A stretch of 64,000 nucleotides of DNA, taken from contig CP113055.1 in NCBI GenBank assembly GCA_026625625.1, positions 870,501 to 934,500 of the forward strand. The letters run 5' to 3'. How positions within the stretch are numbered: position 1 is the first letter of the stretch; every line of letters starts with the position of its first letter. The position numbers and the translations under genes are program-made. Shown piece by piece: positions 1 through 64,000 of the stretch. The DNA is from Blastomonas sp. SL216. GTDB taxonomy: Bacteria > Pseudomonadota > Alphaproteobacteria > Sphingomonadales > Sphingomonadaceae. The notes beneath the pieces are model-generated. The model ran no database searches, had not been told where the DNA came from, and was given only the letters and a program-made list of their open reading frames with translations.

Positions 1-1
1 C

Positions 2-1501
2 GCGATCGATCCGGTCGACGCGCGCGATCATGATGACGCGATCTGGGCAGTTCCGGACGAAGACCCCGCCAATGCGGGCGGCTATCGCGCTATCGTCGCG
101 ATTGCCGATGTGAGCTATTATGTCCGGCCCGGCGGCGCTATCGACCGCGCGGCGCGCAAGCGCGGCAACAGCGTGTACTTCCCGGACCGCGTGGTGCCGA
201 TGCTGCCCGCAGTGCTTTCGGCGGACATGTGTTCGCTCAAGGCCGGGCAGGACCGCGCCGCGATGGTCTGCCATCTGGTCATCGATGCGCACGGCAAGCT
301 CAAGAGCTGGCGCTTCACCCGCGCGCTGGTCCGGCTGGCGGCCAACATCGCCTATGAAGATGCCCAGGCGGCAATCGACGGGGCAAAGCCCCACGAACTG
401 ACAGACACCGTTTTGCGCCCGCTCTGGGCGTGCTGGAAGCTGCTGTTCAAGGCGCGCGAAGCACGCGAGCCGCTCGACCTGGACCTGCCCGAACGGCGTA
501 TAGTGCTCGATGATGCAGGTCGTATCGTCAGCGTTGCCGTGCGCGAACGGCTCGATGCCCACCGGCTGGTCGAGGATTTCATGATCGCGGCCAATGTTGC
601 CGCCGCAAAGGCGCTGGAAGCCAAGAAAGCACCCGTGGTCTATCGCGTCCACGAACCGCCCTCGCGGGAAAAGCTCGTCGCGCTCAAGGACTATCTCGAG
701 ACGTTCGAGATTTCGTTCGCGCTCGGGCAGGTCGTGCGCCCGGCGACATTCAACGCGATCCTGAGCAAGGTGCGCGACGAAACCGTCAAGCCGCTGGTGA
801 TGGAACAGGTTCTGCGCAGCCAGACCCAGGCTTATTATGGCCCGCGCAACATGGGGCACTTTGGCCTGTCGCTGGCTTCCTATGGTCATTTTACCAGCCC
901 CATCCGTCGCTATGCCGATTTGCTGCTGCACCGCGCGCTGGTCGATGCGCACGGGCTGGAACAGCCGCCTGCACCCAAGCTGGACCTGCCGCCGACCACC
1001 GGGCTTGCCCAACAGGATGCCGCATCGCTCGACCGCATCTGCGAGCAGATCAGCGGGTTCGAGCGGCGCGCTATGGAGGCCGAGCGCGAGACGGTGGACC
1101 GCTATGTCGCTGCCTTCCTGGCGACCCGGGTCGGCGAAATCCACAAGGTGCGGATCACCGGCGTGCAGAATTTTGGCTTCTTCGCGACGATCGAGGAATT
1201 CGGCGGCGATGGTCTGGTCCCGGTTTCGACCCTGGGGGCGGAACGCTTCTGGTATGACGAAGCATCACAGACGCTGACCGGCGAAAGCAGCGGCGAGCAA
1301 TATGCCGTCGGCCAGCGGCTGGAGCTCCGTCTGGCAGAGGCCGATCCCGTCACGGGTGCGATCAAGTTCGAACTTCCCCATGGAGGCAATTACATGCCGG
1401 GACCGCCGCCGCGCGGCAAACCGGGCGGTGGCCGTCCTGGTGGTCGCCCGCCAATCAAGCGGCGCGGGCGGCCTGCCAATATCCGTCACCAGAGCCGCTG
1501 A
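2..1501 (+). CDS. rnr: Ribonuclease R (3' part; gene starts upstream of the window)
   Basis: This is the C-terminal 499 residues of a processive 3'-5' exoribonuclease that degrades structured RNA. The frame is open from base 2, so the GTG at 110 is internal. The first codons carry the RNB catalytic Asp cluster (IDPVDARDHDDAIW), and the RNB signature HFTSPIRRYADLLLHRAL lies near 890-950. An S1 RNA-binding domain spans about 1130-1375 and is followed by a Gly/Pro/Arg-rich basic tail, a common RNase R ending. The upstream cold-shock domains are outside the window. RNase II is less likely because of the basic tail. Confidence 0.95.
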   Translation, partial: AIDPVDARDHDDAIWAVPDEDPANAGGYRAIVAIADVSYYVRPGGAIDRAARKRGNSVYFPDRVVPMLPAVLSADMCSLKAGQDRAAMVCHLVIDAHGKLKSWRFTRALVRLAANIAYEDAQAAIDGAKPHELTDTVLRPLWACWKLLFKAREAREPLDLDLPERRIVLDDAGRIVSVAVRERLDAHRLVEDFMIAANVAAAKALEAKKAPVVYRVHEPPSREKLVALKDYLETFEISFALGQVVRPATFNAILSKVRDETVKPLVMEQVLRSQTQAYYGPRNMGHFGLSLASYGHFTSPIRRYADLLLHRALVDAHGLEQPPAPKLDLPPTTGLAQQDAASLDRICEQISGFERRAMEAERETVDRYVAAFLATRVGEIHKVRITGVQNFGFFATIEEFGGDGLVPVSTLGAERFWYDEASQTLTGESSGEQYAVGQRLELRLAEADPVTGAIKFELPHGGNYMPGPPPRGKPGGGRPGGRPPIKRRGRPANIRHQSR

Positions 1502-1506
1502 CGCGG

Positions 1507-1962
1507 TCAGGACATCCGGTCGATCTGCTCGTCGGTAAGGCCACCGGGCACGATGGTGACGGGGCAGGGGAGTGCGCCGGCATCGGCTCCTGCAAAATGG
1601 GTGATCAGCGGCCCGGGCGCGCCGGTCGCCGCCGCCCCCAGCACCAGCATGGCGAGGTCCGGGCATTCCTGCATATAATTGCGGATCTCCTTGGTGGCAT
1701 CGCCCATGCGCACGGTAATCATCGGGCGCTGGCCCATATCCTCGAACAGCGCGCCTGCCGCATCGGTGACCAGTGCCTCGGCGCGGCTGCGCGCCTCATC
1801 CTCGATCGTGGCCTGCACGCCACCCCAGGCGACGAAATCCTGCTTGGGCACCAGCGCCAGGATGTGGACCTGCCCCCCGGTATGCTGGGCGCGCCGCGAG
1901 GCAAAGCGCAGGGCGGTCAACGCCTCGCTCGTCTCATCCATGATGACCAGATATACCCGCAT
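1507..1962 (-). CDS. Universal stress protein (UspA family)
   Basis: The product is a single-domain Usp protein of 151 residues, probably cytoplasmic and nucleotide-binding. It begins MRVYLVIMDETSEA, the typical first beta strand, and ends with VLGAAATGAPGP and a CPVTIVPGG strand that match the Usp ATP-binding region in position. The ATG at 1962 was chosen over one 57 bases upstream because a GGGG element precedes it and the extra residues do not fit the fold. It converges on rnr with only 5 bases between stops. Confidence 0.85.
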   Translation of the reverse strand: MRVYLVIMDETSEALTALRFASRRAQHTGGQVHILALVPKQDFVAWGGVQATIEDEARSRAEALVTDAAGALFEDMGQRPMITVRMGDATKEIRNYMQECPDLAMLVLGAAATGAPGPLITHFAGADAGALPCPVTIVPGGLTDEQIDRMS

Positions 1963-2094
1963 TTTTGTGCTGCCCCGTTTGCTGCGCGGCAGACTGCGCC
2001 AAAATGATAGGTGTGGCAAGGGTCTGCCCCCTTGACCCTACGGCTTGAAGCGTCGAGAACGGCCCCGGTCACTGAATCGGGGGAAGAACACCCA

Positions 2095-3396
2095 ATGCCT
2101 ATCAATCTGAAAATGCCCGCCCTCTCGCCCACGATGGAGGAAGGCACACTCGCCAAATGGCTGGTCAAGGAAGGCGATACCGTCGCATCCGGTGACCTGC
2201 TGGCCGAGATCGAGACCGACAAGGCGACCATGGAATTCGAAGCCGTGGACGAAGGCGTCATCGCCAAGATCCTGATCCCCGCTGGCACCGACAATGTGAA
2301 GGTCGGCGAGGTGATTGCGATCATCGCGGGCGAAGGCGAAGAGGTGGGTGATGCGCCTGCCGCTGCTGCGCCAGCACCGGCCCCGTCGCCTGCAGCTGCG
2401 CCTGCGGTCGAAGCCAAGGCCGCTCCGGCTCCGGCTCCCACGCCCGCTCCTGCTGCGGCTGCTGCTTCGCCGAGCGATGACCGGGTCAAGGCCAGCCCGC
2501 TCGCCAAGCGCATCGCCGCTGCCAAGGGTATCGACCTTGCGACTGTCAAGGGCACCGGCCCCGGCGGCCGCATCGTCAAGGCCGATGTCGAGGATATGGT
2601 GCCCGGTGAAGCCAAGCCCGCCGTCGCGCCGCAAGCCGCTGCACCCGCTGCTGCCCCTGCGCCGACGCCCGCGCCTGCCGCAGCAGCCGCGCCGTTCACC
2701 ACCGACATTCCGCATGAAGCGTCCAAGCTGTCGAACATGCGCAAGACGATCGCGCGCCGCCTGACCGAGGCGAAGCAGACGATCCCGCACATCTATCTCA
2801 CCGTCGATGTTCAGCTCGACAAGCTGCTGAAGCTGCGCGGCGAGCTCAACAAGGCGCTCGAGGCGCAGGGCGTGAAGCTTTCGGTCAACGATCTGCTGAT
2901 CAAGGCGCTGGCCAAGAGCCTGATCCAGGTGCCCAAGTGCAACGTCACCTTCGCGGGCGACCAGCTGATCAGCTATCATCGCGCGGACATTTCGGTCGCA
3001 GTCAGCACGCCTGCGGGCCTGATCACCCCGATCATCGTCGGCGCGGAAACCAAGGCGGTGGGCGCGATCTCGACCGAGATGAAGGAACTCGCCGGCCGCG
3101 CCAAGGACGGCAAGTTGCAGCCTCACGAATATCAGGGTGGCACCGCCAGCCTGTCGAACATGGGCATGTTCGGCATCAAGCATTTCGAGGCCGTCATCAA
3201 TCCGCCCCAGGGCATGATCATGGCCATCGGTGCGGGTGAAAAGCGCCCCTACATCGTCGACGACGCGCTCGGCATTGCCACGGTGATGAGCGCCACCGGC
3301 AGCTTCGACCACCGCGCCATCGACGGCGCCGACGGCGCGCAACTGATGGCGGCATTCAAGGATCTGTGCGAAAACCCGCTGGGGATGCTGGCATAG
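2095..3396 (+). CDS. pdhC: Pyruvate dehydrogenase complex E2, dihydrolipoamide acetyltransferase
   Basis: E2 transfers the acetyl group from lipoamide to CoA. The 433-residue protein has one N-terminal lipoyl domain with the target lysine K43 in [10 protein letters not shown], an Ala/Pro-rich linker (about 88-125), a peripheral-subunit-binding domain (about 133-168), a second Ala/Pro linker, and the catalytic domain ending with [15 protein letters not shown], which carries the active-site His and Asp. The ATG at 2095 has a GGGGAAGAA element just upstream, while the earlier in-frame ATG adds unrelated residues. E3 (lpdA) follows at 4344, split from this gene by a DUF559 cassette and a small membrane-protein gene. 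Confidence 0.96.
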
Positions 3397-3411
3397 TTGA
3401 GCGGGCTCTAT

Positions 3412-3452
3412 AGCCCCTCTCCCCTTGCGGGAGAGGGGGTGGGGAGAGGGGG
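3412..3452 (+). repeat. Left 41-bp inverted repeat framing the DUF559 gene
   Basis: A C-rich then G-rich block (CCCCTCTCCCC ... GGGGAGAGGGGG) starts 16 bases after the pdhC stop. Its reverse complement matches 3834-3874 at 38 of 41 positions by eye. It is itself partly self-complementary and supplies a purine-rich stretch immediately before the ATG at 3454 that could serve as the ribosome binding site. Confidence 0.85.
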
Positions 3453-3453
3453 C

Positions 3454-3882
3454 ATGCGGGACGGTTCCAGTCAAGGCCAACAGCAGTTCCTGCGCACGCG
3501 TGCAAAGGCCATGCGCAGCGAACCGACTGATGCCGAACTGAAGCTCTGGCAAATTCTGCGCGGCAAACGTCTTTCGGGTTACAAGTTCAAGCGCCAGGTG
3601 CCGATCGATCGCTACATTGCCGATTTCGTGTGCTTCTCCCACAGGCTGATTATTGAGGCAGATGGCTCACAGCACGATGAAAGCCCGCATGACAGTGTTC
3701 GCGACGCCTATCTGCGCCACCAGGGTTTCGCCGTCCTGCGTTTCTGGAACTACGATATTCTCACCAACGATGAAGGCGTTGCAGACATGATCTTGGCAGA
3801 GATGGCACGGATTGAAGGTGGTCAGAGCTTGCTCCCCCTCTCCCCAACCCCTCTCCCGCGGGGGGAGAGGGGCTTTCAATGA
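3454..3882 (+). CDS. DUF559 family protein (restriction-endonuclease-like fold)
   Basis: DUF559 proteins resemble very-short-patch repair and other PD-(D/E)XK nucleases, but their function is not established. The protein has the family core: an RTRAKAMRSEPTDAELKLW helix, RGKRLSGYKFKRQVPI, IADFVCFSHRLIIEADGSQHD (strand with E and D) and FAVLRFWNYDI. From ATG 3454 it has 142 residues; an in-frame TTG at 3397 would add residues translated from the repeat and is less likely. The C-terminal residues are also encoded by the right repeat. The stop overlaps the next gene's start by ATGA. The cassette sits between the E2 and E3 genes and looks like an insertion. Confidence 0.85.
   Translation: MRDGSSQGQQQFLRTRAKAMRSEPTDAELKLWQILRGKRLSGYKFKRQVPIDRYIADFVCFSHRLIIEADGSQHDESPHDSVRDAYLRHQGFAVLRFWNYDILTNDEGVADMILAEMARIEGGQSLLPLSPTPLPRGERGFQ
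3834..3874 (-). repeat. Right 41-bp inverted repeat framing the DUF559 gene
   Basis: This is the reverse-complement partner of 3412-3452, with about three mismatches in 41 bases. It lies inside the 3' end of the DUF559 reading frame and ends 5 bases before the next gene's ATG. Confidence 0.85.
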
Positions 3883-4319
3883 CCATCCTCACCTTCATCC
3901 TGCGCCGCCTGCTGCTGCCCACCTGCATTTCCACACTGGCCAGCCGGTTCATCTTCACGCTGTTCCAGGAAGGCTCGGCGGACCTGGGCGACATGTTTGT
4001 CGGCACCGAGGATGCCTATTACACCTTCATCATGGTGTTCGTGGTGCTGTGCTGCATGACTGCGGTCGCCTACGCGCTCGATCGCAGCCGCGCGCCGACC
4101 TGGCTGCGCGCGCCGTTGCTGATCGGCATCGCGGCGGAGAGCGGGTTCCTGCTCGTCCTGTTCCTGACCGAAGTTGTCGCCTATGCTGAGCTGGCATACG
4201 CGCCCGCTGTTGCCGCGGGCATCATATGGATGCTGTGCAATCTTGATCTGCTCAAGCGCGGCCAGAAACTGTCATCCTCCCCATCCGATAGCCCGTCTGC
4301 GGGCGTATCGACCCACTGA
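3879..4319 (+). CDS. Small integral membrane protein, unknown function
   Basis: The 146-residue product has about four hydrophobic segments (near residues 5-25, 46-66, 80-105 and 107-124) and a polar Ser-rich tail. I do not recognise a family. The ATG overlaps the stop of the DUF559 gene, and lpdA starts 24 bases after its stop, so it is probably co-transcribed with the pdh genes. Nothing links it functionally to the dehydrogenase complex. Confidence 0.7.
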   Translation: MTILTFILRRLLLPTCISTLASRFIFTLFQEGSADLGDMFVGTEDAYYTFIMVFVVLCCMTAVAYALDRSRAPTWLRAPLLIGIAAESGFLLVLFLTEVVAYAELAYAPAVAAGIIWMLCNLDLLKRGQKLSSSPSDSPSAGVSTH

Positions 4320-4343
4320 AGACCGGAAAGAAAGAGACCGCTC

Positions 4344-5738
4344 ATGGCTGAAACCTTTGACCTCATCGTGCTGGGCTCCGGCCCTGGCGGCTATGTTTCG
4401 GCGATCCGTGCGGCGCAATTGGGCCTCAAGGTCGCGATTGTCGAGCGCGAGCGGCTGGGCGGCATCTGCCTCAACTGGGGCTGCATCCCCACCAAGGCGC
4501 TGCTGCGCACCTCGGAAATCTTCCACTACATGACCCATGCGGGCAATTACGGCCTCACCGCCGAGAAGGTCGGGTTTGAGCTCGAAAAGATCGTCGCGCG
4601 CAGCCGCGCCGTCTCCGGCCAGCTCAACGCAGGCGTCAAGGGCCTGATGAAAAAGAACAAGATCACCGTGGTCGAAGGCACCGGCAAGCTGACCGGCAAG
4701 GGCAAGCTGACCGTGACCCAGGGTGACCAGACCCGCGAGCTGGAGGCCAAGGAGATCATCGTCGCCACCGGAGCCCGCGCGCGTGACCTGCCGTTCGCCA
4801 AGGCCGATGGCAAGCACATCTGGACCTATCGCCACGCGATGACCCCGACCGAAATGCCCAGCAAGCTGCTGGTCATCGGATCGGGTGCGATTGGTGTCGA
4901 GTTCGCCAGCTTCTACAGCGACATGGGCGCCGAGGTGACCATCGTCGAGATGCTCGACCGCATCCTGCCGGTGGAAGACGCCGATGTCAGCGCGTTCATG
5001 GAAAAGGCGCTGAAGAAGCAGAAGATGACGATCCTGACCGGTGCAGGCGTCGAAGCGCTGGCCGATAACGGAAAGGGCGTCACCGCCAGGATCAAGACCA
5101 AGGACGGCAAGAGCGAGGAGCATCAATTCAGCCACGCCATCGTCGCGATCGGCATCGTGCCCAACACCGAGGATATCGGGCTGGAGGCGCTGGGCGTCGA
5201 GACGAACCGCGGCCATATCGTCGTCGACGGCTTCGGCCAGACCAACGTGCCCGGCATCCGCGCGATCGGCGATGTCACCGGCCCGCCCTGGCTGGCGCAC
5301 AAGGCGAGCCACGAGGGGATCATCGCGGTCGAACATATCGCGGGCAAGAATCCGCACCCGTTCGAAACCTGGAACATCCCCGGATGCACCTATTCGCGCC
5401 CCCAGGTCGCCAGCGTTGGCCTCACCGAGGCCAAGGCCAAGGAAGCTGGGCACGAGGTCAAGGTCGGCAACTTCCCCTTCATCGGCAACGGCAAGGCGAT
5501 CGCGCTGGGCGAGGCCGAAGGCTTCATCAAGACCGTGTTCGACGCCAAGACCGGCGAACTGCTGGGCGCGCACATGATCGGCGCGGAAGTGACCGAACTG
5601 ATCCAGGGCTATGTCATCGCCCGCCAGCTCGAAACCACCGAGGAAGAGCTGATGCACACGGTCTTCGCGCATCCGACGCTGAGCGAGATGATGCACGAGG
5701 GTGTGTTGTCAGCTTATGGGAGGGCGATCCATTTTTGA
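4344..5738 (+). CDS. lpdA: Dihydrolipoyl dehydrogenase (E3)
   Basis: This flavoprotein reoxidises dihydrolipoamide in 2-oxoacid dehydrogenase complexes using NAD. Its 464 residues match the family length. The FAD-binding motif VLGSGPGGYVSAIRAAQLG is at the N-terminus, the redox-active disulfide is in GGICLNWGCIPTK, the NAD-binding GSGAIGVEFASFY lies mid-protein, and the C-terminal FAHPTLSEMMHEGV supplies the catalytic His-Glu. An AAGAAAGAGA purine tract precedes the ATG. It pairs with pdhC upstream. Confidence 0.97.
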   Translation: MAETFDLIVLGSGPGGYVSAIRAAQLGLKVAIVERERLGGICLNWGCIPTKALLRTSEIFHYMTHAGNYGLTAEKVGFELEKIVARSRAVSGQLNAGVKGLMKKNKITVVEGTGKLTGKGKLTVTQGDQTRELEAKEIIVATGARARDLPFAKADGKHIWTYRHAMTPTEMPSKLLVIGSGAIGVEFASFYSDMGAEVTIVEMLDRILPVEDADVSAFMEKALKKQKMTILTGAGVEALADNGKGVTARIKTKDGKSEEHQFSHAIVAIGIVPNTEDIGLEALGVETNRGHIVVDGFGQTNVPGIRAIGDVTGPPWLAHKASHEGIIAVEHIAGKNPHPFETWNIPGCTYSRPQVASVGLTEAKAKEAGHEVKVGNFPFIGNGKAIALGEAEGFIKTVFDAKTGELLGAHMIGAEVTELIQGYVIARQLETTEEELMHTVFAHPTLSEMMHEGVLSAYGRAIHF

Positions 5739-5845
5739 TGTGCCATGGAACGTGATTTTTGCTGCGTCATTCTGTGGTAAACCGACGGTGCATCCGGATC
5801 GGAGACAGTTGTTTCGTTGATTTTCGTAACAACGCTTGCCTTTTC

Positions 5846-5872
5846 TTAACAGCAAACAGATAATTTTATACT
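5846..5872 (+). promoter_or_regulatory. Candidate sigma-70 type promoter of the two-gene island
   Basis: TTAACA at 5846-5851 and TATACT at 5867-5872, separated by 15 bases, lie in an AT-rich stretch directly before the GTG at 5896. The spacing is shorter than ideal. The position would exclude the TTG at 5836 as a start codon. Confidence 0.4.
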
Positions 5873-5895
5873 GTGCAGCTTTGGAAGGGCCCCTA

Positions 5896-6480
5896 GTGTT
5901 ACCTGAATTTGGCTTGGGCGAAGTTCTACCTCCGTTTGTCGGAACCGATGTAACCGGGGGGGCGTTGCTTCCCCGATCGCCATATCCAGCTTCAATGTTT
6001 GAGCTAGTTCAACGATTTTGCACCTCTGCGCAGCGGGCTGCTATCCTGCGCGGGCTTCTAAGGTTTAGATCAGACCTTCGGTCGGATGGATTTAGTGAGG
6101 GCTTTCAATGGATTGATGGCAGCTTCGTGGAGCACTGTGAAGCATTTAGGGGTCGCCCTCCGAATGATGTGGATGTTGTCTCGCTTTTACGCCGACCTAC
6201 CTGTGTTACCAGTGATGAGGCCTGGAACGATTTCGTAATGGCCCGGCGATCGACCATTTTCGATCCTAGTTGGACGAAGGCGAATTATCATTGTGACAAC
6301 TATTTTGTAGATCTCGACATGGACCCCGTCTCAGTGGCTGAGCAGTCAGCTTACTGGATTGGTTTGTTCTCACATCAGAGGGATACCTTTCGATGGAAAG
6401 GCATGGTAAAACTGGAGTTTCTGCCAGAGGATGATGAGGGGGCATTTGCCTTAATTCAGGAGAGGGAAGCGACATGGTGA
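5896..6480 (+). CDS. Nucleotidyltransferase-like protein (resembles DUF6932)
   Basis: The 194-residue protein has a pattern typical of minimal nucleotidyltransferases: a Gly-Ser motif in QWIDGSFVE, an Asp pair in RPPNDVDVV about 15 residues later, and a third acidic strand, NYFVDLDMD. A conserved-looking YWIGLFSHQRDTFRWKGM block follows. I recall this arrangement from proteins annotated DUF6932; that assignment is from memory. GTG 5896 is preferred because GGAAGG lies about 8 bases upstream. An upstream TTG (5836) would overlap the promoter candidate. It overlaps the next gene at ATGGTGA, implying translational coupling. Codon use is clearly AT-richer than the flanks, suggesting horizontal acquisition. 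Confidence 0.75.
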   Translation: MLPEFGLGEVLPPFVGTDVTGGALLPRSPYPASMFELVQRFCTSAQRAAILRGLLRFRSDLRSDGFSEGFQWIDGSFVEHCEAFRGRPPNDVDVVSLLRRPTCVTSDEAWNDFVMARRSTIFDPSWTKANYHCDNYFVDLDMDPVSVAEQSAYWIGLFSHQRDTFRWKGMVKLEFLPEDDEGAFALIQEREATW

Positions 6481-7415
6481 CAAAGGTACACCTAGACGCC
6501 CTCAAGAGTGAGGCGGCCTCGGTCGAGGCGCTGCTCGCCCGCATTAGCGATAAAGACATCGTAAGCCGCCTCTCACTTGCCCACCGTCTGGAAGCGTTGC
6601 AACAGGAAATTACGGAGCACGCAAACGAGAATAGTACGCTCGCGGGTGTCGCCCTAATTTTTGATGGTGATCCTGTAACAGGCTCATCTTCAATAGACGC
6701 TGAATTCGCTGGAAAGACGCTTCAGAACTATCAAGAGCTTATTTCAAAGCAAGTTGCCTTTTCTGCGGGAATGTTGGGGCCTCGTGGGCCTGTTCCTATT
6801 GAGGCTCAAGAAGCCGCACGAATGCATGTCAAATCACTCATTCATGGGTCCTTCGGCTTCGTTCTCGAAGAAGCCCGTGCTGATGAGCCAGGTATGTTCG
6901 ATTCACCTGTTAAAATCGCCATATCACAAATCTCCGATATCATGATTGACGTTGCAGCTACAAATCTTAATGCGTTCAATCATCGCCTTGAAGATATGGA
7001 TTTTCGTGTATTTAACACGTTGAAGAAGTTTGTGAGTGTTATTTACAAGGCCCGAGCCACAGTAAGAGTTGCTGAGAGGGAACGCGAAGTCCGCTTCGAT
7101 CTCGCAGGCTTGGGGCGAGCTTATGAGAGGCTGAGAGAAACCGATGTTTCGGAGACGGAAGAAATGGTGGAGGGTGAGCTGCTTGGGATAGTTCCCATTC
7201 AGCGGCGTTTTGAATTCCGTCGTGGAGACACATTTGAAGTCATTAAAGGGCGTGTTTCCCAGATGCTAAGTGCAGACTATCTCGAACGCCTAGAGCGTGA
7301 CGGTATTATGGCTGGGCTACGTTGGAGAGCGACCATCCGAACCAAGTCGGTAGAACATCCCGATGGCCGACACGCGAGCAAAATGGATACGTTGATCGAC
7401 CTCGTCCAAATTTAA
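6474..7415 (+). CDS. Unrecognised protein coupled to the nucleotidyltransferase-like gene
   Basis: The 313-residue cytoplasmic protein has no signal peptide or membrane segment. The N-terminal 45 residues look helical, followed by a region with GDPVTGSSSIDAEFAGKTLQ and HVKSLIHGSFGFVLEEA, and a basic C-terminal part rich in Arg/Glu. I do not recognise the family. An R-x4-H string (RLSLAH, near residue 34) resembles the HEPN RNase motif, but one short motif is weak evidence. AGGAGAG precedes the ATG inside the upstream gene. Low GC and tight coupling suggest the pair acts together, possibly in toxin-antitoxin or phage defence. Confidence 0.8.
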   Translation: MVTKVHLDALKSEAASVEALLARISDKDIVSRLSLAHRLEALQQEITEHANENSTLAGVALIFDGDPVTGSSSIDAEFAGKTLQNYQELISKQVAFSAGMLGPRGPVPIEAQEAARMHVKSLIHGSFGFVLEEARADEPGMFDSPVKIAISQISDIMIDVAATNLNAFNHRLEDMDFRVFNTLKKFVSVIYKARATVRVAEREREVRFDLAGLGRAYERLRETDVSETEEMVEGELLGIVPIQRRFEFRRGDTFEVIKGRVSQMLSADYLERLERDGIMAGLRWRATIRTKSVEHPDGRHASKMDTLIDLVQI

Positions 7416-7456
7416 GGGCACGTACGCGGAATATATATTGTTTGCGAGGGATGAGA

Positions 7457-7476
7457 GAGGGCAGGTCAATGCCCTC
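7457..7476. terminator. Hairpin between convergent genes
   Basis: GAGGGCA and TGCCCTC form a perfect 7-bp stem with a 6-base loop between the convergent gene ends at 7415 and 7497. There is no T-run, so intrinsic termination is only plausible. Confidence 0.45.
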
Positions 7477-7496
7477 CCTCCGCTGCTAAGACGATC

Positions 7497-8315
7497 TCAC
7501 CCTACCGTAACCCCCACCACGACCCACTTGCCATCCTCGCGGTCGAGCGTCACCGTTTCCACCGCCTGCTGCTTGTTCGCATAGACCGTGCGGAACTTGA
7601 CGACTTCATAGCCTGCGGGCGGGGCGGGGAGTTTTTGCTGGCTGAGCAGGGTGCGCGAGACGGTGGCACCGTAGCGGGCGTGGACCTCTTCGGAGACCTG
7701 GGTCCAGACCTGCAGCGTGTTGAGCTTGCGGAAGGCGGTGCCGGTGGCGGCGTAGCTGGCTTGCCAGTTCTTCTGTTCGATCAGTGTAAGGAAGGCGCGG
7801 GCGGCGTTGACCACTTCGGGGTTCACCGGCTCCGACGTCGCATCCTGCCCCGCATCCTGAAATGCCACCTGGGTCGGGGCAAGGGTGCCGGTGCTGAGGG
7901 TGGCGGTGTTGAAGGGCAGGGTGGCGAGGGCCAGCAGGCCGAGGGCGAGGGTCATGAGAACTCCTGTGAGGATCGGAAAGCGGGCCCGCCGCTCCGCACC
8001 GGGGATCGGAGCTGTGTCCTGATCGGCGGTCGGTGCGCGGAGATCATCCCCGATTGCGTTGTCCCCCAGGTTTTCGGGGCCCGGCACCAGAGGCGCTTCG
8101 CCGCCTTCCGCCGCCAGCAGCAGGCGCGCGGCTTCGCGGCTGCTCGATACTGCCATCTTGCGCCGCGCGTCGCGCAGCCGCTCGTTGATCGTGTGCACCG
8201 ACAGGTCGAGCGCGCGGGCGATCGACTTGGCGTCGTGCCCGCGCACGATCAGCCGCAGCGTCTGCTTTTCCTTCTCGGTCAGCGACCAGGGATCATCCGT
8301 CATCAGCGTTGCCAT
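7497..8315 (-). CDS. LuxR-type HTH membrane protein with C-terminal DUF4019 domain
   Basis: The 272-residue protein starts with a LuxR/sigma-4 helix-turn-helix (LTEKEKQTLRLIVRGHDAKSIARALDLSVHTINERL, about 11-45, spelled here as the visible motif region), then a linker, one membrane segment (about 113-134), and a C-terminal domain resembling DUF4019 (about 165-272), which would be periplasmic. It looks like a one-component transmembrane regulator. No clear ribosome binding site distinguishes ATG 8315 from ATG 8303. Its targets are unknown; it is divergent from the amidohydrolase at 8462. Confidence 0.8.
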   Translation of the reverse strand: MATLMTDDPWSLTEKEKQTLRLIVRGHDAKSIARALDLSVHTINERLRDARRKMAVSSSREAARLLLAAEGGEAPLVPGPENLGDNAIGDDLRAPTADQDTAPIPGAERRARFPILTGVLMTLALGLLALATLPFNTATLSTGTLAPTQVAFQDAGQDATSEPVNPEVVNAARAFLTLIEQKNWQASYAATGTAFRKLNTLQVWTQVSEEVHARYGATVSRTLLSQQKLPAPPAGYEVVKFRTVYANKQQAVETVTLDREDGKWVVVGVTVG

Positions 8316-8461
8316 GGGACAAAGGTTAGGCCCGGCACGCCCGGGCAGCCACCCCCAAAAATTTGTGGCCGCAACGGCCCGCCCGGTTTCGCTTGCCTGG
8401 GGGCCATGTCGCTGTAATCGTTGCGCGCATCAATCCGGCAGGGGCCGGTCAGGGGACTATC

Positions 8462-9769
8462 ATGAAGACATTTGCTCAGTTGATCTCGGCGGCGCTCGCC
8501 GCGTCGGCTCTCACGGTTTCGGCTTTGGCCGTTTCGGTCGCTGCGCAGGAGGCTCCCAAGCGGACGGTGATCACCGCGGCGAAGATGATCGATGTCGCCA
8601 CCGGCAAGGTGACCGAGTTCCCCGCGATCTTCACCGAGAATGGCCGCATCACCGGAATCGCCGATGCGCGCACGGTGCGCTGGGGGGCGGACGTGAGCCA
8701 TATCGACCTGTCGGGCAAGACGCTGTTGCCCGGGCTGATCGACATGCACGTGCATCTCGACAGCTCGCCCACCTATGGCGGCTATAACAGCCTGCAGTTC
8801 ACCGACCGCTTCTGGAGCTTCGTTGCCGCCGCGAACGCGCGCGCGATGCTCGATGCCGGGTTCACCACGGTCCGCAATGTGGGCTCCGAAGGCTATAATG
8901 ATGTCGCGCTGAAACAGGCGATCGGCGAGGGCTGGGCCGTGGGGCCGCGCGTTGTTCCTGCGGCGCATGCCTTGGGCGCGACCGGCGGGCATTGCGACCA
9001 GACCTATCTTCCTCCCTCGTTCGCGGCCAAATCGCCTGCGGTCGGCGACGGCCCGGTCGAGCTGCGCCAGAAGGTGCGCGAGCAGCGCAAGTACGGCGCT
9101 GAGGTGATCAAGGTCTGCGCCACCGGCGGGGTGTTCTCGCGCAATACCGAGCCGGGCCAGCAGCAGCTTTCCGAAGAGGAACTGCGCGCGATTGCCGATG
9201 AGGCGCATCAATGGGGCCTGCGCGTCGCGGCGCACGCGCATGGCGCGGCGGGCATCAAGGCGGCGATCCGCGCAGGGATCGACACTATCGAGCATGCGAG
9301 CCTGGTCGATGACGAGGGCATCCGCCTGGCGGCAGAGCGCAAGCAGCCGGTGTGGTTCTCGATGGATATCTTCAACACCGATTACACCCAGGCCGAAGGC
9401 GCGAAGAACGGTGTGATGGAAGACAATCTGCGCAAGGACCGCGAAGTCGCGCAGATCCAGCGCGACAATTTCCGCAAGGCGCACCGCGCGGGCGTGAAGA
9501 TGGTGTTCGGCAGCGATGCAGGCGTGATGCCGCATGCCACGGCGGGCGGCCAGTTCAAGGTGATGGTCGAATATGGCATGACCCCGCTGGAGGCGATCCG
9601 CGCGGCGACGATGAACGCCGCCGAGGCGCTGGGCAAATCCACTGATGTCGGGGCGATTGCGGTGGGTCGCTATGCCGATATCATCGCGGTGGATGGCGAT
9701 CCGCTGGCCGATGTCCGCGAGCTGGAAAGCGTCGATGCCGTGGTGCAGGGCGGTGTCCGGATTCGCTGA
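8462..9769 (+). CDS. Exported metal-dependent amidohydrolase
   Basis: This is an amidohydrolase-superfamily enzyme of the imidazolonepropionase/Xaa-Pro dipeptidase-like branch, 435 residues. A signal peptide (MKTFAQLISAALAAS..., cleavage likely after AVSVAAQ) directs export. Metal ligands are visible: DMHVHLD, a likely carboxylated Lys in EVIKVCATGG, VAAHAHG, TIEHASL and FGSDAG. ATG 8462 was chosen because the signal peptide begins there; the upstream extension is not protein-like. Substrate cannot be read from sequence. Confidence 0.9.
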   Translation: MKTFAQLISAALAASALTVSALAVSVAAQEAPKRTVITAAKMIDVATGKVTEFPAIFTENGRITGIADARTVRWGADVSHIDLSGKTLLPGLIDMHVHLDSSPTYGGYNSLQFTDRFWSFVAAANARAMLDAGFTTVRNVGSEGYNDVALKQAIGEGWAVGPRVVPAAHALGATGGHCDQTYLPPSFAAKSPAVGDGPVELRQKVREQRKYGAEVIKVCATGGVFSRNTEPGQQQLSEEELRAIADEAHQWGLRVAAHAHGAAGIKAAIRAGIDTIEHASLVDDEGIRLAAERKQPVWFSMDIFNTDYTQAEGAKNGVMEDNLRKDREVAQIQRDNFRKAHRAGVKMVFGSDAGVMPHATAGGQFKVMVEYGMTPLEAIRAATMNAAEALGKSTDVGAIAVGRYADIIAVDGDPLADVRELESVDAVVQGGVRIR

Positions 9770-9872
9770 CCATTTGTGCGGTAAATTGCCGCAACACTGG
9801 TGGAAATCCGCTTCCACGCGTTGAAGCGCAGTGCTAATTGCTGCGCACAATCTGCTTTCTGGGGAGAAGAGC

Positions 9873-11173
<1,301 letters not shown>

Positions 11174-11191
11174 GGCCTTGGCGCCACCCCG

Positions 11192-12379
11192 TCAGTTCCC
11201 GTGCTTGCGCACCAGTTCGCGCATGGCATCGTCGAGCCCTTCGAGCGTCAGCGGGTACATCCGGTCCTTCATCAGGTCCTTGATCATCCGCACCGACTGC
11301 GAATAGCCCCACTGGTTTTCGGGCACCGGATTGAGCCAGGCCGCTGCCGGATAGGTGTTGGTGACGCGCTGCATCCAGACCGCGCCGGCCTCATCGTTGA
11401 AATGCTCGACAGAGCCACCCGGATGGCTGATTTCATAGGGACTCATCGAGGCATCGCCGACGAAGATGACCTTATAGTCATGGCCATATTTGTGCAGGAT
11501 ATCCCAGGTGTTGGTCCGCTCGGTGAAGCGGCGGCGATTGTCCTTCCACACGCCTTCGTACAGGCAGTTGTGGAAATAGAAGAATTCGAGATTCTTGAAC
11601 TCGGTCGTCGCGGCGGAGAACAGCTCCTCGCACAGCTTGATGAACGGGTCCATCGATCCGCCGACATCCAGGAACAGCAGCAGCTTGACCGCATTGTGCC
11701 GCTCGGGCCGCATGCGGATATCCAGCCAGCCCTGCCGCGCGGTGCCATCGATCGTGCCATCGATATCGAGCTCGTCGGCTGATCCTTCGCGGGCGAAGCG
11801 GCGCAGCCGGCGCAGCGCGACCTTGATGTTGCGCGTGCCCAGCTGCCGGGTCGAATCGAGATTCTGGTACTCGCGCTTTTCCCATACCTTGATGGCACGC
11901 TTGTGCTTGCTCTCGCCGCCGATGCGGACGCCTTCGGGGTTGAAGCCGGAATTGCCGAACGGGCTGGTACCGCCGGTGCCGATCCATTTGTTGCCGCCCT
12001 GATGGCGCTCTTCCTGCTCCTCGAGCCGCTTCTTCAGCGTCTCCATGATCTCTTCCCATGAACCCAGCGACTTGATCTTTTCCATCTCCTCTTCGGACAG
12101 GAACTTCTCGGCCACGGCCTTCAGCCAGTCTTCGGGAATGGTCGCCGAATCATTGCCCTGAAAGGTCATGTCGAGACCCTTGAACACCTTGGCGAACACC
12201 TGGTCGAACCGGTCGAGCAGCCCCTCATCCTTCACCAGCGTGGCGCGCGAGAGATAATAGAATTCCTCGGGGCTCTGTTGGATCACTTGGGCATGCAGCG
12301 CCTCGAGCAGCAGCAGATGTTCCTTGAGCGACACCGAAATTCCGGCGCTGCGCAATTCGTCCATGAATGAAAAGAACAT
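11192..12379 (-). CDS. VWA-domain protein, CoxE-like partner of MoxR
   Basis: The 395-residue protein has a helical N-terminal part and a C-terminal von Willebrand A domain. The MIDAS motif is LDVGGSMD, a variant of DxSxS that I believe is usual for this subgroup. Such proteins act with MoxR AAA ATPases as chaperone-like pairs. The MoxR gene is on the same strand at 14412-15254, separated by a chemoreceptor gene on the other strand. Both genes share an upstream motif (see 12394 and 15339). Confidence 0.9.
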   Translation of the reverse strand: MFFSFMDELRSAGISVSLKEHLLLLEALHAQVIQQSPEEFYYLSRATLVKDEGLLDRFDQVFAKVFKGLDMTFQGNDSATIPEDWLKAVAEKFLSEEEMEKIKSLGSWEEIMETLKKRLEEQEERHQGGNKWIGTGGTSPFGNSGFNPEGVRIGGESKHKRAIKVWEKREYQNLDSTRQLGTRNIKVALRRLRRFAREGSADELDIDGTIDGTARQGWLDIRMRPERHNAVKLLLFLDVGGSMDPFIKLCEELFSAATTEFKNLEFFYFHNCLYEGVWKDNRRRFTERTNTWDILHKYGHDYKVIFVGDASMSPYEISHPGGSVEHFNDEAGAVWMQRVTNTYPAAAWLNPVPENQWGYSQSVRMIKDLMKDRMYPLTLEGLDDAMRELVRKHGN

Positions 12380-12393
12380 CGGTTGTCCCTGCT

Positions 12394-12411
12394 GCTTTAC
12401 GTTTCCGTCAG
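12394..12411 (-). promoter_or_regulatory. Candidate operator upstream of the VWA gene, shared with moxR
   Basis: Read on the minus strand this is CTGACGGAAACGTAAAGC, 15 bases before the VWA start codon. A nearly identical sequence with one extra CGTAAA unit occurs upstream of the moxR-type gene at 15339-15362. ACGT-containing repeats of this kind resemble MerR-family (LiuR-like) sites, but the regulator is unknown. Confidence 0.45.
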
Positions 12412-12532
12412 GTCAGACGATGCAGATCAGGCGGCTGTCTGGCAAGCGGGAACCTTCCGGACGGGGCATTTTACCCAAGATTAACCATGTGCCACTAACC
12501 CTTTGCGCTACCAGCCAGCCTGAAGGTCCTTG

Positions 12533-13933
12533 ATGGAGCAGCATCGCATTATCCCGCCAGACAGCGATGCCGTCCAGCAGATGGCGGAAAGCTGTGGCGA
12601 GTCGGTCATCGGCGCTTCGCGGGTCGGCGGTATCGTCAGCGCCGTGCGCGGTCGCATGGCTTTGCTCGGCGAAAAGCGCTCCTATCTCGAACAGATCGCG
12701 CGCAATCTCTCGCAAGAGCAGGAACAGGTCGTCATCGCGACCGCTAGCGCCCAGCGGATGAGCCAGGAGGCCTATCGCAACCTCGCCGAAAGTTCGGAAA
12801 CCATGCAGGTTTCCGCGCTGGAACTGCACGACCTGATCTCGCTGATCCAGGGACTGGGCGAGGATGTGAAGCGCTTTTCCCATGCGATGGACGATGTGAT
12901 CCTGGCCAGTCGCACCATCGATGCCATCGCACGCTCTACCAACATGCTCGCGCTCAATGCGGCCATCGAGGCGGAACGGGCAGGGGCAGCGGGGGCAACC
13001 TTCGCGGTGGTCGCTGCAGAGGTCAAGAAACTGGCGCAGGATACCCGCCAGGTGACCGACCGGATTGCCGGCACGATGAATTCGCTGAGCACCGAGGCCG
13101 GGCATTTCATGGCACAGGTGGAAAAGGGCGTCGATCAGAGCCGCAGCGCGCAGCGGCACCTCGAAACCATCGACGCGGCTGTCCGCCAGGCAGGCGACAT
13201 GATGCGCGAGGTCGCCAGCAAGGCCGATGCCATCGCCGATTCCAGCAACGGGGTACGATCGGATACCGGCGAACTGTGCGACAATCTGTTCGTGTTCATG
13301 GAGGATGTCGCCGGCTGCAGCAACCAGCTGGAGGACGCACTCGGCCAGACCAATGCGCTGGAGGGGCTGTCCAATGTCGTCTTCAACCAGCTGCTGCACA
13401 CCGGCCTATCGCACCGCGACAATCCGTTCGTCGAACTCGCTGTTTCCACATGCGACGAGATCAAGGGTGTGATCGAAGCGGCGATCGATTCCGGGCAGCT
13501 GGCCGAGATCGACGTGTTTGATCGCGACTACCGCCCGCGCGGCGAGCCTGGGCTCGACCGGTTCGACATCCGCTTCAACGATTTTGCCGATGCCCGCATC
13601 CGCCCGATTCTCGACCGCTTCTGGGGCCAGGACAATCATACCTATGGCGCGGTGATCTCGAACGAGGACGGCTATCTGCCAACGCATATTTCCGAACGCT
13701 CGCACACCCCCACCGGGGACTTGCAGCACGATGCGGCGCATTGCCGCAACCGCAGGATCGTGCTGGACCATACCACCAGAGGCGCCATCGCGCACAAGCA
13801 TGACCGCTATTATGCGGCGGTCTACCGCTTTGAACCGACCGCCAGCGACGGCTGCATATTGCGCAACATCTTCGTGCCGTTGTGGATCAAGGGCCGCTAT
13901 TGGGGCAATTTCGAGCTGGCCTTTATCCGCTAG
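12533..13933 (+). CDS. Cytoplasmic methyl-accepting chemotaxis-type protein
   Basis: The 466-residue protein has no membrane segment. A coiled-coil signalling domain carries the CheA/CheW-contact hairpin (ARSTNMLALNAAIEAERAG, about residue 134 onward). A C-terminal globular domain contains DGYLPTH near residue 380 and IKGRYWGNFELAF at the end, a block also seen in soluble alphaproteobacterial chemoreceptors. ATG 12533 directly follows an in-frame TTG. No che genes are present in the window. The ligand is unknown. Confidence 0.85.
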   Translation: MEQHRIIPPDSDAVQQMAESCGESVIGASRVGGIVSAVRGRMALLGEKRSYLEQIARNLSQEQEQVVIATASAQRMSQEAYRNLAESSETMQVSALELHDLISLIQGLGEDVKRFSHAMDDVILASRTIDAIARSTNMLALNAAIEAERAGAAGATFAVVAAEVKKLAQDTRQVTDRIAGTMNSLSTEAGHFMAQVEKGVDQSRSAQRHLETIDAAVRQAGDMMREVASKADAIADSSNGVRSDTGELCDNLFVFMEDVAGCSNQLEDALGQTNALEGLSNVVFNQLLHTGLSHRDNPFVELAVSTCDEIKGVIEAAIDSGQLAEIDVFDRDYRPRGEPGLDRFDIRFNDFADARIRPILDRFWGQDNHTYGAVISNEDGYLPTHISERSHTPTGDLQHDAAHCRNRRIVLDHTTRGAIAHKHDRYYAAVYRFEPTASDGCILRNIFVPLWIKGRYWGNFELAFIR

Positions 13934-13939
13934 CAACGG

Positions 13940-14407
13940 TCAGCCATGGCCGATCCGCTCACGCGCGAACGCCGCAAATTTCGGGCCAGCATCATTGCGA
14001 TTGTCGATGCCGCGAATGGTTCGGCGCGCGCCATCGTTGAGCGTGAAGACGATGCGATGGTCGAGGCCGCGCTTGGCATAGCAGACATCGCTGATGTCGC
14101 TCCACGGCACGGCGCGCAACAAGGTGGAGCCTTGGGGTGTTGCCCTGATCGCGACCTGATCCGCCCAGCGCCACGCGCTGCGAAACACCTCCCAGGCAAG
14201 ATACAGAGCCAGCACCGCCAGCGGCACATTCACCCCCGCCAGCGTCATGTCCTGCGTCAGTTTCAAAATCCCGCCGCGCCGCGTATCGGCCATGTCCTGC
14301 GCCAATGAAGGATCAACGGCGGCAAAGCCGAACAGGACGCAGGCGACGATCATGAGCGGCAGAAGCCAGGCAATCAGCCCGGTTCGCCAGCGCAGCTCGG
14401 TGACCAA
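13940..14407 (-). CDS. Membrane protein with PH-like C-terminal domain
   Basis: The 155-residue product has two membrane segments (about 10-30 and 58-75) and a soluble C-terminal domain with VPWSDISDVCYAKRGLDHRIVFTL, reminiscent of bacterial PH domains. No specific family is recognised. It ends 4 bases after the moxR stop region and probably belongs to the same transcript. Confidence 0.65.
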   Translation of the reverse strand: MVTELRWRTGLIAWLLPLMIVACVLFGFAAVDPSLAQDMADTRRGGILKLTQDMTLAGVNVPLAVLALYLAWEVFRSAWRWADQVAIRATPQGSTLLRAVPWSDISDVCYAKRGLDHRIVFTLNDGARRTIRGIDNRNDAGPKFAAFARERIGHG

Positions 14408-14411
14408 GCGA

Positions 14412-15254
14412 TCAGCTGTTGCGGCGCGCCATGAAGGCCAGCCGTTCGAACAGCATCACGTCCTGCTCGTTCTTGAGCAGCGCGCCGTGCAGCGGCGGGA
14501 TGGCCTTGCTGGGATCGCGCGATTGCAGCACTTCCAGCGGCATGTCCTCATGCAGCAGCAGCTTCAGCCAGTCGAGCAGCTCGCTGGTCGAGGGCTTCTT
14601 CTTGAGCCCGGGCACCTCGCGCACGTCGTAGAAAATCTCGAGCGCCTTCTGGACCAGGATCTTCTGGATGCCGGGGAAGTGCACGTCGATGATCGCCTGC
14701 ATCGTCTCGCGATCGGGAAACTTGATATAATGGAAGAAGCAGCGGCGCAGGAACGCGTCGGGCAGTTCCTTCTCGTTGTTCGAGGTGATCACCACGATCG
14801 GGCGCTCCTGCGCCTTCACGAGCTCCTTGGTCTCGTAGACATAGAATTCCATCCGATCGAGCTCTTGCAGCAGATCGTTGGGGAACTCGATATCGGCCTT
14901 GTCGATCTCGTCGATCAGCAGCACGGGAAGCTGCGGCGCGGTGAACGCCTCCCACAGCTTGCCCTTCTTGATGTAATTGCCGATGTCATGGACGCGCTCG
15001 TCGCCAAGCTGGCCATCGCGCAAACGTGCGACCGCATCGTATTCGTAGAGGCCCTGCTGCGCCTTGGTGGTCGACTTGATGTTCCATTCAATCAGCGGGG
15101 CATTGGCGGCCGCAGCGATCTGATGCGCCAGCACGGTCTTGCCGGTGCCGGGCTCGCCCTTGACCAGAAGCGGGCGGCGCAATGTCACCGCAGCGTTCAC
15201 CGCCACCTTCAGGTCGTCGGTTGCCACATAATCGCTGGTGCCTTCAAAACGCAT
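14412..15254 (-). CDS. MoxR-family AAA ATPase
   Basis: This 280-residue ATPase has Walker A GEPGTGKT (about 33-40), Walker B VLLIDEIDKA (about 111-120) and a sensor-1 VITSNNEKELPDAFLRRC. MoxR proteins remodel or activate partner proteins together with a VWA protein; the likely partner is encoded at 11192-12379. A shared motif at 15339 suggests co-regulation despite the 2-kb gap. Confidence 0.92.
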   Translation of the reverse strand: MRFEGTSDYVATDDLKVAVNAAVTLRRPLLVKGEPGTGKTVLAHQIAAAANAPLIEWNIKSTTKAQQGLYEYDAVARLRDGQLGDERVHDIGNYIKKGKLWEAFTAPQLPVLLIDEIDKADIEFPNDLLQELDRMEFYVYETKELVKAQERPIVVITSNNEKELPDAFLRRCFFHYIKFPDRETMQAIIDVHFPGIQKILVQKALEIFYDVREVPGLKKKPSTSELLDWLKLLLHEDMPLEVLQSRDPSKAIPPLHGALLKNEQDVMLFERLAFMARRNS

Positions 15255-15338
15255 GAGAATGGCCTTCCTGCCGCTGTTAACTGTTCGTTTAAGCGATAAG
15301 GGGCTTGATGCGGCTTGGCAAGCGGCGACAGCGATTGA

Positions 15339-15362
15339 GCTTTACGTTTACGTTTGCGTCAG
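15339..15362 (-). promoter_or_regulatory. Candidate operator upstream of moxR
   Basis: On the minus strand this site reads CTGACGCAAACGTAAA followed by CGTAAAGC. It is 85 bases before the moxR start and matches the motif before the VWA gene at 12394-12411 apart from one substitution and a 6-base insertion that repeats CGTAAA. Confidence 0.45.
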
Positions 15363-15394
15363 TTCGCGAAGACGCGGCGGATGGCGCGGAAGGG

Positions 15395-16087
15395 TCAGAA
15401 CCCGTCCTGGATGCGGCGCAGTTCCGCGCGCTCCGCCAGCATGTCCCAGAAATTGCCGTGCTGGACCAGCATCTGCGATGCACCAAAGCCCATGGCGCGA
15501 CCGACCGAGCGGTCGGCACCGATCTCGGCTGCCAATTCGAGCGTTTCCTCGCGTGTGGGCAGGCTGCTGGGGCGGGGTTCGAGCCCGGTGCGCTGAGCGA
15601 TCACGTCGAGCACGGCGCGAATGATGTGCCAGTCAAGCACCAGTGCAAAGGCCGCACCGAGTGCGCAGCCCTGCCGGTCCGATTGCGACAGCGCATTGAG
15701 CGCGCCGCGCAGATTGATGATTGCAGGCGTGCACTTGTCCTGGCCCGGCGTGCTGGTGATGGGGCCGGCAGCGACGGTCAGCTTGGTCAGCAGCGCCCGC
15801 TCTCCGACGAAGGCCTCGCAGGCGCGGGCCAGCCATTTGCCCACCTGGGGGTCGGCGCTGCGCGTGGCGGCATAATCGATCAGCCCCGGATAGCGGCCGT
15901 GCAACAGGCAGAGGAAATGCGCAGCATCAGCCAGATCGACTGCCTTTGCCGGTACGGCGCGGTCTGCCAGCCGGGCGACAAACGCGTGCGTATCGCTCAT
16001 GCCCAGGGCGAGCGCGGCCTCCAGCGAGCGCGGCGGTGCCGCCTCTGGCTGTGCGCGGTCAAAAGCTCCAGGCTGGATGAACGACAC
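15395..16087 (-). CDS. Uncharacterised alphaproteobacterial protein
   Basis: The 230-residue soluble, largely helical protein carries KCTPAIINLRGALNALSQSDRQGCALGAAFALVLDWHIIR (residues about 139 on, motif region) that looks conserved. I associate it loosely with DUF6975, but without certainty. GTG 16087 was chosen because the ATG at 16150 would add a Cys-rich segment that looks untranslated. A CGGAG element lies upstream of the GTG. Confidence 0.7.
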   Translation of the reverse strand: MSFIQPGAFDRAQPEAAPPRSLEAALALGMSDTHAFVARLADRAVPAKAVDLADAAHFLCLLHGRYPGLIDYAATRSADPQVGKWLARACEAFVGERALLTKLTVAAGPITSTPGQDKCTPAIINLRGALNALSQSDRQGCALGAAFALVLDWHIIRAVLDVIAQRTGLEPRPSSLPTREETLELAAEIGADRSVGRAMGFGASQMLVQHGNFWDMLAERAELRRIQDGF

Positions 16088-16208
16088 TAGGTTGCAGCTC
16101 CGGTTGCAGGTGGACAAGGTGTGGCAGGCAGGCGCGCGGCCTGCCCCCACCAGCCTCCCTTAGCGGATCGTCCTAAAGAGAAGGTTTACGACTGCGGACT
16201 TGGTCGCA

Positions 16209-17321
16209 TTATGCGCCGCGCCGGTGTTCCTCGTCGAGGAACCGAGCGACATCGTCCAGATCGACGTCATGCGCGACATAGGTCTGGCCAATGGCATGCA
16301 GCAGAAGAAAGGGCAGGGTGCCGCCGGTCATCTTCTTGTCGTGCCGCATGTGATCGACCAGCTCGGCCCCGCCCGCTGTCACGCCGGCGGCAGAGAGGCT
16401 GGTCGGCATGGCACAGGCCCCAAGATGACGGGCCACGCGCTGGGCATCGGCCGCATCGCACAGGCCGCGCCGCGCAGAATAGCGCAGCGCCAGCACCATG
16501 CCGACGCCGACCGCCTCGCCATGCAGCAGGCGCTCACCAAACCCGGTATCGGCCTCCAGCGCATGACCAAAAGTGTGGCCCAGGTTGAGCAATGCGCGCT
16601 TGTCCTTGGTCTCGCGCTCGTCCTCGCCGACGATACGCGCCTTGGCGGCGACCGAGGTGACGATGGCGTGCTCCAGCGCTGCCGGCTCCTGCTTCAGCAC
16701 CTGGCCGCCATTCGCCTCGCACCAGTCGAAAAACGGCGCATCGTCGATCAGGCCGTATTTGACGACTTCGGCATAGCCGGCTCGCATTTCGCGCGCGGGC
16801 AGGGTGGCCAGCACCTGCGGATCGATCAGCACGAATTTGGGTTGATAGAAGGTGCCGACCAGGTTCTTGCCCGCGGCGGTATTGATGGCGGTTTTGCCGC
16901 CCACCGAACTGTCGACCTGCGCCAGCAGAGTGGTTGGGATCTGCACGAACTCGCAGCCGCGCTTGACGATCGAGGCGGCAAAGCCGGTCAGGTCGCCGAT
17001 CATTCCGCCGCCCAGCGCGAATATGGTGTCGCTGCGCTCGACGCCCATCGCGAGCAGCCAGTCGATCAGCCGTGCCAGCTCCGCCCACCTCTTGCTCGCC
17101 TCACCAGCGGGCACCACATGCAGATGCGCTTCGACTCCGGCAGTGGCGAGCTGCGCCTCCACCTTCGGCCAATGGTGCTGGGCGACATGGGAATCGCTGA
17201 CCCACAAGGTCCGCCCGCGCCGTGTCCAGGGCGCGACATGCTCTGCAACCTGGCCAAGCGCGCCGGCCTCGACAAGAATGTCATAGCTGCGCTGGCCCAG
17301 CGCGATGTTCAGGCGTGCCAT
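16209..17321 (-). CDS. aroB: 3-dehydroquinate synthase
   Basis: This enzyme performs the second step of the shikimate pathway, converting DAHP to 3-dehydroquinate with NAD and a divalent metal. The 370-residue sequence contains GGGMIGDLTGFAAS, IPTTLLAQVDSSVGGKTAIN and the metal-binding NLGHTFGHALE and LHGEAVGVGM. Its start overlaps the end of aroK by 13 bases, the usual aroK-aroB operon. Confidence 0.97.
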   Translation of the reverse strand: MARLNIALGQRSYDILVEAGALGQVAEHVAPWTRRGRTLWVSDSHVAQHHWPKVEAQLATAGVEAHLHVVPAGEASKRWAELARLIDWLLAMGVERSDTIFALGGGMIGDLTGFAASIVKRGCEFVQIPTTLLAQVDSSVGGKTAINTAAGKNLVGTFYQPKFVLIDPQVLATLPAREMRAGYAEVVKYGLIDDAPFFDWCEANGGQVLKQEPAALEHAIVTSVAAKARIVGEDERETKDKRALLNLGHTFGHALEADTGFGERLLHGEAVGVGMVLALRYSARRGLCDAADAQRVARHLGACAMPTSLSAAGVTAGGAELVDHMRHDKKMTGGTLPFLLLHAIGQTYVAHDVDLDDVARFLDEEHRRGA

Positions 17322-17881
17322 TGGGCCAGTCCTTCCAATATTGACAATACGGTGCGGTTATGGGGACCATCCTTGCTGCGCACATGGACCTGCGCTTGGG
17401 CATAGATGGGGTTGCGCTGCTCGGCGAGCCGGGTCAGCACCTCTGCCGGATTGCCGTTGCGCAGCAATGGCCGGGTATTGCGGCGACTGACCCGTTCGAC
17501 CAGCGTGCGGATATCGGCATCCAGCCAGATCGCCACCGCGCCTGACAGGATGAGCCCGCGTGTCTCGTCGTTCATGAACGCGCCGCCGCCGGTGGCGATG
17601 ACGCGGGGCTGGCCATCGATCAGGCGCGAGATGACGCGGCGCTCTCCATCGCGGAAATAGGGTTCGCCAAAACGTTCGAATATCTCGGAGATCGTCATGT
17701 GCGCGGCTTTTTCGATCTCTTCGTCGGCGTCGACGAAACCAATCCCCAGATCATGCGCCAGACGTTTGCCCACGGTGGATTTGCCCACGCCCATCAGCCC
17801 CACCAGCACAAGGGGCCGGTCGAGCCATCGCATGATATCCCCGGCCAGCCGCGCAGGGTCTGATTTTCGGTTCTGCAGCAT
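17309..17881 (-). CDS. aroK: Shikimate kinase
   Basis: It phosphorylates shikimate at the 3-OH. The 190-residue protein has Walker A GLMGVGKSTVGKRLA, the shikimate-binding DADEEIE, GEPYFRDGERRVI and the GGGAF loop. ATG 17881 gives a short extension before the first strand; the internal ATG at residue 17 is an alternative. It is transcribed together with aroB. Confidence 0.96.
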   Translation of the reverse strand: MLQNRKSDPARLAGDIMRWLDRPLVLVGLMGVGKSTVGKRLAHDLGIGFVDADEEIEKAAHMTISEIFERFGEPYFRDGERRVISRLIDGQPRVIATGGGAFMNDETRGLILSGAVAIWLDADIRTLVERVSRRNTRPLLRNGNPAEVLTRLAEQRNPIYAQAQVHVRSKDGPHNRTVLSILEGLAQWHA

Positions 17882-17952
17882 TGCCGTGCAGCCTATAAAT
17901 GGGCTAGGCGATGGCGCAAGTTATCTTCAGTTGTGCAGGGAATATCCTGGCT

Positions 17953-18162
17953 ATGGCCATTATCGGACAGAATTACGGGCGACGCAGGCGGCCGATCGGG
18001 CCCTTCATCCTGGTCGGGCTGGCCGTGGTTCTGGTCGCCCTGCTGGCGCTGGCCTGGTCGCGCGGCGGTGAGGTTCCCACCCAGCGCGTCGAAAAGTCGA
18101 TCCCGCTGCCCGCAGCCGCCAAGAGCGGGGCCGGTGCAGGCTCTACCCAGTCCGAGGGCTGA
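17953..18162 (+). CDS. Small single-pass membrane protein
   Basis: The 69-residue product has a basic N-terminus (GRRRRPIGP), one membrane helix (about 17-36) and an Ala/Ser/Pro-rich exported tail. ATG 17953 is preferred over ATG 17911, which adds residues unlike the rest. It ends 5 bases before the next gene and is probably part of its operon. Function is unknown. Confidence 0.6.
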   Translation: MAIIGQNYGRRRRPIGPFILVGLAVVLVALLALAWSRGGEVPTQRVEKSIPLPAAAKSGAGAGSTQSEG

Positions 18163-18167
18163 AGACC

Positions 18168-19997
18168 ATGCGGCGGAGGCTGGTTCTGGGCTGTGCAAGC
18201 CTGTTGGCGATAGCGTTCGTTTCCGCGCCGGTCATCGGTCAGAACGAGGCACCGGAATCGCTGCTGCCGCCCGGTTTCAACGATCCAGCGCCTGCGCCAT
18301 CGCAATCCGAACCACCGCCGCCGCCCGAACCTGGCCGGACGGTGCAGCCGGTTCCGGGCGGTGCACTTCCGCTGCCTCCCTCGCCTTTGCCTTCACTGGC
18401 CGGCCAGGACGCGTCGACGGATCAGGAGTTGAGCGAGGAGCTCGCCAAGCTGCAGGAAGAGCTGGAGGCGCAGCTGGCGCTGACCCAGTCGCTGCCGCCG
18501 AGCGCGCGCCGGTCGCTTGACCTGATCGGTCCGCTGACCGAGGCGAATGGCGGTTTTGCTGCATCGTCGCTCGGTAATATCGGCGGTCAATATGCCCAGA
18601 CCCTGGTGCGCAAGACCAGCGGGCGCATCGTCTCGCGCTGGGCGGCCATGGGCCTGCAGAAGCTGTTGCTGAGCGAACTGGCCACGCCGCAGGGGCTTAA
18701 CGGTGCCAATTGGGCAGCCGAGCGGGCAGCGCTGCTGCTGCGGATCGGATCGGCCGATGGCGCGGTGCGCATGGTGCAGGCGATCGACCCTCCGGCGGCT
18801 ACCCCGCGTCTGCTCAACGTCGCGCTCAGCAGCTATGTGGCGTCGGCCGACCCGCTGGGCATGTGTCCGCTGCTGCCGTTCGCGGGCGAAAGCGCCAAGG
18901 GCAATGAATGGCAGCTCGTCCGGGCCATCTGCTCGGGCTTTTCGGGCGAAGGCAGCTCTGCACGCGAGCAGATCGACCGTGCGCGCCGTCAGGGCGCGAT
19001 GGACCGGATCGACGTGGTGCTGGCCGAGAAGATTGTCGGTGCCAGCATGAACGGCAGGCGTGCGGTGACGGTGCAATGGGATGACGTGGAGCAGCTCACC
19101 CGCTGGCGCTTCGGCCTGGCGCTGACCGCTGGGCTCGAACCGCCCGAAGCGCTCTATGCGCGTGCCGACCGCAATTTCCAGGCCTGGCGCGCGCGTGCGC
19201 CGATGGCACCGCTGGCCTCGCGCGTCCAGGCTGCCGATGTCGCAGCAGCCATGGGTGTGATGTCGAGCGCCGATATGGTCGATCTGTACGGCGCGACCTT
19301 TGACGATCCGGGCACCGAAGAGGCGCTGCGGGATCGCACCGCGTTGCTGCGCACCGCCTATGTCGCCAGCGACGTCGACGATCGGGTTCGCGCGATGCGC
19401 AGCCTTTGGAATCGCTCGGAAAATGCTTTCGTGCGCTATTCCGCGCATATTCTGACCGCGCATGCCGCAGCGCGCGTGGTGCCTTCCGAGGATCTGGTCG
19501 ACTATGCCGACGACCTGATCGTCTCGATGATCTCGGCAGGGTTCGATACCAGCGCCGCCCGCTGGCGCCAGGTCACGCCGCAGGGCAGCCTGGGCTGGGC
19601 GGTGCTGTCGGTCGGGCTGCCCGCGCGCACGCAGCTTTCCGCATCGGATGTCAGCGAGTTTTTTGACAACGACCAGAGCACTGAAGCCCGCAAGAGCGCC
19701 TTTCTTGTGGCGGGGCTGGCCGGTCTTGGCCGTCTGAGCGCTGCCGACCGGGATTCGCTGGCCGATGATCTTGGCATCCGGTTTGGCGGGGAATCGCGCT
19801 GGAGCCGGGCTATCCGCGACGCCGCTTCGGCGGGCAATGACGGGCTCGTGACGCTGCTGGTCGGCATGGGCATGCAGGGCAATGACTGGTCGGCGATGAC
19901 GCCGCGCCAGCTGTACCATGTCGTCGCTGCGCTGCGCACTGTGGGCCGGCAGGCCGAGGCCCGGATGATCGCTGCAGAAGCCGTCAGCCGCGCCTGA
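18168..19997 (+). CDS. Exported 609-residue protein, unknown function
   Basis: A signal peptide (residues 1-24, ending VIGQ) is followed by a Pro-rich segment (about 36-75), a short coiled coil (about 85-105) and a long alpha-helical body without a recognised domain. It may be a tetratricopeptide-like helical repeat protein, but no clear repeat was found by eye. It lies directly before xerD with 3 bases between, in a row with accA. It is probably lineage-specific. Confidence 0.75.
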   Translation: MRRRLVLGCASLLAIAFVSAPVIGQNEAPESLLPPGFNDPAPAPSQSEPPPPPEPGRTVQPVPGGALPLPPSPLPSLAGQDASTDQELSEELAKLQEELEAQLALTQSLPPSARRSLDLIGPLTEANGGFAASSLGNIGGQYAQTLVRKTSGRIVSRWAAMGLQKLLLSELATPQGLNGANWAAERAALLLRIGSADGAVRMVQAIDPPAATPRLLNVALSSYVASADPLGMCPLLPFAGESAKGNEWQLVRAICSGFSGEGSSAREQIDRARRQGAMDRIDVVLAEKIVGASMNGRRAVTVQWDDVEQLTRWRFGLALTAGLEPPEALYARADRNFQAWRARAPMAPLASRVQAADVAAAMGVMSSADMVDLYGATFDDPGTEEALRDRTALLRTAYVASDVDDRVRAMRSLWNRSENAFVRYSAHILTAHAAARVVPSEDLVDYADDLIVSMISAGFDTSAARWRQVTPQGSLGWAVLSVGLPARTQLSASDVSEFFDNDQSTEARKSAFLVAGLAGLGRLSAADRDSLADDLGIRFGGESRWSRAIRDAASAGNDGLVTLLVGMGMQGNDWSAMTPRQLYHVVAALRTVGRQAEARMIAAEAVSRA

Positions 19998-20000
19998 TCG

Positions 20001-20921
20001 ATGACTGGCGATGATGCCCGGCTGATCGATCGGTTCCTGGAGATGATGGCGGCGGAGCGGGGGGCTTCGGTCAACACGATCCTCGCCTATCGCCGCGACC
20101 TGGAACAGGCCTCCGAAGCCCTGGGCGGACGCCTTGCTGAGGCCGATGACGCGGCAAGGGCAACGCTCGATCATCACTGGCGGACGCTGGCGGCCAGCAC
20201 GCTGGCCCGCAAAAGCTCCGCCCTGCGCGGCTTTTTCGCGTTTCTGAAAGACGAGGGCCTCGCTGATCAGGCGAGCAAGGCCAGTGCGATGCTGGCAAGG
20301 CCCAAGGTGCAGCGACCGCTGCCCAGGATCCTGAGCCACGAAGATATCGCGCGGATGTTCGCCTTGGCCGAGGAACGCGCGGCAGCGCCCGAGGCGCGTT
20401 CGTCCGACATCCGCCTGCTGGCGCTGATCGAGCTGCTCTATGGATCGGGCCTGCGCGCGAGCGAACTGGTCAGTCTCCCGCGCAGCGCCGCTCTGGCCGG
20501 TCGCCCGTTGCTTGCCATCACCGGCAAGGGCGGCAAGCAGAGGCTGATCCCCATATCGACGCGCGCGCGTGAGGCGCTGCAACGATGGCTGGCCGTCCCA
20601 GCATCGAATCCGCGCTGGCTGTTCCCTTCGCGCACGGGGCATATCAGCCGCATCCGGCTGTATCAGCTGATCAAGGAATTTGCCGCCAGCGCCGGAATCG
20701 ATCCGACCAGGGTCAGTCCGCACGTGCTGCGCCATGCCTTTGCCACGCATCTGCTCGAGGGTGGGGCCGATCTGCGGACGTTGCAGACCTTTCTGGGCCA
20801 TGCCGATATCGCCACCACGCAGATTTATACGCATGTCGACAGCCGCCGTCTGGTCGAGCTGGTCAATCGTCGCCATCCCCTGGCGCAGATGAATCTTGCC
20901 GACAGGCGGCGGCAGAGCTAG
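20001..20921 (+). CDS. xerD: Tyrosine recombinase XerD
   Basis: XerC/XerD resolve chromosome dimers at dif. The 306-residue protein has an N-terminal core-binding SAM-like domain and a catalytic domain with R152 (GLRASEL), K176, H241 and R244 (HVLRHAFATHLL), H267 (LGHADI) and the nucleophile Y276 (TTQIYTHV). The length and lack of neighbouring mobile genes support a housekeeping Xer protein, not an integrase. XerD was preferred to XerC from general sequence feel and is less certain. Confidence 0.9.
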   Translation: MTGDDARLIDRFLEMMAAERGASVNTILAYRRDLEQASEALGGRLAEADDAARATLDHHWRTLAASTLARKSSALRGFFAFLKDEGLADQASKASAMLARPKVQRPLPRILSHEDIARMFALAEERAAAPEARSSDIRLLALIELLYGSGLRASELVSLPRSAALAGRPLLAITGKGGKQRLIPISTRAREALQRWLAVPASNPRWLFPSRTGHISRIRLYQLIKEFAASAGIDPTRVSPHVLRHAFATHLLEGGADLRTLQTFLGHADIATTQIYTHVDSRRLVELVNRRHPLAQMNLADRRRQS

Positions 20922-20932
20922 GCGGTTGTGTC

Positions 20933-21886
20933 ATGAGCATGACAAGCTATCTGGAATTCGAAAAGCCGATCGCCGCGCTGGACGCGCGTATCGCCGAGCT
21001 GCGTGAAACCGCCGATACCGGCGAGATCGACATCGAGAGCGAGATCGAACGGCTGGCCGCCAAGTCGCGCAAGCTGCTGGCTTCCACCTATGCCGGGCTG
21101 ACCCCGTGGCAGAAGACTCAGGTCGCGCGCCACCCGGCACGCCCGCATTTCAAGCATTATGTCGCGGGCATGTTCGACGATTTTCTGCCACTGGCGGGCG
21201 ATCGCGCATTCGGCGATGACAAGGCGATCATGGGCGGTTTTGCGCGCATGGGCGAGCAGCGCGTCGTCGTGATCGGCCATGAAAAAGGCGACACGACCGA
21301 AAGCCGCATCCGCCACAATTTCGGCATGGGCAAGCCCGAAGGCTATCGCAAGGCGATCCGCCTGATGGACCTGGCCGATCGTTTCGGCCTTCCGGTCGTC
21401 ACGCTGGTCGATACGTCGGGCGCATTTCCGGGCGTGCAGGCCGAGGAGCGCGGCCAGGCCGAAGCGATTGCGCGTTCGACCGAGCGCTGCCTGACATTGG
21501 GCGTGCCGATGGTCGCCGCGATCGTCGGTGAAGGCGGATCGGGCGGTGCGGTGGCGCTGGCCTCCGCCGAGCGCGTGCTGATGTTCGAACACGCCGTCTA
21601 TTCGGTGATCTCGCCCGAAGGCTGCGCATCGATCCTGTGGCGCACGGCGGATCGCGCTGCCGATGCGGCCGAAGCCATGCAGGTGACGGCTGCGGACCTG
21701 AAGCGGCTCAACGTCATTGACCGGATCGTCAAGGAACCGGTGGGCGGTGCGCATCGCGACCAGGCTCAGGCGATTCAGGAGCTGGGCAAGGCCATCCGCG
21801 AGGAGCTGGAAGGCCTGAAGAAACTGAGCCCTGCAGAGCTGAAATCGGCGCGCGAAGCCCGCTTCCTGGCGATCGGCTCGCTCTGA
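20933..21886 (+). CDS. accA: Acetyl-CoA carboxylase carboxyltransferase, alpha subunit
   Basis: AccA forms the carboxyltransferase with AccD in fatty-acid synthesis. The 317-residue protein has the usual N-terminus SYLEFEKPIAALDARIAEL, VTLVDTSGAFPGVQAEERGQ and IVGEGGSGGAVALA. The ATGs at 20933 and 20939 are both possible; a long upstream open frame overlapping xerD is not coding. Confidence 0.96.
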   Translation: MSMTSYLEFEKPIAALDARIAELRETADTGEIDIESEIERLAAKSRKLLASTYAGLTPWQKTQVARHPARPHFKHYVAGMFDDFLPLAGDRAFGDDKAIMGGFARMGEQRVVVIGHEKGDTTESRIRHNFGMGKPEGYRKAIRLMDLADRFGLPVVTLVDTSGAFPGVQAEERGQAEAIARSTERCLTLGVPMVAAIVGEGGSGGAVALASAERVLMFEHAVYSVISPEGCASILWRTADRAADAAEAMQVTAADLKRLNVIDRIVKEPVGGAHRDQAQAIQELGKAIREELEGLKKLSPAELKSAREARFLAIGSL

Positions 21887-22011
21887 CGCTTCTGTAAAAT
21901 CATCGCAACCGCTTGCACCTCCTGTCGTTGTGCGGGCATCGCCATTTGATCCTGCAGGCGCTTGACGGCATCATGCAGGCAAAGGGCGATACCCTGCGCA
22001 ATGAGGAGAGC

Positions 22012-23496
22012 ATGATGACGCTGCGTTTGAAGCAACTGGCGGTACTGGCAGTGGCGGGGGTGAGCGCAATCGCCCTGACCGGCGAAAGCATGGCACCCAG
22101 GGCCGAAGCGCTGGCGATGCAGGCGCAGGCGATCACTGCGCGTGAAAAAAGCCAGGGCGCTGAAGCGCATCCCAAGCTGCTCGAGGAATTCGGCGGGGCC
22201 TATCAGGTGCCGCAGACCAGCTATGTCGTGCAGGTCGGCAAGGGCATCGCCGTCCAGTCGGGCCTGGGCAACGCGCGCGACGATTTTACCGTGACGCTGC
22301 TCAACTCGCCGGTGAACAACGCCTTCGCGATTCCCGGCGGCTATGTCTATGTCACCCGCCAGCTGCTGGCGCTGATGAATGACGAGGCCGAGCTGGCCGG
22401 CGTTCTGGGCCATGAGGTCGGCCATGTCGCGGCGCGCCATTCCGAAAAGCGGCAAAAGGCGGCGCAACGCAACAGCATCATCGGCTTGCTCGGGCAGATC
22501 GGCGCAGCGGTTCTGCTCGGCGATGGCACCGCGGGCCAGCTGGGCCAGCAGCTTTTCGGTACCGGCAGCCAGCTGCTCACGCTCAAATACTCGCGCAAGC
22601 AGGAGGAAGAGGCGGACGATCTGGGCGTGCGCTATCTCAGCCAGGCCGGCTATGATCCGCAGGCACTGTCGTCGATGCTGGCGTCGCTCGCTGCGCAACA
22701 GGCCATCGACGCACGCGCACAGGGTGGTGACGCCCGGTCGGTACCGGAATGGGCGAGCACGCACCCCGATCCAGCGCGCCGCGTCAGCCGGGCCGCGACA
22801 ATCGCGCAGAAATTCGGTGGAACTATGCGCAACCGCGATGCCTTTCTGAGCCGACTCGATGGGCTGCTCTACGGCGACGATCCCAAACAGGGCATGGTCC
22901 AGGGCAGGGAGTTCGTGCATCCGGAACTCGGCCTGAAATTCGCCGTCCCCCAGGGCTTCGGCATGCAGAATGGCACGAGCGCGGTGACGATCAGCGGTCA
23001 GTCCGCCCAGGCACAGTTCACGATGGGCAATTATAGCGGCGATCTGTCACGCTATGTCGATCAGGCCTTCGCCGCAATCGGCGGCAACCAGCGGATCGAT
23101 TATGGGCAGATCCAGCGCACGACGGTCAATGGCCTGCCCGCCGCTTACGCAACGGCGCGGGTCACGGCCAATCGCCAGATGGTCGATGTGACGGTGTTCG
23201 CCTATCAGTTCGCCAATAACCGCGCCTATCATTTCGTGGCGCTGGCACCGGCGGGGCAAGGCGGGGTGTTCACGCCGATGTATCAGAGCGTCCAGCGACT
23301 GTCGGGCGCCGAGGCTGCGCAGATCAAGCCGCGCCGCGTGCGCATTGTCACCGTGCAGCGCGGCGACACTATTCAGCGGCTGTCGGCGCGCATGGCCTAT
23401 GACGATCTGAAGGCGGAGCGCTTCATGGCGCTCAACGGGCTTGCAGCAAACAGCACCCTGACGCCCGGCCAGAAGGTCAAGGTCGTGACCTACTGA
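22012..23496 (+). CDS. M48-family metalloprotease with C-terminal LysM domain
   Basis: The 494-residue exported protease resembles BepA/LoiP-type periplasmic quality-control enzymes. A signal peptide (about 1-27) is followed by the zinc motif HEVGH (134-138) and third ligand in EEEADDLGVRYL. A C-terminal LysM-like region (TVQRGDTIQRLSARM ... GQKVKVV) suggests peptidoglycan contact. GAGGAGAG precedes ATG 22012. Confidence 0.92.
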   Translation: MMTLRLKQLAVLAVAGVSAIALTGESMAPRAEALAMQAQAITAREKSQGAEAHPKLLEEFGGAYQVPQTSYVVQVGKGIAVQSGLGNARDDFTVTLLNSPVNNAFAIPGGYVYVTRQLLALMNDEAELAGVLGHEVGHVAARHSEKRQKAAQRNSIIGLLGQIGAAVLLGDGTAGQLGQQLFGTGSQLLTLKYSRKQEEEADDLGVRYLSQAGYDPQALSSMLASLAAQQAIDARAQGGDARSVPEWASTHPDPARRVSRAATIAQKFGGTMRNRDAFLSRLDGLLYGDDPKQGMVQGREFVHPELGLKFAVPQGFGMQNGTSAVTISGQSAQAQFTMGNYSGDLSRYVDQAFAAIGGNQRIDYGQIQRTTVNGLPAAYATARVTANRQMVDVTVFAYQFANNRAYHFVALAPAGQGGVFTPMYQSVQRLSGAEAAQIKPRRVRIVTVQRGDTIQRLSARMAYDDLKAERFMALNGLAANSTLTPGQKVKVVTY

Positions 23497-23501
23497 CGCA
23501 A

Positions 23502-23531
23502 AAAGGGCCGACGGTTCCCCGCCGGCCCTTT
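23502..23531. terminator. Bidirectional intrinsic terminator
   Basis: AAAGGGCCG-A-CGG and CCG-C-CGGCCCTTT pair around a short TTCC loop, giving A-tract and T-tract on opposite sides. It sits between the convergent M48 protease gene and the Flp pilin gene. Confidence 0.8.
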
Positions 23532-23563
23532 CCAATAGGTTAGTGTCAAGTATCAGACGATAC

Positions 23564-23734
23564 TTAGTTGCCCTTGGCCACTTCCGAGCCGACCTTGTTG
23601 AAGGTGCCCGACAGCTTGGTGCCCAGGCTGCTCATGGCAGTGATGGCGGCGACGGCGATGAGAGCGGCGATCAGGCCGTATTCGATGGCGGTCGCGCCCT
23701 TGTTGTTCTTGATCAGGTTACGAATCTTGGTCAT
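23564..23734 (-). CDS. flp: Flp-type pilin
   Basis: The 56-residue type IVb pilin has a basic leader (MTKIRNLIKNNKG), prepilin cleavage expected at the Gly before ATAIEYGLIAALIAVAA, and one hydrophobic helix with the conserved Glu and Tyr. AAGGAGA precedes the ATG. The tad assembly genes are not in the window. Confidence 0.93.
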   Translation of the reverse strand: MTKIRNLIKNNKGATAIEYGLIAALIAVAAITAMSSLGTKLSGTFNKVGSEVAKGN

Positions 23735-23869
23735 GTCAGGTCTCCTTGAGCTATCTTCACTTCCCCGCTGGTTCCGGCTGGTTTCCGGTTGAGCCTCGTC
23801 GGGATACTTCAGATTGGTTTTGAATTGGTTAAGACGGATCGCGTATAAAAATTTCCGACAGTCAGCAGT

Positions 23870-24040
23870 TCAATTATTGTTCACTTCAGATCCCACCTTG
23901 TTCCACATCTTCGTCGATTCCGAAGCGACGCCCTGAATGGCCACCATCGCGGCGACCGCGATCAGGGCAGCAATCAGGCCATATTCGATGGCTGTCGCAC
24001 CGGCTTTCGACTTCACAATCTTGACGAAGGTCTGGAGCAT
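23870..24040 (-). CDS. flp: Flp-type pilin, second copy
   Basis: This 56-residue paralogue of the pilin at 23564 has leader MLQTFVKIVKSKAG, then ATAIEYGLIAALIAVAAMVA. The mature C-termini of the two pilins differ. ATG 24040 gives the family length; the ATG at 24085 adds 15 non-pilin residues. Confidence 0.92.
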   Translation of the reverse strand: MLQTFVKIVKSKAGATAIEYGLIAALIAVAAMVAIQGVASESTKMWNKVGSEVNNN

Positions 24041-24129
24041 GGTGATCCCGAAGCTTGTGCGGGGCCCGTTCACCCCGGGACCCAAAATCGCCTGAAACTC
24101 TTGCCAATTCGTAAAAATCGGACCGCACT

Positions 24130-24561
24130 ATGGAAATTTATCCGACACTTTTCCCCGTTGTGGCGGCATTGATGGCCGATGCCCAAGGGCGCATCCTGGT
24201 CCAGCAGCGCCCGGAGGGGACGGCGATGGCCGGGCTTTGGGAGTTTCCGGGCGGCAAGATCGAGCCCGGCGAGACCCCGGAAGCCGCGCTGGCGCGGGAG
24301 CTGGCGGAGGAACTGGGCATTGCGGTCGATCCCGCCGATTGCGTCCCGATGACCTTTGCCAGCGCAGCCCTGGGCAAGAAGCACCTGATGCTGCTGCTGT
24401 TCCGCTGCGTCCGCTGGCAGGGAGAGCCGCGCGCACTGCATGCCAGCGACCTGCGCTGGGCGACGGTCGATGCGCTTTACGATCTTCCGATGCCGCCTGC
24501 CGACCTGCCGCTGCTGCCCATCATCGCGCATATGCTGGGGCAGATCGGTCCGCGCGCATGA
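24130..24561 (+). CDS. mutT: 8-oxo-dGTP diphosphatase, MutT type
   Basis: A Nudix hydrolase that sanitises oxidised dGTP. The 143-residue protein carries the Nudix box GKIEPGETPEAALARELAEE followed by LGI, and the preceding GLWEFPGG typical of MutT. Divergent from the second pilin. Confidence 0.92.
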   Translation: MEIYPTLFPVVAALMADAQGRILVQQRPEGTAMAGLWEFPGGKIEPGETPEAALARELAEELGIAVDPADCVPMTFASAALGKKHLMLLLFRCVRWQGEPRALHASDLRWATVDALYDLPMPPADLPLLPIIAHMLGQIGPRA

Positions 24562-24627
24562 ATCTTCTGCAAGCCACAAAAAGGTGTTGCCAAGCACAAC
24601 GCCGCTGACTATTGGCAGCCCTCCAAC

Positions 24628-24704
24628 GCGCCCGTAGCTCAGCTGGATAGAGCATCAGACTACGAATCTGAGGGTCGGACGTTCGAATCGTTCCGGGCGC
24701 GCCA
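24628..24704 (+). tRNA. tRNA-Arg (anticodon ACG)
   Basis: The acceptor stem GCGCCCG pairs with CGGGCGC at 24694-24700. The D-arm is GCTC AGCTGGATA GAGC, the anticodon stem TCAGA/TCTGA encloses loop CTACGAA (anticodon ACG), and the T-arm contains TTCGAAT. The 3' CCA is encoded at 24702-24704. No integrase or direct repeat is visible next to it. Confidence 0.97.
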
Positions 24705-24854
24705 TTTTCCAAAAAGCATGATCAGGTGAACCAACCCGCATTGCGGGACCCGCTTCTGCGTGCGCTTGCGACATGGTCAGATGGTTTCATTTGACACCAG
24801 TTTGGCGGCTGGCTATCTTCCGGGCAAATCTGGAGATAGCAGGAGTGCGCGGTA

Positions 24855-25958
24855 ATGGCTGATCTGTTCGAAAACCCCCTGGGCCTGGACGGCTTCGAAT
24901 TCGTCGAGTTCTGCGCGCCGGAAAAGGGCCTGCTTGAGCCGGTCTTTACCGCGATGGGCTTCACCCGCATCGCGCAGCACCGGTCGAAGGATGTGCATCT
25001 GTGGCGTCAGGGCGATATCAACCTGATCGCCAATTACGAGCCCGCCAGCCCCGCTGCTTATTTCGCTGCCGAACATGGCCCCTCGGCCTGCGGCATGGGT
25101 TTCCGCGTGAATAATGCGCGCGCCGCCTACAAGGAAGCGCTGGAGCGCGGCGCGGAGCCGGTGGAAACGAAGACCGGCCCAATGGAACTGCGCCTGCCGG
25201 CCATCCGCGGCATCGGCGGCGCGATCATCTATCTGATCGATCGTTATGCCACGCTCGACAATCCCGATGCGCTGTCGATTTATGATATCGATTTCGAATA
25301 TCTGCCCGGCGTTGACCGTTTCCCCGTGGGCGCGGGCTTCCGCATGATCGATCACCTCACGCACAATGTCTATGGCGGTCGCATGGACCATTGGGCGAAG
25401 TTCTACGAGCGCGTGTTCAACTTCCGCGAGATCCGCTTCTTCGACATCAAGGGCGAATATACCGGCCTGACCAGCCGCGCGATGACCGCGCCGGATGGCA
25501 AGATCCGTATTCCGCTGAACGAGGAAGGCGCCAAGGGCGGTGGCCAGATCGACGAGTTCCTGCGCGCCTATAATGGCGAGGGCATCCAGCATATCGCGTT
25601 CATCTGCGACGATCTGATTGCCTGTCTCGACCGCATCAAGGCGCTGGGCGCGCCGCTGATGACCCCGCCGCCGGGCACCTATTACGAGGCACTGGAAGAG
25701 CGTCTGCCGGGCCATGGCGAGCCGGTCGAGGAACTGCAGTCGCGCGGCATCCTGCTCGACGGATCAACCGAGAACAACGATCCGCGCCTGTTGCTGCAGA
25801 TTTTCGGGCAGCCGCAGATCGGCCCGGTGTTCTTCGAATTCATCCAGCGCAAGAAGGATGAAGGCTTCGGCAACGGCAATTTCACGGCGCTGTTCAAGTC
25901 GATGGAAGAAGACCAGCTGCGCCGCGGCGTGCTGAAGGTCCAGGAACCGGCGGAATGA
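24855..25958 (+). CDS. hppD: 4-hydroxyphenylpyruvate dioxygenase
   Basis: This Fe(II) enzyme converts 4-hydroxyphenylpyruvate to homogentisate in tyrosine breakdown. The 367-residue protein has two VOC domains; the C-terminal one carries the iron ligands in [25 protein letters not shown] and FFEFIQRK. The stop overlaps the next gene's start (ATGA). Confidence 0.95.
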
Positions 25959-26503
25959 CCGCGCCTTTCGCGCTCTCGCGCATCCACCATGTCGCCTATC
26001 GCTGCAAGGACGCGAAGGAGACGGTGGAATGGTATGAAAAGGTGCTGGGCATGACCTATACCAGCGCCTTTTCAGAGGATTACGTGCCGTCGACCGGCGC
26101 GTACGATCCGTATATGCACGTGTTCCTCGATTGCGGCGGCGGCAATGTGCTGGCGTTTTTCGAGCTGCCCGAGCAACCCGAGATGGGGCGTGATCCGAAC
26201 ACCCCGGCCTGGGTTCAGCATATCGCCTTCGAGGTCGCCGACCTCGATGCGCTGCTGGCGGCCAAGGCGCATATCGAGGGGCTGGGCATCGACGTGCTGG
26301 GGCCGACCTTTCACGGCATCTTTCGCTCGATCTATTTCTTCGACCCCAATGGCCACCGCGTCGAGCTGGCCTGCAATATCGGCAAGCCCGAACATTATGC
26401 CGAGCTCAAGCGCGTTGCACCGTTGATGCTGGACGAATGGAGCCAGACCAAAAAGGCCCCGCGCCATGCGGACTGGTTGCACAAGGATCCTGATGCGGCG
26501 TAA
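25955..26503 (+). CDS. VOC-family metalloprotein
   Basis: The 182-residue glyoxalase/dioxygenase-superfamily protein starts [20 protein letters not shown], has [12 protein letters not shown] and [16 protein letters not shown], consistent with His/His/Glu metal binding. Translational coupling to hppD suggests a role in aromatic amino-acid degradation, but the substrate is unknown. Confidence 0.88.
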
Positions 26504-26514
26504 GGGTCCTGCCG

Positions 26515-26778
26515 ATGACCTTTGAAGACCAGCTCGAACGCTATTTCGGCACGCGCGATCCCTCCGCCATCGCCCCGCAGGCGGTGCCGGCGGCGCTCGA
26601 GCGGATGCAGGTCGATCTGGGGCTGGCGACGGTGCCCGGTGAGCGCTTTGCCATCTGGTGCATGCTGTTCATGTTCGGCCAGGCCCCCGATATCGACGAA
26701 ACCTTTGCCGACCGATCAGAGCGCGATCTGGCGCGCGATTTCATCGAGATGTCCGAACAGGCTGGGCAGGGGACTTGA
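26515..26778 (+). CDS. Small protein of unknown function
   Basis: The 87-residue soluble protein with FAIWCMLFMFGQAPDIDETFAD in its middle follows the VOC gene by 11 bases and precedes the DUF4169 gene by 2 bases, so it is likely an operon member. The family is not recognised. Confidence 0.65.
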   Translation: MTFEDQLERYFGTRDPSAIAPQAVPAALERMQVDLGLATVPGERFAIWCMLFMFGQAPDIDETFADRSERDLARDFIEMSEQAGQGT

Positions 26779-26780
26779 CC

Positions 26781-26960
26781 ATGGCCGAGATCATCAATCT
26801 GCGCCAGGCGCGCAAGGCGGTGAAGCGCAAGCAGGTAGAAACCATAGCCGCTGCCAACCGCGCGAAATTCGGTCGCACCAAGGCGGAGCGTCTGGCGCAG
26901 GCGAACGAGCAGGAGCGGGCGGCGCGGTTGATCGAAGGCGCGCGGCGGGAAACCGACTGA
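26781..26960 (+). CDS. DUF4169 family protein
   Basis: The 59-residue, highly charged helical protein contains EIINLRQARKAVKRK and NRAKFGRTKAERL, the recognisable DUF4169 pattern of alphaproteobacteria. The function is unknown. Its stop overlaps the start of the next gene (ATGA). Confidence 0.85.
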   Translation: MAEIINLRQARKAVKRKQVETIAAANRAKFGRTKAERLAQANEQERAARLIEGARRETD

Positions 26961-27163
26961 TGCGCTCGACATCCGATCAGGTCAGCGTCCGGCTCTATCA
27001 TCTCGATGGCGAGGCCGAAGGCGGCGCGGCATCCACCCTGTTCTACGGCCCGCTCTCCGAAGCGCTGCGTCGGGCAGAGCTGGAGCCTGCAGAGGTGCAG
27101 GAAGGCCTGTTCATCGCGACCGACAATGATGTCGTGGCCTATCTCGACCTGATCGAGGGCTGA
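26960..27163 (+). CDS. Small protein of unknown function
   Basis: The 67-residue acidic protein (VSVRLYHLDGEAEGG ... LFIATDNDVVAYLDLIEG) is translationally coupled to the DUF4169 gene. It resembles small conserved proteins commonly found beside DUF4169, without an assigned role. Confidence 0.7.
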   Translation: MRSTSDQVSVRLYHLDGEAEGGAASTLFYGPLSEALRRAELEPAEVQEGLFIATDNDVVAYLDLIEG

Positions 27164-27266
27164 AGCTGCCCTGAGCCCAGGCGCAGAGGCTGCGACCGGT
27201 CCTGTCCACTGGCCTTGTCCAGGTTGCGTGTTTCCTAATCGTCCAGGATGAGGCATAGCTGCGGCC

Positions 27267-28394
27267 ATGATTGCGTTCGGGCCGATGAGCATCACGCTGT
27301 TGATTTGCGCGGTGCAGGGTCTGCTGCTGGCGACATTGTTATGGCGTGCACCGGTCAACCGGGCGGCGAATCGCTGGCTGGCCTTGCTGATCGTCTCGGT
27401 GGCCGCGCTGATGACGCCGTATATCATTGGCTATGCCGGGTTCTACGAGCTCTGGCCCTGGCTCAGCTTTGCGCCCTTGTCGTATACGCTCGCCTTCGGG
27501 CCATTGCTTTACCTGTATGCATCGACGCTGACCGGCACCCGGCCGTCGATGGTGTGGCCGCACTTCGTGCCGGTGTCGGTGCAATTTTTGGCCTATGCGC
27601 TGGTGTTTCCGTTGCCGCTGCCGACCAAGAACTGGTGGAACACCGTGGCGCATGGCGTGTTCATCGATCCCGCGTTCGATGTCGCGGCGCTGATCAGCAT
27701 CGCTGCTTATGGTGTGGCGGCCTATCTGCGCTACCGCGCCTATCGCGCCTGGCTGGGAGACAATCGAACCGACGGCGCGGTGTTCGAGCCCAGTTGGATT
27801 CGCAATTTTCTCGCCGCGCTCGCCTTGATGGCGGCGGTCTGGACGGGGTTTCTGGTCGCCAAGCAGATCGATCCGTCGCGCGACTATTTCGATCAGTTTC
27901 CGCTCTATATCGGGTTTTCGATGCTGGTGCTGTATCTTGGCATCGGTGGTTGGCGGCATTCGTCCATGGCCTTTCCGGCGATGATCGCGCCGCCGTCGCC
28001 CGAGCTATCAGAGCCAGCCGAGCCTGTGACACCGGGCCGCGATTGGGCTGGGCAGGGCAACACCTGGCTGGAGCGCATCGATGCCGAGCAATTGTGGCGC
28101 GATCCCGGGCTGACGCTCGCGGGACTGGCGCGCATCCTTGGCACCAACACCAGCTATCTGTCGCGTGGGCTGGGCGCGGCGGCGGGCGAGAATTTCAACG
28201 CGATCATTAATCGCCGCCGCGTCGCAGAGATGCAGCGGCTTCTCGCGGTCCCCGGTGAACAGCGCGACCTGCTGACCCTGGCCTTTGAGGTTGGGTTCAA
28301 TTCCAAGGCCAGTTTCAACCGCGCCTTTCAGGATTTCGCCGGCACCAGCCCCAGCCAGTGGCGTCTCAAATCACAAAAATCGCTCGCCGCCTGA
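27267..28394 (+). CDS. Membrane-integrated AraC-family regulator
   Basis: The 375-residue protein has about seven hydrophobic segments (residues 1-235) and a C-terminal AraC-type double helix-turn-helix (LTLAGLARILGTNTSYLSR and LLTLAFEVGFNSKASFNRAF). Such proteins sense signals in the membrane and bind DNA directly. The exported protease-like gene 68 bases downstream is a natural candidate target. Confidence 0.88.
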   Translation: MIAFGPMSITLLICAVQGLLLATLLWRAPVNRAANRWLALLIVSVAALMTPYIIGYAGFYELWPWLSFAPLSYTLAFGPLLYLYASTLTGTRPSMVWPHFVPVSVQFLAYALVFPLPLPTKNWWNTVAHGVFIDPAFDVAALISIAAYGVAAYLRYRAYRAWLGDNRTDGAVFEPSWIRNFLAALALMAAVWTGFLVAKQIDPSRDYFDQFPLYIGFSMLVLYLGIGGWRHSSMAFPAMIAPPSPELSEPAEPVTPGRDWAGQGNTWLERIDAEQLWRDPGLTLAGLARILGTNTSYLSRGLGAAAGENFNAIINRRRVAEMQRLLAVPGEQRDLLTLAFEVGFNSKASFNRAFQDFAGTSPSQWRLKSQKSLAA

Positions 28395-28462
28395 TCATTG
28401 AGGCGCGCAGTTCTGCGATCCTGGCCAGAAGGGCGGTAACACCTGCCAACTGGAGCAACCCC

Positions 28463-30445
28463 ATGAAAAGCCTCTATCTCGCCGCCGCCGCCCTGCTCGC
28501 CCTGCCGCTGCCGCTGGGCGCGACCACTGCCCAGTCTGCCCCTGCCGAGACACCTGCGGCACCGGTTTATGCTGTACGCATGCTGAGCGCCGAACAGGCG
28601 ACCGGCGATGTCACCCTGCTGCGCCGCGCGCTGGAGACGGTCCATCCCGGCCTCTATCGGTACAGCAGCAAGTCCGATATCGACGCAGCCTTTGCGCAAC
28701 TGGAAGCGTCGGCAAGCAAGCCGATCAGCGAGCTGGCGCTGCACGGCGAGATCGCGCGCTTGCTTGCGGCGATCCATTGCGATCACAGCAAGGCGGAAAT
28801 GTCGGATGGGTTGAGCGCATTCCGCAATCAGAACCCCACCCACATGCCGCTGCGCTTCCAGCTGATCGAAGGGCGCATGATCGTGCTGTCGAACGACGGC
28901 CAGCCGGGTGCGCCGCCGGCAGGAAGCGAGATCCTTGGCATCAATGGCATGGCGGTACCGGCGTTGCTGCTCAAGCTTGCCCCGCTGGTGTCCTATGACG
29001 GCACCACGGATCAGGCGATTGCCGCCAAGCTGGCCGATGACAGCGACCTGATGGGCGATGATTTCAACGAGAACTATCCCGCGCTGTTCGGCTTTCCCTA
29101 TAGCTGGCAGGTGGTGTGGAAGCCGGTTGGCGGCAGTGACAAGTCGACGGTTGTCCTGAAGCCGATCCGGTTCGCGCAATGGACCGCGCTGGCCGGACCC
29201 GGCGCGAAATATCGCAGCGAATTCTACAACGCGATCACATGGCGGCTGAATGGCAAGGTCGCGCGGCTGGGGATCGATACCTTCGTCAACTACCGCAACC
29301 CGGTGCAGGCCACGGCATTCCTCAGCGGCTTTTTCGCCGCGATGGCGGAGGCGGGCACCGAGCACCTCGTGCTGGACCTGCGCAAGAACGGCGGTGGTTC
29401 CGAGGACGTGTCGGTCGCGCTTGGGCGCTATCTTATCAACCGCCCCTTCACCTGGTCGCAGCCGATCCGCTACAAGGCCGTGCGCTATGGCGACCTGCCG
29501 CAGTATTTCGAGACCTGGGGCGACCGCGAGGCACGTTTCAACCCGCCTCTTGCAGCCTTTACCCGATCCAATGACGGTTGGTATGATCGCATACCGGTGC
29601 TCAGCGGAGCGCAGCTGAGCGATGCAGATACGACCTTTCAGCAGCAGCCCATCGGTGCGCTCGGGTTTTCGGGTCGAATTACGATCCTGAGCGGCCCGCG
29701 TAATGGATCGGGCGCAACGCGGACCATCGCCCAGCTGAAGGAAAAGGCGGGTGCCGTCGTGATCGGTGAAGACAGCGCCGGGAGCGCAGAAGGGCCGACT
29801 TCGGGCAGCATCTTCCTGATGAAGCTGCCTGAAAGCGGGATCAAGGTGCGCATCCCCGAAGCCTGGAACCGCACCGCAATCGCCAGTTTCACTCCGGGCA
29901 AAGGGGTCGCGGTTGACCAGCTGGTGGTCCCCACGCTTGCCGATTTCGAGGCAGGGCGCGATCGGACGATCGCCGTGGCCCAGGGGCTGCTCACCGCACC
30001 TGTCGATACCGGAGCGGCGGTGGCCAAGGCGCTGGCAGGCGATTGGAGCGGCACGCTCGACTACCGCGACTATTGCAAGGATAGCCGGGTGACGCTGCCC
30101 ACCCAGATGCAAAGCGACGGCCGAATGCTCGCATGGACGTTCGATGATGGCCCGGGCAAGACCGTGCGCTCGTCCGAGACCTGGGTTTTCAGCGCATCCG
30201 GCCAATCGCTGATCATCACGGCGGGCAAGAACGCTCCCGAGCCATGGCGTGTTGCGGAATCGCGGGCTTCGGCGGATGGCGCTTCGTACACCCTGGTGCT
30301 CGAAGGCGAGAGCATCGAGAACGATCGCAAGGTGCTCGCCCGCAAGATCCTGACCCGCGACGGCAATCGGCTGCGCATCACCAAGCAGACCCGCGTTGCA
30401 GGCGAACCCTTTCTGATGCGGCAAAGCTATGAACTGCGGCAGTGA
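28463..30445 (+). CDS. Exported S41-type peptidase-like protein
   Basis: The 660-residue protein has a signal peptide (MKSLYLAAAALLALPLPLGA) and a central S41 tail-specific protease-like domain with HLVLDLRKNGGGSEDVSVAL and SGPRNGSGATRTIAQLKEKA, which holds the expected catalytic Ser, followed by GEDSAGSAEG. The C-terminal 130 residues are a separate beta-rich domain. ATG 28463 was chosen for the signal peptide. Substrate is unknown. Confidence 0.82.
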   Translation: MKSLYLAAAALLALPLPLGATTAQSAPAETPAAPVYAVRMLSAEQATGDVTLLRRALETVHPGLYRYSSKSDIDAAFAQLEASASKPISELALHGEIARLLAAIHCDHSKAEMSDGLSAFRNQNPTHMPLRFQLIEGRMIVLSNDGQPGAPPAGSEILGINGMAVPALLLKLAPLVSYDGTTDQAIAAKLADDSDLMGDDFNENYPALFGFPYSWQVVWKPVGGSDKSTVVLKPIRFAQWTALAGPGAKYRSEFYNAITWRLNGKVARLGIDTFVNYRNPVQATAFLSGFFAAMAEAGTEHLVLDLRKNGGGSEDVSVALGRYLINRPFTWSQPIRYKAVRYGDLPQYFETWGDREARFNPPLAAFTRSNDGWYDRIPVLSGAQLSDADTTFQQQPIGALGFSGRITILSGPRNGSGATRTIAQLKEKAGAVVIGEDSAGSAEGPTSGSIFLMKLPESGIKVRIPEAWNRTAIASFTPGKGVAVDQLVVPTLADFEAGRDRTIAVAQGLLTAPVDTGAAVAKALAGDWSGTLDYRDYCKDSRVTLPTQMQSDGRMLAWTFDDGPGKTVRSSETWVFSASGQSLIITAGKNAPEPWRVAESRASADGASYTLVLEGESIENDRKVLARKILTRDGNRLRITKQTRVAGEPFLMRQSYELRQ

Positions 30446-30449
30446 GGCT

Positions 30450-30483
30450 GGGCAGGCGAGGTCGCTGACCTGCGCGGCTGCCC
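30450..30483. terminator. Hairpin between convergent genes
   Basis: GGGCAG and CTGCCC form the outer arms and AGGTC/GACCT around GCT the inner stem, between the S41-like gene and the dehalogenase gene. No T-run follows. Confidence 0.4.
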
Positions 30484-30490
30484 GATCAGG

Positions 30491-31396
30491 CTAGCCTCTC
30501 GATTGTCCCGCAACATCCAGGATGCACCGCACGAACCCTTGCGGATCGTCCTCCTGGATGAAGTGGCTGCCGCTCAAGGTGCAGTGGTTCTGCCCCGCAG
30601 TCCCCGGCACACGGCCCACGAACAGTGCATCGCCGCCGCGCGTGATTGGATCGCGGTCGCTGAAGCAGCACAGGAAGGGCTTGGTCCACTGGTCCAGCAC
30701 TTCCCACGCCTTCAGCTGATCGGGCACCGCGACATTGGGGCCCAGCGGCACGAAGCTGGGGAAGATGCGCGCGCCAGCCTTGTAGCTGCCATCGGGGAAG
30801 GGGGCGTCATAGGCGGCGATCTCGGCCTCGGAAAGCGTGCGTGCGGTGCCCCGGGCGATGATCTTGCCGATCGGGAAGATCGGGCTGTACTTGGAGAACG
30901 CCCGCCAGATGGCAAAGGCGCGCGGCGCGTCCTGGCCGGCGGGCAGGCCGCCATTGGACAGGACGACGCCGTTGAACCGCTCGGGCATTTCAGCGACAAG
31001 GCGCAGGCCGATCAGCGAGCCCCAGTCCTGGCAGGCGAGCGTGATGTTCTTGAGATCGAGCTTCTCGATCCAGCGGCGCATCCAGGCGACATGGCGGGCA
31101 TAGCTATAGTCGCTCTTGCGCGCGAGCTTGTCCGATTTTCCAAAGCCGATCAGATCGGGCGCGAGCACGCGATAGCCGGCATTGGCAACAGGGCCGATCA
31201 TGAAGCGGTAGAGATAGCTCCAGCTCGGCTCGCCGTGCATCATCAGCACGACCGGGGCATCGAGCGAGCCTTCGTCGACATAATGCACGCGCATCCTAGT
31301 GCCATCGTCCGGATCGGCAATCTCGGCATAATGCGGGGCGAATGGAAAGTCGGGAATCCCTGCAAACCGGCTGTCCGGCGTTCTCAAAACCCGCAT
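30491..31396 (-). CDS. Haloalkane dehalogenase
   Basis: This alpha/beta hydrolase cleaves carbon-halogen bonds hydrolytically. The 301-residue protein matches the DhlA-like subfamily: oxyanion/halide region HGEPSWSYLYR (54-64), nucleophile D124 followed by W125 in CQDWGS, an acid in FSDRDP (247/249) and H278 in GSHFIQED. The Trp after the nucleophile distinguishes it from epoxide hydrolases. It lies downstream of a two-component system on the same strand. Confidence 0.88.
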   Translation of the reverse strand: MRVLRTPDSRFAGIPDFPFAPHYAEIADPDDGTRMRVHYVDEGSLDAPVVLMMHGEPSWSYLYRFMIGPVANAGYRVLAPDLIGFGKSDKLARKSDYSYARHVAWMRRWIEKLDLKNITLACQDWGSLIGLRLVAEMPERFNGVVLSNGGLPAGQDAPRAFAIWRAFSKYSPIFPIGKIIARGTARTLSEAEIAAYDAPFPDGSYKAGARIFPSFVPLGPNVAVPDQLKAWEVLDQWTKPFLCCFSDRDPITRGGDALFVGRVPGTAGQNHCTLSGSHFIQEDDPQGFVRCILDVAGQSRG

Positions 31397-31475
31397 AAAC
31401 CCTCCGCTGCCATCATCTTATGGCATAGCGTATGACATATGATTGGTGCGCGCGCAACCGGGCGATGTTTACCAG

Positions 31476-32138
31476 TCAGGCTTGGCCGGTGCGAAAGGCT
31501 TCGCGCACGGCGTCGCTGCGCGAGTTCACCTCTAGCTTGCGGTAGATGGATTTGACATGCGTGCCGACGGTATGGGGCGAAATGCCCAGCGTGCGTGCAG
31601 CCTCCTTGTAGCTCTGCCCCTTGGCAAAGGCCTGAAGCAGTTCGGTTTCGCGTTGTGACAAGCGGTTTTCCGGATTGGTCGCAATCGGCCCTGGAGCCTC
31701 GGCTTCGGCGCGCAGAAAGCCGAGCAGATAGATGGCCGCTGCCGGGCTGACCGGTGCGCCGCCTTCCAGCGTGGCGGCGATGCCATCAAGGATGACCTGC
31801 GGCGTGCTGTCCTTGAGCAGATAGCCATCCGCGCCCGCCATGATGGCTTTGACCACGGTGTCGCGATCACCAAAGGTGCTGATGATCAGCGCCTTGGCCG
31901 ATGTCTGCGCCTTGATCCTGGGCACCAGATCATAGCCTAGCCCATCGGGCAGGCCGATATCGAGCAGGAACAGGTCGGGCGACTGGGTGAGCAGCGCGTC
32001 GGCACTGGCGATATCGGGCGCCATCCCCAGAATTTGGTAGCTGGGCTCCATCGCGATGATGCCCTGAAAATACTGACGCACCATCGGATCGTCCTCGACA
32101 ATGGCGATGCGCGCTGCGGGGCGTTCGGTTCCGGTCAT
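31476..32138 (-). CDS. LuxR/NarL-type response regulator
   Basis: The 220-residue regulator has an N-terminal receiver domain with acidic pocket EDD (15-17) and phospho-acceptor D60 in FLLDIGLPDG, and a C-terminal LuxR HTH (RETELLQAFAKGQSYKEAA and HTVGTHVKSIYRKL). It follows its cognate kinase gene by 53 bases. A candidate operator lies just upstream at 32177. Confidence 0.93.
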   Translation of the reverse strand: MTGTERPAARIAIVEDDPMVRQYFQGIIAMEPSYQILGMAPDIASADALLTQSPDLFLLDIGLPDGLGYDLVPRIKAQTSAKALIISTFGDRDTVVKAIMAGADGYLLKDSTPQVILDGIAATLEGGAPVSPAAAIYLLGFLRAEAEAPGPIATNPENRLSQRETELLQAFAKGQSYKEAARTLGISPHTVGTHVKSIYRKLEVNSRSDAVREAFRTGQA

Positions 32139-32176
32139 GCGGTCTTATCCCCCGGAACCGATGCGATGCGAAGATA

Positions 32177-32189
32177 CCATGATATGGGA
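32177..32189. promoter_or_regulatory. Candidate operator CCATGATATGGGA before the response regulator gene
   Basis: The 13-mer lies 39 bases before the response-regulator start, between the kinase and regulator genes. The same 13-mer occurs in a larger nested palindrome at 35406-35440. The symmetric half-sites CCAT/ATGG suggest a dimeric binding protein. Confidence 0.45.
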
Positions 32190-32191
32190 TG

Positions 32192-34093
32192 TCATTCGGC
32201 AGCCACCGTCCCGCGCATTGGCAGCGACAGGGTGATCCGCGTGCCTTTGCCGCCTGCGCCCGGTTCAACCGCGACATGGCCCTGCACCGATGCGGCGCGC
32301 AGCTGCATGTTGGTGAGGCCTCGTCCGGCCTCGCCGGTGGTGTTGATGCCCTTGCCATCATCGTCCACGGTCAGCACGAGCCCTTGACCCTCGCGCACCG
32401 CACGGACAGCGATGCGCGACCCGCCGGCATGTTTGAGCGCATTGGTCACAGCCTCCTGCAGCACGCGGAAGATCTGCAGCACGTCGCGCGGGCCGAAATC
32501 GGCGACGTCGGCGATGGCCGGGTCCTCGTGCCATTCAAAGGCGATTCCGGTCGCCTCGATCCGCGGCTGCACGCGCGCCTTGAAGGTGGCCAGCGCGGAG
32601 CTGAGCGATTCGCCGACCGAATCCATCGAATCGACCATCAGCCGCATCTCGTCGATCACCGATTGCAGGCCTTCGGCCACCACTGCCGGCTCCGCAACGC
32701 CGACGCGCGCGGAAAGCATGATCGACATGAGCTGGCTGCCCAGGCCGTCGTGCAGATCGCGCATGATGCGGCGGCGTTCCTCGTCGAGCGTCTGCTGACG
32801 GATCAGCGCCTGCTCGCGCTGCGCGGCTTCGGCGAGCTCCGCCTCGCGCTGTTCGACCTTGGCCTGCAGCATGGCGTTGAGCGCGCCCTGCGACTGGAAA
32901 AGCCGGAAATTGCGCGCCAGAAATGCTGCAGTCATCGCCAGCAGCAGGAAAACCGAGCTGTTGAGCAGATTGCCTTCGCCCAAGCCCCATTGCGGAAACC
33001 AGCTGCCAAAGGCATCGAACGCCAAGGCGGTCGCCATCACGGTCAACAGCACGCTCTCGATCAGCCTGTCTTCCTTCTGGCTCGCGAAATGCCAGATCAG
33101 CCGGGCGATGACGAAGATCGTCGATCCCATCAGATACCAGATCCAGATCGACGTGGGGGTATCGAACCCTTGCGGCATCGGCACGCGATAGATGTGCCAC
33201 GCGATGACCGCCATCGTGGTGCCGTAGAGTGTCAGCATCACCGGTTGCAATCCCCGCATCGGTTGCCGCGTCCAGCTGTCGATGAAGCACAGCAAGGCTG
33301 TCGGGATGAACAGGTAGATTGCAAAGAATGCCAGCATTCGCCCCCAGCCATCGACGGGAGGATCGAGCCAGAGCGAATAGGTCATATAGGCGACGAAGGC
33401 AGCGCACAGCGCGCTGAGCCAGGCGGCAAAGCGCCAGTCATCCGAGCGGAAGATCATGATCGCGGCAAGCAGGCCCAACATCCCGAGCACCGCTGCCGAA
33501 AGACCGTAAAAGCCGTTGATGAGAAACAGCCGCCGCGAGCTGAACCGTTCGAGCGCGCCGAATTCAGAAATGATCGGCGGATAGATATCGGTATAGGGAT
33601 AGCCGTTGCGTACGGTGACATAGTTGAGCTGGTTGACGCCCGGCCGCAACAGTCCGGCAGGAATACGCGTCAGGAACGTGGTCTGGCCATCGAACGAAAC
33701 CCTGCCCGGCTGCATTCTGCCGCGGGCATAGAGCGTCGAGCCATTGACCGCCATCCGGTAGTTGTCGACCTGCAATGTGGAGATGATGCCCAGGCCATCG
33801 GCGGGGACCTTATCGACCTTGAAGGCGATGCGGACGCTGAATATCGCGGTGTCGCAGCAATGGGTCCAGGGCAATTCGATCGGCTTGTAGTCGCCCTTCG
33901 CAGCGGCCTCCAGCGTTGGTTCGGCAATGCGGGCAACGCTCGTTTCGACGATCTCCATCGGCGGCGGAGCCTGGCTTCGGTCTGCATGCAGCCGCGGATC
34001 GATCAACAGCCAGTAGATCAGTTGCACGCCGATGATCGCCAAGCCGAAAACGGCAAGCTGCCGCCAGTAAGCGCTACGCAAAGCCCCTTGCAT
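32192..34093 (-). CDS. Sensor histidine kinase (7TM-type sensor, HisKA_3)
   Basis: The 633-residue kinase has a membrane anchor (about 12-30), a beta-rich extracytoplasmic region (about 40-185) like 7TMR-DISM extracellular domains, seven or so hydrophobic segments (about 190-400), a coiled coil, the HisKA_3 phosphorylation site H448 in MRDLHDGLGSQL and an HATPase domain (EAVTNALKHA, VDDDGKGI, GRGLTNM). It is the partner of the regulator at 31476. Confidence 0.92.
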   Translation of the reverse strand: MQGALRSAYWRQLAVFGLAIIGVQLIYWLLIDPRLHADRSQAPPPMEIVETSVARIAEPTLEAAAKGDYKPIELPWTHCCDTAIFSVRIAFKVDKVPADGLGIISTLQVDNYRMAVNGSTLYARGRMQPGRVSFDGQTTFLTRIPAGLLRPGVNQLNYVTVRNGYPYTDIYPPIISEFGALERFSSRRLFLINGFYGLSAAVLGMLGLLAAIMIFRSDDWRFAAWLSALCAAFVAYMTYSLWLDPPVDGWGRMLAFFAIYLFIPTALLCFIDSWTRQPMRGLQPVMLTLYGTTMAVIAWHIYRVPMPQGFDTPTSIWIWYLMGSTIFVIARLIWHFASQKEDRLIESVLLTVMATALAFDAFGSWFPQWGLGEGNLLNSSVFLLLAMTAAFLARNFRLFQSQGALNAMLQAKVEQREAELAEAAQREQALIRQQTLDEERRRIMRDLHDGLGSQLMSIMLSARVGVAEPAVVAEGLQSVIDEMRLMVDSMDSVGESLSSALATFKARVQPRIEATGIAFEWHEDPAIADVADFGPRDVLQIFRVLQEAVTNALKHAGGSRIAVRAVREGQGLVLTVDDDGKGINTTGEAGRGLTNMQLRAASVQGHVAVEPGAGGKGTRITLSLPMRGTVAAE

Positions 34094-34368
34094 CCATATT
34101 CCCCCCCCATTTTAAGGGAGGGATGCAACATATTCTTAACCGTGAAAAGGGGTAACGCGAAGGCCCATTTTTGCGCCATGCCAAGCACCGGTGGCGCATA
34201 AGGCCGGTTGGCGGGTCAGCAGCGCGGATTGCTTGTGCGTTGCAATGCTTGCATGAAGCGCAAGACAGATCACCAGACGGGTATGGGTCTTGGCAGGATA
34301 TCACGTATCGCATGGCGGACTATATGATGCGAACGCTCAGCCAGGCTGCGCGAATGAGGGGGACAAAG

Positions 34369-35397
34369 ATGAAGCAAATGCTGTTCTGGCCGCTGGCATC
34401 GGCTGCCCTTGTGCCGCTGCCGCTATGGGCGAATGATAGCCAGGCCAGTGTCACCATGGGTGGCCTCGTGCTCGAACAGAACGAGCAGATCAGCATGGAC
34501 AGCGAGGACCTGTACCTGTCACTCGATCGCGTGCGCGTTCGCTACACCTATACCAACCATAGCGATAAGCCGGTCACGGTGCTTGTTGCCTTTCCGCTTC
34601 CTGATGTGCCGCTGGAAGGCAGCGATTCCGAATGGCTGGAGGCAGGCTATCCCGATTGGGATGTGATCGACATGCAGACGCTGGTCGATGGCCAGCCCGC
34701 GAAGCTGTCACGCATCGATATCGCCAGGGTGAACGGCAAGGACATTGGCAAAAGGCTGAAGGCGCTGGGATGGCCGGCTGTCCATTGGACCGATCCGGAT
34801 TTCAACGCCCGCCTGAATGTGCTCTCGGCCGATCAGAAGGCTGCGCTGATCGCCGAAGGCCTCCTGACCACCGAATATGTCTTCGAAGGCGATGTCCGGC
34901 CGGCATGGACGGTGTCCACCAGCTTTGTCCGCACGCAGACATTCGCACCTGGCGTGCCGATCATCGTCGAACACAGCTATGCGCCGATGCTGGGCGGCAC
35001 CGTGGGCAGCGGGCTTGGCCGTGATGCGCGGGTGGCCCCGGGTGGCCGGCTGGATCCGGAGAGCGATTATATCAAGCGCTATTGCGTCGATGATGCCTTC
35101 CTGCGCGGATTTGATCGCAAGCGTTATCTGCCTTCGGGCGAAGAGAACCCGAAGGTCTACCCGATGGAACAATGGATCGGCTATGCGCTCAAGCCCGGCG
35201 CCAACTGGAAGGGCAAGATCGGGCGCTTTCACCTCACTATCGACAAGGGCGAGCCCGAGCGGCTGGTCAGCCTGTGCATGGACGGGCTGCGCAAGGTGAG
35301 CCCGACCCGGTTCGAGGTCACCAAGACCGATTACGAGCCCGATCGCGATCTCGACCTGCTGTTTGTCTCCATGTCGCGGCTCGAAGGCGAACCGTAA
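34369..35397 (+). CDS. Exported DUF4424 family protein
   Basis: The 342-residue protein has a signal peptide (MKQMLFWPLASAALVPLPLWA) and the beta-rich DUF4424-like sequence VRVRYTYTNHSDKPVTVLVAFPLPD (motif region near residue 55). ATG 34369 follows GAGGGGGA. The family function is unknown. It is divergent from the histidine kinase and may be a target of that system. Confidence 0.8.
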   Translation: MKQMLFWPLASAALVPLPLWANDSQASVTMGGLVLEQNEQISMDSEDLYLSLDRVRVRYTYTNHSDKPVTVLVAFPLPDVPLEGSDSEWLEAGYPDWDVIDMQTLVDGQPAKLSRIDIARVNGKDIGKRLKALGWPAVHWTDPDFNARLNVLSADQKAALIAEGLLTTEYVFEGDVRPAWTVSTSFVRTQTFAPGVPIIVEHSYAPMLGGTVGSGLGRDARVAPGGRLDPESDYIKRYCVDDAFLRGFDRKRYLPSGEENPKVYPMEQWIGYALKPGANWKGKIGRFHLTIDKGEPERLVSLCMDGLRKVSPTRFEVTKTDYEPDRDLDLLFVSMSRLEGEP

Positions 35398-35405
35398 TGC
35401 CTGGC

Positions 35406-35440
35406 TATCCCATGATATGGGACCCATCCCGCATGGGATA
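35406..35440. promoter_or_regulatory. Nested palindrome before a secreted-protein gene
   Basis: Outer arms TATCCCATG (35406-35414) and CATGGGATA (35432-35440) are perfect inverted repeats. Inside are ATGGG-A-CCCAT and the 13-mer CCATGATATGGGA (35410-35422) also found before the response-regulator gene. It lies 64 bases before the ATG at 35504. It could be an operator with two dimer sites or an mRNA hairpin. Confidence 0.55.
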
Positions 35441-35503
35441 CCGCGCCTGAAGCGCCCCGTCTAATCCTGCTACCAGCAAACCGCATGGTAACAGGAGAAG
35501 ACA

Positions 35504-35821
35504 ATGCCCAAGACCCAAAACCGCAAGAAGCTGCTGATCGGCGCAGGCCTGTCGCTCGCCAATCTGGCGCTGATCGGCGGCATGGCCATGGCCACCATGA
35601 ACATGCCTGCACAGGCGCAGGGCCAGAACCGCGAAACGATCGTCAAGCCGAACCGCGCGGTGGCGTGCCCCTCGGGCTGGCGCACCCCGGATGGCGATAC
35701 CTCGCTTTGCGAACCCATGGGAACCACCGCACCCAAGATCTATGCCAAGAAGGAAAAGGAGACCTGCGCGGACGGCTATTACGAAGTCTATCGCCTGTGG
35801 TGCTCCACCAAGCGGCCCTGA
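35504..35821 (+). CDS. Small exported Cys-containing protein
   Basis: The 105-residue product has a basic N-terminus and hydrophobic signal sequence (about 9-32, ending NMPAQAQ). The mature part has four Cys (VACPSGW, SLCEPMG, ETCADGYYEV, LWCSTK), probably two disulfides. AGGAGAAG precedes the ATG. No family is recognised. Confidence 0.75.
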   Translation: MPKTQNRKKLLIGAGLSLANLALIGGMAMATMNMPAQAQGQNRETIVKPNRAVACPSGWRTPDGDTSLCEPMGTTAPKIYAKKEKETCADGYYEVYRLWCSTKRP

Positions 35822-36182
35822 TCGGCTTTGTTCGGCGGGCTCTGGCTGGCGACCGGGCCATTGCCGTGCCGTCATGGCCTGCTCGGGCGGGGCAGCCGAT
35901 CGTGCCCGCCGGGCTGCTCCTCCCGACCAAGGGATGTTGATAGCACTGGCCATTGCGACCCGTGCCAGTGCGATCAACCGGGAGCGCGGGACACCCCCCG
36001 CGCTCCCAAATGCATGCATGGGGCATGCCCGCATATGCACGCATGGCAGGTTCGCCGCTCTTTACAGGGCCGGATGCTGGTTTTGGACGAGCGATCACCC
36101 ATATTCTGCAAGGCGGCGAACGCGTCCGGCCCGGTAACGCGGCCGAGACGCGGGGGGTGCCGATGCGGACAGGGAACAGCCA
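35822..36182. other. Intergenic region without a supported gene
   Basis: The 361 bases contain only overlapping short frames. Around 36011-36048 there is a cluster of ATGCAT, GCATGC and the 10-bp palindrome GGGCATGCCC. No promoter can be assigned with confidence. Confidence 0.5.
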
Positions 36183-36899
36183 ATGCCAAGATCGTCGATG
36201 CCACGACCGCCGGTTCACGCAGAAAGCCATCAGATCGCACGGATCGGGTGGCTGCGTGCCGCCGTTCTGGGCGCGAACGATGGCATTGTTTCCACCGCTA
36301 GCCTGATCCTGGGGGTAGCCGCATCCGGTGCGGACCGTCAGGCGCTGCTCGTCGCGGGCACGGCCGGGCTGGTCGCAGGCGCGATGTCGATGGCGGCGGG
36401 CGAATATGTTTCGGTCAGCAGTCAGTCCGACACCGAAGCGGCTGACCTCGCCCGCGAGCGCACCGAACTGGCCGAAGACCCCGAATTCGAACGCGCCGAG
36501 CTGGCCGCGATCTATGTCGGGCGCGGTGTCGATCCGGCAACGGCGGATGTGGTCGCGGCGCAGATGATGGCGCATGATGCACTTGGCAGCCATGCGCGCG
36601 ACGAGCTGCATATCAACGACATAACCGCCGCGCGCCCGTTGCAGGCGGCGCTGGCATCGGCGCTCACCTTCACCGTCGGGGCGGCTCTGCCCTTGCTGCT
36701 CGCAGCGCTGCTGCCGATGAGCTGGATGGTTCTCGGCGAGGGCACGGGATCGATCCTGTTCCTGGCCCTGCTGGGCGCGGTGAGTGCCCGGGCGGGCGGG
36801 GCAGCTGCGGCAAGGCCTGTGATCCGCGTCGTCTTCTGGGGCGCGCTCGCCATGGCGCTGACTGCAGGCATTGGCCGCCTGGTGGGCACCGCGATCTGA
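36183..36899 (+). CDS. VIT1/CCC1-family membrane transporter
   Basis: The 238-residue protein belongs to the DUF125/VIT family, whose characterised eukaryotic members move iron or manganese. LRAAVLGANDGIVSTASLILG opens the first membrane helix; about five helices are expected, with an acidic cytoplasmic stretch (about 82-140) between helices 2 and 3. Metal specificity in bacteria is unsettled. Confidence 0.88.
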   Translation: MPRSSMPRPPVHAESHQIARIGWLRAAVLGANDGIVSTASLILGVAASGADRQALLVAGTAGLVAGAMSMAAGEYVSVSSQSDTEAADLARERTELAEDPEFERAELAAIYVGRGVDPATADVVAAQMMAHDALGSHARDELHINDITAARPLQAALASALTFTVGAALPLLLAALLPMSWMVLGEGTGSILFLALLGAVSARAGGAAAARPVIRVVFWGALAMALTAGIGRLVGTAI

Positions 36900-37836
36900 C
36901 GCGCTGACCGGTGCGATCTCGCTGCGGTTGCGGCGCGGTCCTGATCCTGCGCGTAGGGGATGCGCCGCGTTGGCGGCTTCATGACGGCCAACAGCACCGA
37001 TTGTTGCAGCCCTGGCGGAAGAGGTGGTATGATTAAGTTAGGTGTATTTATTTGATCGATAATCGAAATAAAAATTCGTGATATTCCTTATCACGTTCAG
37101 TTCCCTGCGTATCAAAACGCCGTTCTCAGACCGTGCCTTTGCTATGCTAAAATACACTATTGGTAACGACGATTCTCTTATCCCGCCGGTGAGGCCTCCG
37201 GCTTCGGAATTATTGGGCGGCTCGCCTTCAGCGATCAGCGGCTGACATTGCTTTTCTCGATGTTGCGCAGTGTCCAACGATTATCTTGCTTTCGAACAAT
37301 CGCCGGAGCGCCAGATCGGCAACCGGAAACACGGCTTCGCCATGCGCGAGCGTGCCCGAAGGAAACAACAGAAGATGCCAACTAGGGTATCGATCGCATG
37401 GCCGCCCCAGACGTCGTTTGCGGCGATGAGGGGGCTGTCACCCCCGCAAGGCAGCCTTTCGTATCCTTGTCGAAATAGGCGCGCACCAAGGCGGATCGCT
37501 GAGCGCCAATAGCGTCAATTTTGCAAATGATACTGCTTTCGGGTCGCTTTATCCCAAATCATGGCTCTTCAAAAACCAGGTGCAATTTTCGCCGCCTCTC
37601 TGGCAATCGAATGACGGTCCTTCTGGTGCCGGACGAAGATCGACGGAAAACAGCCCTCGATACAAGCAAACAGTATCGGCAGCTCTCGACCCATAGTCGG
37701 TCATTCCATGCGGCTGTCATCGCTATCCGCATTCGTCAAAAGCTGCCCCTGAGCGATCACCTGAGTGCACTGTGAACGAGCGCATCTAGAGATGCTTGAC
37801 TGGGATCAGCCTCCGCATGGCGCGGCTTGCATAAAC
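36900..37836. other. Long region without a recognisable gene
   Basis: These 937 bases hold only short open frames of 60-84 residues that look unlike proteins. The stretch 37020-37160 is AT-rich compared with everything around. Fragments such as CGGTCATTC (37695) also occur in the empty region after the RTX gene. I see no transposase remnant that I can identify. Confidence 0.5.
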
Positions 37837-39135
37837 CTATTCGCGGAATGCCTCGTCGGCCACCCGTGTGATGGGGGTCAGGATGTAGCTCAGCACGCTG
37901 CGCTTGTCGCCGAGCAGGCTGACCGAGGCGACCATGCCCGAGCCGATCGGTAGCTTCTTGCCGCGTTTGTCGGTCAGCGCGGCGGCGCTGGTCACGACGC
38001 GGACGAGATAAAAGGACTCGCCCGTGCGTTCATCGATCACCGCATCGGGCGAGATGCTAGCAACCTTGCCCTCGAGCGAGCCGTAGATGGCCGAATCATA
38101 GGCGGTGACATCCACTTTCGCGCGCTGGTTGATATGCACGCTGCCGATATCCTGCGGGCGGACCCGGGCCTCGATCTGCAACTGGTCGCGCAGCGGCACG
38201 AGCTCGACCAGTGGCTGGCCCGGCGCGACGCTGCCGCCGATGGTGGTCACCAGCACGCGGTTGATGCGGCCCGCGACCGGCGCGCGCACGGTGGTGCGCA
38301 GCACCCGGTCCGCCAGTACAGGGGTTGAAGGGGTACGCGCGGCAAGTTCTGCCTGGACGCCTGCAAGCTCGGTCGCCGCGCGGGCGCGCCATTCCTGCCG
38401 GACGCGGTTGGCCTCGGCAGCCGCTTCCGAGGCGGCGGCGCGCGCGCGGCCCAGCGCCTCGGTCTGCGCCAGCGCTTCGCTTGCGGAGATGCGCGCGGCA
38501 TTCTGCGCCTGGACCAGCGCCAGGCGCGGTTCGATTCCGCGCTCGACCAGCGGTCGGATCATCTCGAGCTCGCTCGCGGCGGCCTCGCGTGCGGACTGGC
38601 GCGCGGCAAGCATCGATTGCGCTTCCAGCACCGCGCGGCCCGCCTGTGCCTGGCGTGCCCCCGCCCCGGCGAGCAGGCTGGCGAGCTCGGCCATGCGCGC
38701 ATCGTGCAATGCGCGCTCGATCCGTACCTGCGCCGTATCGGCCCCGGCAGGATAGACGGGCTCACGACCGTCCAACTCCGCCTCGAGCCGCGCGATCTTG
38801 GCCGAGAGCGCCGCCGTGGCCGCGCTGTTGCTGCCGAATTCGGCACGGGTCTGGGTGGGGTCGAGCTTCAGCAACACCTGCCCCGCCTTCACGTCCATGC
38901 CGCCGCGCACCAGAATCTGCGCGATCAGCCCGCCCTCGAGGTTGGAGATGATCTGCAACCGTGAACTTGGCACCACCCGGCCTTCGCCGCGCACGGTGCG
39001 ATCAATTTCGGTAAACGCCGCCCAGAGCACGAAAATCGCAAGAAACGCCAGGATAGCCCAGAGAAGCAGGTTCGACGCTTTGGCCGGACGCAACCGGTCG
39101 AGTCGCTGTTCGATCGTCGTCTCGTCCATCGTCAC
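37837..39135 (-). CDS. Type I secretion membrane-fusion protein (HlyD family)
   Basis: The 432-residue periplasmic adaptor links the ABC transporter with the TolC-like channel. It has one membrane helix (about 26-46), a long coiled-coil hairpin (about 110-290) and the C-terminal barrel region with TVRAPVAGRINRVLVTTIGGSVAPGQ (partial motif) and FYLVRV. Its ATG overlaps the stop of the ABC gene (ATGA). Last gene of the three-gene export operon. Confidence 0.93.
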   Translation of the reverse strand: MTMDETTIEQRLDRLRPAKASNLLLWAILAFLAIFVLWAAFTEIDRTVRGEGRVVPSSRLQIISNLEGGLIAQILVRGGMDVKAGQVLLKLDPTQTRAEFGSNSAATAALSAKIARLEAELDGREPVYPAGADTAQVRIERALHDARMAELASLLAGAGARQAQAGRAVLEAQSMLAARQSAREAAASELEMIRPLVERGIEPRLALVQAQNAARISASEALAQTEALGRARAAASEAAAEANRVRQEWRARAATELAGVQAELAARTPSTPVLADRVLRTTVRAPVAGRINRVLVTTIGGSVAPGQPLVELVPLRDQLQIEARVRPQDIGSVHINQRAKVDVTAYDSAIYGSLEGKVASISPDAVIDERTGESFYLVRVVTSAAALTDKRGKKLPIGSGMVASVSLLGDKRSVLSYILTPITRVADEAFRE

Positions 39136-40886
39136 ACCGCCCGTACCGTCGGGGCGCTGCCCTGAACGGCTGATGCCGCGCCCGAGGCCGCGCCCGCCTT
39201 GTTCAGCACTTCGTCGCGCGGGCCGTCGGCGACGATCTTGCCGCCTTCCATGATGATGACACGATCGACCAGCCGCAGCATCGGCGGGCGATGGGTGATC
39301 AGCACCAGCGTCCGCTCGGCCAATTCGGCGGCGAGCCGCTTGATCAGCCGCGCCTCGGTCTGCACGTCCATGGCACTTGTCGGCTCATCGAACACCAGCA
39401 GCGGCGGCGATCCGGCGAGCGCGCGCGCCATCGCGATCGCCTGGCGCTGCCCGCCCGAAAGGCTCTCGCCGCGATCGGCGAGCACGAGGTCATAGCCATT
39501 GGCCATCACCCCGATGAAATCGTGCGCGCCAGAGACATGCGCCGCGCGCAGCATCTCGGCATCGTCGACGCTTTGGCGCCCCAGAATGATATTGTCGCGG
39601 ATGCTGCCGCTCAGCAGCACGCTCTCCTGCAGTGCCACGCCCATCCGCGCGCGATAGGCGGCGGGGTCGATCTGCTTCATGTCAGTGCCATCGATCAGGA
39701 CCAGCCCGTCGGCGGGCGCGTACAGCCCCATGATCAGCCGCGCGATGGTCGACTTGCCCGACCCCATGCGGCCCAGGATCGCGACCTTCTCGCCGGGGCG
39801 GATGCGCAGCGAGACATCGCTCAGCGCTGCTTCGGCCTGGCCGGGATAGCGGAAGCTGACGTTGCGCAGCTCGATCTGGCCTGTCACCTTTGGCGCGATG
39901 GCCTTTTCCGCCGGACCCTCGGGCGGGTGCTCGAGCATTGCGTTGATCTGCGCATAGGCGGTGCGCGCCTGGGTCAGCCGAGTCATCAGTTGCGCGATCT
40001 GGCCCAAAGGGGCAACCGCGCGCCCGGCGAGGATCGAACAGGCGATCAGCCCGCCCATCGTGAGGTTCTGGCTCGCGATCATGCCGACGCCCGAAACAAC
40101 GACGCCAGCATAGCTGATCGTGTTGGCGATCACCGCGACATTGACCGCGAGGGTCGAGACCAGCCGCTGGTTGAGCGAGATATGCGAGTGCTTTTCCATC
40201 GCCGCCTGCCAGCGTGCGCCCAGCAGCGGCGCGGCATTGTTCGCCTTGACAGTCTCCAGCCCGCCGATCGCCTCGACCAGCACCGCCTGCTTTAGCTGCG
40301 CCTGCTGCATCGCGCGCGCAGAAAGCCGGTCGAGCGCGGGCTGGGCGAGCAGCGAGACGATGATGACCAGCGGCACCATCAGCATCGGCACGAAGACCAG
40401 CGGACCGCCGATGATCGCGATGACGGCAAGCGTCACCAGGATGAACGGCAGGTCGACCAGTGCGGTCAGCGTCATCGAGGCGAAGAAGTCGCGCAGGCTT
40501 TCGAGTTCGCGCATCATCGCGGCGAGCGATCCGGTCGAGCCTGAGCGCACGTCCATGCGGATCGCCAGCAGCCGGCGGAACACCGTGTCGCCGATCTCTT
40601 CGTCGATGCGGGCTCCTGCGATATCAGCAAAATAGGCGCGCAGGGTCCGCAGCACGAAATCGAAGATCACCACGATCGCCAGGCCGATGGTGAGCGCGAT
40701 CAGCGACGAGGTCGCGTTGTTGGGCAGTACGCGGTCATAGACCGTCATCGTGAACATGGACGTGACGATGCCGAACAGGTTGATGACCGTCGCGGCGAGC
40801 GCAACCTTGGCATAGATCGCGCGGTTGCGCTGCATCGGTTCGGTCAGCCATCGGGCAAAGCGCGGGGGGCGTTCGACGATATTCAC
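39132..40886 (-). CDS. Type I secretion ABC transporter (permease-ATPase)
   Basis: The 584-residue protein has six membrane helices (about 25-310) and an ATPase domain with Walker A GRMGSGKST, signature LSGGQRQ and Walker B LLVFDEPTSAMD. It lacks the N-terminal C39-like domain of HlyB, resembling PrtD-like exporters for RTX proteins. It overlaps the genes on both sides by 4 bases. Confidence 0.95.
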   Translation of the reverse strand: MNIVERPPRFARWLTEPMQRNRAIYAKVALAATVINLFGIVTSMFTMTVYDRVLPNNATSSLIALTIGLAIVVIFDFVLRTLRAYFADIAGARIDEEIGDTVFRRLLAIRMDVRSGSTGSLAAMMRELESLRDFFASMTLTALVDLPFILVTLAVIAIIGGPLVFVPMLMVPLVIIVSLLAQPALDRLSARAMQQAQLKQAVLVEAIGGLETVKANNAAPLLGARWQAAMEKHSHISLNQRLVSTLAVNVAVIANTISYAGVVVSGVGMIASQNLTMGGLIACSILAGRAVAPLGQIAQLMTRLTQARTAYAQINAMLEHPPEGPAEKAIAPKVTGQIELRNVSFRYPGQAEAALSDVSLRIRPGEKVAILGRMGSGKSTIARLIMGLYAPADGLVLIDGTDMKQIDPAAYRARMGVALQESVLLSGSIRDNIILGRQSVDDAEMLRAAHVSGAHDFIGVMANGYDLVLADRGESLSGGQRQAIAMARALAGSPPLLVFDEPTSAMDVQTEARLIKRLAAELAERTLVLITHRPPMLRLVDRVIIMEGGKIVADGPRDEVLNKAGAASGAASAVQGSAPTVRAV

Positions 40887-42289
40887 CGGACGGCCTCCCA
40901 GGTGGTGGGCGAGAGCCGGTCCAGCCCCAGGGCCGGGAGCAGCCCGCCGGTGCGCGCGAGCAGGACGTAGCGCGCCAGATCGAGATCGACAATGCCCTGG
41001 ATATAGGCGGTAGCAGTGGCGAATAAGGCGTCCTCGGCGCTCAGCACGTCGAACAGCGATCCGCGCGCGACGCGGAAACGCTCGGTCAGCACATCGCGCG
41101 AGATACGCGTGGCGACATAATTGTTGCGCAGCGCGACCAGCTGCTCCTCGAGCGCGCGGACATCGGAGGCAGCGATGCTGGCCTCGCGCAGCGCCTCGTC
41201 GCGCACCCGGTCGGCGCGGGCGCCATCGGCCATGGCGCGGGCTGCCGCCTGGTCGGCGCGGGCATCGCCGCCGCCGAATAGCCGCAGTCGCACATTGAGC
41301 CGCGCGCGCACGTCGTAATCGATATCGGTCTCGAAAACGCCATAGCGTCCGGCGTCGACGCTGGCCGAAATGCTGGGCAGAAGGTCGGCGCGCAGCGCCT
41401 GGGCATCGCGGCGCGAGGCCTTGGCTTCGGCCTCGACCGCGCGCACCGCTGGCGTCGCCTCGATCGCCTGGGCGATGGTCTCGGCATCGGGAACGTGCAC
41501 CGGCGTCGGCAGTGGGGCGCGTTCGATCCTTTCGGGCGGCACGCCGAGCAGCTCGGTAAAGCGCGCGACGGCCCCGGCCTCGGACCGGCGGAACCCTGCG
41601 AGCCTTGCCCTCGCCGCCGCGATTGTGCCGTCGATGCGGATCCGGTCGGCGCGGGCGGACACCCCTTGCGCAATGCGCTGATCGATCGCCTCGCCGAGCG
41701 AGACATGGCTGGCATCGAGCGCCTCGCCTAGCGCAACCAGCGTCCGCGCCGCGAACAGATCGTACCAGGCGGAGATCGCGCGCAGGCCGACATCCTCGGC
41801 GACGCCGGTAAAGCGCGCTTCGCTGCTCGTCACGCGCTCCTCGGCTGCAGCGATGCGATCGCCGCTCGCGCCGAAATCGATCAGCGGTTGGGTGAGCGAG
41901 ATCAGCGCGTCTGTGCGTTGGCGCGCGCGCGAGCGTTCGATGATGTTCTGCGGATCGTTGGAAAATTCGCGGCTGAGCGTGCGGAAGCTCGAGATGGAGA
42001 GTTCGCCCGCCGGCAATTGACCCGCCTTGGCCAGCCTGCGCCCGGCGACTGCCTCAAGGTTGCGCGCCTCAGCCTCCGCAATCGCCGGGCTTTCCGTGGC
42101 GGCCTCCTGCAGCCGCTGCTTGAACAATGCCAGCCCGCCATCCTGCCGTTCGAGCGCGAGCAGCGGATCCGAATCCATGTCGATCGAAAGCGGATCCGAT
42201 TCGGGGATAGGCAGCGCTGTCGGCTGGGCACAGGCTGGCTGGCCGGTCAGAACCAGCCCGATCAGTCCCGATGCCAGAAACACGCGCAA
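40883..42289 (-). CDS. TolC-family outer membrane channel
   Basis: The protein is an outer-membrane efflux/secretion channel with the long helical repeats typical of TolC. The first candidate ATGs (42424, 42406) place a clear signal peptide 40 residues in. The TTG at 42289, preceded by CGAGGG, starts exactly at RVFLASGLIGLVLTGQPACAQ (signal peptide), so I prefer it; mature residues then begin QPTALPIPES. It is first in the operon with the ABC and HlyD-like genes, divergent from the RTX nuclease. If an upstream ATG is used, the gene extends to 42406 or 42424. Confidence 0.88.
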   Translation of the reverse strand: MRVFLASGLIGLVLTGQPACAQPTALPIPESDPLSIDMDSDPLLALERQDGGLALFKQRLQEAATESPAIAEAEARNLEAVAGRRLAKAGQLPAGELSISSFRTLSREFSNDPQNIIERSRARQRTDALISLTQPLIDFGASGDRIAAAEERVTSSEARFTGVAEDVGLRAISAWYDLFAARTLVALGEALDASHVSLGEAIDQRIAQGVSARADRIRIDGTIAAARARLAGFRRSEAGAVARFTELLGVPPERIERAPLPTPVHVPDAETIAQAIEATPAVRAVEAEAKASRRDAQALRADLLPSISASVDAGRYGVFETDIDYDVRARLNVRLRLFGGGDARADQAAARAMADGARADRVRDEALREASIAASDVRALEEQLVALRNNYVATRISRDVLTERFRVARGSLFDVLSAEDALFATATAYIQGIVDLDLARYVLLARTGGLLPALGLDRLSPTTWEAVR

Positions 42290-42546
42290 TGCAAACCCTC
42301 GCTGCTTGAGGTCGTACGGAGCCAGGGTGCCGTCGGCCAGAGGGGGGCGTTGGCGCAATTCGATGGCGTTTTCATGACAACCAGGATCTGTCTCAAAAAT
42401 GGACATGCAGCCGCCTTCATCCACAGAAATTTCGCCTATGCCATTAGATTTTCACGGAAGCGTCATGCAGGTTCTCTACGCCAGCGCGGCTTCGGGGTCT
42501 CGCCCCGCAAAAGGGGCGCGCCTGCCCGCCAGAAGAGGAAAGACCC

Positions 42547-45500
42547 ATGCCCAGCCTGACCACCCTTGGCTCTGCCTTGAACCAGAATTTCGACACGCTG
42601 GCGAATTCCGGCACCAGCAGCGCGCTGCCCAGCGGCTGGTTCATCAGCGAATCGGGCACCAGCGCGACGGTGAACGGCCAATATGCAGCCGGGACCGGCT
42701 CGGGCAATGGCGGGGATACCTATAGCTTCGGCGCCGCCGGCAGCAGTGACCGCGCGCTGGGTTCGCTGCGCAGTGGCACCAACGCCCCCACCATCGGTGC
42801 GCAGTTCACCAACGACACCGGTGCCGTCATCTCTTCGCTGCAGATCGCCTATACCGGCGAACAGTGGCGTCTGGGCACCGCAGGCCGCGCCGACCGGCTC
42901 GATTTCCAGATCAGCTTCGACGCGACCAGCCTGACCACCGGCACCTGGATCGACGTCAACGCACTCGACTTCAGCTCGCCGGTCACGGCAGGAGGGCTTG
43001 GCGCGCTCGACGGCAACGCGGCGGCCAACCGCACCGCCGTTTCGGCAACCTATGACATTCTGGAAGGCATCCCCGCCGGCGCAACCTTCTGGATCCGCTG
43101 GGTGGATTCGGACGCCACCGGTGCCGATGACGGTCTGGGCATTGACGATTTCTCGATCACTCCGGTCGGCCAGGCCGCCAATCCGGGCACCTTCTCGGTC
43201 GCCTCGGCATCGGCCAGCGAAGCCCAGGGCTTTGTCGACCTGCTGGTCACCCGCACCGGCGGCAGCAGCGGCGCGGCAACGGTAAGCTACACGCTTGCCG
43301 GTCTCACCGCGACGGGGGGAACTGATTTCAACGCCACCGCAGGCACCATCAGCTTTGCCGATGGGGAAACGCAGCGCGCAATCCGCGTTGCGGTCACCAA
43401 CGACACGCTGTTCGAGGGCGACGAGACCTTCGAGGTCACGCTGACCGGCACCACCGCCGGCACCATTGGTACTGCCACGGCTACCGGCACGATCATCAAC
43501 GATGATGCCTCGCCGCTGCCGCCATCGCTCTCGATCGCCAATGCGAGCGTCACCGAAGGCAATAGCGGTGCCACCCAGATTCGTTTTGAAGTGACCCGCA
43601 GCGGCAGCGGCAGCGGCGAAGCCTCGGCGGACTATACGGTCAATTTCGGCAACGCCAGTGCAGCCGACTTTGTATCCGGCAGCGCCTTTGTCGGGCGCGT
43701 CACGCTGGTCGATGGTGAATGGGTCGATGTTATCACGCTCGATGTGCTTGGCGACACAGTTGTCGAGCCCGACGAGACCTTCACCATCACCTTGTCGAAC
43801 GCCAATATGGGCACCCAGATCGGCACCGCGACGGCGACCGGTACGATCCTGAACGACGATGTCGCGCCCGCGCCCATCGCCAATGTGTTCGTCAACGAGA
43901 TCAATTACGACACCGCCGGTGCCGATGTGAACGAGACGATCGAGGTCGCGGGTGCTGCGGGCACCAATCTCGCAGGCTGGCGCATCGTGCTGTACAACGG
44001 CAATGGCGGCGTCGCCTATGCCGCAACCGGCGGATCGGTGAACGGCATTGCACTGTCGGGTACCATTCCCGACCAGAACAATGGCTTCGGCACCCTGTCG
44101 TTCCCCGCACCGGGCATTCAGAACGGCGCGCCCGACGGCTTTGCGTTGGTCGACAATCTGGGCCGCGTCGTCCAGTTCCTGTCCTACGAAGGCACGTTCA
44201 CCGCGACCAATGGTCCGGCTGCAGGCCTGACCAGCACCGATATCGGCGTCGCGCAGGATGGCGACCCGGTCGGCACCTCGCTGCAGCTTATCGGCACCGG
44301 ATCGAGCTATGAGGATTTCACCTGGGCTACGGCGCAGACCAACACCTATGCCGGCGTGAATACCGGCCAGAGCTTCCTGTCGCCCAATGCGCCCGGTGAA
44401 CTGCGCATTCTCGACACGTCGGTGGTCGAGGGCGATGCGGGCACCCGCAACCTGGTGTTCACCGTGCGCCGCGCCGGGGCCAGCGGTCTCACCACGACGG
44501 TCGATTACACGATCAACCTCGATGGCACCGCCAACGCAGCCGATCTCGGCAGCGGTGCCGTGCTCTCGGGCACGCTGACCTTCGCGCCTGGCGTCAGCAG
44601 CCAGCAGATTGTCGTTCCGGTTCAGGGTGACACGCTGGCCGAGCTGAACGAAACGCTGAGTGTGACGCTGGCCAATGCCAGCAACGCGACGATCATCGAT
44701 GGCAGCGCCACCGGCACGATCACCAATGACGACCCGGTCGACCTGGCGATCTACACCATCCAGGGCCTCGGCCATCGTTCGGACTATGTCGGCCAGACCG
44801 TGATCACACGCGGTATCGTCACCGCGGTCGATGCCAATGGCTATTATCTGCAGGACGCGACCGGCGACGGCGATGCCCGCACCTCGGATGCGGTCTTCGT
44901 GTTCACCAACGGCGCGCCGGGCCGCAGCGTCGGCGATTCGGTCGAGGTGCGCGGCACCGTCGCCGAGTTCCTGCCCGGCAACAACACCACCAATCTCACG
45001 ATCACCCAGATCAACCAGTCGGCCGCGACGCTGGTTTCGACCGGCAACGCCCTGCCGACCGCGACGCTGATCGGCGCTGGCGCCGGCGGCGTGCTGCCCC
45101 CGAGCGCGGTGTTCGATGACGACAATTTCCAGACCTATGACCCGCAGAACGACGCCGCCGATTTCTATGAATCGCTCGAAGGCATGCGCGTCACCATCGA
45201 TGCTCCGCTGGTAACCGGCAACACCAACGAGTTCGGCGAGACCTTTGTCGTCGCCTCGGGCGGCACCGGTGCGACCGGCGTCAACAGCCGTGGCGGCATC
45301 ACCATCTCGGGCGATGCCAACAATGTCGACGATTACAATCCCGAGCGTATCCAGATCGATGATAACACCAATCTGTTCGCGGGATTCAGCCCCAATTACA
45401 CCCAGGGCGACGTGCTTTCGAACGTCACCGGCATCATCAGCTACAATTTCCAGTCCTACGAACTGCAGGTGACCGAGGCGGTGGCCGTGACGACCGATGC

Positions 45501-47559
45501 CGGTCCACTGACCCGTGAGACGACCAGTCTGTTCGGCACGCCCGACCGGTTGACCATCGCGACCTACAATGTCGAAAATCTCGACCCCAGCGACGGCGCG
45601 ATCAAGTTCAACCTGCTCGCCAGCGACATCGTGTTCAACCTGCGCGCGCCCGACATCATCGCGCTGCAGGAAATCCAAGACGCCGATGGCGCCGGCAGCG
45701 GATCGAACCTGTCGGGCACCGTCACCGCCAATCTGATCATCGAGGCGATCAACGCCGCCGGTGGTCCGCAATATGCCTATGTCGAAGTGGCCCCGAGCGC
45801 GCCCAACACCACTGGGGGCGAGCCCAACGGCAATATCCGCAACGGTTACCTGTACCAGATCAACCGCGTCGATTATGTCGAGGGCAGCGCTGCGCTGGTG
45901 CCGGGTGCGGCGTTCAACAACAGCCGCTCGCCGCTAGCCGCGACTTTCACCTTCAACGAACAGACGATCACCACGATCAATGTGCACTCGACCTCGCGCG
46001 GAGGCAGCAGCCCGCTGTTCGGCGCGCAGCAGCCGCCGGTGAACGCTGGCGAGGGCGCGCGCATCGCCCAGTCCGAGGCGATCCGCGCCTATGTCACCAA
46101 CATTCTGAGCAACAACCCTGGCGCGAATATCGCCGTGCTCGGCGATTTCAACGGCTTCTATTTCGAGGACTCGCTGGAACTGCTCGAAGCCGGCGGCATC
46201 CTGTCGAACATCCTGCGCGAACTGCCGGAAGCCGAACGGTTCAGCTATTACTTCGGCGGCAATGCGCAGGCGCTCGACAATTTCCTGGTGACTCCGGGAC
46301 TGCTCGCCAATGTGATCGTCGATCCGGTGCACATCAATTCGGAACAGCCCGATGGCCCGAACCGCGTCTCCGATCACGATCCGCTGCTCGCCTCGTTCCT
46401 GCTGCCGCTGCCCAATGCCGCGCCGACCAACCTCGTGCTGGGTAATGCCAGCGTGGCTGAGAACAGCGCGGCGGGCACCGTGGTCGGCACACTGAGCGCC
46501 ACCGACCGCGCCAGCGACACGCTGCGCTATGAACTGGTGGACAATGCCGGTGGCCGCTTCGCCGTCGATGCGGTGACCGGTATCGTCACCACGACCCGGG
46601 GCTTTGACTTCGAGGCAACCCCGAATTTCGCGATCACCGCCAAGGTGACAGATCAGGGTGGTCTCAGCACCGAAAAGGCCTTCCAGGTCGGCGTCACCAA
46701 TGTCAACGAAGCGCCCGTCGCGGCGAATGACACCGTCTCGGTCAACGAGGATGGCACCACCGACAATCTGTGGTCGCTGCTGCTGGGCAACGATGCCGAT
46801 CCCGATGCGGGCACCACGCTGACCATCTCTGCGGTCAATGACAGCCAGACGCTGGGCACGCTGGTGTTCGATCCGACGACGCAGAGCCTGCGCTATATCG
46901 CCGATGACGACAGCTTCGACGATCTCGCACCGGGCGAGGTGGTGACCGACCGCTTCACCTACACCGTGCGCGATGCCGGCGGCCTGACCAGCACGGCGAC
47001 GGTCGAGGTTCGGGTCACCGGCATTGCCGATGGCATCACCCGCTATGGTTCGCTCTTCTCCGACATGCTCAACGGCACGGCAGGCGAAGACACGCTCTAC
47101 GGCCTCACCGGCAACGACACGCTCAATGGCCTGGGCGGTCATGACGAATTGTGGGGCGGTCTAGGCAATGACAAGCTGTTCGGCGGCGATGGCAATGACC
47201 TGCTTTCCGGCGGGCTCGGCAATGACACGCTGAACGGCGGCATCGGCAACGACCGGCTGTCTGGCGATGGCGGCAACGACACGCTGACGGGCGGCGCCGG
47301 ACGCGACAGCTTCACGTACAGCTTCTTCGCGGGCAACGATACCATCACCGACTTCAATACAGCGGAAGACTCGATCCTGCTCGATAGCGGAATCGACATC
47401 CTGCGCACCCGCGTGCGTGACGTGAACCGCGATGGTGTCAACGATCTCGAACTGACATTGTCATTCGGCGGATCGGTGACACTGCTGGGCGTCAGTGATT
47501 TCAGCGCGGTGAATGTGAGGCACGAGAACCTGCCCTTCTTCTCCGAAACGCTGTTCTGA
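42547..47559 (+). CDS. Secreted RTX nuclease of ExeM/NucH type
   Basis: The 1670-residue protein has no signal peptide and is probably exported by the adjacent type I system. Visible order: N-terminal beta region (1-205); Calx-beta-like repeats (about 215-320 and 325-440); a lamin-tail-like domain (about 445-600, VFVNEINYDTAGAD); a third Calx-beta (about 615-730); an OB-fold segment (about 735-985); an endonuclease/exonuclease/phosphatase domain (about 1000-1287) with YNVEN, LQEIQD, NVHSTS, LGDFNGF and SDHDPL; a cadherin-like domain (about 1290-1395); a VCBS-like domain (about 1395-1492); five or six RTX nonapeptides (GGxGNDxLx, about 1508-1590); and a C-terminal secretion region ending FFSETLF. 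Likely role is extracellular DNA degradation for phosphate or biofilm turnover. Confidence 0.93.
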   Translation: MPSLTTLGSALNQNFDTLANSGTSSALPSGWFISESGTSATVNGQYAAGTGSGNGGDTYSFGAAGSSDRALGSLRSGTNAPTIGAQFTNDTGAVISSLQIAYTGEQWRLGTAGRADRLDFQISFDATSLTTGTWIDVNALDFSSPVTAGGLGALDGNAAANRTAVSATYDILEGIPAGATFWIRWVDSDATGADDGLGIDDFSITPVGQAANPGTFSVASASASEAQGFVDLLVTRTGGSSGAATVSYTLAGLTATGGTDFNATAGTISFADGETQRAIRVAVTNDTLFEGDETFEVTLTGTTAGTIGTATATGTIINDDASPLPPSLSIANASVTEGNSGATQIRFEVTRSGSGSGEASADYTVNFGNASAADFVSGSAFVGRVTLVDGEWVDVITLDVLGDTVVEPDETFTITLSNANMGTQIGTATATGTILNDDVAPAPIANVFVNEINYDTAGADVNETIEVAGAAGTNLAGWRIVLYNGNGGVAYAATGGSVNGIALSGTIPDQNNGFGTLSFPAPGIQNGAPDGFALVDNLGRVVQFLSYEGTFTATNGPAAGLTSTDIGVAQDGDPVGTSLQLIGTGSSYEDFTWATAQTNTYAGVNTGQSFLSPNAPGELRILDTSVVEGDAGTRNLVFTVRRAGASGLTTTVDYTINLDGTANAADLGSGAVLSGTLTFAPGVSSQQIVVPVQGDTLAELNETLSVTLANASNATIIDGSATGTITNDDPVDLAIYTIQGLGHRSDYVGQTVITRGIVTAVDANGYYLQDATGDGDARTSDAVFVFTNGAPGRSVGDSVEVRGTVAEFLPGNNTTNLTITQINQSAATLVSTGNALPTATLIGAGAGGVLPPSAVFDDDNFQTYDPQNDAADFYESLEGMRVTIDAPLVTGNTNEFGETFVVASGGTGATGVNSRGGITISGDANNVDDYNPERIQIDDNTNLFAGFSPNYTQGDVLSNVTGIISYNFQSYELQVTEAVAVTTDAGPLTRETTSLFGTPDRLTIATYNVENLDPSDGAIKFNLLASDIVFNLRAPDIIALQEIQDADGAGSGSNLSGTVTANLIIEAINAAGGPQYAYVEVAPSAPNTTGGEPNGNIRNGYLYQINRVDYVEGSAALVPGAAFNNSRSPLAATFTFNEQTITTINVHSTSRGGSSPLFGAQQPPVNAGEGARIAQSEAIRAYVTNILSNNPGANIAVLGDFNGFYFEDSLELLEAGGILSNILRELPEAERFSYYFGGNAQALDNFLVTPGLLANVIVDPVHINSEQPDGPNRVSDHDPLLASFLLPLPNAAPTNLVLGNASVAENSAAGTVVGTLSATDRASDTLRYELVDNAGGRFAVDAVTGIVTTTRGFDFEATPNFAITAKVTDQGGLSTEKAFQVGVTNVNEAPVAANDTVSVNEDGTTDNLWSLLLGNDADPDAGTTLTISAVNDSQTLGTLVFDPTTQSLRYIADDDSFDDLAPGEVVTDRFTYTVRDAGGLTSTATVEVRVTGIADGITRYGSLFSDMLNGTAGEDTLYGLTGNDTLNGLGGHDELWGGLGNDKLFGGDGNDLLSGGLGNDTLNGGIGNDRLSGDGGNDTLTGGAGRDSFTYSFFAGNDTITDFNTAEDSILLDSGIDILRTRVRDVNRDGVNDLELTLSFGGSVTLLGVSDFSAVNVRHENLPFFSETLF

Positions 47560-47570
47560 CGAAACCGATA

Positions 47571-47599
47571 GCCGGGTGGGCAGACCTTGCCCTCCCGGC
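47571..47599 (+). terminator. Strong hairpin after the RTX nuclease gene
   Basis: GCCGGG-T-GGGCA and TGCCC-T-CCCGGC pair around GACCT, 12 bases after the stop codon. There is no T-run, yet the stem is long and GC-rich. Confidence 0.6.
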
Positions 47600-48055
47600 A
47601 CATTGCCCTGCCTGTGCTTCTACTGAAAGTCGCTATCCTGACGTCCGCTTTGTTCTGACGCAGTCGTTCGCTGATGTTGGCAGCGACGCCCACTTTTGGC
47701 GAAACCGGTCATTCAAGGAAGTGCTTTGGGTAGGCAGATTTGTCCCATGAACCGTCATTTCGCTTCCGGCAGCACGCGCCCCAGAGCCGGTTGTTCATGA
47801 CAGCCACGATGAATGTGTGCTCCTGGCAGAAACTGCCTATTGAAAGCCCCGAAGTAGACGGTCAGCGAGGCGCCCTAAAGTCGGTCATAAGAGTTCATAC
47901 GCGAACTCCCGAAAGCGGACTAGAAACGCCACAGCCATGTGCGTCGCGCGATGGTGATCGGACGTGCTAATGCTTAATTGCTGCGTCAACTTTTTGATGA
48001 ACGCATGCAGCGGTCCGGGCGCAGTCCACCTCTCTCCCCTGGATTTTTGGCCGAG

Positions 48056-48076
48056 TTTTGGTCGGTGCGACCAAAA
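48056..48076. repeat. Perfect 9-bp inverted repeat
   Basis: TTTTGGTCG and CGACCAAAA are separated by GTG, 34 bases before the GTG start at 48110. It could be an operator or the stem of a transcription terminator. Confidence 0.6.
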
Positions 48077-48109
48077 ATTACTGCTGGCCGTCGCCTATAA
48101 AACTAAACG

Positions 48110-48580
48110 GTGCCCAAGCATCAGGATGTCTTGGGCAACAAGCAATGGGTTGCTAGGCCGAAGGGTATCGCGCTGCGGCGGCTGATTGATGCTTTGGCGG
48201 CGACTGGCGTGCACATCAAGGCGTCCAGTTTCGACGCGCTCGCGGTGCCGCCCGATTTGGACGCCAGTGACATTAGTTCGGTTTGCGCGTGTCTCTCAGA
48301 GATAACGTTCATCGAAATAAAGACCGCAAACCAGCCGCGGGTGAAGGCAGGGTTCGACGGCTTTTTCTTTGCTCTGACAGAGAACGAGATCGCTGCCGCA
48401 GATGCTCTCGGCGCGAGGCATCGGGTAAACCATTCCGAGTTTATAGATGAACGAAATGGTCTCTATCGACGTTATGGTCATGCGCGAAGTTCCAAATGTG
48501 TTGTCGATCCTGGTGAGGCCTACCCTGGATTGATCGACCGAACGCGTCCGTTTGCACGAAGCTTCCCAGCGTCATGGTAG
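48110..48580 (+). CDS. Uncharacterised protein, probably frameshifted at the 3' end
   Basis: The reading frame begins with GTG and encodes about 110 residues that look like a conserved protein (ARPKGIALRRLIDALAATG; TFIEIKTANQPRVKAGF; FFFALTENEIAAADALG ARHRV). FIEIKTA contains the E-x-K pair of PD-(D/E)XK nucleases, and I recall similar proteins without a known role. After RHRV the sequence becomes basic and atypical. In the +1 frame, 48447-48533 encodes MNEMVSIDVMVMREVPNVL and more to a stop, which looks more natural, so a frameshift and gene decay are likely. Confidence 0.5.
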   Translation: MPKHQDVLGNKQWVARPKGIALRRLIDALAATGVHIKASSFDALAVPPDLDASDISSVCACLSEITFIEIKTANQPRVKAGFDGFFFALTENEIAAADALGARHRVNHSEFIDERNGLYRRYGHARSSKCVVDPGEAYPGLIDRTRPFARSFPASW

Positions 48581-48768
48581 CCATCTCAATGGATACCAAA
48601 GTCCGATTGGCAAATGCCAATAGCGGTGAAACCAATGGCCCTTCCGCGGCGAATAACGCTCCGTGGTGAGTGCAGGGGGAAGGTCATCGAGATGAGCATT
48701 GGCCAACCTTACGGGCCGCTGACCTGCTCGCTGTCGGCGAGTTCGGAATACATGGGTAGGCAATTGTC

Positions 48769-49728
48769 GTGCTGCTGATTGCTCTTGTTGCGTGTGCCTT
48801 TCTTGTCGGCTTGTCGATCGGAAGGGGCAGCACCTGTGCCGTAACAGCCGCCAAGGAGGTGGTGTTCAAACGGCATGGAACGATGCTCATAGGCTTCGTC
48901 TTGGCGGCCAGCGCGGCTGGGCTTGTGACCTATCCGTTGGGCTGGCTGTCAGGATCGACATTTCATGTCACGGCTGATGTCCCGGTTTCTGCGGCATTAG
49001 TCGTCGGCGCGGTGTTGATCGGCGTCGGGGCAGTGATTAACGACGCGTGCCTGCTGGGGACCCTAGCCCGCATCGGGCAGGGCGAAATCCACTTTCTCGC
49101 TTTGCCAGTGGGTTTGGCGCTGGGTTTCGGAATTGCCGATCAACAGGCCATTCTCGCTGCCGGAGTTCCAATCGAAAACCCGCATGCGATGCCCTCGCTT
49201 GCTGGCGGATTGATAGTGGCAGTGTTCGGCGGGTTGTTGATTGCAGGCTGGTGGTATCTGGGCCGTCAGCGCAAAGTGCGCCCTGACGCGCGCACGTGGT
49301 CGCGAGGCGTGATGGTGGTGATGGGAGTTTGCGGCGCTCTGCTTTTTGGCCTCGAACCGCATTGGTCCTATCCGGATGCGGTGCACGCTGCCGTTGCGCG
49401 CAACAGGATGGACCTGCATCTCGATATACGCGCGCTGGCCATCGCGCTGGCTCTTGTGGCTGGCTCGGTCTGCTCCGCTGCACTTTCCGGGGCATTCGTT
49501 CTGCAAAAGCCCACATTCGCCCTGATAGGGCGCTCGATCTTGGGCGGGGCAGTGATGGCCTTTGGCGGTACGCTGATTCCCGGCGGCAACGACAGCCTGC
49601 TCCTGGCCGCAATACCGAGCGGCACGCTCAGTGGTCTCGCTGCCTATGGCATCATGACTGTAACCGTACCTGCGGTCCTATGGCTTTCCCATGCCAGACG
49701 TTCTCCGGCGTTATTTCCCGCGCGTTAA
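48769..49728 (+). CDS. YeeE/YedE-family membrane protein
   Basis: The 319-residue protein has about nine hydrophobic segments and the family motif SIGRGSTCAV with Cys23, plus VINDACLLGTLARIG and LIPGGNDSLLL. YeeE (TsuA) members take up thiosulfate; others have unknown substrates. GTG 48769 is the start. No TusA-like partner is adjacent. Confidence 0.88.
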   Translation: MLLIALVACAFLVGLSIGRGSTCAVTAAKEVVFKRHGTMLIGFVLAASAAGLVTYPLGWLSGSTFHVTADVPVSAALVVGAVLIGVGAVINDACLLGTLARIGQGEIHFLALPVGLALGFGIADQQAILAAGVPIENPHAMPSLAGGLIVAVFGGLLIAGWWYLGRQRKVRPDARTWSRGVMVVMGVCGALLFGLEPHWSYPDAVHAAVARNRMDLHLDIRALAIALALVAGSVCSAALSGAFVLQKPTFALIGRSILGGAVMAFGGTLIPGGNDSLLLAAIPSGTLSGLAAYGIMTVTVPAVLWLSHARRSPALFPAR

Positions 49729-49783
49729 AGGTGGATCCGGGCAGGCTCTTCGAGCCAGCAATCCTCCGAATCGAACTGCCATG

Positions 49784-50686
49784 TCATGCACCAGCGCTGG
49801 CAAGAAGACTGTCTGAAGCAAATTCGCGGCTTAGAAACTCGACAAGCGCACGGGTTCGTGCGGAGATGTAGCGGCCCGGCGGCAAGACGATGTGGATAGG
49901 CATGGGGACAGGCTCGTAACCGGGAAGCACGATTTCCAGGCTGCCATCCGCAATCTCGCTCTCGAAAAGCCAGCGGGCGTTGACTGCGATCCCGATTCCA
50001 CCAAGCGCGGCTGCACGCAGCAAGTTCGGACTGTCCGCTCTCAGATTGCCGGAGATATCGACCGCTTGCCCCTCCCGAAATGTCCACCGCGTGCCAGCGC
50101 CCGACAGCGAGTAGGAGATGCAATTGTGCTGCTCCAGGTCAGAGGGGTGATTGGGGCGTCCGGCCTTGTCCAGATAGGCGGGCGAGGCCACGGCGATGCG
50201 ACGCGCCAGACCGATCTTGCGCGCGACCAGGCGGCTGTCGGTTAGCTGGCCGACGCGGATCGCCAGATCGAGATTGTCGGCCACAAGGTTGAGGGCATGG
50301 TCCGAGGCGGTAAAATCGATCTCGATCTTGGGATTGTCCGCCAGAAAGCGCGTGAGCATTGGGATCACCCGGCTTTCGGCCAGCGTTAGAGGTGCGGTCA
50401 TTCGCAGCACGCCCTCCACCTCTCCCGCAAGGCCAACAGAGGCTTCGGCAGCCTCTATCGCGTCCAGCACGCCTAGTGCCTTCTCGTACAGGCGAGCGCC
50501 ATCGGTGGTCAGGATGACCGACCGTGTGGTGCGATTGAACAGCCGCGTCTTCAAGTGCGCTTCGAGTGCGGCGACATGCTTGGAAAGCGTGGACTGGCTG
50601 CTCCCGAGCCTGTCTGCTGCAGCGGAAAAGCTGCCTGCCTCGGTGACGGCCGCAAAACTCTTCATCCAGATCGAAATGTCTGCCAT
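49784..50686 (-). CDS. LysR-family transcriptional regulator
   Basis: The 300-residue protein has an N-terminal winged HTH (SFAAVTEAGSFSAAADRLGSSQSTLSKHV, motif region 8-36) and a LysR substrate-binding domain (about 90-290). It is convergent with the YeeE gene and divergent from another LysR gene at 50881. Target and effector unknown. Confidence 0.93.
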   Translation of the reverse strand: MADISIWMKSFAAVTEAGSFSAAADRLGSSQSTLSKHVAALEAHLKTRLFNRTTRSVILTTDGARLYEKALGVLDAIEAAEASVGLAGEVEGVLRMTAPLTLAESRVIPMLTRFLADNPKIEIDFTASDHALNLVADNLDLAIRVGQLTDSRLVARKIGLARRIAVASPAYLDKAGRPNHPSDLEQHNCISYSLSGAGTRWTFREGQAVDISGNLRADSPNLLRAAALGGIGIAVNARWLFESEIADGSLEIVLPGYEPVPMPIHIVLPPGRYISARTRALVEFLSREFASDSLLASAGA

Positions 50687-50880
50687 GCATCTTTACTCTA
50701 ATCTTGGATGGGATCGCCACCCATGGCACGATTAAGTCCGTTGCCGACTAAATGAAAGTCTAATGGTTGCAATTGACGCTGGTCATTCGTTAGATCAATC
50801 TGTGCTGCAGCTGCGAGACGGACCGGTTGGCTGGCGGAAAATTGGGGTTTTTCCGACGTCGTGGCCTGGAGCACCTGACA

Positions 50881-51750
50881 ATGGAAATGCATCAGGTTCG
50901 ATATTTCCTGGCGGCCGCCCGGACGCTCAATTTCACGCGGGCAGCAGAAGAGTGCAATGTCACCCAGCCATCGTTGACGCGTGCCATTCAGAAGCTCGAA
51001 GAGGAGTTTGGCGGCCTGTTGTTCCGCCGCGAGCGCTCGCTCACCCATTTGACTGAGCTTGGCCGGCAGATGGTACCGCATCTGCAGCGTACCTATGATG
51101 CTGCCCAGGCGGCCAAGATGTTGGCGAAAGGAATCGGCAAGCAGACCCAGGCTCCCATGACGCTGGGCATCGCTGGAGCTATATCGCCGCAATTAGGTGT
51201 CGCGCTCAGTCAGGTGGCAGCAGCCCTGCCTGGCTTCGAGCTATCCGTGGTGAAAGCGGATGCCGCGGTCTTGCTGAAAGACATGTTCAAGGGCGAGATC
51301 GATGCCGCCGTGCTCCCTGAACCGCGAGACCTGCCAGAACGGATCGACACGATTGCGTTCGCACGGCAGCAGTTCACGATCATCGCGCCGCGCGATGGAC
51401 CGCTAGCAGCACTGGACTATATCGGCTGGCAGGATCTGTTGCGGGTGCCGTGGATCGAATGCGACAGCGATGTCGTTAGCGAATTCCGCGATCTATGTAC
51501 GATGGCCGGGGTCGAACCTGAGTTCCGCCATAGCGCACGACTTGACAGCGATCTGGCCGATCTTGTGGCAACCGGGCTCGGATGCGCGCTAGTTCCCGAG
51601 ATGCAACCACTGCCAGACACCGTCCGTCGTATTGCCTTGGAAGGGTTCAAGATCGAGCGCATGATGGTGTTCGCCACAGTTTCGGGCCGGAAACGATCTG
51701 CGGCGACCGATGCACTGGCCCGCGCTATCCGGGCGCGGGGCTGGAACTGA
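50881..51750 (+). CDS. LysR-family transcriptional regulator
   Basis: The 289-residue regulator starts MEMHQVRYFLAAARTLNFTR, the classical LysR N-terminus of the OxyR/HcaR-like branch, with NVTQPSLTRAIQKLEEEFG as recognition helix region. ATG 50881 fits the family; an in-frame ATG 54 bases upstream adds atypical residues. It converges with a peroxiredoxin-like gene. Confidence 0.92.
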   Translation: MEMHQVRYFLAAARTLNFTRAAEECNVTQPSLTRAIQKLEEEFGGLLFRRERSLTHLTELGRQMVPHLQRTYDAAQAAKMLAKGIGKQTQAPMTLGIAGAISPQLGVALSQVAAALPGFELSVVKADAAVLLKDMFKGEIDAAVLPEPRDLPERIDTIAFARQQFTIIAPRDGPLAALDYIGWQDLLRVPWIECDSDVVSEFRDLCTMAGVEPEFRHSARLDSDLADLVATGLGCALVPEMQPLPDTVRRIALEGFKIERMMVFATVSGRKRSAATDALARAIRARGWN

Positions 51751-51773
51751 AATCATTCATCTGACAAACGCTT

Positions 51774-52418
51774 TCAGGGTGTGCGGCGCAATGCCTCCAC
51801 TGCTGCGATCACAACGGCTGGATCGGCGCGGACGCGAAAATCTGGATCTGCAAAAGCATAGCGAACAATGCCGTTGCGATCGATGACATAGGTTGCGGTG
51901 ATCGGCAGGATGCGTCCGGAATTGCCGAAGATAGCTGCAAGGTCCAGCCCCGCATCGACGTATCTCCGGTGCAGGTCATCGCCGATAGGGAAGGCCAACC
52001 CGAGCAACATCGCCAACCCGTGGTCTACATCGCACAGCATCTGCGCACCTGGTGCTATCTCCTCGCGGAAGCGGTCTGCCAATCCGCCGGTTTCGGCACT
52101 GACGGCGACGAACCGGCCGCCTTGCGCTTCCAGCTGGGGCAGTGCATCGTGCCAGTCCGCAAGCTCCCGGGCGCAATAAGGGCACCAGCGCCCACGCAAA
52201 AAGCTCAGCACAAGGGGCCCGCGGCCGATTAGATCGGCCAACGAAACGTGGCGACCTTGGGTATCGGGCAGCATGAAATCAGGGAACGGCTGGTTCAGCC
52301 GAGGCGCGGTTGATCCCGCCTTCCGCGCGCGCAGCTGCGCAACCAGCGCATTGGTCGGTGCCTCCCAAAGATCGGAAGGCAAGGGCATGGACGGGTGGGG
52401 CTTCATGCCCTGCATCAT
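51774..52418 (-). CDS. Peroxiredoxin-like AhpC/TSA protein (first paralogue)
   Basis: The 214-residue thioredoxin-fold protein has a C-x-x-C active site RWCPYC (C79, C82), unlike canonical 2-Cys peroxiredoxins, and an ending NGIVRYAFADPDFRVRADP that is nearly the same in the paralogue at 57395. GAGG lies 6 bases before ATG 52418. It follows bufC by 77 bases on the same strand with no terminator seen, so it may be in the bufferin operon. Confidence 0.88.
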   Translation of the reverse strand: MMQGMKPHPSMPLPSDLWEAPTNALVAQLRARKAGSTAPRLNQPFPDFMLPDTQGRHVSLADLIGRGPLVLSFLRGRWCPYCARELADWHDALPQLEAQGGRFVAVSAETGGLADRFREEIAPGAQMLCDVDHGLAMLLGLAFPIGDDLHRRYVDAGLDLAAIFGNSGRILPITATYVIDRNGIVRYAFADPDFRVRADPAVVIAAVEALRRTP

Positions 52419-52495
52419 GCACGCCTCGGCCGCTGATGCAAACAGGCCTTGGGCGCATGGGTTCTATAGCGATTGGCCATCATGCGGTCAGAAGA

Positions 52496-53248
52496 TCATT
52501 CGACCCCGACCAGTACGCCTTCTGCGATCCAGCGGCCCAGCATGGCTCCGGCCAGGCTCGCAGCCGCATCGGCGTCATGGCTCCCCTCGGCCAAAGTCGC
52601 GCATATCTCGCCGAATGCCATACCGTCTGCCGCCATGACCAGCGCGCGATACTCGTTCGCGGCCACGGTGTGGAAGCGCGGCATCAGGGCGTGCCGCCAG
52701 ACCGTGAGAATTGCATGCACATCGAGCAATTCTGCCGGGGGCGGTGCCGCCCCGCCAGTGTCGAGTGCATGCCACAGGGCGGCGACATTCGTGCCGATCT
52801 TGCGCCACGCGAGGGTCGGGGCAAGGCGCAGCACCGCATTGTCCCAGTCCACCCCTGCAAGGCTTCCCATATCCAGCTCTGGAGCATCCGGCCCATTGAA
52901 GGCGGTGCGCAAAGACCAATCGAGCCATGCCAGCTCGGCAACCTCAGGGTTGGACGGAAATAGCCGGCCAAGCGTTTGATCGAAGCTCAGACCATAGTCT
53001 GCAAGGGTCCAGCTTCTCGGAGCGTGGCCCGCAATATGCGACTGTGCGGCAGCATCGAAGCGGTCGTCGCCCAGCCAGGCATGCGTGCGCTCGAACACAT
53101 CGCGTAGAGTGGCCATCAGTGTGGCGCGATAGGCATAATGATATACTGGCAAACCACGCTGCGCGGTCGGCGTCACGCTGCAGATGGTCTGGCTGCCGTC
53201 CCCGCGCAGAAATGCGCTGAAGTTGCGCTGCAGTTCGGCAAGGCTCAT
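52496..53248 (-). CDS. bufC: BufC/HvfC-like protein (DUF2063 N-terminal domain)
   Basis: DUF2063 proteins accompany MNIO enzymes (BufB/HvfB) and probably present the precursor peptide to them. The 250-residue protein begins MSLAELQRNFSAFLRGD and has GLPVYHYAYRATLMATLRDVFERTHAWLGDDRF (family motif region, about 32-64). Its start overlaps the stop of bufB (ATGA), implying coupled translation and complex formation. Confidence 0.9.
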   Translation of the reverse strand: MSLAELQRNFSAFLRGDGSQTICSVTPTAQRGLPVYHYAYRATLMATLRDVFERTHAWLGDDRFDAAAQSHIAGHAPRSWTLADYGLSFDQTLGRLFPSNPEVAELAWLDWSLRTAFNGPDAPELDMGSLAGVDWDNAVLRLAPTLAWRKIGTNVAALWHALDTGGAAPPPAELLDVHAILTVWRHALMPRFHTVAANEYRALVMAADGMAFGEICATLAEGSHDADAAASLAGAMLGRWIAEGVLVGVE

Positions 53249-54090
53249 GCCGCCACGCTTTCCGTCGTCGCCGCAAGACGGCGTGCGATGTCGAGCTCGG
53301 CAAGCAGCTCTTCCAGCGGCGGAATGTCATCGTCACGCTCGATCATGACCGCAACATCGCCAAAGCGGTGGATCGCGCTCGCATAGAGCGCCCAGACCGG
53401 ATCGGGCACAGCGTGGTCGTGCGTATCGATCAACAGTCCATCGCGCCCGGCGCTGTGCCCGGCCAGATGAATCTGGCGAACACGGTGAGCGGGGATGTCA
53501 TTGATGTAGGCCAGCGCATCAAAGCCGTGGTTGGTCGCACTGACAAAGATGTTGTTGATGTCGAGCAACAGATAGCAACCGGTGCGCTCGGACAACTCGG
53601 TCAAGAACGTCCATTCGGGCATCACATCATCGGCAAAGGTGATATAACTCGAAGGGTTTTCGATCACCAGAGGCCGGCCTAGCAGGTCCTGCGCCAGCGC
53701 AATGTTTGCCGCCGCAATGTCCAGCGCTTCGTTCGTGTAAGGCAGAGGCAGCAGGTCATGCGAGTTGAAGTCTTCGATGCCCGTCCAGCACAGGTGATCG
53801 GACACCCACAAGGGGTCAATACGGTCGGCCAGCCTCCTGAGTCGTGCCAGATAGTCGGCGTTGAGCCCGTCAGCCGATCCGATCGACATAGAAACGCCGT
53901 GCATTGCGACCGGGTAGCGCTCGCGCACCTTGTCGAGCGTATGCAGCGGACGTCCGCCTGCACCCATGAAATTTTCGGAAATGACCTCGACGAAATCAAC
54001 TTTGGCTTCACCCGACAGATACGCGGGATAGTGCGGCGTGCGCATTCCCAAGCCAAAGCCTCTGAACGGCGGAAGATCGGGCTGGGTCAT
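53245..54090 (-). CDS. bufB: MNIO (DUF692) enzyme, BufB-like
   Basis: DUF692 enzymes are multinuclear non-heme iron oxidases that modify Cys residues of ribosomally made peptides. The 281-residue TIM-barrel protein contains VDFVEVISENFMG, MHGVSMSIGSADGLN, VSDHLCWTG, IENPSSY, LLLDINNIFVSATNHGFD and IHLAGHS, with the His, Glu and Asp ligands expected. The bufA1 substrate is encoded 100 bases upstream, with bufC downstream. Confidence 0.93.
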   Translation of the reverse strand: MTQPDLPPFRGFGLGMRTPHYPAYLSGEAKVDFVEVISENFMGAGGRPLHTLDKVRERYPVAMHGVSMSIGSADGLNADYLARLRRLADRIDPLWVSDHLCWTGIEDFNSHDLLPLPYTNEALDIAAANIALAQDLLGRPLVIENPSSYITFADDVMPEWTFLTELSERTGCYLLLDINNIFVSATNHGFDALAYINDIPAHRVRQIHLAGHSAGRDGLLIDTHDHAVPDPVWALYASAIHRFGDVAVMIERDDDIPPLEELLAELDIARRLAATTESVAA

Positions 54091-54136
54091 GCGGCTGGGC
54101 TTTCCGGCGCTGGGGGGATGGGAGTTCTGCTAACGC

Positions 54137-54172
54137 AAAAGGCCCGGCAGTGCGGGGGGGCACCGTCCGGGC
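54137..54172 (-). terminator. Attenuator-like hairpin between bufA1 and bufB
   Basis: On the minus strand, GCCCGG (plus 54167-54172) and GGTGC-like inner arm pair with GCAC and CCGGGC (plus 54142-54147) around a C-rich loop, followed by CTTTT. It lies 19 bases after the bufA1 stop and 47 before the bufB start. It probably reduces bufBC transcription relative to the peptide gene. Confidence 0.55.
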
Positions 54173-54190
54173 GTCTTGCTGCAACCCAGC

Positions 54191-54463
54191 TTACTTGGGT
54201 TCGGTCAGGCTTCCGCCCATGGCAGTGCACTTCTTGGCGGTCGTGGCGATAAAGCCGCTGCCCTTGCATTCGTTCTGGCCCTTGCACGAGGTCTTCGCGG
54301 TGGCGCAATCCGAAGTGCCCTTGCAGGTGTTGACGCCATAGCAATGGACCAGGTCCTTTGCGCCCTTGGCACCTTCTGCCGCATGGGCTGCAACGCCAAA
54401 GCCCGACATTGCCAGCATGGCAGCGGTCGCAGCTAGACTGATGGTTTTCTGAACGGTGGTCAT
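54191..54463 (-). CDS. bufA1: Bufferin-type Cys-rich exported peptide (BufA1, DUF2282-like)
   Basis: The 90-residue precursor has a signal peptide (about 1-29, ending AAHAAE) and a mature part with six Cys at 41, 47, 53, 60, 66 and 79 (VHCYGVNTCKG, SDCATAKTSCKGQNECKGSGF). This matches bufferins, periplasmic peptides that bind copper after MNIO modification. ATG 54463 gives the signal peptide; the longer upstream frame is not coding. A SigF-type promoter is at 54519-54544. Confidence 0.92.
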   Translation of the reverse strand: MTTVQKTISLAATAAMLAMSGFGVAAHAAEGAKGAKDLVHCYGVNTCKGTSDCATAKTSCKGQNECKGSGFIATTAKKCTAMGGSLTEPK

Positions 54464-54518
54464 GGAAATGTCTCCGGATAGTTCGTCTAAAGGGATGTGC
54501 CTGACTGGCAGGATAGTC

Positions 54519-54544
54519 TTCGTCCGGAGGGCCAGGCGAGTTAC
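54519..54544 (-). promoter_or_regulatory. SigF-type promoter of bufA1
   Basis: On the minus strand GTAACT (54544-54539), 16 bases, then CGAA (54522-54519). This fits the motif GTAACC-N16-CGAA known to me for Caulobacter SigF. The expected 5' UTR is about 50 bases. Confidence 0.75.
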
Positions 54545-54558
54545 AGGCCCGGGCAAGC

Positions 54559-55200
54559 TTACCAGCGCAACAAATGCGGCCCGGCCAGCGCGCCGATGGC
54601 GCTGGCACCAGCGATGCCCAGCGAATACCAAAGCAGCACAAACCCTGCGGATGGCTCGCTACAAGCCAAGGCATAGATCGCGGCCGACAGAGCACCGGCT
54701 GCAAGGCCGCATACCGCCCCGGCCTGAGCCAAGTGTACCGGAGCCTGCCGGCGCACCGCCCAGCCGATTCCTACAATCAGTGGCAGCGACAGCGCAGTGA
54801 TGCGCAATGAACAGGCCTGCCACGATGCGCCGAACCAAGCCATCGCTTCTGCCTGCGGTGGCGTGCTGCGCGACTGACCGAGAGCAATGGCCAGAACAAT
54901 GAGTGCGACCATGCCGATCGGTGCAAGCAGCGGCTCTGCTGGCCTGCCAGGCCTTGCGAGCGATCGCATCGCTCGCAAGGCAATGGCAGCGATCGCCAGC
55001 ATGCTGCCAAGCTTCACCGCGAGGGGGACGATGACAGACAAGTTGGCAAGGCCTTGCTGTACGCCCAGTGAAAACAGCAGGATGCCCATCGACGCAAGGC
55101 CGCCAAGACCGATGCCGCGTCCCAGCTGCTGCTCGAAGCTGGCCGTCTTCACCGGGGTCAGGTCGTCGCACAGCGCTTGAATAAGGGCCTGGTGGTTCAT
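54559..55200 (-). CDS. nrsF: NrsF-type membrane anti-sigma factor (DUF1109)
   Basis: NrsF is a six-helix membrane protein that holds SigF inactive and senses heavy metals through Cys residues in Caulobacter. The 213-residue protein has about six hydrophobic segments and starts MNHQALIQALCDDLTPVKT. Cys130 (SWQACSL) and Cys180 (ALACSEPS) sit at helix ends likely facing the periplasm, as expected for the sensing pair. ATG 55200 was chosen over 55269 because upstream residues do not fit. The sigma factor gene is not adjacent but 1.2 kb away. Confidence 0.88.
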   Translation of the reverse strand: MNHQALIQALCDDLTPVKTASFEQQLGRGIGLGGLASMGILLFSLGVQQGLANLSVIVPLAVKLGSMLAIAAIALRAMRSLARPGRPAEPLLAPIGMVALIVLAIALGQSRSTPPQAEAMAWFGASWQACSLRITALSLPLIVGIGWAVRRQAPVHLAQAGAVCGLAAGALSAAIYALACSEPSAGFVLLWYSLGIAGASAIGALAGPHLLRW

Positions 55201-55274
55201 TGCGTTCTCATTTGTGGCTAGGCAGCGCAACGTCACCGCGCGGACCGAAAGGGACTTTCCCGTTGGCATGGCAT

Positions 55275-55300
55275 TACGCGGGGTTTCGGTCTGCGGTTAC
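55275..55300 (-). promoter_or_regulatory. SigF-type promoter of nrsF
   Basis: On the minus strand GTAACC (55300-55295), 16 bases, then CGTA (55278-55275), one base from consensus CGAA. It lies about 75 bases before the nrsF start, giving negative feedback on SigF. Confidence 0.55.
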
Positions 55301-55344
55301 AGAACGGGCTCCGAAAGCTGCTCGCCCATATCGCCGTGCTGGGC

Positions 55345-55370
55345 GTAACCGTAGCGATAAAGGCAGCGAA
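55345..55370 (+). promoter_or_regulatory. SigF-type promoter of the MBL-fold gene
   Basis: GTAACC (55345-55350), 16 bases, CGAA (55367-55370): an exact match to the motif. It is 115 bases before the ATG at 55486, and divergent from the nrsF promoter. Confidence 0.75.
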
Positions 55371-55485
55371 TGGATTTGTGTGGCCGGAGCCCTGATCCGA
55401 TCACCATGCGGCAGCCCCGGTTGCCCCCCGATCCTCCCCCAAGGCCGGGCTGTCGCATGATCGGATATGCCCCGGAAGGACCGCC

Positions 55486-56406
55486 ATGATGCCGAGATTT
55501 GCACTTGCTTTGGCCGCAAGCGTCCTAGGCATGTCTGTTCCGGCGGCCGCTGCGGCGCAGTGCCCCGGCTCGATAGCCGTCCAGATTCTGGGCTCAGGAG
55601 GACCGATCGCAGAAGGCGCCCGCGCCGGATCATCCGCGATCATCTGGATCGATGGCAAGGCCGTCGCGCTGATCGATGCGGGCAGCGGCGCGTTTGTGCG
55701 ATATGGAGAGGCCGGTGTGCGGTTCGAGGATCATCGCGTGATCGCGCTGACCCATTTCCACGCCGACCATGTCGCCGATCTGGGGGCGATCCTGAACAGC
55801 GGCAGCTTTTCGGACCGCAGCGAGGATTTGCCCATCCTCGGGCCGCAGGGCAGCGAGTATTTCCCCGGGGTCACCGAACATCTGAAGGCACTGTTCGATC
55901 CAAAATCAGGGGCGTTTCGCTATCTGTCCGGGTTTCTGGATGGCTCCGCCGGCAAGCCAAGGATTGTCCCAGTGGAAATCGCGTCCGAAGGTCAGGCACA
56001 GCCTTTTATCGATGCCGAGACCGGTCTCACTATCACACCTATTCCCGTGCAACACGGCGTGGTTCCCGCGCTTGCCTATCGAATCGAGGTTCGCGGCAAG
56101 ATGATCGTGTTTGCCGGAGACCAGAATGAGTTCAGCGACGCGTTTATCGCTAACCTAGCAGGTCGCACGCCCGATCTGCTGATCGTCCACAACGTCATTC
56201 CCGAAGGCCAGGGCCAGCCGCGCGGCCTGCATCGTCCGCCATCATCTCTGGGCACGATGGCGGCCGCCATCGACCCGCGGCTGCTGGTGCTGTCGCACAA
56301 CATGCAGCGCGCGCTGGTCCGGCAGCCCGAGGGTGAGGCCGCGATCCGGGCATCTTATGCCGGGCCCATGACCATTGCAGATGATCTTGCCTGCTACGCG
56401 CTTTGA
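55486..56406 (+). CDS. Exported metallo-beta-lactamase-fold hydrolase
   Basis: The 306-residue protein has a signal peptide (about 1-24, ending PAAAAAQ) and the MBL zinc motif THFHADHV, then HGVVPALAYRIE, FAGDQNE and a late VLSHNM, giving a two-metal site. GGAAGGA precedes ATG 55486. It is similar in outline to RNase Z/arylsulfatase-like MBL enzymes, with an unknown substrate. An exact SigF-type promoter puts it in the metal-stress regulon. Its 3' end overlaps the sigma factor gene by 13 bases, tail to tail. Confidence 0.88.
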   Translation: MMPRFALALAASVLGMSVPAAAAAQCPGSIAVQILGSGGPIAEGARAGSSAIIWIDGKAVALIDAGSGAFVRYGEAGVRFEDHRVIALTHFHADHVADLGAILNSGSFSDRSEDLPILGPQGSEYFPGVTEHLKALFDPKSGAFRYLSGFLDGSAGKPRIVPVEIASEGQAQPFIDAETGLTITPIPVQHGVVPALAYRIEVRGKMIVFAGDQNEFSDAFIANLAGRTPDLLIVHNVIPEGQGQPRGLHRPPSSLGTMAAAIDPRLLVLSHNMQRALVRQPEGEAAIRASYAGPMTIADDLACYAL

Positions 56407-56987
56407 AGAACGTCTGCGTCTGGCGCATTGGCAAAACCTGAAAGGCGGGCGAGGCCGCGATGAATGTTCACCTTGACCAGCGATTCTGATTGACCCGTCA
56501 TGGCGGCCGCTTCTTCGATGCTGAACCCCTGGATCTTCACGAGTCGAATGACCGAAACTTGTGCAGGCTTCAGGCGGCCGAGCAATTCCTCCAGCACAAT
56601 GGCGCTGGTCACGCATGCCTCGTGTCCATCCACCGATGGTTCGAACAGCTCGTCGTCCAATGAAACCGTGGGCTTGCGCCCCATGGCACGCAGCCGGTCA
56701 ATCCACTTGTACCGCGCAATCGCTGCCAGCCACGGCCTGAAGGGGCGTCCAGGTTCGTAGGTATGCCGCCTCTGGTGCACTGCCATCAGGCATTCCTGGG
56801 TGGCATCATCGGCCATGCTCATCGGCAGACGGCGGAGAAAATAGCGTTGGAGCCATTGCTGGATCTCACCGAGCAACCGGTTGTACGCGCCGCCATGCCC
56901 CGCGAGCGCCGCTGTCATCAGCCGACCCCATTCGTCATCCTGCAGGGCAGCTGCATTGGGGGCGGCGGGCTGGCTGGCGATCGACAT
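56394..56987 (-). CDS. sigF: ECF sigma factor, SigF type
   Basis: The 197-residue protein has sigma region 2 (YNRLLGEIQQWLQRYF; DDATQECLMAVHQRRHTYEPGRPF, motif region) and region 4 (LKPAQVSVIRLVKIQGFSIEEAAAMTGQSESLVKVNIHRGL, about 135-180). DUF1109-linked ECF factors have this form. GGAG lies 8 bases before ATG 56987. The cognate anti-sigma is encoded at 54559. No GTAAC-type promoter precedes it, so it is probably transcribed differently. Confidence 0.9.
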   Translation of the reverse strand: MSIASQPAAPNAAALQDDEWGRLMTAALAGHGGAYNRLLGEIQQWLQRYFLRRLPMSMADDATQECLMAVHQRRHTYEPGRPFRPWLAAIARYKWIDRLRAMGRKPTVSLDDELFEPSVDGHEACVTSAIVLEELLGRLKPAQVSVIRLVKIQGFSIEEAAAMTGQSESLVKVNIHRGLARLSGFANAPDADVLQSA

Positions 56988-57060
56988 GGCAGGTCTCCGG
57001 ACCGGCGCGAAAATGCCGCGCTGGGATGATCCGTTATTGTCCGGGCCGGTGCCTGCGTGA

Positions 57061-57090
57061 ACGTATCAGGCAGGAATGAAATCGATACGT
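57061..57090. repeat. Inverted repeat ACGTATC-N16-GATACGT
   Basis: Perfect 7-bp arms at 57061-57067 and 57084-57090 lie between sigF and the 46-residue peptide gene, directly before the SigF-type promoter at 57100. Related GTATC/GATAC arms occur at 58104-58118. Possible operator for sigF. Confidence 0.45.
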
Positions 57091-57099
57091 ACCGCGCAT

Positions 57100-57125
57100 G
57101 TAACAGGCAGGCAGCTATCGGCGAA
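57100..57125 (+). promoter_or_regulatory. SigF-type promoter of the 46-residue peptide gene
   Basis: GTAACA (57100-57105), 16 bases, CGAA (57122-57125). The start codon at 57228 is about 100 bases downstream. Confidence 0.65.
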
Positions 57126-57227
57126 CTCCATCATGACGCTGATATGCGTCACTTTCCTGATCGCGCTCACAGGCTCGCAGACCCTGTGTCAAAGCGCTTC
57201 CTGTCATGCCCAAAAAGGATCGACGCC

Positions 57228-57368
57228 ATGAAGAAGTCCAGCACGCTCGCCAATGCCGACAAAGCCCGTGCACTGCTTCCGGTGGCAGGGACCAGCCTTG
57301 CCTTCGTCATCCTCACTGTGCTGGGTGTTATCGGCGCGGCCGGGGTCGCGATGACGATGATGATGTAG
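57228..57368 (+). CDS. 46-residue single-pass membrane peptide
   Basis: The peptide has a charged N-terminus (MKKSSTLANADKARALLP), one membrane helix (about 19-42) and a Met-rich C-terminus (AMTMMM). AAAAGGA lies about 9 bases before the ATG. It has its own SigF-type promoter. I know of no family. A run of four Met at the end could bind Cu(I), but this is speculation. Confidence 0.7.
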   Translation: MKKSSTLANADKARALLPVAGTSLAFVILTVLGVIGAAGVAMTMMM

Positions 57369-57394
57369 CCGGACGCGAAATCGACGTCGGCCGG

Positions 57395-58057
57395 TCAGTT
57401 GGAACCACCGCCAGAGCCGAGTTCCTGTACCACCGAAATCACATCGAGCGGTTCTGCGCGAACACGAAAGTCCGGGTCGACAAAGGCATAGCGAACTACC
57501 CCTTGGGGATCGACAACGAAGGTCGCCGGAACCGGCAGAATGCCACTATCGGTGCCATAGATGTCGGCAAGGTCCAAGCCGGCCTGCAAATAGCGCTGCA
57601 CCAGTTCAACCCCGGCATGGAAAGCCAGGCCGAGGTCCAGCGCTGCGCCATGATCGATATCGCACAACACCATGGCCTTGCCATCGAGCATTGACTCGAT
57701 GCGGTCTGCACGCCCGGCAACCTCGCCGACGATGACGACCAGCCGCCCTCCAACCGCTTCCAGCGCAGCCAGGTTCTCGTTCCAGCTGTCCAACTCGCTG
57801 CGGCACCAGGGGCACCATCCGCCACGGATGAACGTGATGACCACGGGCCCATCCGCTTGGACTGCAGTCAGTTTCTGATAACGGCCAAGATGATCGGGCA
57901 AGACCAGGTCGGGGAAGTCCATCCCCAGCCCAGGCGCAGAATGGCCGGTTTCCAGCAGGATCAGCCGCCCCACAAAGGCATCGTAGAGGGCGTTCCATTC
58001 GGAATTTTCGAGCGTGCAGCTTTGCAGCTTTTCGTAAAGTCGCGTGGTCTGTTCCAT
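57395..58057 (-). CDS. Peroxiredoxin-like AhpC/TSA protein (second paralogue)
   Basis: The 220-residue protein has C-x-x-C site GGWCPWC (C82, C85) and the ending GVVRYAFVDPDFRVRAEP, matching the paralogue at 51774. ATG 58057 gives the same domain layout; the upstream frame to 58204 adds Cys-rich residues and is unlikely. It is convergent with the small peptide gene and divergent from the NDH-2-like gene. Confidence 0.88.
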   Translation of the reverse strand: MEQTTRLYEKLQSCTLENSEWNALYDAFVGRLILLETGHSAPGLGMDFPDLVLPDHLGRYQKLTAVQADGPVVITFIRGGWCPWCRSELDSWNENLAALEAVGGRLVVIVGEVAGRADRIESMLDGKAMVLCDIDHGAALDLGLAFHAGVELVQRYLQAGLDLADIYGTDSGILPVPATFVVDPQGVVRYAFVDPDFRVRAEPLDVISVVQELGSGGGSN

Positions 58058-58103
58058 TGACGGCTTATGCACTCGCCTGACGCACGGCGAAAGGGGCATG
58101 GGC

Positions 58104-58118
58104 GTATCTAGTCGATAC
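58104..58118. repeat. Dyad GTATC-N5-GATAC
   Basis: Perfect 5-bp arms lie in the divergent region between the peroxiredoxin-like gene (start 58057) and the NDH-2-like gene (start 58211). The half-sites match those at 57061-57090 but with a different spacer. Confidence 0.35.
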
Positions 58119-58210
58119 ACGGCGCGCATGGCAGTGTGCATCACGCCATGCATGGAACCGATGCGCAGGCGGCATTTTCCGCAGCTGACGGTGTGGACTA
58201 GCATGGCGTC

Positions 58211-59578
58211 ATGCTCAAAATCTCCTCACCGCATCAGCCCGCTCGCAAGCCCCGGATCGTCATCGTCGGCGCAGGCTTCGGCGGCCTTTCAGTGATCAAA
58301 GGGCTCGGATCGGTCGATGCCGAAATCACGTTGATCGACCGTCAGAACCATCACCTGTTCCAGCCATTGCTGTATCAAGTGGCCACCGCTGCGCTGTCAC
58401 CTGCAGATATTGCCGCACCCATTCGCAGCATCGTCAGGCGACATCGCCATATGCATGTGCTGCTCGACAGCGTTTGCGGCATTGACCGGGGCCGCCGCAT
58501 GGTCCGGCTGCAAAGCGGGGCCACGGTGGATTACGACATTCTCGTGATCGCCACCGGCGCGCAGCACAGCTATTTCGGCAATGACCACTGGGCCGAATTC
58601 GCCCCGGGTATCAAGACGATCGACGACGCCACCAGGGTAAGGCGCAAGATTTTGCTGGCGCTGGAGAGCGCGGAAACCAACCGGCAGGAAAATGTCGCCG
58701 AACGGAAGGAGTTCCTGACGTTCGTGATCATCGGCGGTGGCCCCACCGGGGTGGAGATGGCGGGTGCGATCGCCGAGTTGACCCGCCATGCGACAGCGAT
58801 GGAATTCCGTTATATCACCCCAAAATGCGTTCGCATCGTCCTGATCGAGGCGGGAAGTCGCCTGCTCGCAAGTTTTCCCGAAGACCTAGCCGACAGCGCA
58901 CGGCGCTCGCTGGAGATGCTGGGAGTTGAGGTGCGCCTGGGCGGCCGGGTAAACCACATTGATGCCACAGGCGTTATCGTCGGCGACGACCGCATCAAGG
59001 CAGCCACCGTAATCTGGGCGGCTGGTGTGCAGGCCTCTCCCGCCGCGCAATGGCTGGAGGCCACTGCAGACAAGGCGGGCCGCGTGTGTGTCGAACCGGA
59101 TATGAGCGTCACCGGCCATCCCGAGATATTCGTGATTGGCGATACCTCGGCGATTGCGCGCGACGATGGCCGCCCCGTGCCCGGTATCGCACCGGCCGCC
59201 AAGCAGCAGGGGCTGCATGTCGGGCGTACCATTGCCGCCCGGCTGGCTGGGCGGCACGAACCGGGGCGCTTTCGCTATCGCGATTTCGGCACATTGGCGA
59301 CGATCGGGCGCAAACGGGCGGTGGTGGATTTTGGCTGGACCCGTCTGAAGGGTTTTTCTGCCTGGCTCCTCTGGTCGACCGCGCACCTCTATTTTCTGGT
59401 GGGCTTTCGCAACCGCTTTGTCGTCGGGATGACCTGGATGTGGAACTACCTCACGTTCGATCGCGGCGCTCGGCTGATCACTGGATTGACACCCGGTACG
59501 ATGGCGTCCCCTCAGCCCCCCGTAATCACCCTTACTCCGGCTGCTGCGCCGCTTAAGGCCGTCAGCGCAGAAAGGTGA
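58211..59578 (+). CDS. NADH dehydrogenase type II-like flavoprotein
   Basis: The 455-residue protein has FAD motif IVIVGAGFGGLSVIKGL, NHHLFQPLLYQVATAALSPADIAAPIR (NDH-2 typical region, about 43-70), NAD motif VIIGGGPTGVEMAGAIAEL, and the second FAD motif IFVIGDTSAI. The C-terminal hydrophobic patch (LLWSTAHLYFLVGFRNRFVVG, motif region) would anchor it to the membrane for quinone reduction. Confidence 0.93.
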   Translation: MLKISSPHQPARKPRIVIVGAGFGGLSVIKGLGSVDAEITLIDRQNHHLFQPLLYQVATAALSPADIAAPIRSIVRRHRHMHVLLDSVCGIDRGRRMVRLQSGATVDYDILVIATGAQHSYFGNDHWAEFAPGIKTIDDATRVRRKILLALESAETNRQENVAERKEFLTFVIIGGGPTGVEMAGAIAELTRHATAMEFRYITPKCVRIVLIEAGSRLLASFPEDLADSARRSLEMLGVEVRLGGRVNHIDATGVIVGDDRIKAATVIWAAGVQASPAAQWLEATADKAGRVCVEPDMSVTGHPEIFVIGDTSAIARDDGRPVPGIAPAAKQQGLHVGRTIAARLAGRHEPGRFRYRDFGTLATIGRKRAVVDFGWTRLKGFSAWLLWSTAHLYFLVGFRNRFVVGMTWMWNYLTFDRGARLITGLTPGTMASPQPPVITLTPAAAPLKAVSAER

Positions 59579-59606
59579 CCATCGGCCAGGTCGCACCGGG
59601 CAAAGC

Positions 59607-60071
59607 TTACAGTCCCAGATCACTTAATCCGGGGTGATCGCCTGGCCGGGTTCCGGTGGGCCAAATGAACAGCCGCTCACCAGGCGCGATATTGTGTTCG
59701 TTGATGCTGGCGATGCGCCGTTCCATCAGACCGTCAGCATCGAACTGCCAGTTTTCATTGCCATAGGCACGGTACCAGTTTCCGCTGTCGTCGCGGTATT
59801 CGTAGGCAAACCGCACCGCGATCCGGTTTTCGGAATGCGCCCAGAGTTCCTTGATCAGCCGATAATCCAGCTCTCGCGCCCATTTGCGGGTGAGAAAGGC
59901 CGCAATCTCCTGTCTTCCGCCCAGGAATTCGGAACGGTTGCGCCATTGGCTCGCTGGCGTGTACGCCAAAGCCACCCGCGCCGGATCACGGCTGTTCCAG
60001 GCATCTTCTGCCAGCCGCACCTTCTGCACAGCGGTCTCATCGGAAAATGGAGGCAAGGGGGGACGGATCAT
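59607..60071 (-). CDS. DUF1348/NTF2-like protein
   Basis: The 154-residue NTF2-fold protein carries [44 protein letters not shown] and ASINEHNI, the DUF1348 pattern. AAAGGAG precedes ATG 60071, which overlaps the stop of the preceding gene. Function unknown. It is last in the four-gene operon. Confidence 0.85.
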
Positions 60072-60682
60072 GGCTTTGCTCCTTTCTGGCGTTTCAAGAC
60101 GGTATTTTCTGCTTCCAGTTCGGCAATCCTCGTCTCCAGCCGGGCCAGTGCGGCGGAGACATCGCTGGCATTGATCTTTTGCGGGATGTGCTGCGGGCAA
60201 TTGACGTCCCAGGCGGCGATGTCGAGGACCACTGCCTGTTCGCCTTTTGCACGATAGGCTGGCGGCATAAGCTGCGCGATCATTGCGGGGTCATCGCTGG
60301 TTGTCGCCCGACCCCAGATCTTGATGCGGCGCGGCCTGGCATAGTCCATCAGGATCAGGAATGCCTTGTCGTTGTCGGCAAGGTTCCCGGTGGAGATATA
60401 TTGCCGGTTGCCGGTGTAGTCGGCCCAGCCGATGCGGGCGGAGCCAAGCACCCGTATAAACCCGGGCGGGCCTCCGCGGTGTTGGGCATAGGGCTGGCCC
60501 GCAGCATTTGTCGTGGCAAGAAACGCGGTGTCTACGCCGGTCAGAAACTCCGCCAATGTCTCGTCGACCTGCGTCCTGAAACCACCACGATCTTCCATCC
60601 TGGCATAGGCATCTCGTGATCCCCGCACAGACTGGATGGCCTTGATCGTGGGGGTGAAGGCGATGTCACTGGAAGCGGGCAT
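60068..60682 (-). CDS. Pyridoxamine 5'-phosphate oxidase-like flavin protein
   Basis: The 204-residue split-barrel protein has [27 protein letters not shown] and RRIKIWGRA (FMN-binding region) and a C-terminal coiled coil (about 170-200). ATG 60682 was selected because the upstream frame is atypical. It is between the alpha/beta hydrolase gene and the DUF1348 gene. Confidence 0.87.
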
Positions 60683-60731
60683 GGCTAGATTTCCTTTCGG
60701 TTTCAGGACGCAGTCCAGTTTTTCGACCTCG

Positions 60732-61583
60732 TCAGTCGGCAAAGCTCGCCTTGATCTCGGCAGCAACGGTCGCGGCGTTCTCATCCAGGACGAAGTGACC
60801 GGCATCGAGCCAGACCAGCCGGGCCTGCGGCAGATCATCCAGAAAAGCCTCCGCGCCCGCTGCGATGAAGAACGGATCGTGCTTGCCCCACACGATCAGC
60901 GTCTTGGGGGCGTGCATGCGGAGCGCTTCGTGCCAGCTGTCATAGGCGGCAAGGTTGGTCTTGTAGTTTTCCAGCAGGTCCAGATGTGCCGCATCATGGC
61001 CCGGCCGGTCGAGCAAAGCCTGGTCACGGGTCCAGTTATCGGGGCTGATCGCTTCCACGTTCCGTGCGCCGACTTCATATTGAAACCGGGTTGTTTCGGC
61101 AGAAAGGAAGGCGCGTGCGCCCGCCTCGCTGGCTGAATCGCGCCGTTCCCACAGGGGCAGGAAAATCTGGGCGGGCGCTTCACCAACACCAGCCGTGTAG
61201 GCATTGGCATTCTGGAAAACCAAACCCGATACTGCGCCGGGGTTCTGCAGGAACAGACGCATGCCCACCGGGCCGCCGTAATCCTGCATGTACAGGATGT
61301 AGGCGCCGAGGCCGAGCTGTTCGAGCAATCCGCTGACATGGGCGGTCAGATTGTCGAAGCTGTATTCGAAGGCATCTGCGGCAGGAGCATCCGAATGCCC
61401 GAAACCGATATAGTCGGGTGCGATAACGTGAAACCGGTCCGCCAGCAGCGGGATCAGGTCGCGGAACATGAAGCTGCTTGCCGGAAAGCCGTGGAGCAGC
61501 ACGATGGTCGGGTGCGATGGGTCGCCAGCTTCGCGGTAAAAGACCTGGCGGTGGTGGACTGTGGCAAATTTGTGAAGGGTCAT
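60732..61583 (-). CDS. Alpha/beta hydrolase (epoxide hydrolase/dehalogenase-like)
   Basis: The 283-residue hydrolase has HGFPASSFMFRDLIP, nucleophile Asp in MQDYGGPVGMRL, acid Asp in WGKHDPFF and His in DAGHFVLDE. The residue after the nucleophile is Tyr, not the Trp typical of haloalkane dehalogenases, so epoxide hydrolase or related activity is more likely. Substrate is unknown. Confidence 0.85.
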   Translation of the reverse strand: MTLHKFATVHHRQVFYREAGDPSHPTIVLLHGFPASSFMFRDLIPLLADRFHVIAPDYIGFGHSDAPAADAFEYSFDNLTAHVSGLLEQLGLGAYILYMQDYGGPVGMRLFLQNPGAVSGLVFQNANAYTAGVGEAPAQIFLPLWERRDSASEAGARAFLSAETTRFQYEVGARNVEAISPDNWTRDQALLDRPGHDAAHLDLLENYKTNLAAYDSWHEALRMHAPKTLIVWGKHDPFFIAAGAEAFLDDLPQARLVWLDAGHFVLDENAATVAAEIKASFAD

Positions 61584-61691
61584 GGTGGGGTTCCTAGAAT
61601 AAATGGGGATCGATGGAGCAACAGGGCCTGACGGGGGCCTGACAGGGGAAGGCAGGCACCCCGCCGTCCGTTGTTGCCGCGATGCGAAGGA

Positions 61692-62243
61692 TCAGGCCGC
61701 TTTGCGGGCTTCGACGACTGGAAAGTCGATCTCGGTTTGGAACACTTCGTTGAAGTAATTGGTCCAGGTGTTCAGTGCGACGTGCTGGACGATCTCGACG
61801 ATTTGCGCATCGGTATAGCCAGCGAGCCTGACGGCAGCAAAATCGGCGTCGGCAATCTGTCCGCGCTGACGCGCAACTGTAGCGGCGAAACGGACGGCGG
61901 CATCGGCATTGGGGTCGTTCGAAGCGCCATTGCGGTTGGCAGTGATTTCGGCATCATCCAGGTGCGCCAGGTTGCGACCCAGATAGGTGTGCGCCGAGAG
62001 ACAATAGGTGCAGCCGTTGATCTCGGCGACCGCCAGCGCAATCCTTTCGCGGGTCGCTGCGGGGAGGCTGCCCTTGGAGAGTGCACCAGCCATGGCGAGA
62101 TGGCCGTCGAGCGCTTGCGGACTGTTGGCGATGGTGCGGAACATGTTGGGGGCGCTGCCCAGCTGCCTGGCAACCGAATTCAGGGCGGTATGCGAAGCGG
62201 CGGGGGCATCAGTTATGGTGGCAAACGTGGTGATGCGGGTCAT
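61692..62243 (-). CDS. Carboxymuconolactone decarboxylase/AhpD-family protein
   Basis: The 183-residue helical protein has the AhpD redox motif NGCTYCLSAHTYLG and resembles alkylhydroperoxidase-like proteins. ATG 62243 was chosen; the frame to 62309 has an atypical leader. It is first in the four-gene operon and divergent from a LysR gene, the usual layout for LysR control. Confidence 0.9.
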   Translation of the reverse strand: MTRITTFATITDAPAASHTALNSVARQLGSAPNMFRTIANSPQALDGHLAMAGALSKGSLPAATRERIALAVAEINGCTYCLSAHTYLGRNLAHLDDAEITANRNGASNDPNADAAVRFAATVARQRGQIADADFAAVRLAGYTDAQIVEIVQHVALNTWTNYFNEVFQTEIDFPVVEARKAA

Positions 62244-62363
62244 GGTGGTGGCTCCTTCTGTCGGTTCAGGCCGGTTCGGCCGGTGGCACCGAAATAGACG
62301 CTTCCACATGTGCGCAGTAGTCGCTTATGTTGGCAGCCTCCCTTCCATAATATGGGAATCAAG

Positions 62364-63278
62364 ATGGATCGCTTCGAAGCCATGCGCACGTTGATCGCCG
62401 CTGTCGATGCGGGTAGCCTTTCAGCTGCATCGCGGGCATCGAACACGCCGTTGGCCACTGTCAGCCGCCGCATCTCCGACCTCGAAGCGCATCTGGGCGC
62501 GCAGCTTCTGTTGCGGACGAGCCGCAAGCTGATCCTGACCGAGGCGGGCGAAGCCTATGTGGCGACGGTCCGCAAGCTGCTCGACGAGCTGGGCGATGCC
62601 GAGCGCATGGCAATCGGCGAATATCGCGCCCCACGTGGTGAATTGCTGATTACCGCGCCGATCATGTTCGGGAAACTGCACGTCGCGCCGCTCGTCCATG
62701 CGTTTCTGGCGGCCTATCCTGACGTCAGCGTTCGATTGGTTCTGGCAGATCACGTGATCGATCTTGTCGAGGCGCATATCGATGTCGCAATCCGCATCGG
62801 GACCTTGCCGGACAGCGATCTGGTCGCGCGGCAGGTGGGGAGGGTGGCGTGGACACTGGTCGCCAGCCCCGACTACCTCGCCGTCAGCCCTCCGCCGCTG
62901 AGGCCTTCAGATCTGATCGAACACAGCTGCATCGCATTTGAAGGGTTGCAGCGCCATCGCGACTGGGGCTTTGGCAGGGGCACAACGACCGAAATGGTGC
63001 AGATACGCCCTCGGCTGTCGATCAACACGGCCGATGCCGTGATCGCGGCAGCGCTTGGGCGCATGGGCATCGCGCGCGTGATGACCTACCAGGCAGCTTC
63101 AGCGGTGGATAATGGCCTGCTGATCCCGCTGCTCCGCGAGTTTGCCCCTGAGCCATTACCCGTCAGCCTGGTCCACCGGCCGCAGAGAAGCCAGCCGCTG
63201 AAGCAGCGTGCGTTTCTGGATTTCATTACGCCTCGTCTGCAGGCGACGCTGGAGCAGATCGAAAGGATCATGGCCTGA
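62364..63278 (+). CDS. LysR-family transcriptional regulator
   Basis: The 304-residue protein starts MDRFEAMRTLIAAVDAGSLS, with recognition region TPLATVSRRISDLEAHLG and a substrate-binding domain. ATG 62364 is the usual CrgA-like start; ATG 62352 is possible. It is divergent from the AhpD-like operon with a TTATG-N16-CATAA dyad (62325-62350) between. It probably controls that operon. Confidence 0.92.
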   Translation: MDRFEAMRTLIAAVDAGSLSAASRASNTPLATVSRRISDLEAHLGAQLLLRTSRKLILTEAGEAYVATVRKLLDELGDAERMAIGEYRAPRGELLITAPIMFGKLHVAPLVHAFLAAYPDVSVRLVLADHVIDLVEAHIDVAIRIGTLPDSDLVARQVGRVAWTLVASPDYLAVSPPPLRPSDLIEHSCIAFEGLQRHRDWGFGRGTTTEMVQIRPRLSINTADAVIAAALGRMGIARVMTYQAASAVDNGLLIPLLREFAPEPLPVSLVHRPQRSQPLKQRAFLDFITPRLQATLEQIERIMA

Positions 63279-63313
63279 TCAGATGTACGCGCGGCTGGCA
63301 GCGCCGCCTGGCT

Positions 63314-64000
63314 CTAGCCCAGGTGCGCATCGCCGCGTACCTCGTTGGCCAGGAAATCCGAAAAAGCCCTGACGCGCGGGGCCAGCAGACGCCTGGACGG
63401 CATCACCGCCTGTACCCGCCTTGGCGCAGCCTGGAAATCAGCGAGAACCTCCACGACCTCGCCGGTCGCCAGCTCCTTGCGGAAGAACCATGAGGGCGTG
63501 ATGCTCGGGCCCATGCCCAGAAGCACGGCTTCGCGCAGGGCGTCGGAAGTACTCATCGTCAACCGACCATGGATTGGCACGGCGATAGGGCCGGTGGCGC
63601 TGTCGAACGTCCAGCTGCCCTGTTCGTGCAACCCAGTGAAGATCAGGCACGCATGCTGCGAGAGCTGGGAGGGATGTTCTGGCACGCCCGTTCGCTGCCA
63701 ATAGTCGCGGTGCGCCACCACGATGCGGCGCGTCTGACCGATGTTGCGGACGATGAACCCTGCCTGCTCCACCGAGCCGATGCGGATAGCAAGATCGATG
63801 CCGTCTTCGACCAGATCGACAAACCGATCGGTCAGCGCCAGATCGATCTCGATTTCCGGATATTTCTCCATGAACCGGCCCAGCCTGGGCAGAAGTTCAA
63901 GTCTGCCGAACACGATCGATGCTGCAATGCGGACCCTGCCGCGGATGTCGCGCCCGCGCGCGACCAAGCTCGCCTCGACATCGTCAGCAGCGTCGAACAG
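63314..64000 (-). CDS. LysR-family regulator (5' end outside the window)
   Basis: The frame is open to the window edge, so the TTG at 63967 is internal. The visible 228 residues are the LysR substrate-binding domain (RIAASIVFGRLELLPRLGRFMEKYPEIEIDLALTDRFVDLVE, motif region) and end near HLG. The HTH domain lies beyond the window. It is convergent with the LysR gene at 62364. Confidence 0.9.
   Translation of the reverse strand: MFDAADDVEASLVARGRDIRGRVRIAASIVFGRLELLPRLGRFMEKYPEIEIDLALTDRFVDLVEDGIDLAIRIGSVEQAGFIVRNIGQTRRIVVAHRDYWQRTGVPEHPSQLSQHACLIFTGLHEQGSWTFDSATGPIAVPIHGRLTMSTSDALREAVLLGMGPSITPSWFFRKELATGEVVEVLADFQAAPRRVQAVMPSRRLLAPRVRAFSDFLANEVRGDAHLG

Follow-up and report, generated by a model that had tools for sequence, protein, structure and literature searches.

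A SigF-NrsF bufferin locus in Blastomonas sp. SL216 as the likely main node of a dispersed regulon

The window, by which we mean the whole 64-kb stretch of Blastomonas sp. SL216 DNA analyzed here, contains bufferin genes, a gene for the membrane anti-sigma factor NrsF and a gene for a SigF-like ECF sigma factor within a few kilobases of each other. This raises the question of whether these genes form a self-contained metal-stress regulon, as a preliminary description of this DNA had proposed, or are one part of a more widely spread response. The genes named in that description, i.e., the bufferin genes, nrsF, an ECF sigma factor gene, an MBL-fold gene, a peptide ORF and two AhpC/TSA-type genes, are all present, and the locus belongs to the SigF-NrsF bufferin type known from Caulobacter. 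We consider it likely that it serves as the main node of a SigF regulon with dispersed targets, which would protect against copper in excess or against other metals that react with thiols.

Genes and promoter motifs of the locus

The features of the locus, with their positions in the window, are as follows.

51774-52418, minus strand: Prx1, AhpC/TSA-type protein, possibly a fourth buf operon gene (gap, congeneric position)
52496-53248, minus strand: bufC, DUF2063 partner protein (Pfam PF09836, 60.8 against a cut-off of 27.2)
53245-54090, minus strand: bufB, MNIO maturase (NCBIfam MNIO_BufB, 375.6 against a cut-off of 310; Pfam PF05114)
54191-54463, minus strand: bufA2, Buf2-family bufferin precursor (NCBIfam BufA2; six Cys)
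54519-54544, minus strand: SigF-type promoter motif of bufA2 (GTAACT here, GTAACC in congeners)
54559-55200, minus strand: nrsF, membrane anti-sigma factor with Cys130 and Cys180 (Pfam NrsF)
55275-55300, minus strand: SigF-type promoter motif of nrsF (pattern match, congeneric conservation)
55345-55370, plus strand: SigF-type promoter motif of the MBL gene (pattern match, congeneric conservation)
55486-56406, plus strand: MBL-fold hydrolase gene, signal-like N-terminus (Pfam Lactamase_B_2)
56394-56987, minus strand: sigF-like ECF sigma factor gene, lineage B2 (Pfam sigma regions 2 and 4; trees)
57061-57089, minus strand: conserved element upstream of sigF, CGTATC-N16-GATACG dyad (congeneric comparison)
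57100-57125, plus strand: fourth motif match, probably not functional (present here, absent in 4/4 congeneric loci)
57228-57368, plus strand: 46-codon ORF, probably outside the regulon (no family match; not conserved)
57395-58060, minus strand: Prx2, AhpC/TSA-type neighbor without a motif (Pfam; motif list)

The bufferin precursor had been described as BufA1. It has no Pfam match, and hence no DUF2282 domain, and carries six Cys after a signal-like part rather than the four of Buf1; with 98.9 bits for NCBIfam NF050166 (BufA2), above the cut-off of 60, it is a BufA2 protein instead.

Exactly four matches to GTAAC-N17-CG(A/T)A were found in the window, all within 2.6 kb of the locus, compared with a mean of 0.08 and a maximum of 1 in 100 dinucleotide shuffles. 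The four GTAAC(N)-N16-CG(A/T)A motifs previously placed before bufA, nrsF, the MBL gene and the peptide gene are thus real. With 16 to 18 bases allowed between the boxes, the 3.86-Mb genome holds 42 matches, fewer than the 313 of a reversed control, so that a single match means little and it is the clustering that counts; in the four congeners, 56 matches stood against 44, again with no genome-wide excess. Apart from the four of the window, this genome has 18 exact N17 matches, and ten of these fall inside frames taken as genes by our script. In all four congeneric loci, as in the window, bufA2, nrsF and the MBL gene have each kept their motif while the spacers have changed, which supports the proposal of a SigF-type regulon in which the bufferin genes are joined by nrsF and the MBL gene. 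The form GTAACC-N16-CGAA is found before the bufferin genes, with T and not C at position 6 in the bufA2 copy of the window, and the nrsF motif has the CGTA variant of the second box. Predicted sigma-70 promoters and terminators between 51600 and 58300 were at or below chance numbers.

The MBL-fold hydrolase gene

The metal ligands of the MBL protein (H90, H92, D94, H95, H190, D212 and H271), which include the HxHxDH signature, are invariant in 39/39 aligned sequences. Foldseek searches with a structure model (pLDDT 91.5) gave the ELAC homologue 1zkp as the top match, with E values between 1.3e-20 and 1.9e-16 among this entry, YhfI (6kns), PNGM-1 (6j4n), a Pseudoalteromonas arylsulfatase (8gyg) and RNase Z (1y44), and a profile search matched 8gyg at 1.2e-26. 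The protein shares its fold and metal site with these MBL-fold proteins, whereas the identity to them is about 20% and its N-terminus is signal-like. With regard to the substrate, NCBIfam, in which no cut-off was reached, and the profile and Foldseek searches led to a broad group only.

It is possible, though on balance doubtful, that the gene is a chance neighbor which acquired a SigF promoter without contributing to the metal response. Among the 80 best relatives of the protein, 72 lack an MNIO gene in the flank examined and 75 lack a motif just upstream, which fits such a neighbor; however, the motif is kept in 5/5 congeneric loci and also precedes an MBL gene in L122, and in further lineages the gene lies beside bufferin, DoxX or SigF genes (L119, L157, L160/L165, L168 and L186). 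We prefer to see in it a predicted exported MBL hydrolase with an intact metal site, which several lineages have next to genes for bufferins or SigF, although most of its relatives lack this context. This is a new point, and the recurrence of the gene points to a further enzymatic step in the copper or sulfur stress response.

SigF, NrsF and their lineages

Pfam sigma regions and the NrsF family identify an ECF sigma factor and an NrsF protein in the genome. The window NrsF scored 170 bits in Pfam and missed the NCBIfam equivalog cut-off (90.4 of 300), and SigF reached no specific NCBIfam cut-off. Cys130 and Cys180 of NrsF, which are 131 and 181 in Caulobacter, are conserved in 29/30 and 30/30 aligned sequences, respectively; a comparison of NrsF with solved structures gave no match. 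After the first trees, in which L035 and L040 stood with lineage A for NrsF and outside both groups for SigF, these two were removed from the NrsF and SigF sets alike, and the SigF set was further reduced by four more ECF factors. With lineage groups that were chosen after the trees had been seen, a grouping of SigF with lineage A was rejected (AU p=0.0024), as was a grouping of NrsF with the partners of lineage B2 (AU p=0.0062), so that the two partners were not placed in one lineage; NrsF sides with A at 100/99. SigF and NrsF hence seem to belong to different lineages and to form a hybrid pair, which is a new point. As judged from the trees, the mixed pair of the genus probably arose when two paralogous pairs each lost a member.

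One alternative, which we hold to be unlikely, is that the B2 SigF is not controlled by this NrsF, which would serve another partner or be vestigial, and that SigF is set by its own transcription. In line with this, B2 sigma factors occur without a neighboring NrsF gene in L231 (G140) and L234 (G020), a conserved dyad lies upstream of sigF, and sigF and nrsF are not adjacent in the window. On the other hand, a single close SigF and a single NrsF above the cut-off were found in each of five genomes, and NrsF retains both sensing Cys and a SigF-type promoter in 5/5. Somewhat less likely still is that the mixed pair is a tree artifact caused by the long NrsF branch and that the two proteins evolved together. 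The stem of the Blastomonas NrsF is indeed long (1.06 and 1.33 changes per column, with a program warning of long branches), the late choice of groups counts in the same direction, and the second SigF tree placed two sigma factors of lineage B, L038 and L045, on the side of lineage A (95/84); both AU rejections and the support for NrsF with lineage A argue against it. If the pair is indeed a hybrid, this natural mixed pair, together with the concordant ones that related genomes carry for either lineage, would make specificity residues testable. NrsF lies nearly entirely in the membrane, and its contact with the sigma factor is a question raised in PMC3511200.

Neither the window nor any of the four congeneric loci has an exact SigF motif upstream of sigF, and autoregulation of sigF through the motif was rejected on these grounds. 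Since nrsF but not sigF carries the motif, this arrangement suggests a negative feedback that would end induction, also a new point.

Reach of the proposed regulon and comparison with known systems

At a distance of about 80 kb, the genome carries another MNIO locus, which comprises Buf1-bufB-bufC and DoxX genes with two motifs, of which that of DoxX sits within the 3' part of the bufC frame. In this genome and its congeners, copies of the motif stand ahead of the Buf1 operon and of DoxX, as well as of an operon of the cytochrome b561/YedY-like type and further genes. This list of regulon members takes no account of matches that lie within genes; one such match (L099) recurs in four relatives but within coding sequence that is 87-93% identical.

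The 46-residue peptide had been counted as a regulon member. It has no Pfam or NCBIfam match, neither it nor the fourth motif occurs in the four congeneric loci examined, and eight other genomes of the genus gave no match to the peptide except two weak ones inside long frames. The motif is present here, yet peptide and motif were found only in this genome, and we rejected the peptide as a member; it probably stands outside the regulon. Membership of the peroxiredoxin-like genes, likewise put forward earlier, is unproven. Prx1, separated from bufC by a 77-bp gap and adjoining it in 4/4 congeneric loci, may ride on the buf operon, as judged by operon position only. For Prx2 and NDH2, no exact motif upstream appears in the 64-kb motif list, and neither was retained as a member in the window; NDH2 has an upstream motif in L234 and L160, and LysR2 has one in L231. 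The four motifs in 2.6 kb, one of them before the peptide, and the retention of Prx1 and Prx2 beside the locus in four congeneric loci might be read as signs of a self-contained 6-kb unit to which the peptide and the two peroxiredoxin-like proteins belong. This reading is contradicted by the motif-preceded genes elsewhere, the absence of the peptide and its motif from the congeners and the lack of a motif before Prx2, and we regard it as very improbable.

For the dispersed regulon, we infer all regulation and function at the locus, and the circuit would run as follows. At rest, SigF would be held by the membrane protein NrsF; periplasmic metal would act on Cys130 and Cys180, by analogy with Caulobacter, and free SigF. 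This would then read GTAACC-N16-CGWA promoters of bufA2-bufB-bufC (perhaps with Prx1), nrsF and the MBL gene at the locus and, at a distance, of the Buf1 operon, DoxX, the cytochrome b561/YedY-like operon and others. Judging by their families, BufB and BufC would modify the Cys of BufA2, for which copper-binding thiooxazole groups are the product expected in a Buf2 bufferin, and BufA2 would be exported and bind copper. The MBL gene would provide an exported metallohydrolase, and negative feedback through nrsF would end induction. A tentative extension, which we do not think probable as a whole, combines cross-lineage anti-sigma control after paralogue loss, rewiring to negative feedback in which SigF drives nrsF and not itself, an MBL transcript converging on sigF, and an exported MBL hydrolase that would add a third working branch to the bufferin response.

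In the Caulobacter crescentus SigF-NrsF regulon (CC3252-CC3257, CC2907-CC2905 and CC2748), as described in PMC3511200 and PMC8224329, SigF controls bufferin operons through the same motif, copper induces them and a sigF mutant is copper sensitive. The sigma pair and the buf operon had been described as separate in Caulobacter; according to these reports they are neighbors, with nrsF-sigF (CC3252-CC3253) adjoining the Buf1 operon (CC3254-CC3257) in one cluster, so that the clustering is already published. The two systems share the ECF sigma factor, a two-Cys NrsF, the GTAACC-N16-CGAA motif, a bufferin operon beside the sigma pair and, away from it, another bufferin operon as well as a gene of the YedY type. 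In contrast to Caulobacter, Blastomonas has Buf2 next to the sigma pair with Buf1 farther off, an MBL gene between nrsF and sigF, a sigF gene without the motif, and SigF and NrsF of different lineages. The CxxxxC-precursor MNIO clusters of PMC12452194 (section 15) share, at the family level, a Lactamase_B_2 gene with MNIO and DUF2063 genes and often DoxX, while the precursor family differs. With the Buf2 clusters of the same survey, the locus shares a six-Cys precursor with a signal-like part, an MNIO protein and a DUF2063 protein, whereas the window cluster lacks DoxX and has adjacent sigma factor and NrsF genes, reported there for Buf1 and not for Buf2. The Buf2 operon beside sigF-nrsF is thus a departure from that survey and a new point.

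Gene content of the locus

The locus lies in the 3.86-Mb genome of Blastomonas sp. SL216 (G000), and the closest named records at this locus are those of Sphingomonas sp. 35-24ZXX, S. ursincola, Blastomonas sp. CACIA14H2, and B. natatoria. From left to right, its genes are as follows.

Prx1, minus strand, AhpC/TSA-type neighbor
bufC, minus strand, DUF2063 partner
bufB, minus strand, MNIO maturase
bufA, minus strand, bufferin precursor
nrsF, minus strand, membrane anti-sigma factor
MBL, plus strand, MBL-fold hydrolase
sigF, minus strand, sigma factor
46-codon open reading frame (ORF), plus strand
Prx2, minus strand, AhpC/TSA-type neighbor
NDH2, plus strand

BufB scored above the NCBIfam bufferin-maturase cutoff. 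The precursor had been named BufA1; this label is wrong, since the protein passed the NCBIfam BufA2 model and gave no DUF2282 match. NrsF passed the Pfam model (170 bits) and missed the NCBIfam equivalog cutoff (90.4 of 300). Next to Prx1, the stretch at window positions 48769 to 51750 carries a divergent pair of LysR genes and a Sulf_transp (YeeE-type) gene. The LysR pair is likewise found beside all four congeneric loci; genes related to Sulf_transp and LysR were seen near a sigF gene of subgroup B2 (see below) in loci L231 and L234.

A probable mixed SigF/NrsF pair and its predicted regulation

In our trees, the SigF and NrsF proteins of the family split into two lineages, A and B; the groups were named after the trees had been seen, the NrsF stem is long, and the Caulobacter proteins were left out. 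The SigF proteins of the window and its congeners fell into subgroup B2 (support, 100/98), and their grouping with A was rejected (P = 0.0024). NrsF of the window and the four congeners fell on the side of A (100/99), and a topology placing it with the NrsF proteins that accompany B2 sigma factors was rejected (P = 0.0062). An NrsF A clade that excludes the window type was not rejected (P = 0.278), and hence the window type may be sister to A. Adjacent pairs were concordant in the first trees (12/12 for A and 13/13 for B); in a second SigF tree, two B rows, L038 and L045, were placed on the A side (95/84). Each of the five genomes (window and congeners) held one NrsF above the cutoff and one close SigF, with other sigma factor matches at ≤32% identity, and four other genomes of the genus carried a B-type SigF together with a B-type NrsF. 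Since some family genomes, e.g., G076, hold both pairs, differential loss would be the simplest origin of the mixed pair. An extra cysteine at window NrsF position 177, where the window protein has alanine, was found in 11 of 30 NrsF proteins and is apparently a lineage A feature. Separately, a sigF-like gene adjoining an nrsF gene in G140 (C1:4097565-4098072; L228, L229, and L235) was matched as two pieces and is perhaps broken.

No exact SigF-type motif was found upstream of sigF in the window or in the four congeneric loci (L115 to L118). As such a motif precedes nrsF and not sigF, the regulon would be subject to negative feedback via nrsF. The region upstream of sigF contains an element with the dyad CGTATC-N16-GATACG (window positions 57061 to 57089), one arm of which is altered in L117. 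With ≤1 mismatch, this element occurs once in each of five of the nine genus genomes and is absent from the other four; within the genus, it is confined to genomes having this locus type. MBL and sigF are convergent and share 13 bp at the 3' end of sigF, so that an MBL transcript may run antisense into sigF.

A dispersed set of putative SigF targets

The motif GTAAC-N17-CGWA matched four times in the window, compared with 0.08 expected and a maximum of 1 in 100 shuffles. The motifs that the preliminary description placed before bufA, nrsF, and MBL are present and were conserved in all four congeneric loci (12/12), as GTAACC with differing spacers. The fourth motif and the 46-codon ORF were found in none of the four (0/4), and a search of nine genus genomes returned the peptide itself and two weak matches (E values of 0.019 and 0.19), both within long frames; the proposal that this peptide belongs to the regulon was therefore not borne out. 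There was no genome-wide excess of motifs in G000 (42 versus 313 in the reversed control) or in the four congeners (56 versus 44). Outside the window, G000 has 18 exact N17 matches, 10 of which fall within frames scored as genes by a rough script. Support for the motif thus comes from its clustering and conserved placement rather than from match numbers.

Nor is the regulon self-contained, as had been suggested: a second MNIO locus and further motif-preceded genes lie elsewhere in G000 and the congeners. The second MNIO locus of G000 (L098), about 80 kb away, encodes a DUF2282 Buf1 precursor, an MNIO protein, a DUF2063 protein, and DoxX. One motif lies 72 nt upstream of Buf1 and another 154 nt upstream of DoxX, the second being embedded in the 3' portion of the DUF2063 frame.

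Genes with an exact upstream motif in five genomes (G000, G153, G001, G150, and G152). Relatives' genes were named by tblastn to G000 proteins; the lists for the four congeners cover 41 of 56 motif matches (30 loci and 15 sequence stretches), and eight inspected loci had none of the query genes.
bufA2: 5/5 (G000 copy with T at position 6)
nrsF: 5/5
MBL: 5/5
DoxX: 5/5
Cytochrome b561-YedY-like operon: 5/5 (motif reaches the first few codons of the predicted frame)
Buf1: 4/5
60-residue protein: 4/5
DsbD-like gene: at least 3/5
DUF1223: at least 2/5

The predicted 60-residue frame lies directly 3' of GTAACC-N16-CGAA in four of the five congeneric genomes (L100, near G000:C1 position 1296264, L256, L275, L276, and L277), and its product is a stronger candidate than the window peptide for a small member of the regulon. 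DUF1223 genes stand behind a SigF-type motif in several genomes (L105, L051, L280, L232, and L235), which suggests another recurrent SigF target. Two more GTAACC-N16-CGAA matches are near-identical across three (L243/L250/L252) and two (L282/L283) congeners.

The MBL protein has an N terminus resembling a signal peptide, and some relatives have what we read as a lipobox-like cysteine. Its seven metal ligands are invariant across 39 aligned sequences, and its confidently predicted structure (mean pLDDT, 91.5) is similar to those of an ELAC homologue (1zkp), YhfI, PNGM-1, an arylsulfatase, and RNase Z. With its own genome counted, it was found in 9 of 149 family genomes (E ≤ 1e-20). Among the best 80 of 244 relatives in a named collection, some with short flanks, eight had a flanking MNIO gene (about one would be expected by chance, a rough estimate of ours that assumes flanks of 10 kb and a 3.7-Mb genome with two MNIO loci), six a flanking nrsF, and five a motif within 400 bases upstream. 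The eight represent four lineages, namely, Blastomonas (four relatives), L160/L165, L157, and L186. In L234/L165, MBL is last in a motif-preceded Buf1-MNIO-DoxX-MBL row; neither L119 (DoxX-SigF-NrsF-MBL) nor L168 (DoxX-MBL-Prx2), both short contigs, contains an MNIO gene. The link between MBL and bufferin or SigF genes is recurrent, not general. Because of the sulfur-related neighbors (YedY-like, DoxX, and the Sulf_transp protein), a sulfatase function may be considered, as a lead only.

Relation to the Caulobacter system

According to passages of PMC3511200, Caulobacter sigF-nrsF (CC3253 and CC3252) adjoins the Buf1 operon CC3254-CC3257, and the earlier statement that the sigma pair and the buf operon are separate there is incorrect. 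The same passages place a second, Buf2-type operon elsewhere (CC2907 is of the Buf2 type by our own reading) and describe both bufferin operons and a YedY gene as wholly or partly SigF dependent via GTAACC-N16-CGAA. In portions of PMC8224329, the SigF regulon is reported to be copper induced and a sigF mutant to be copper sensitive. From sequence and from Caulobacter, we infer SigF regulation, metal sensing, and enzyme action for the locus described here. In the open-licence literature searched, we found no description of a mixed sigma/anti-sigma pair of this sort, of feedback through nrsF without sigF, or of an MBL member.

The MNIO survey (PMC12452194) reports neighboring sigma factor and nrsF genes for Buf1 clusters but not for Buf2 clusters. 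Here, the window and the four congeners have a Buf2 operon after nrsF, as do seven other family genomes at eight loci (L049, L050, L052 to L056, and L058), with NCBIfam confirmation of BufA2 in the window, one congener (L048), and five of the eight. All eight also have a Buf1-like ORF with its own motif beyond sigF, Pfam confirmed in L049 only. The position of the Buf2 operon beside sigF-nrsF thus departs from the survey. Overall, the locus does not represent a new kind of system: it is real and well conserved, and most of it is already known.
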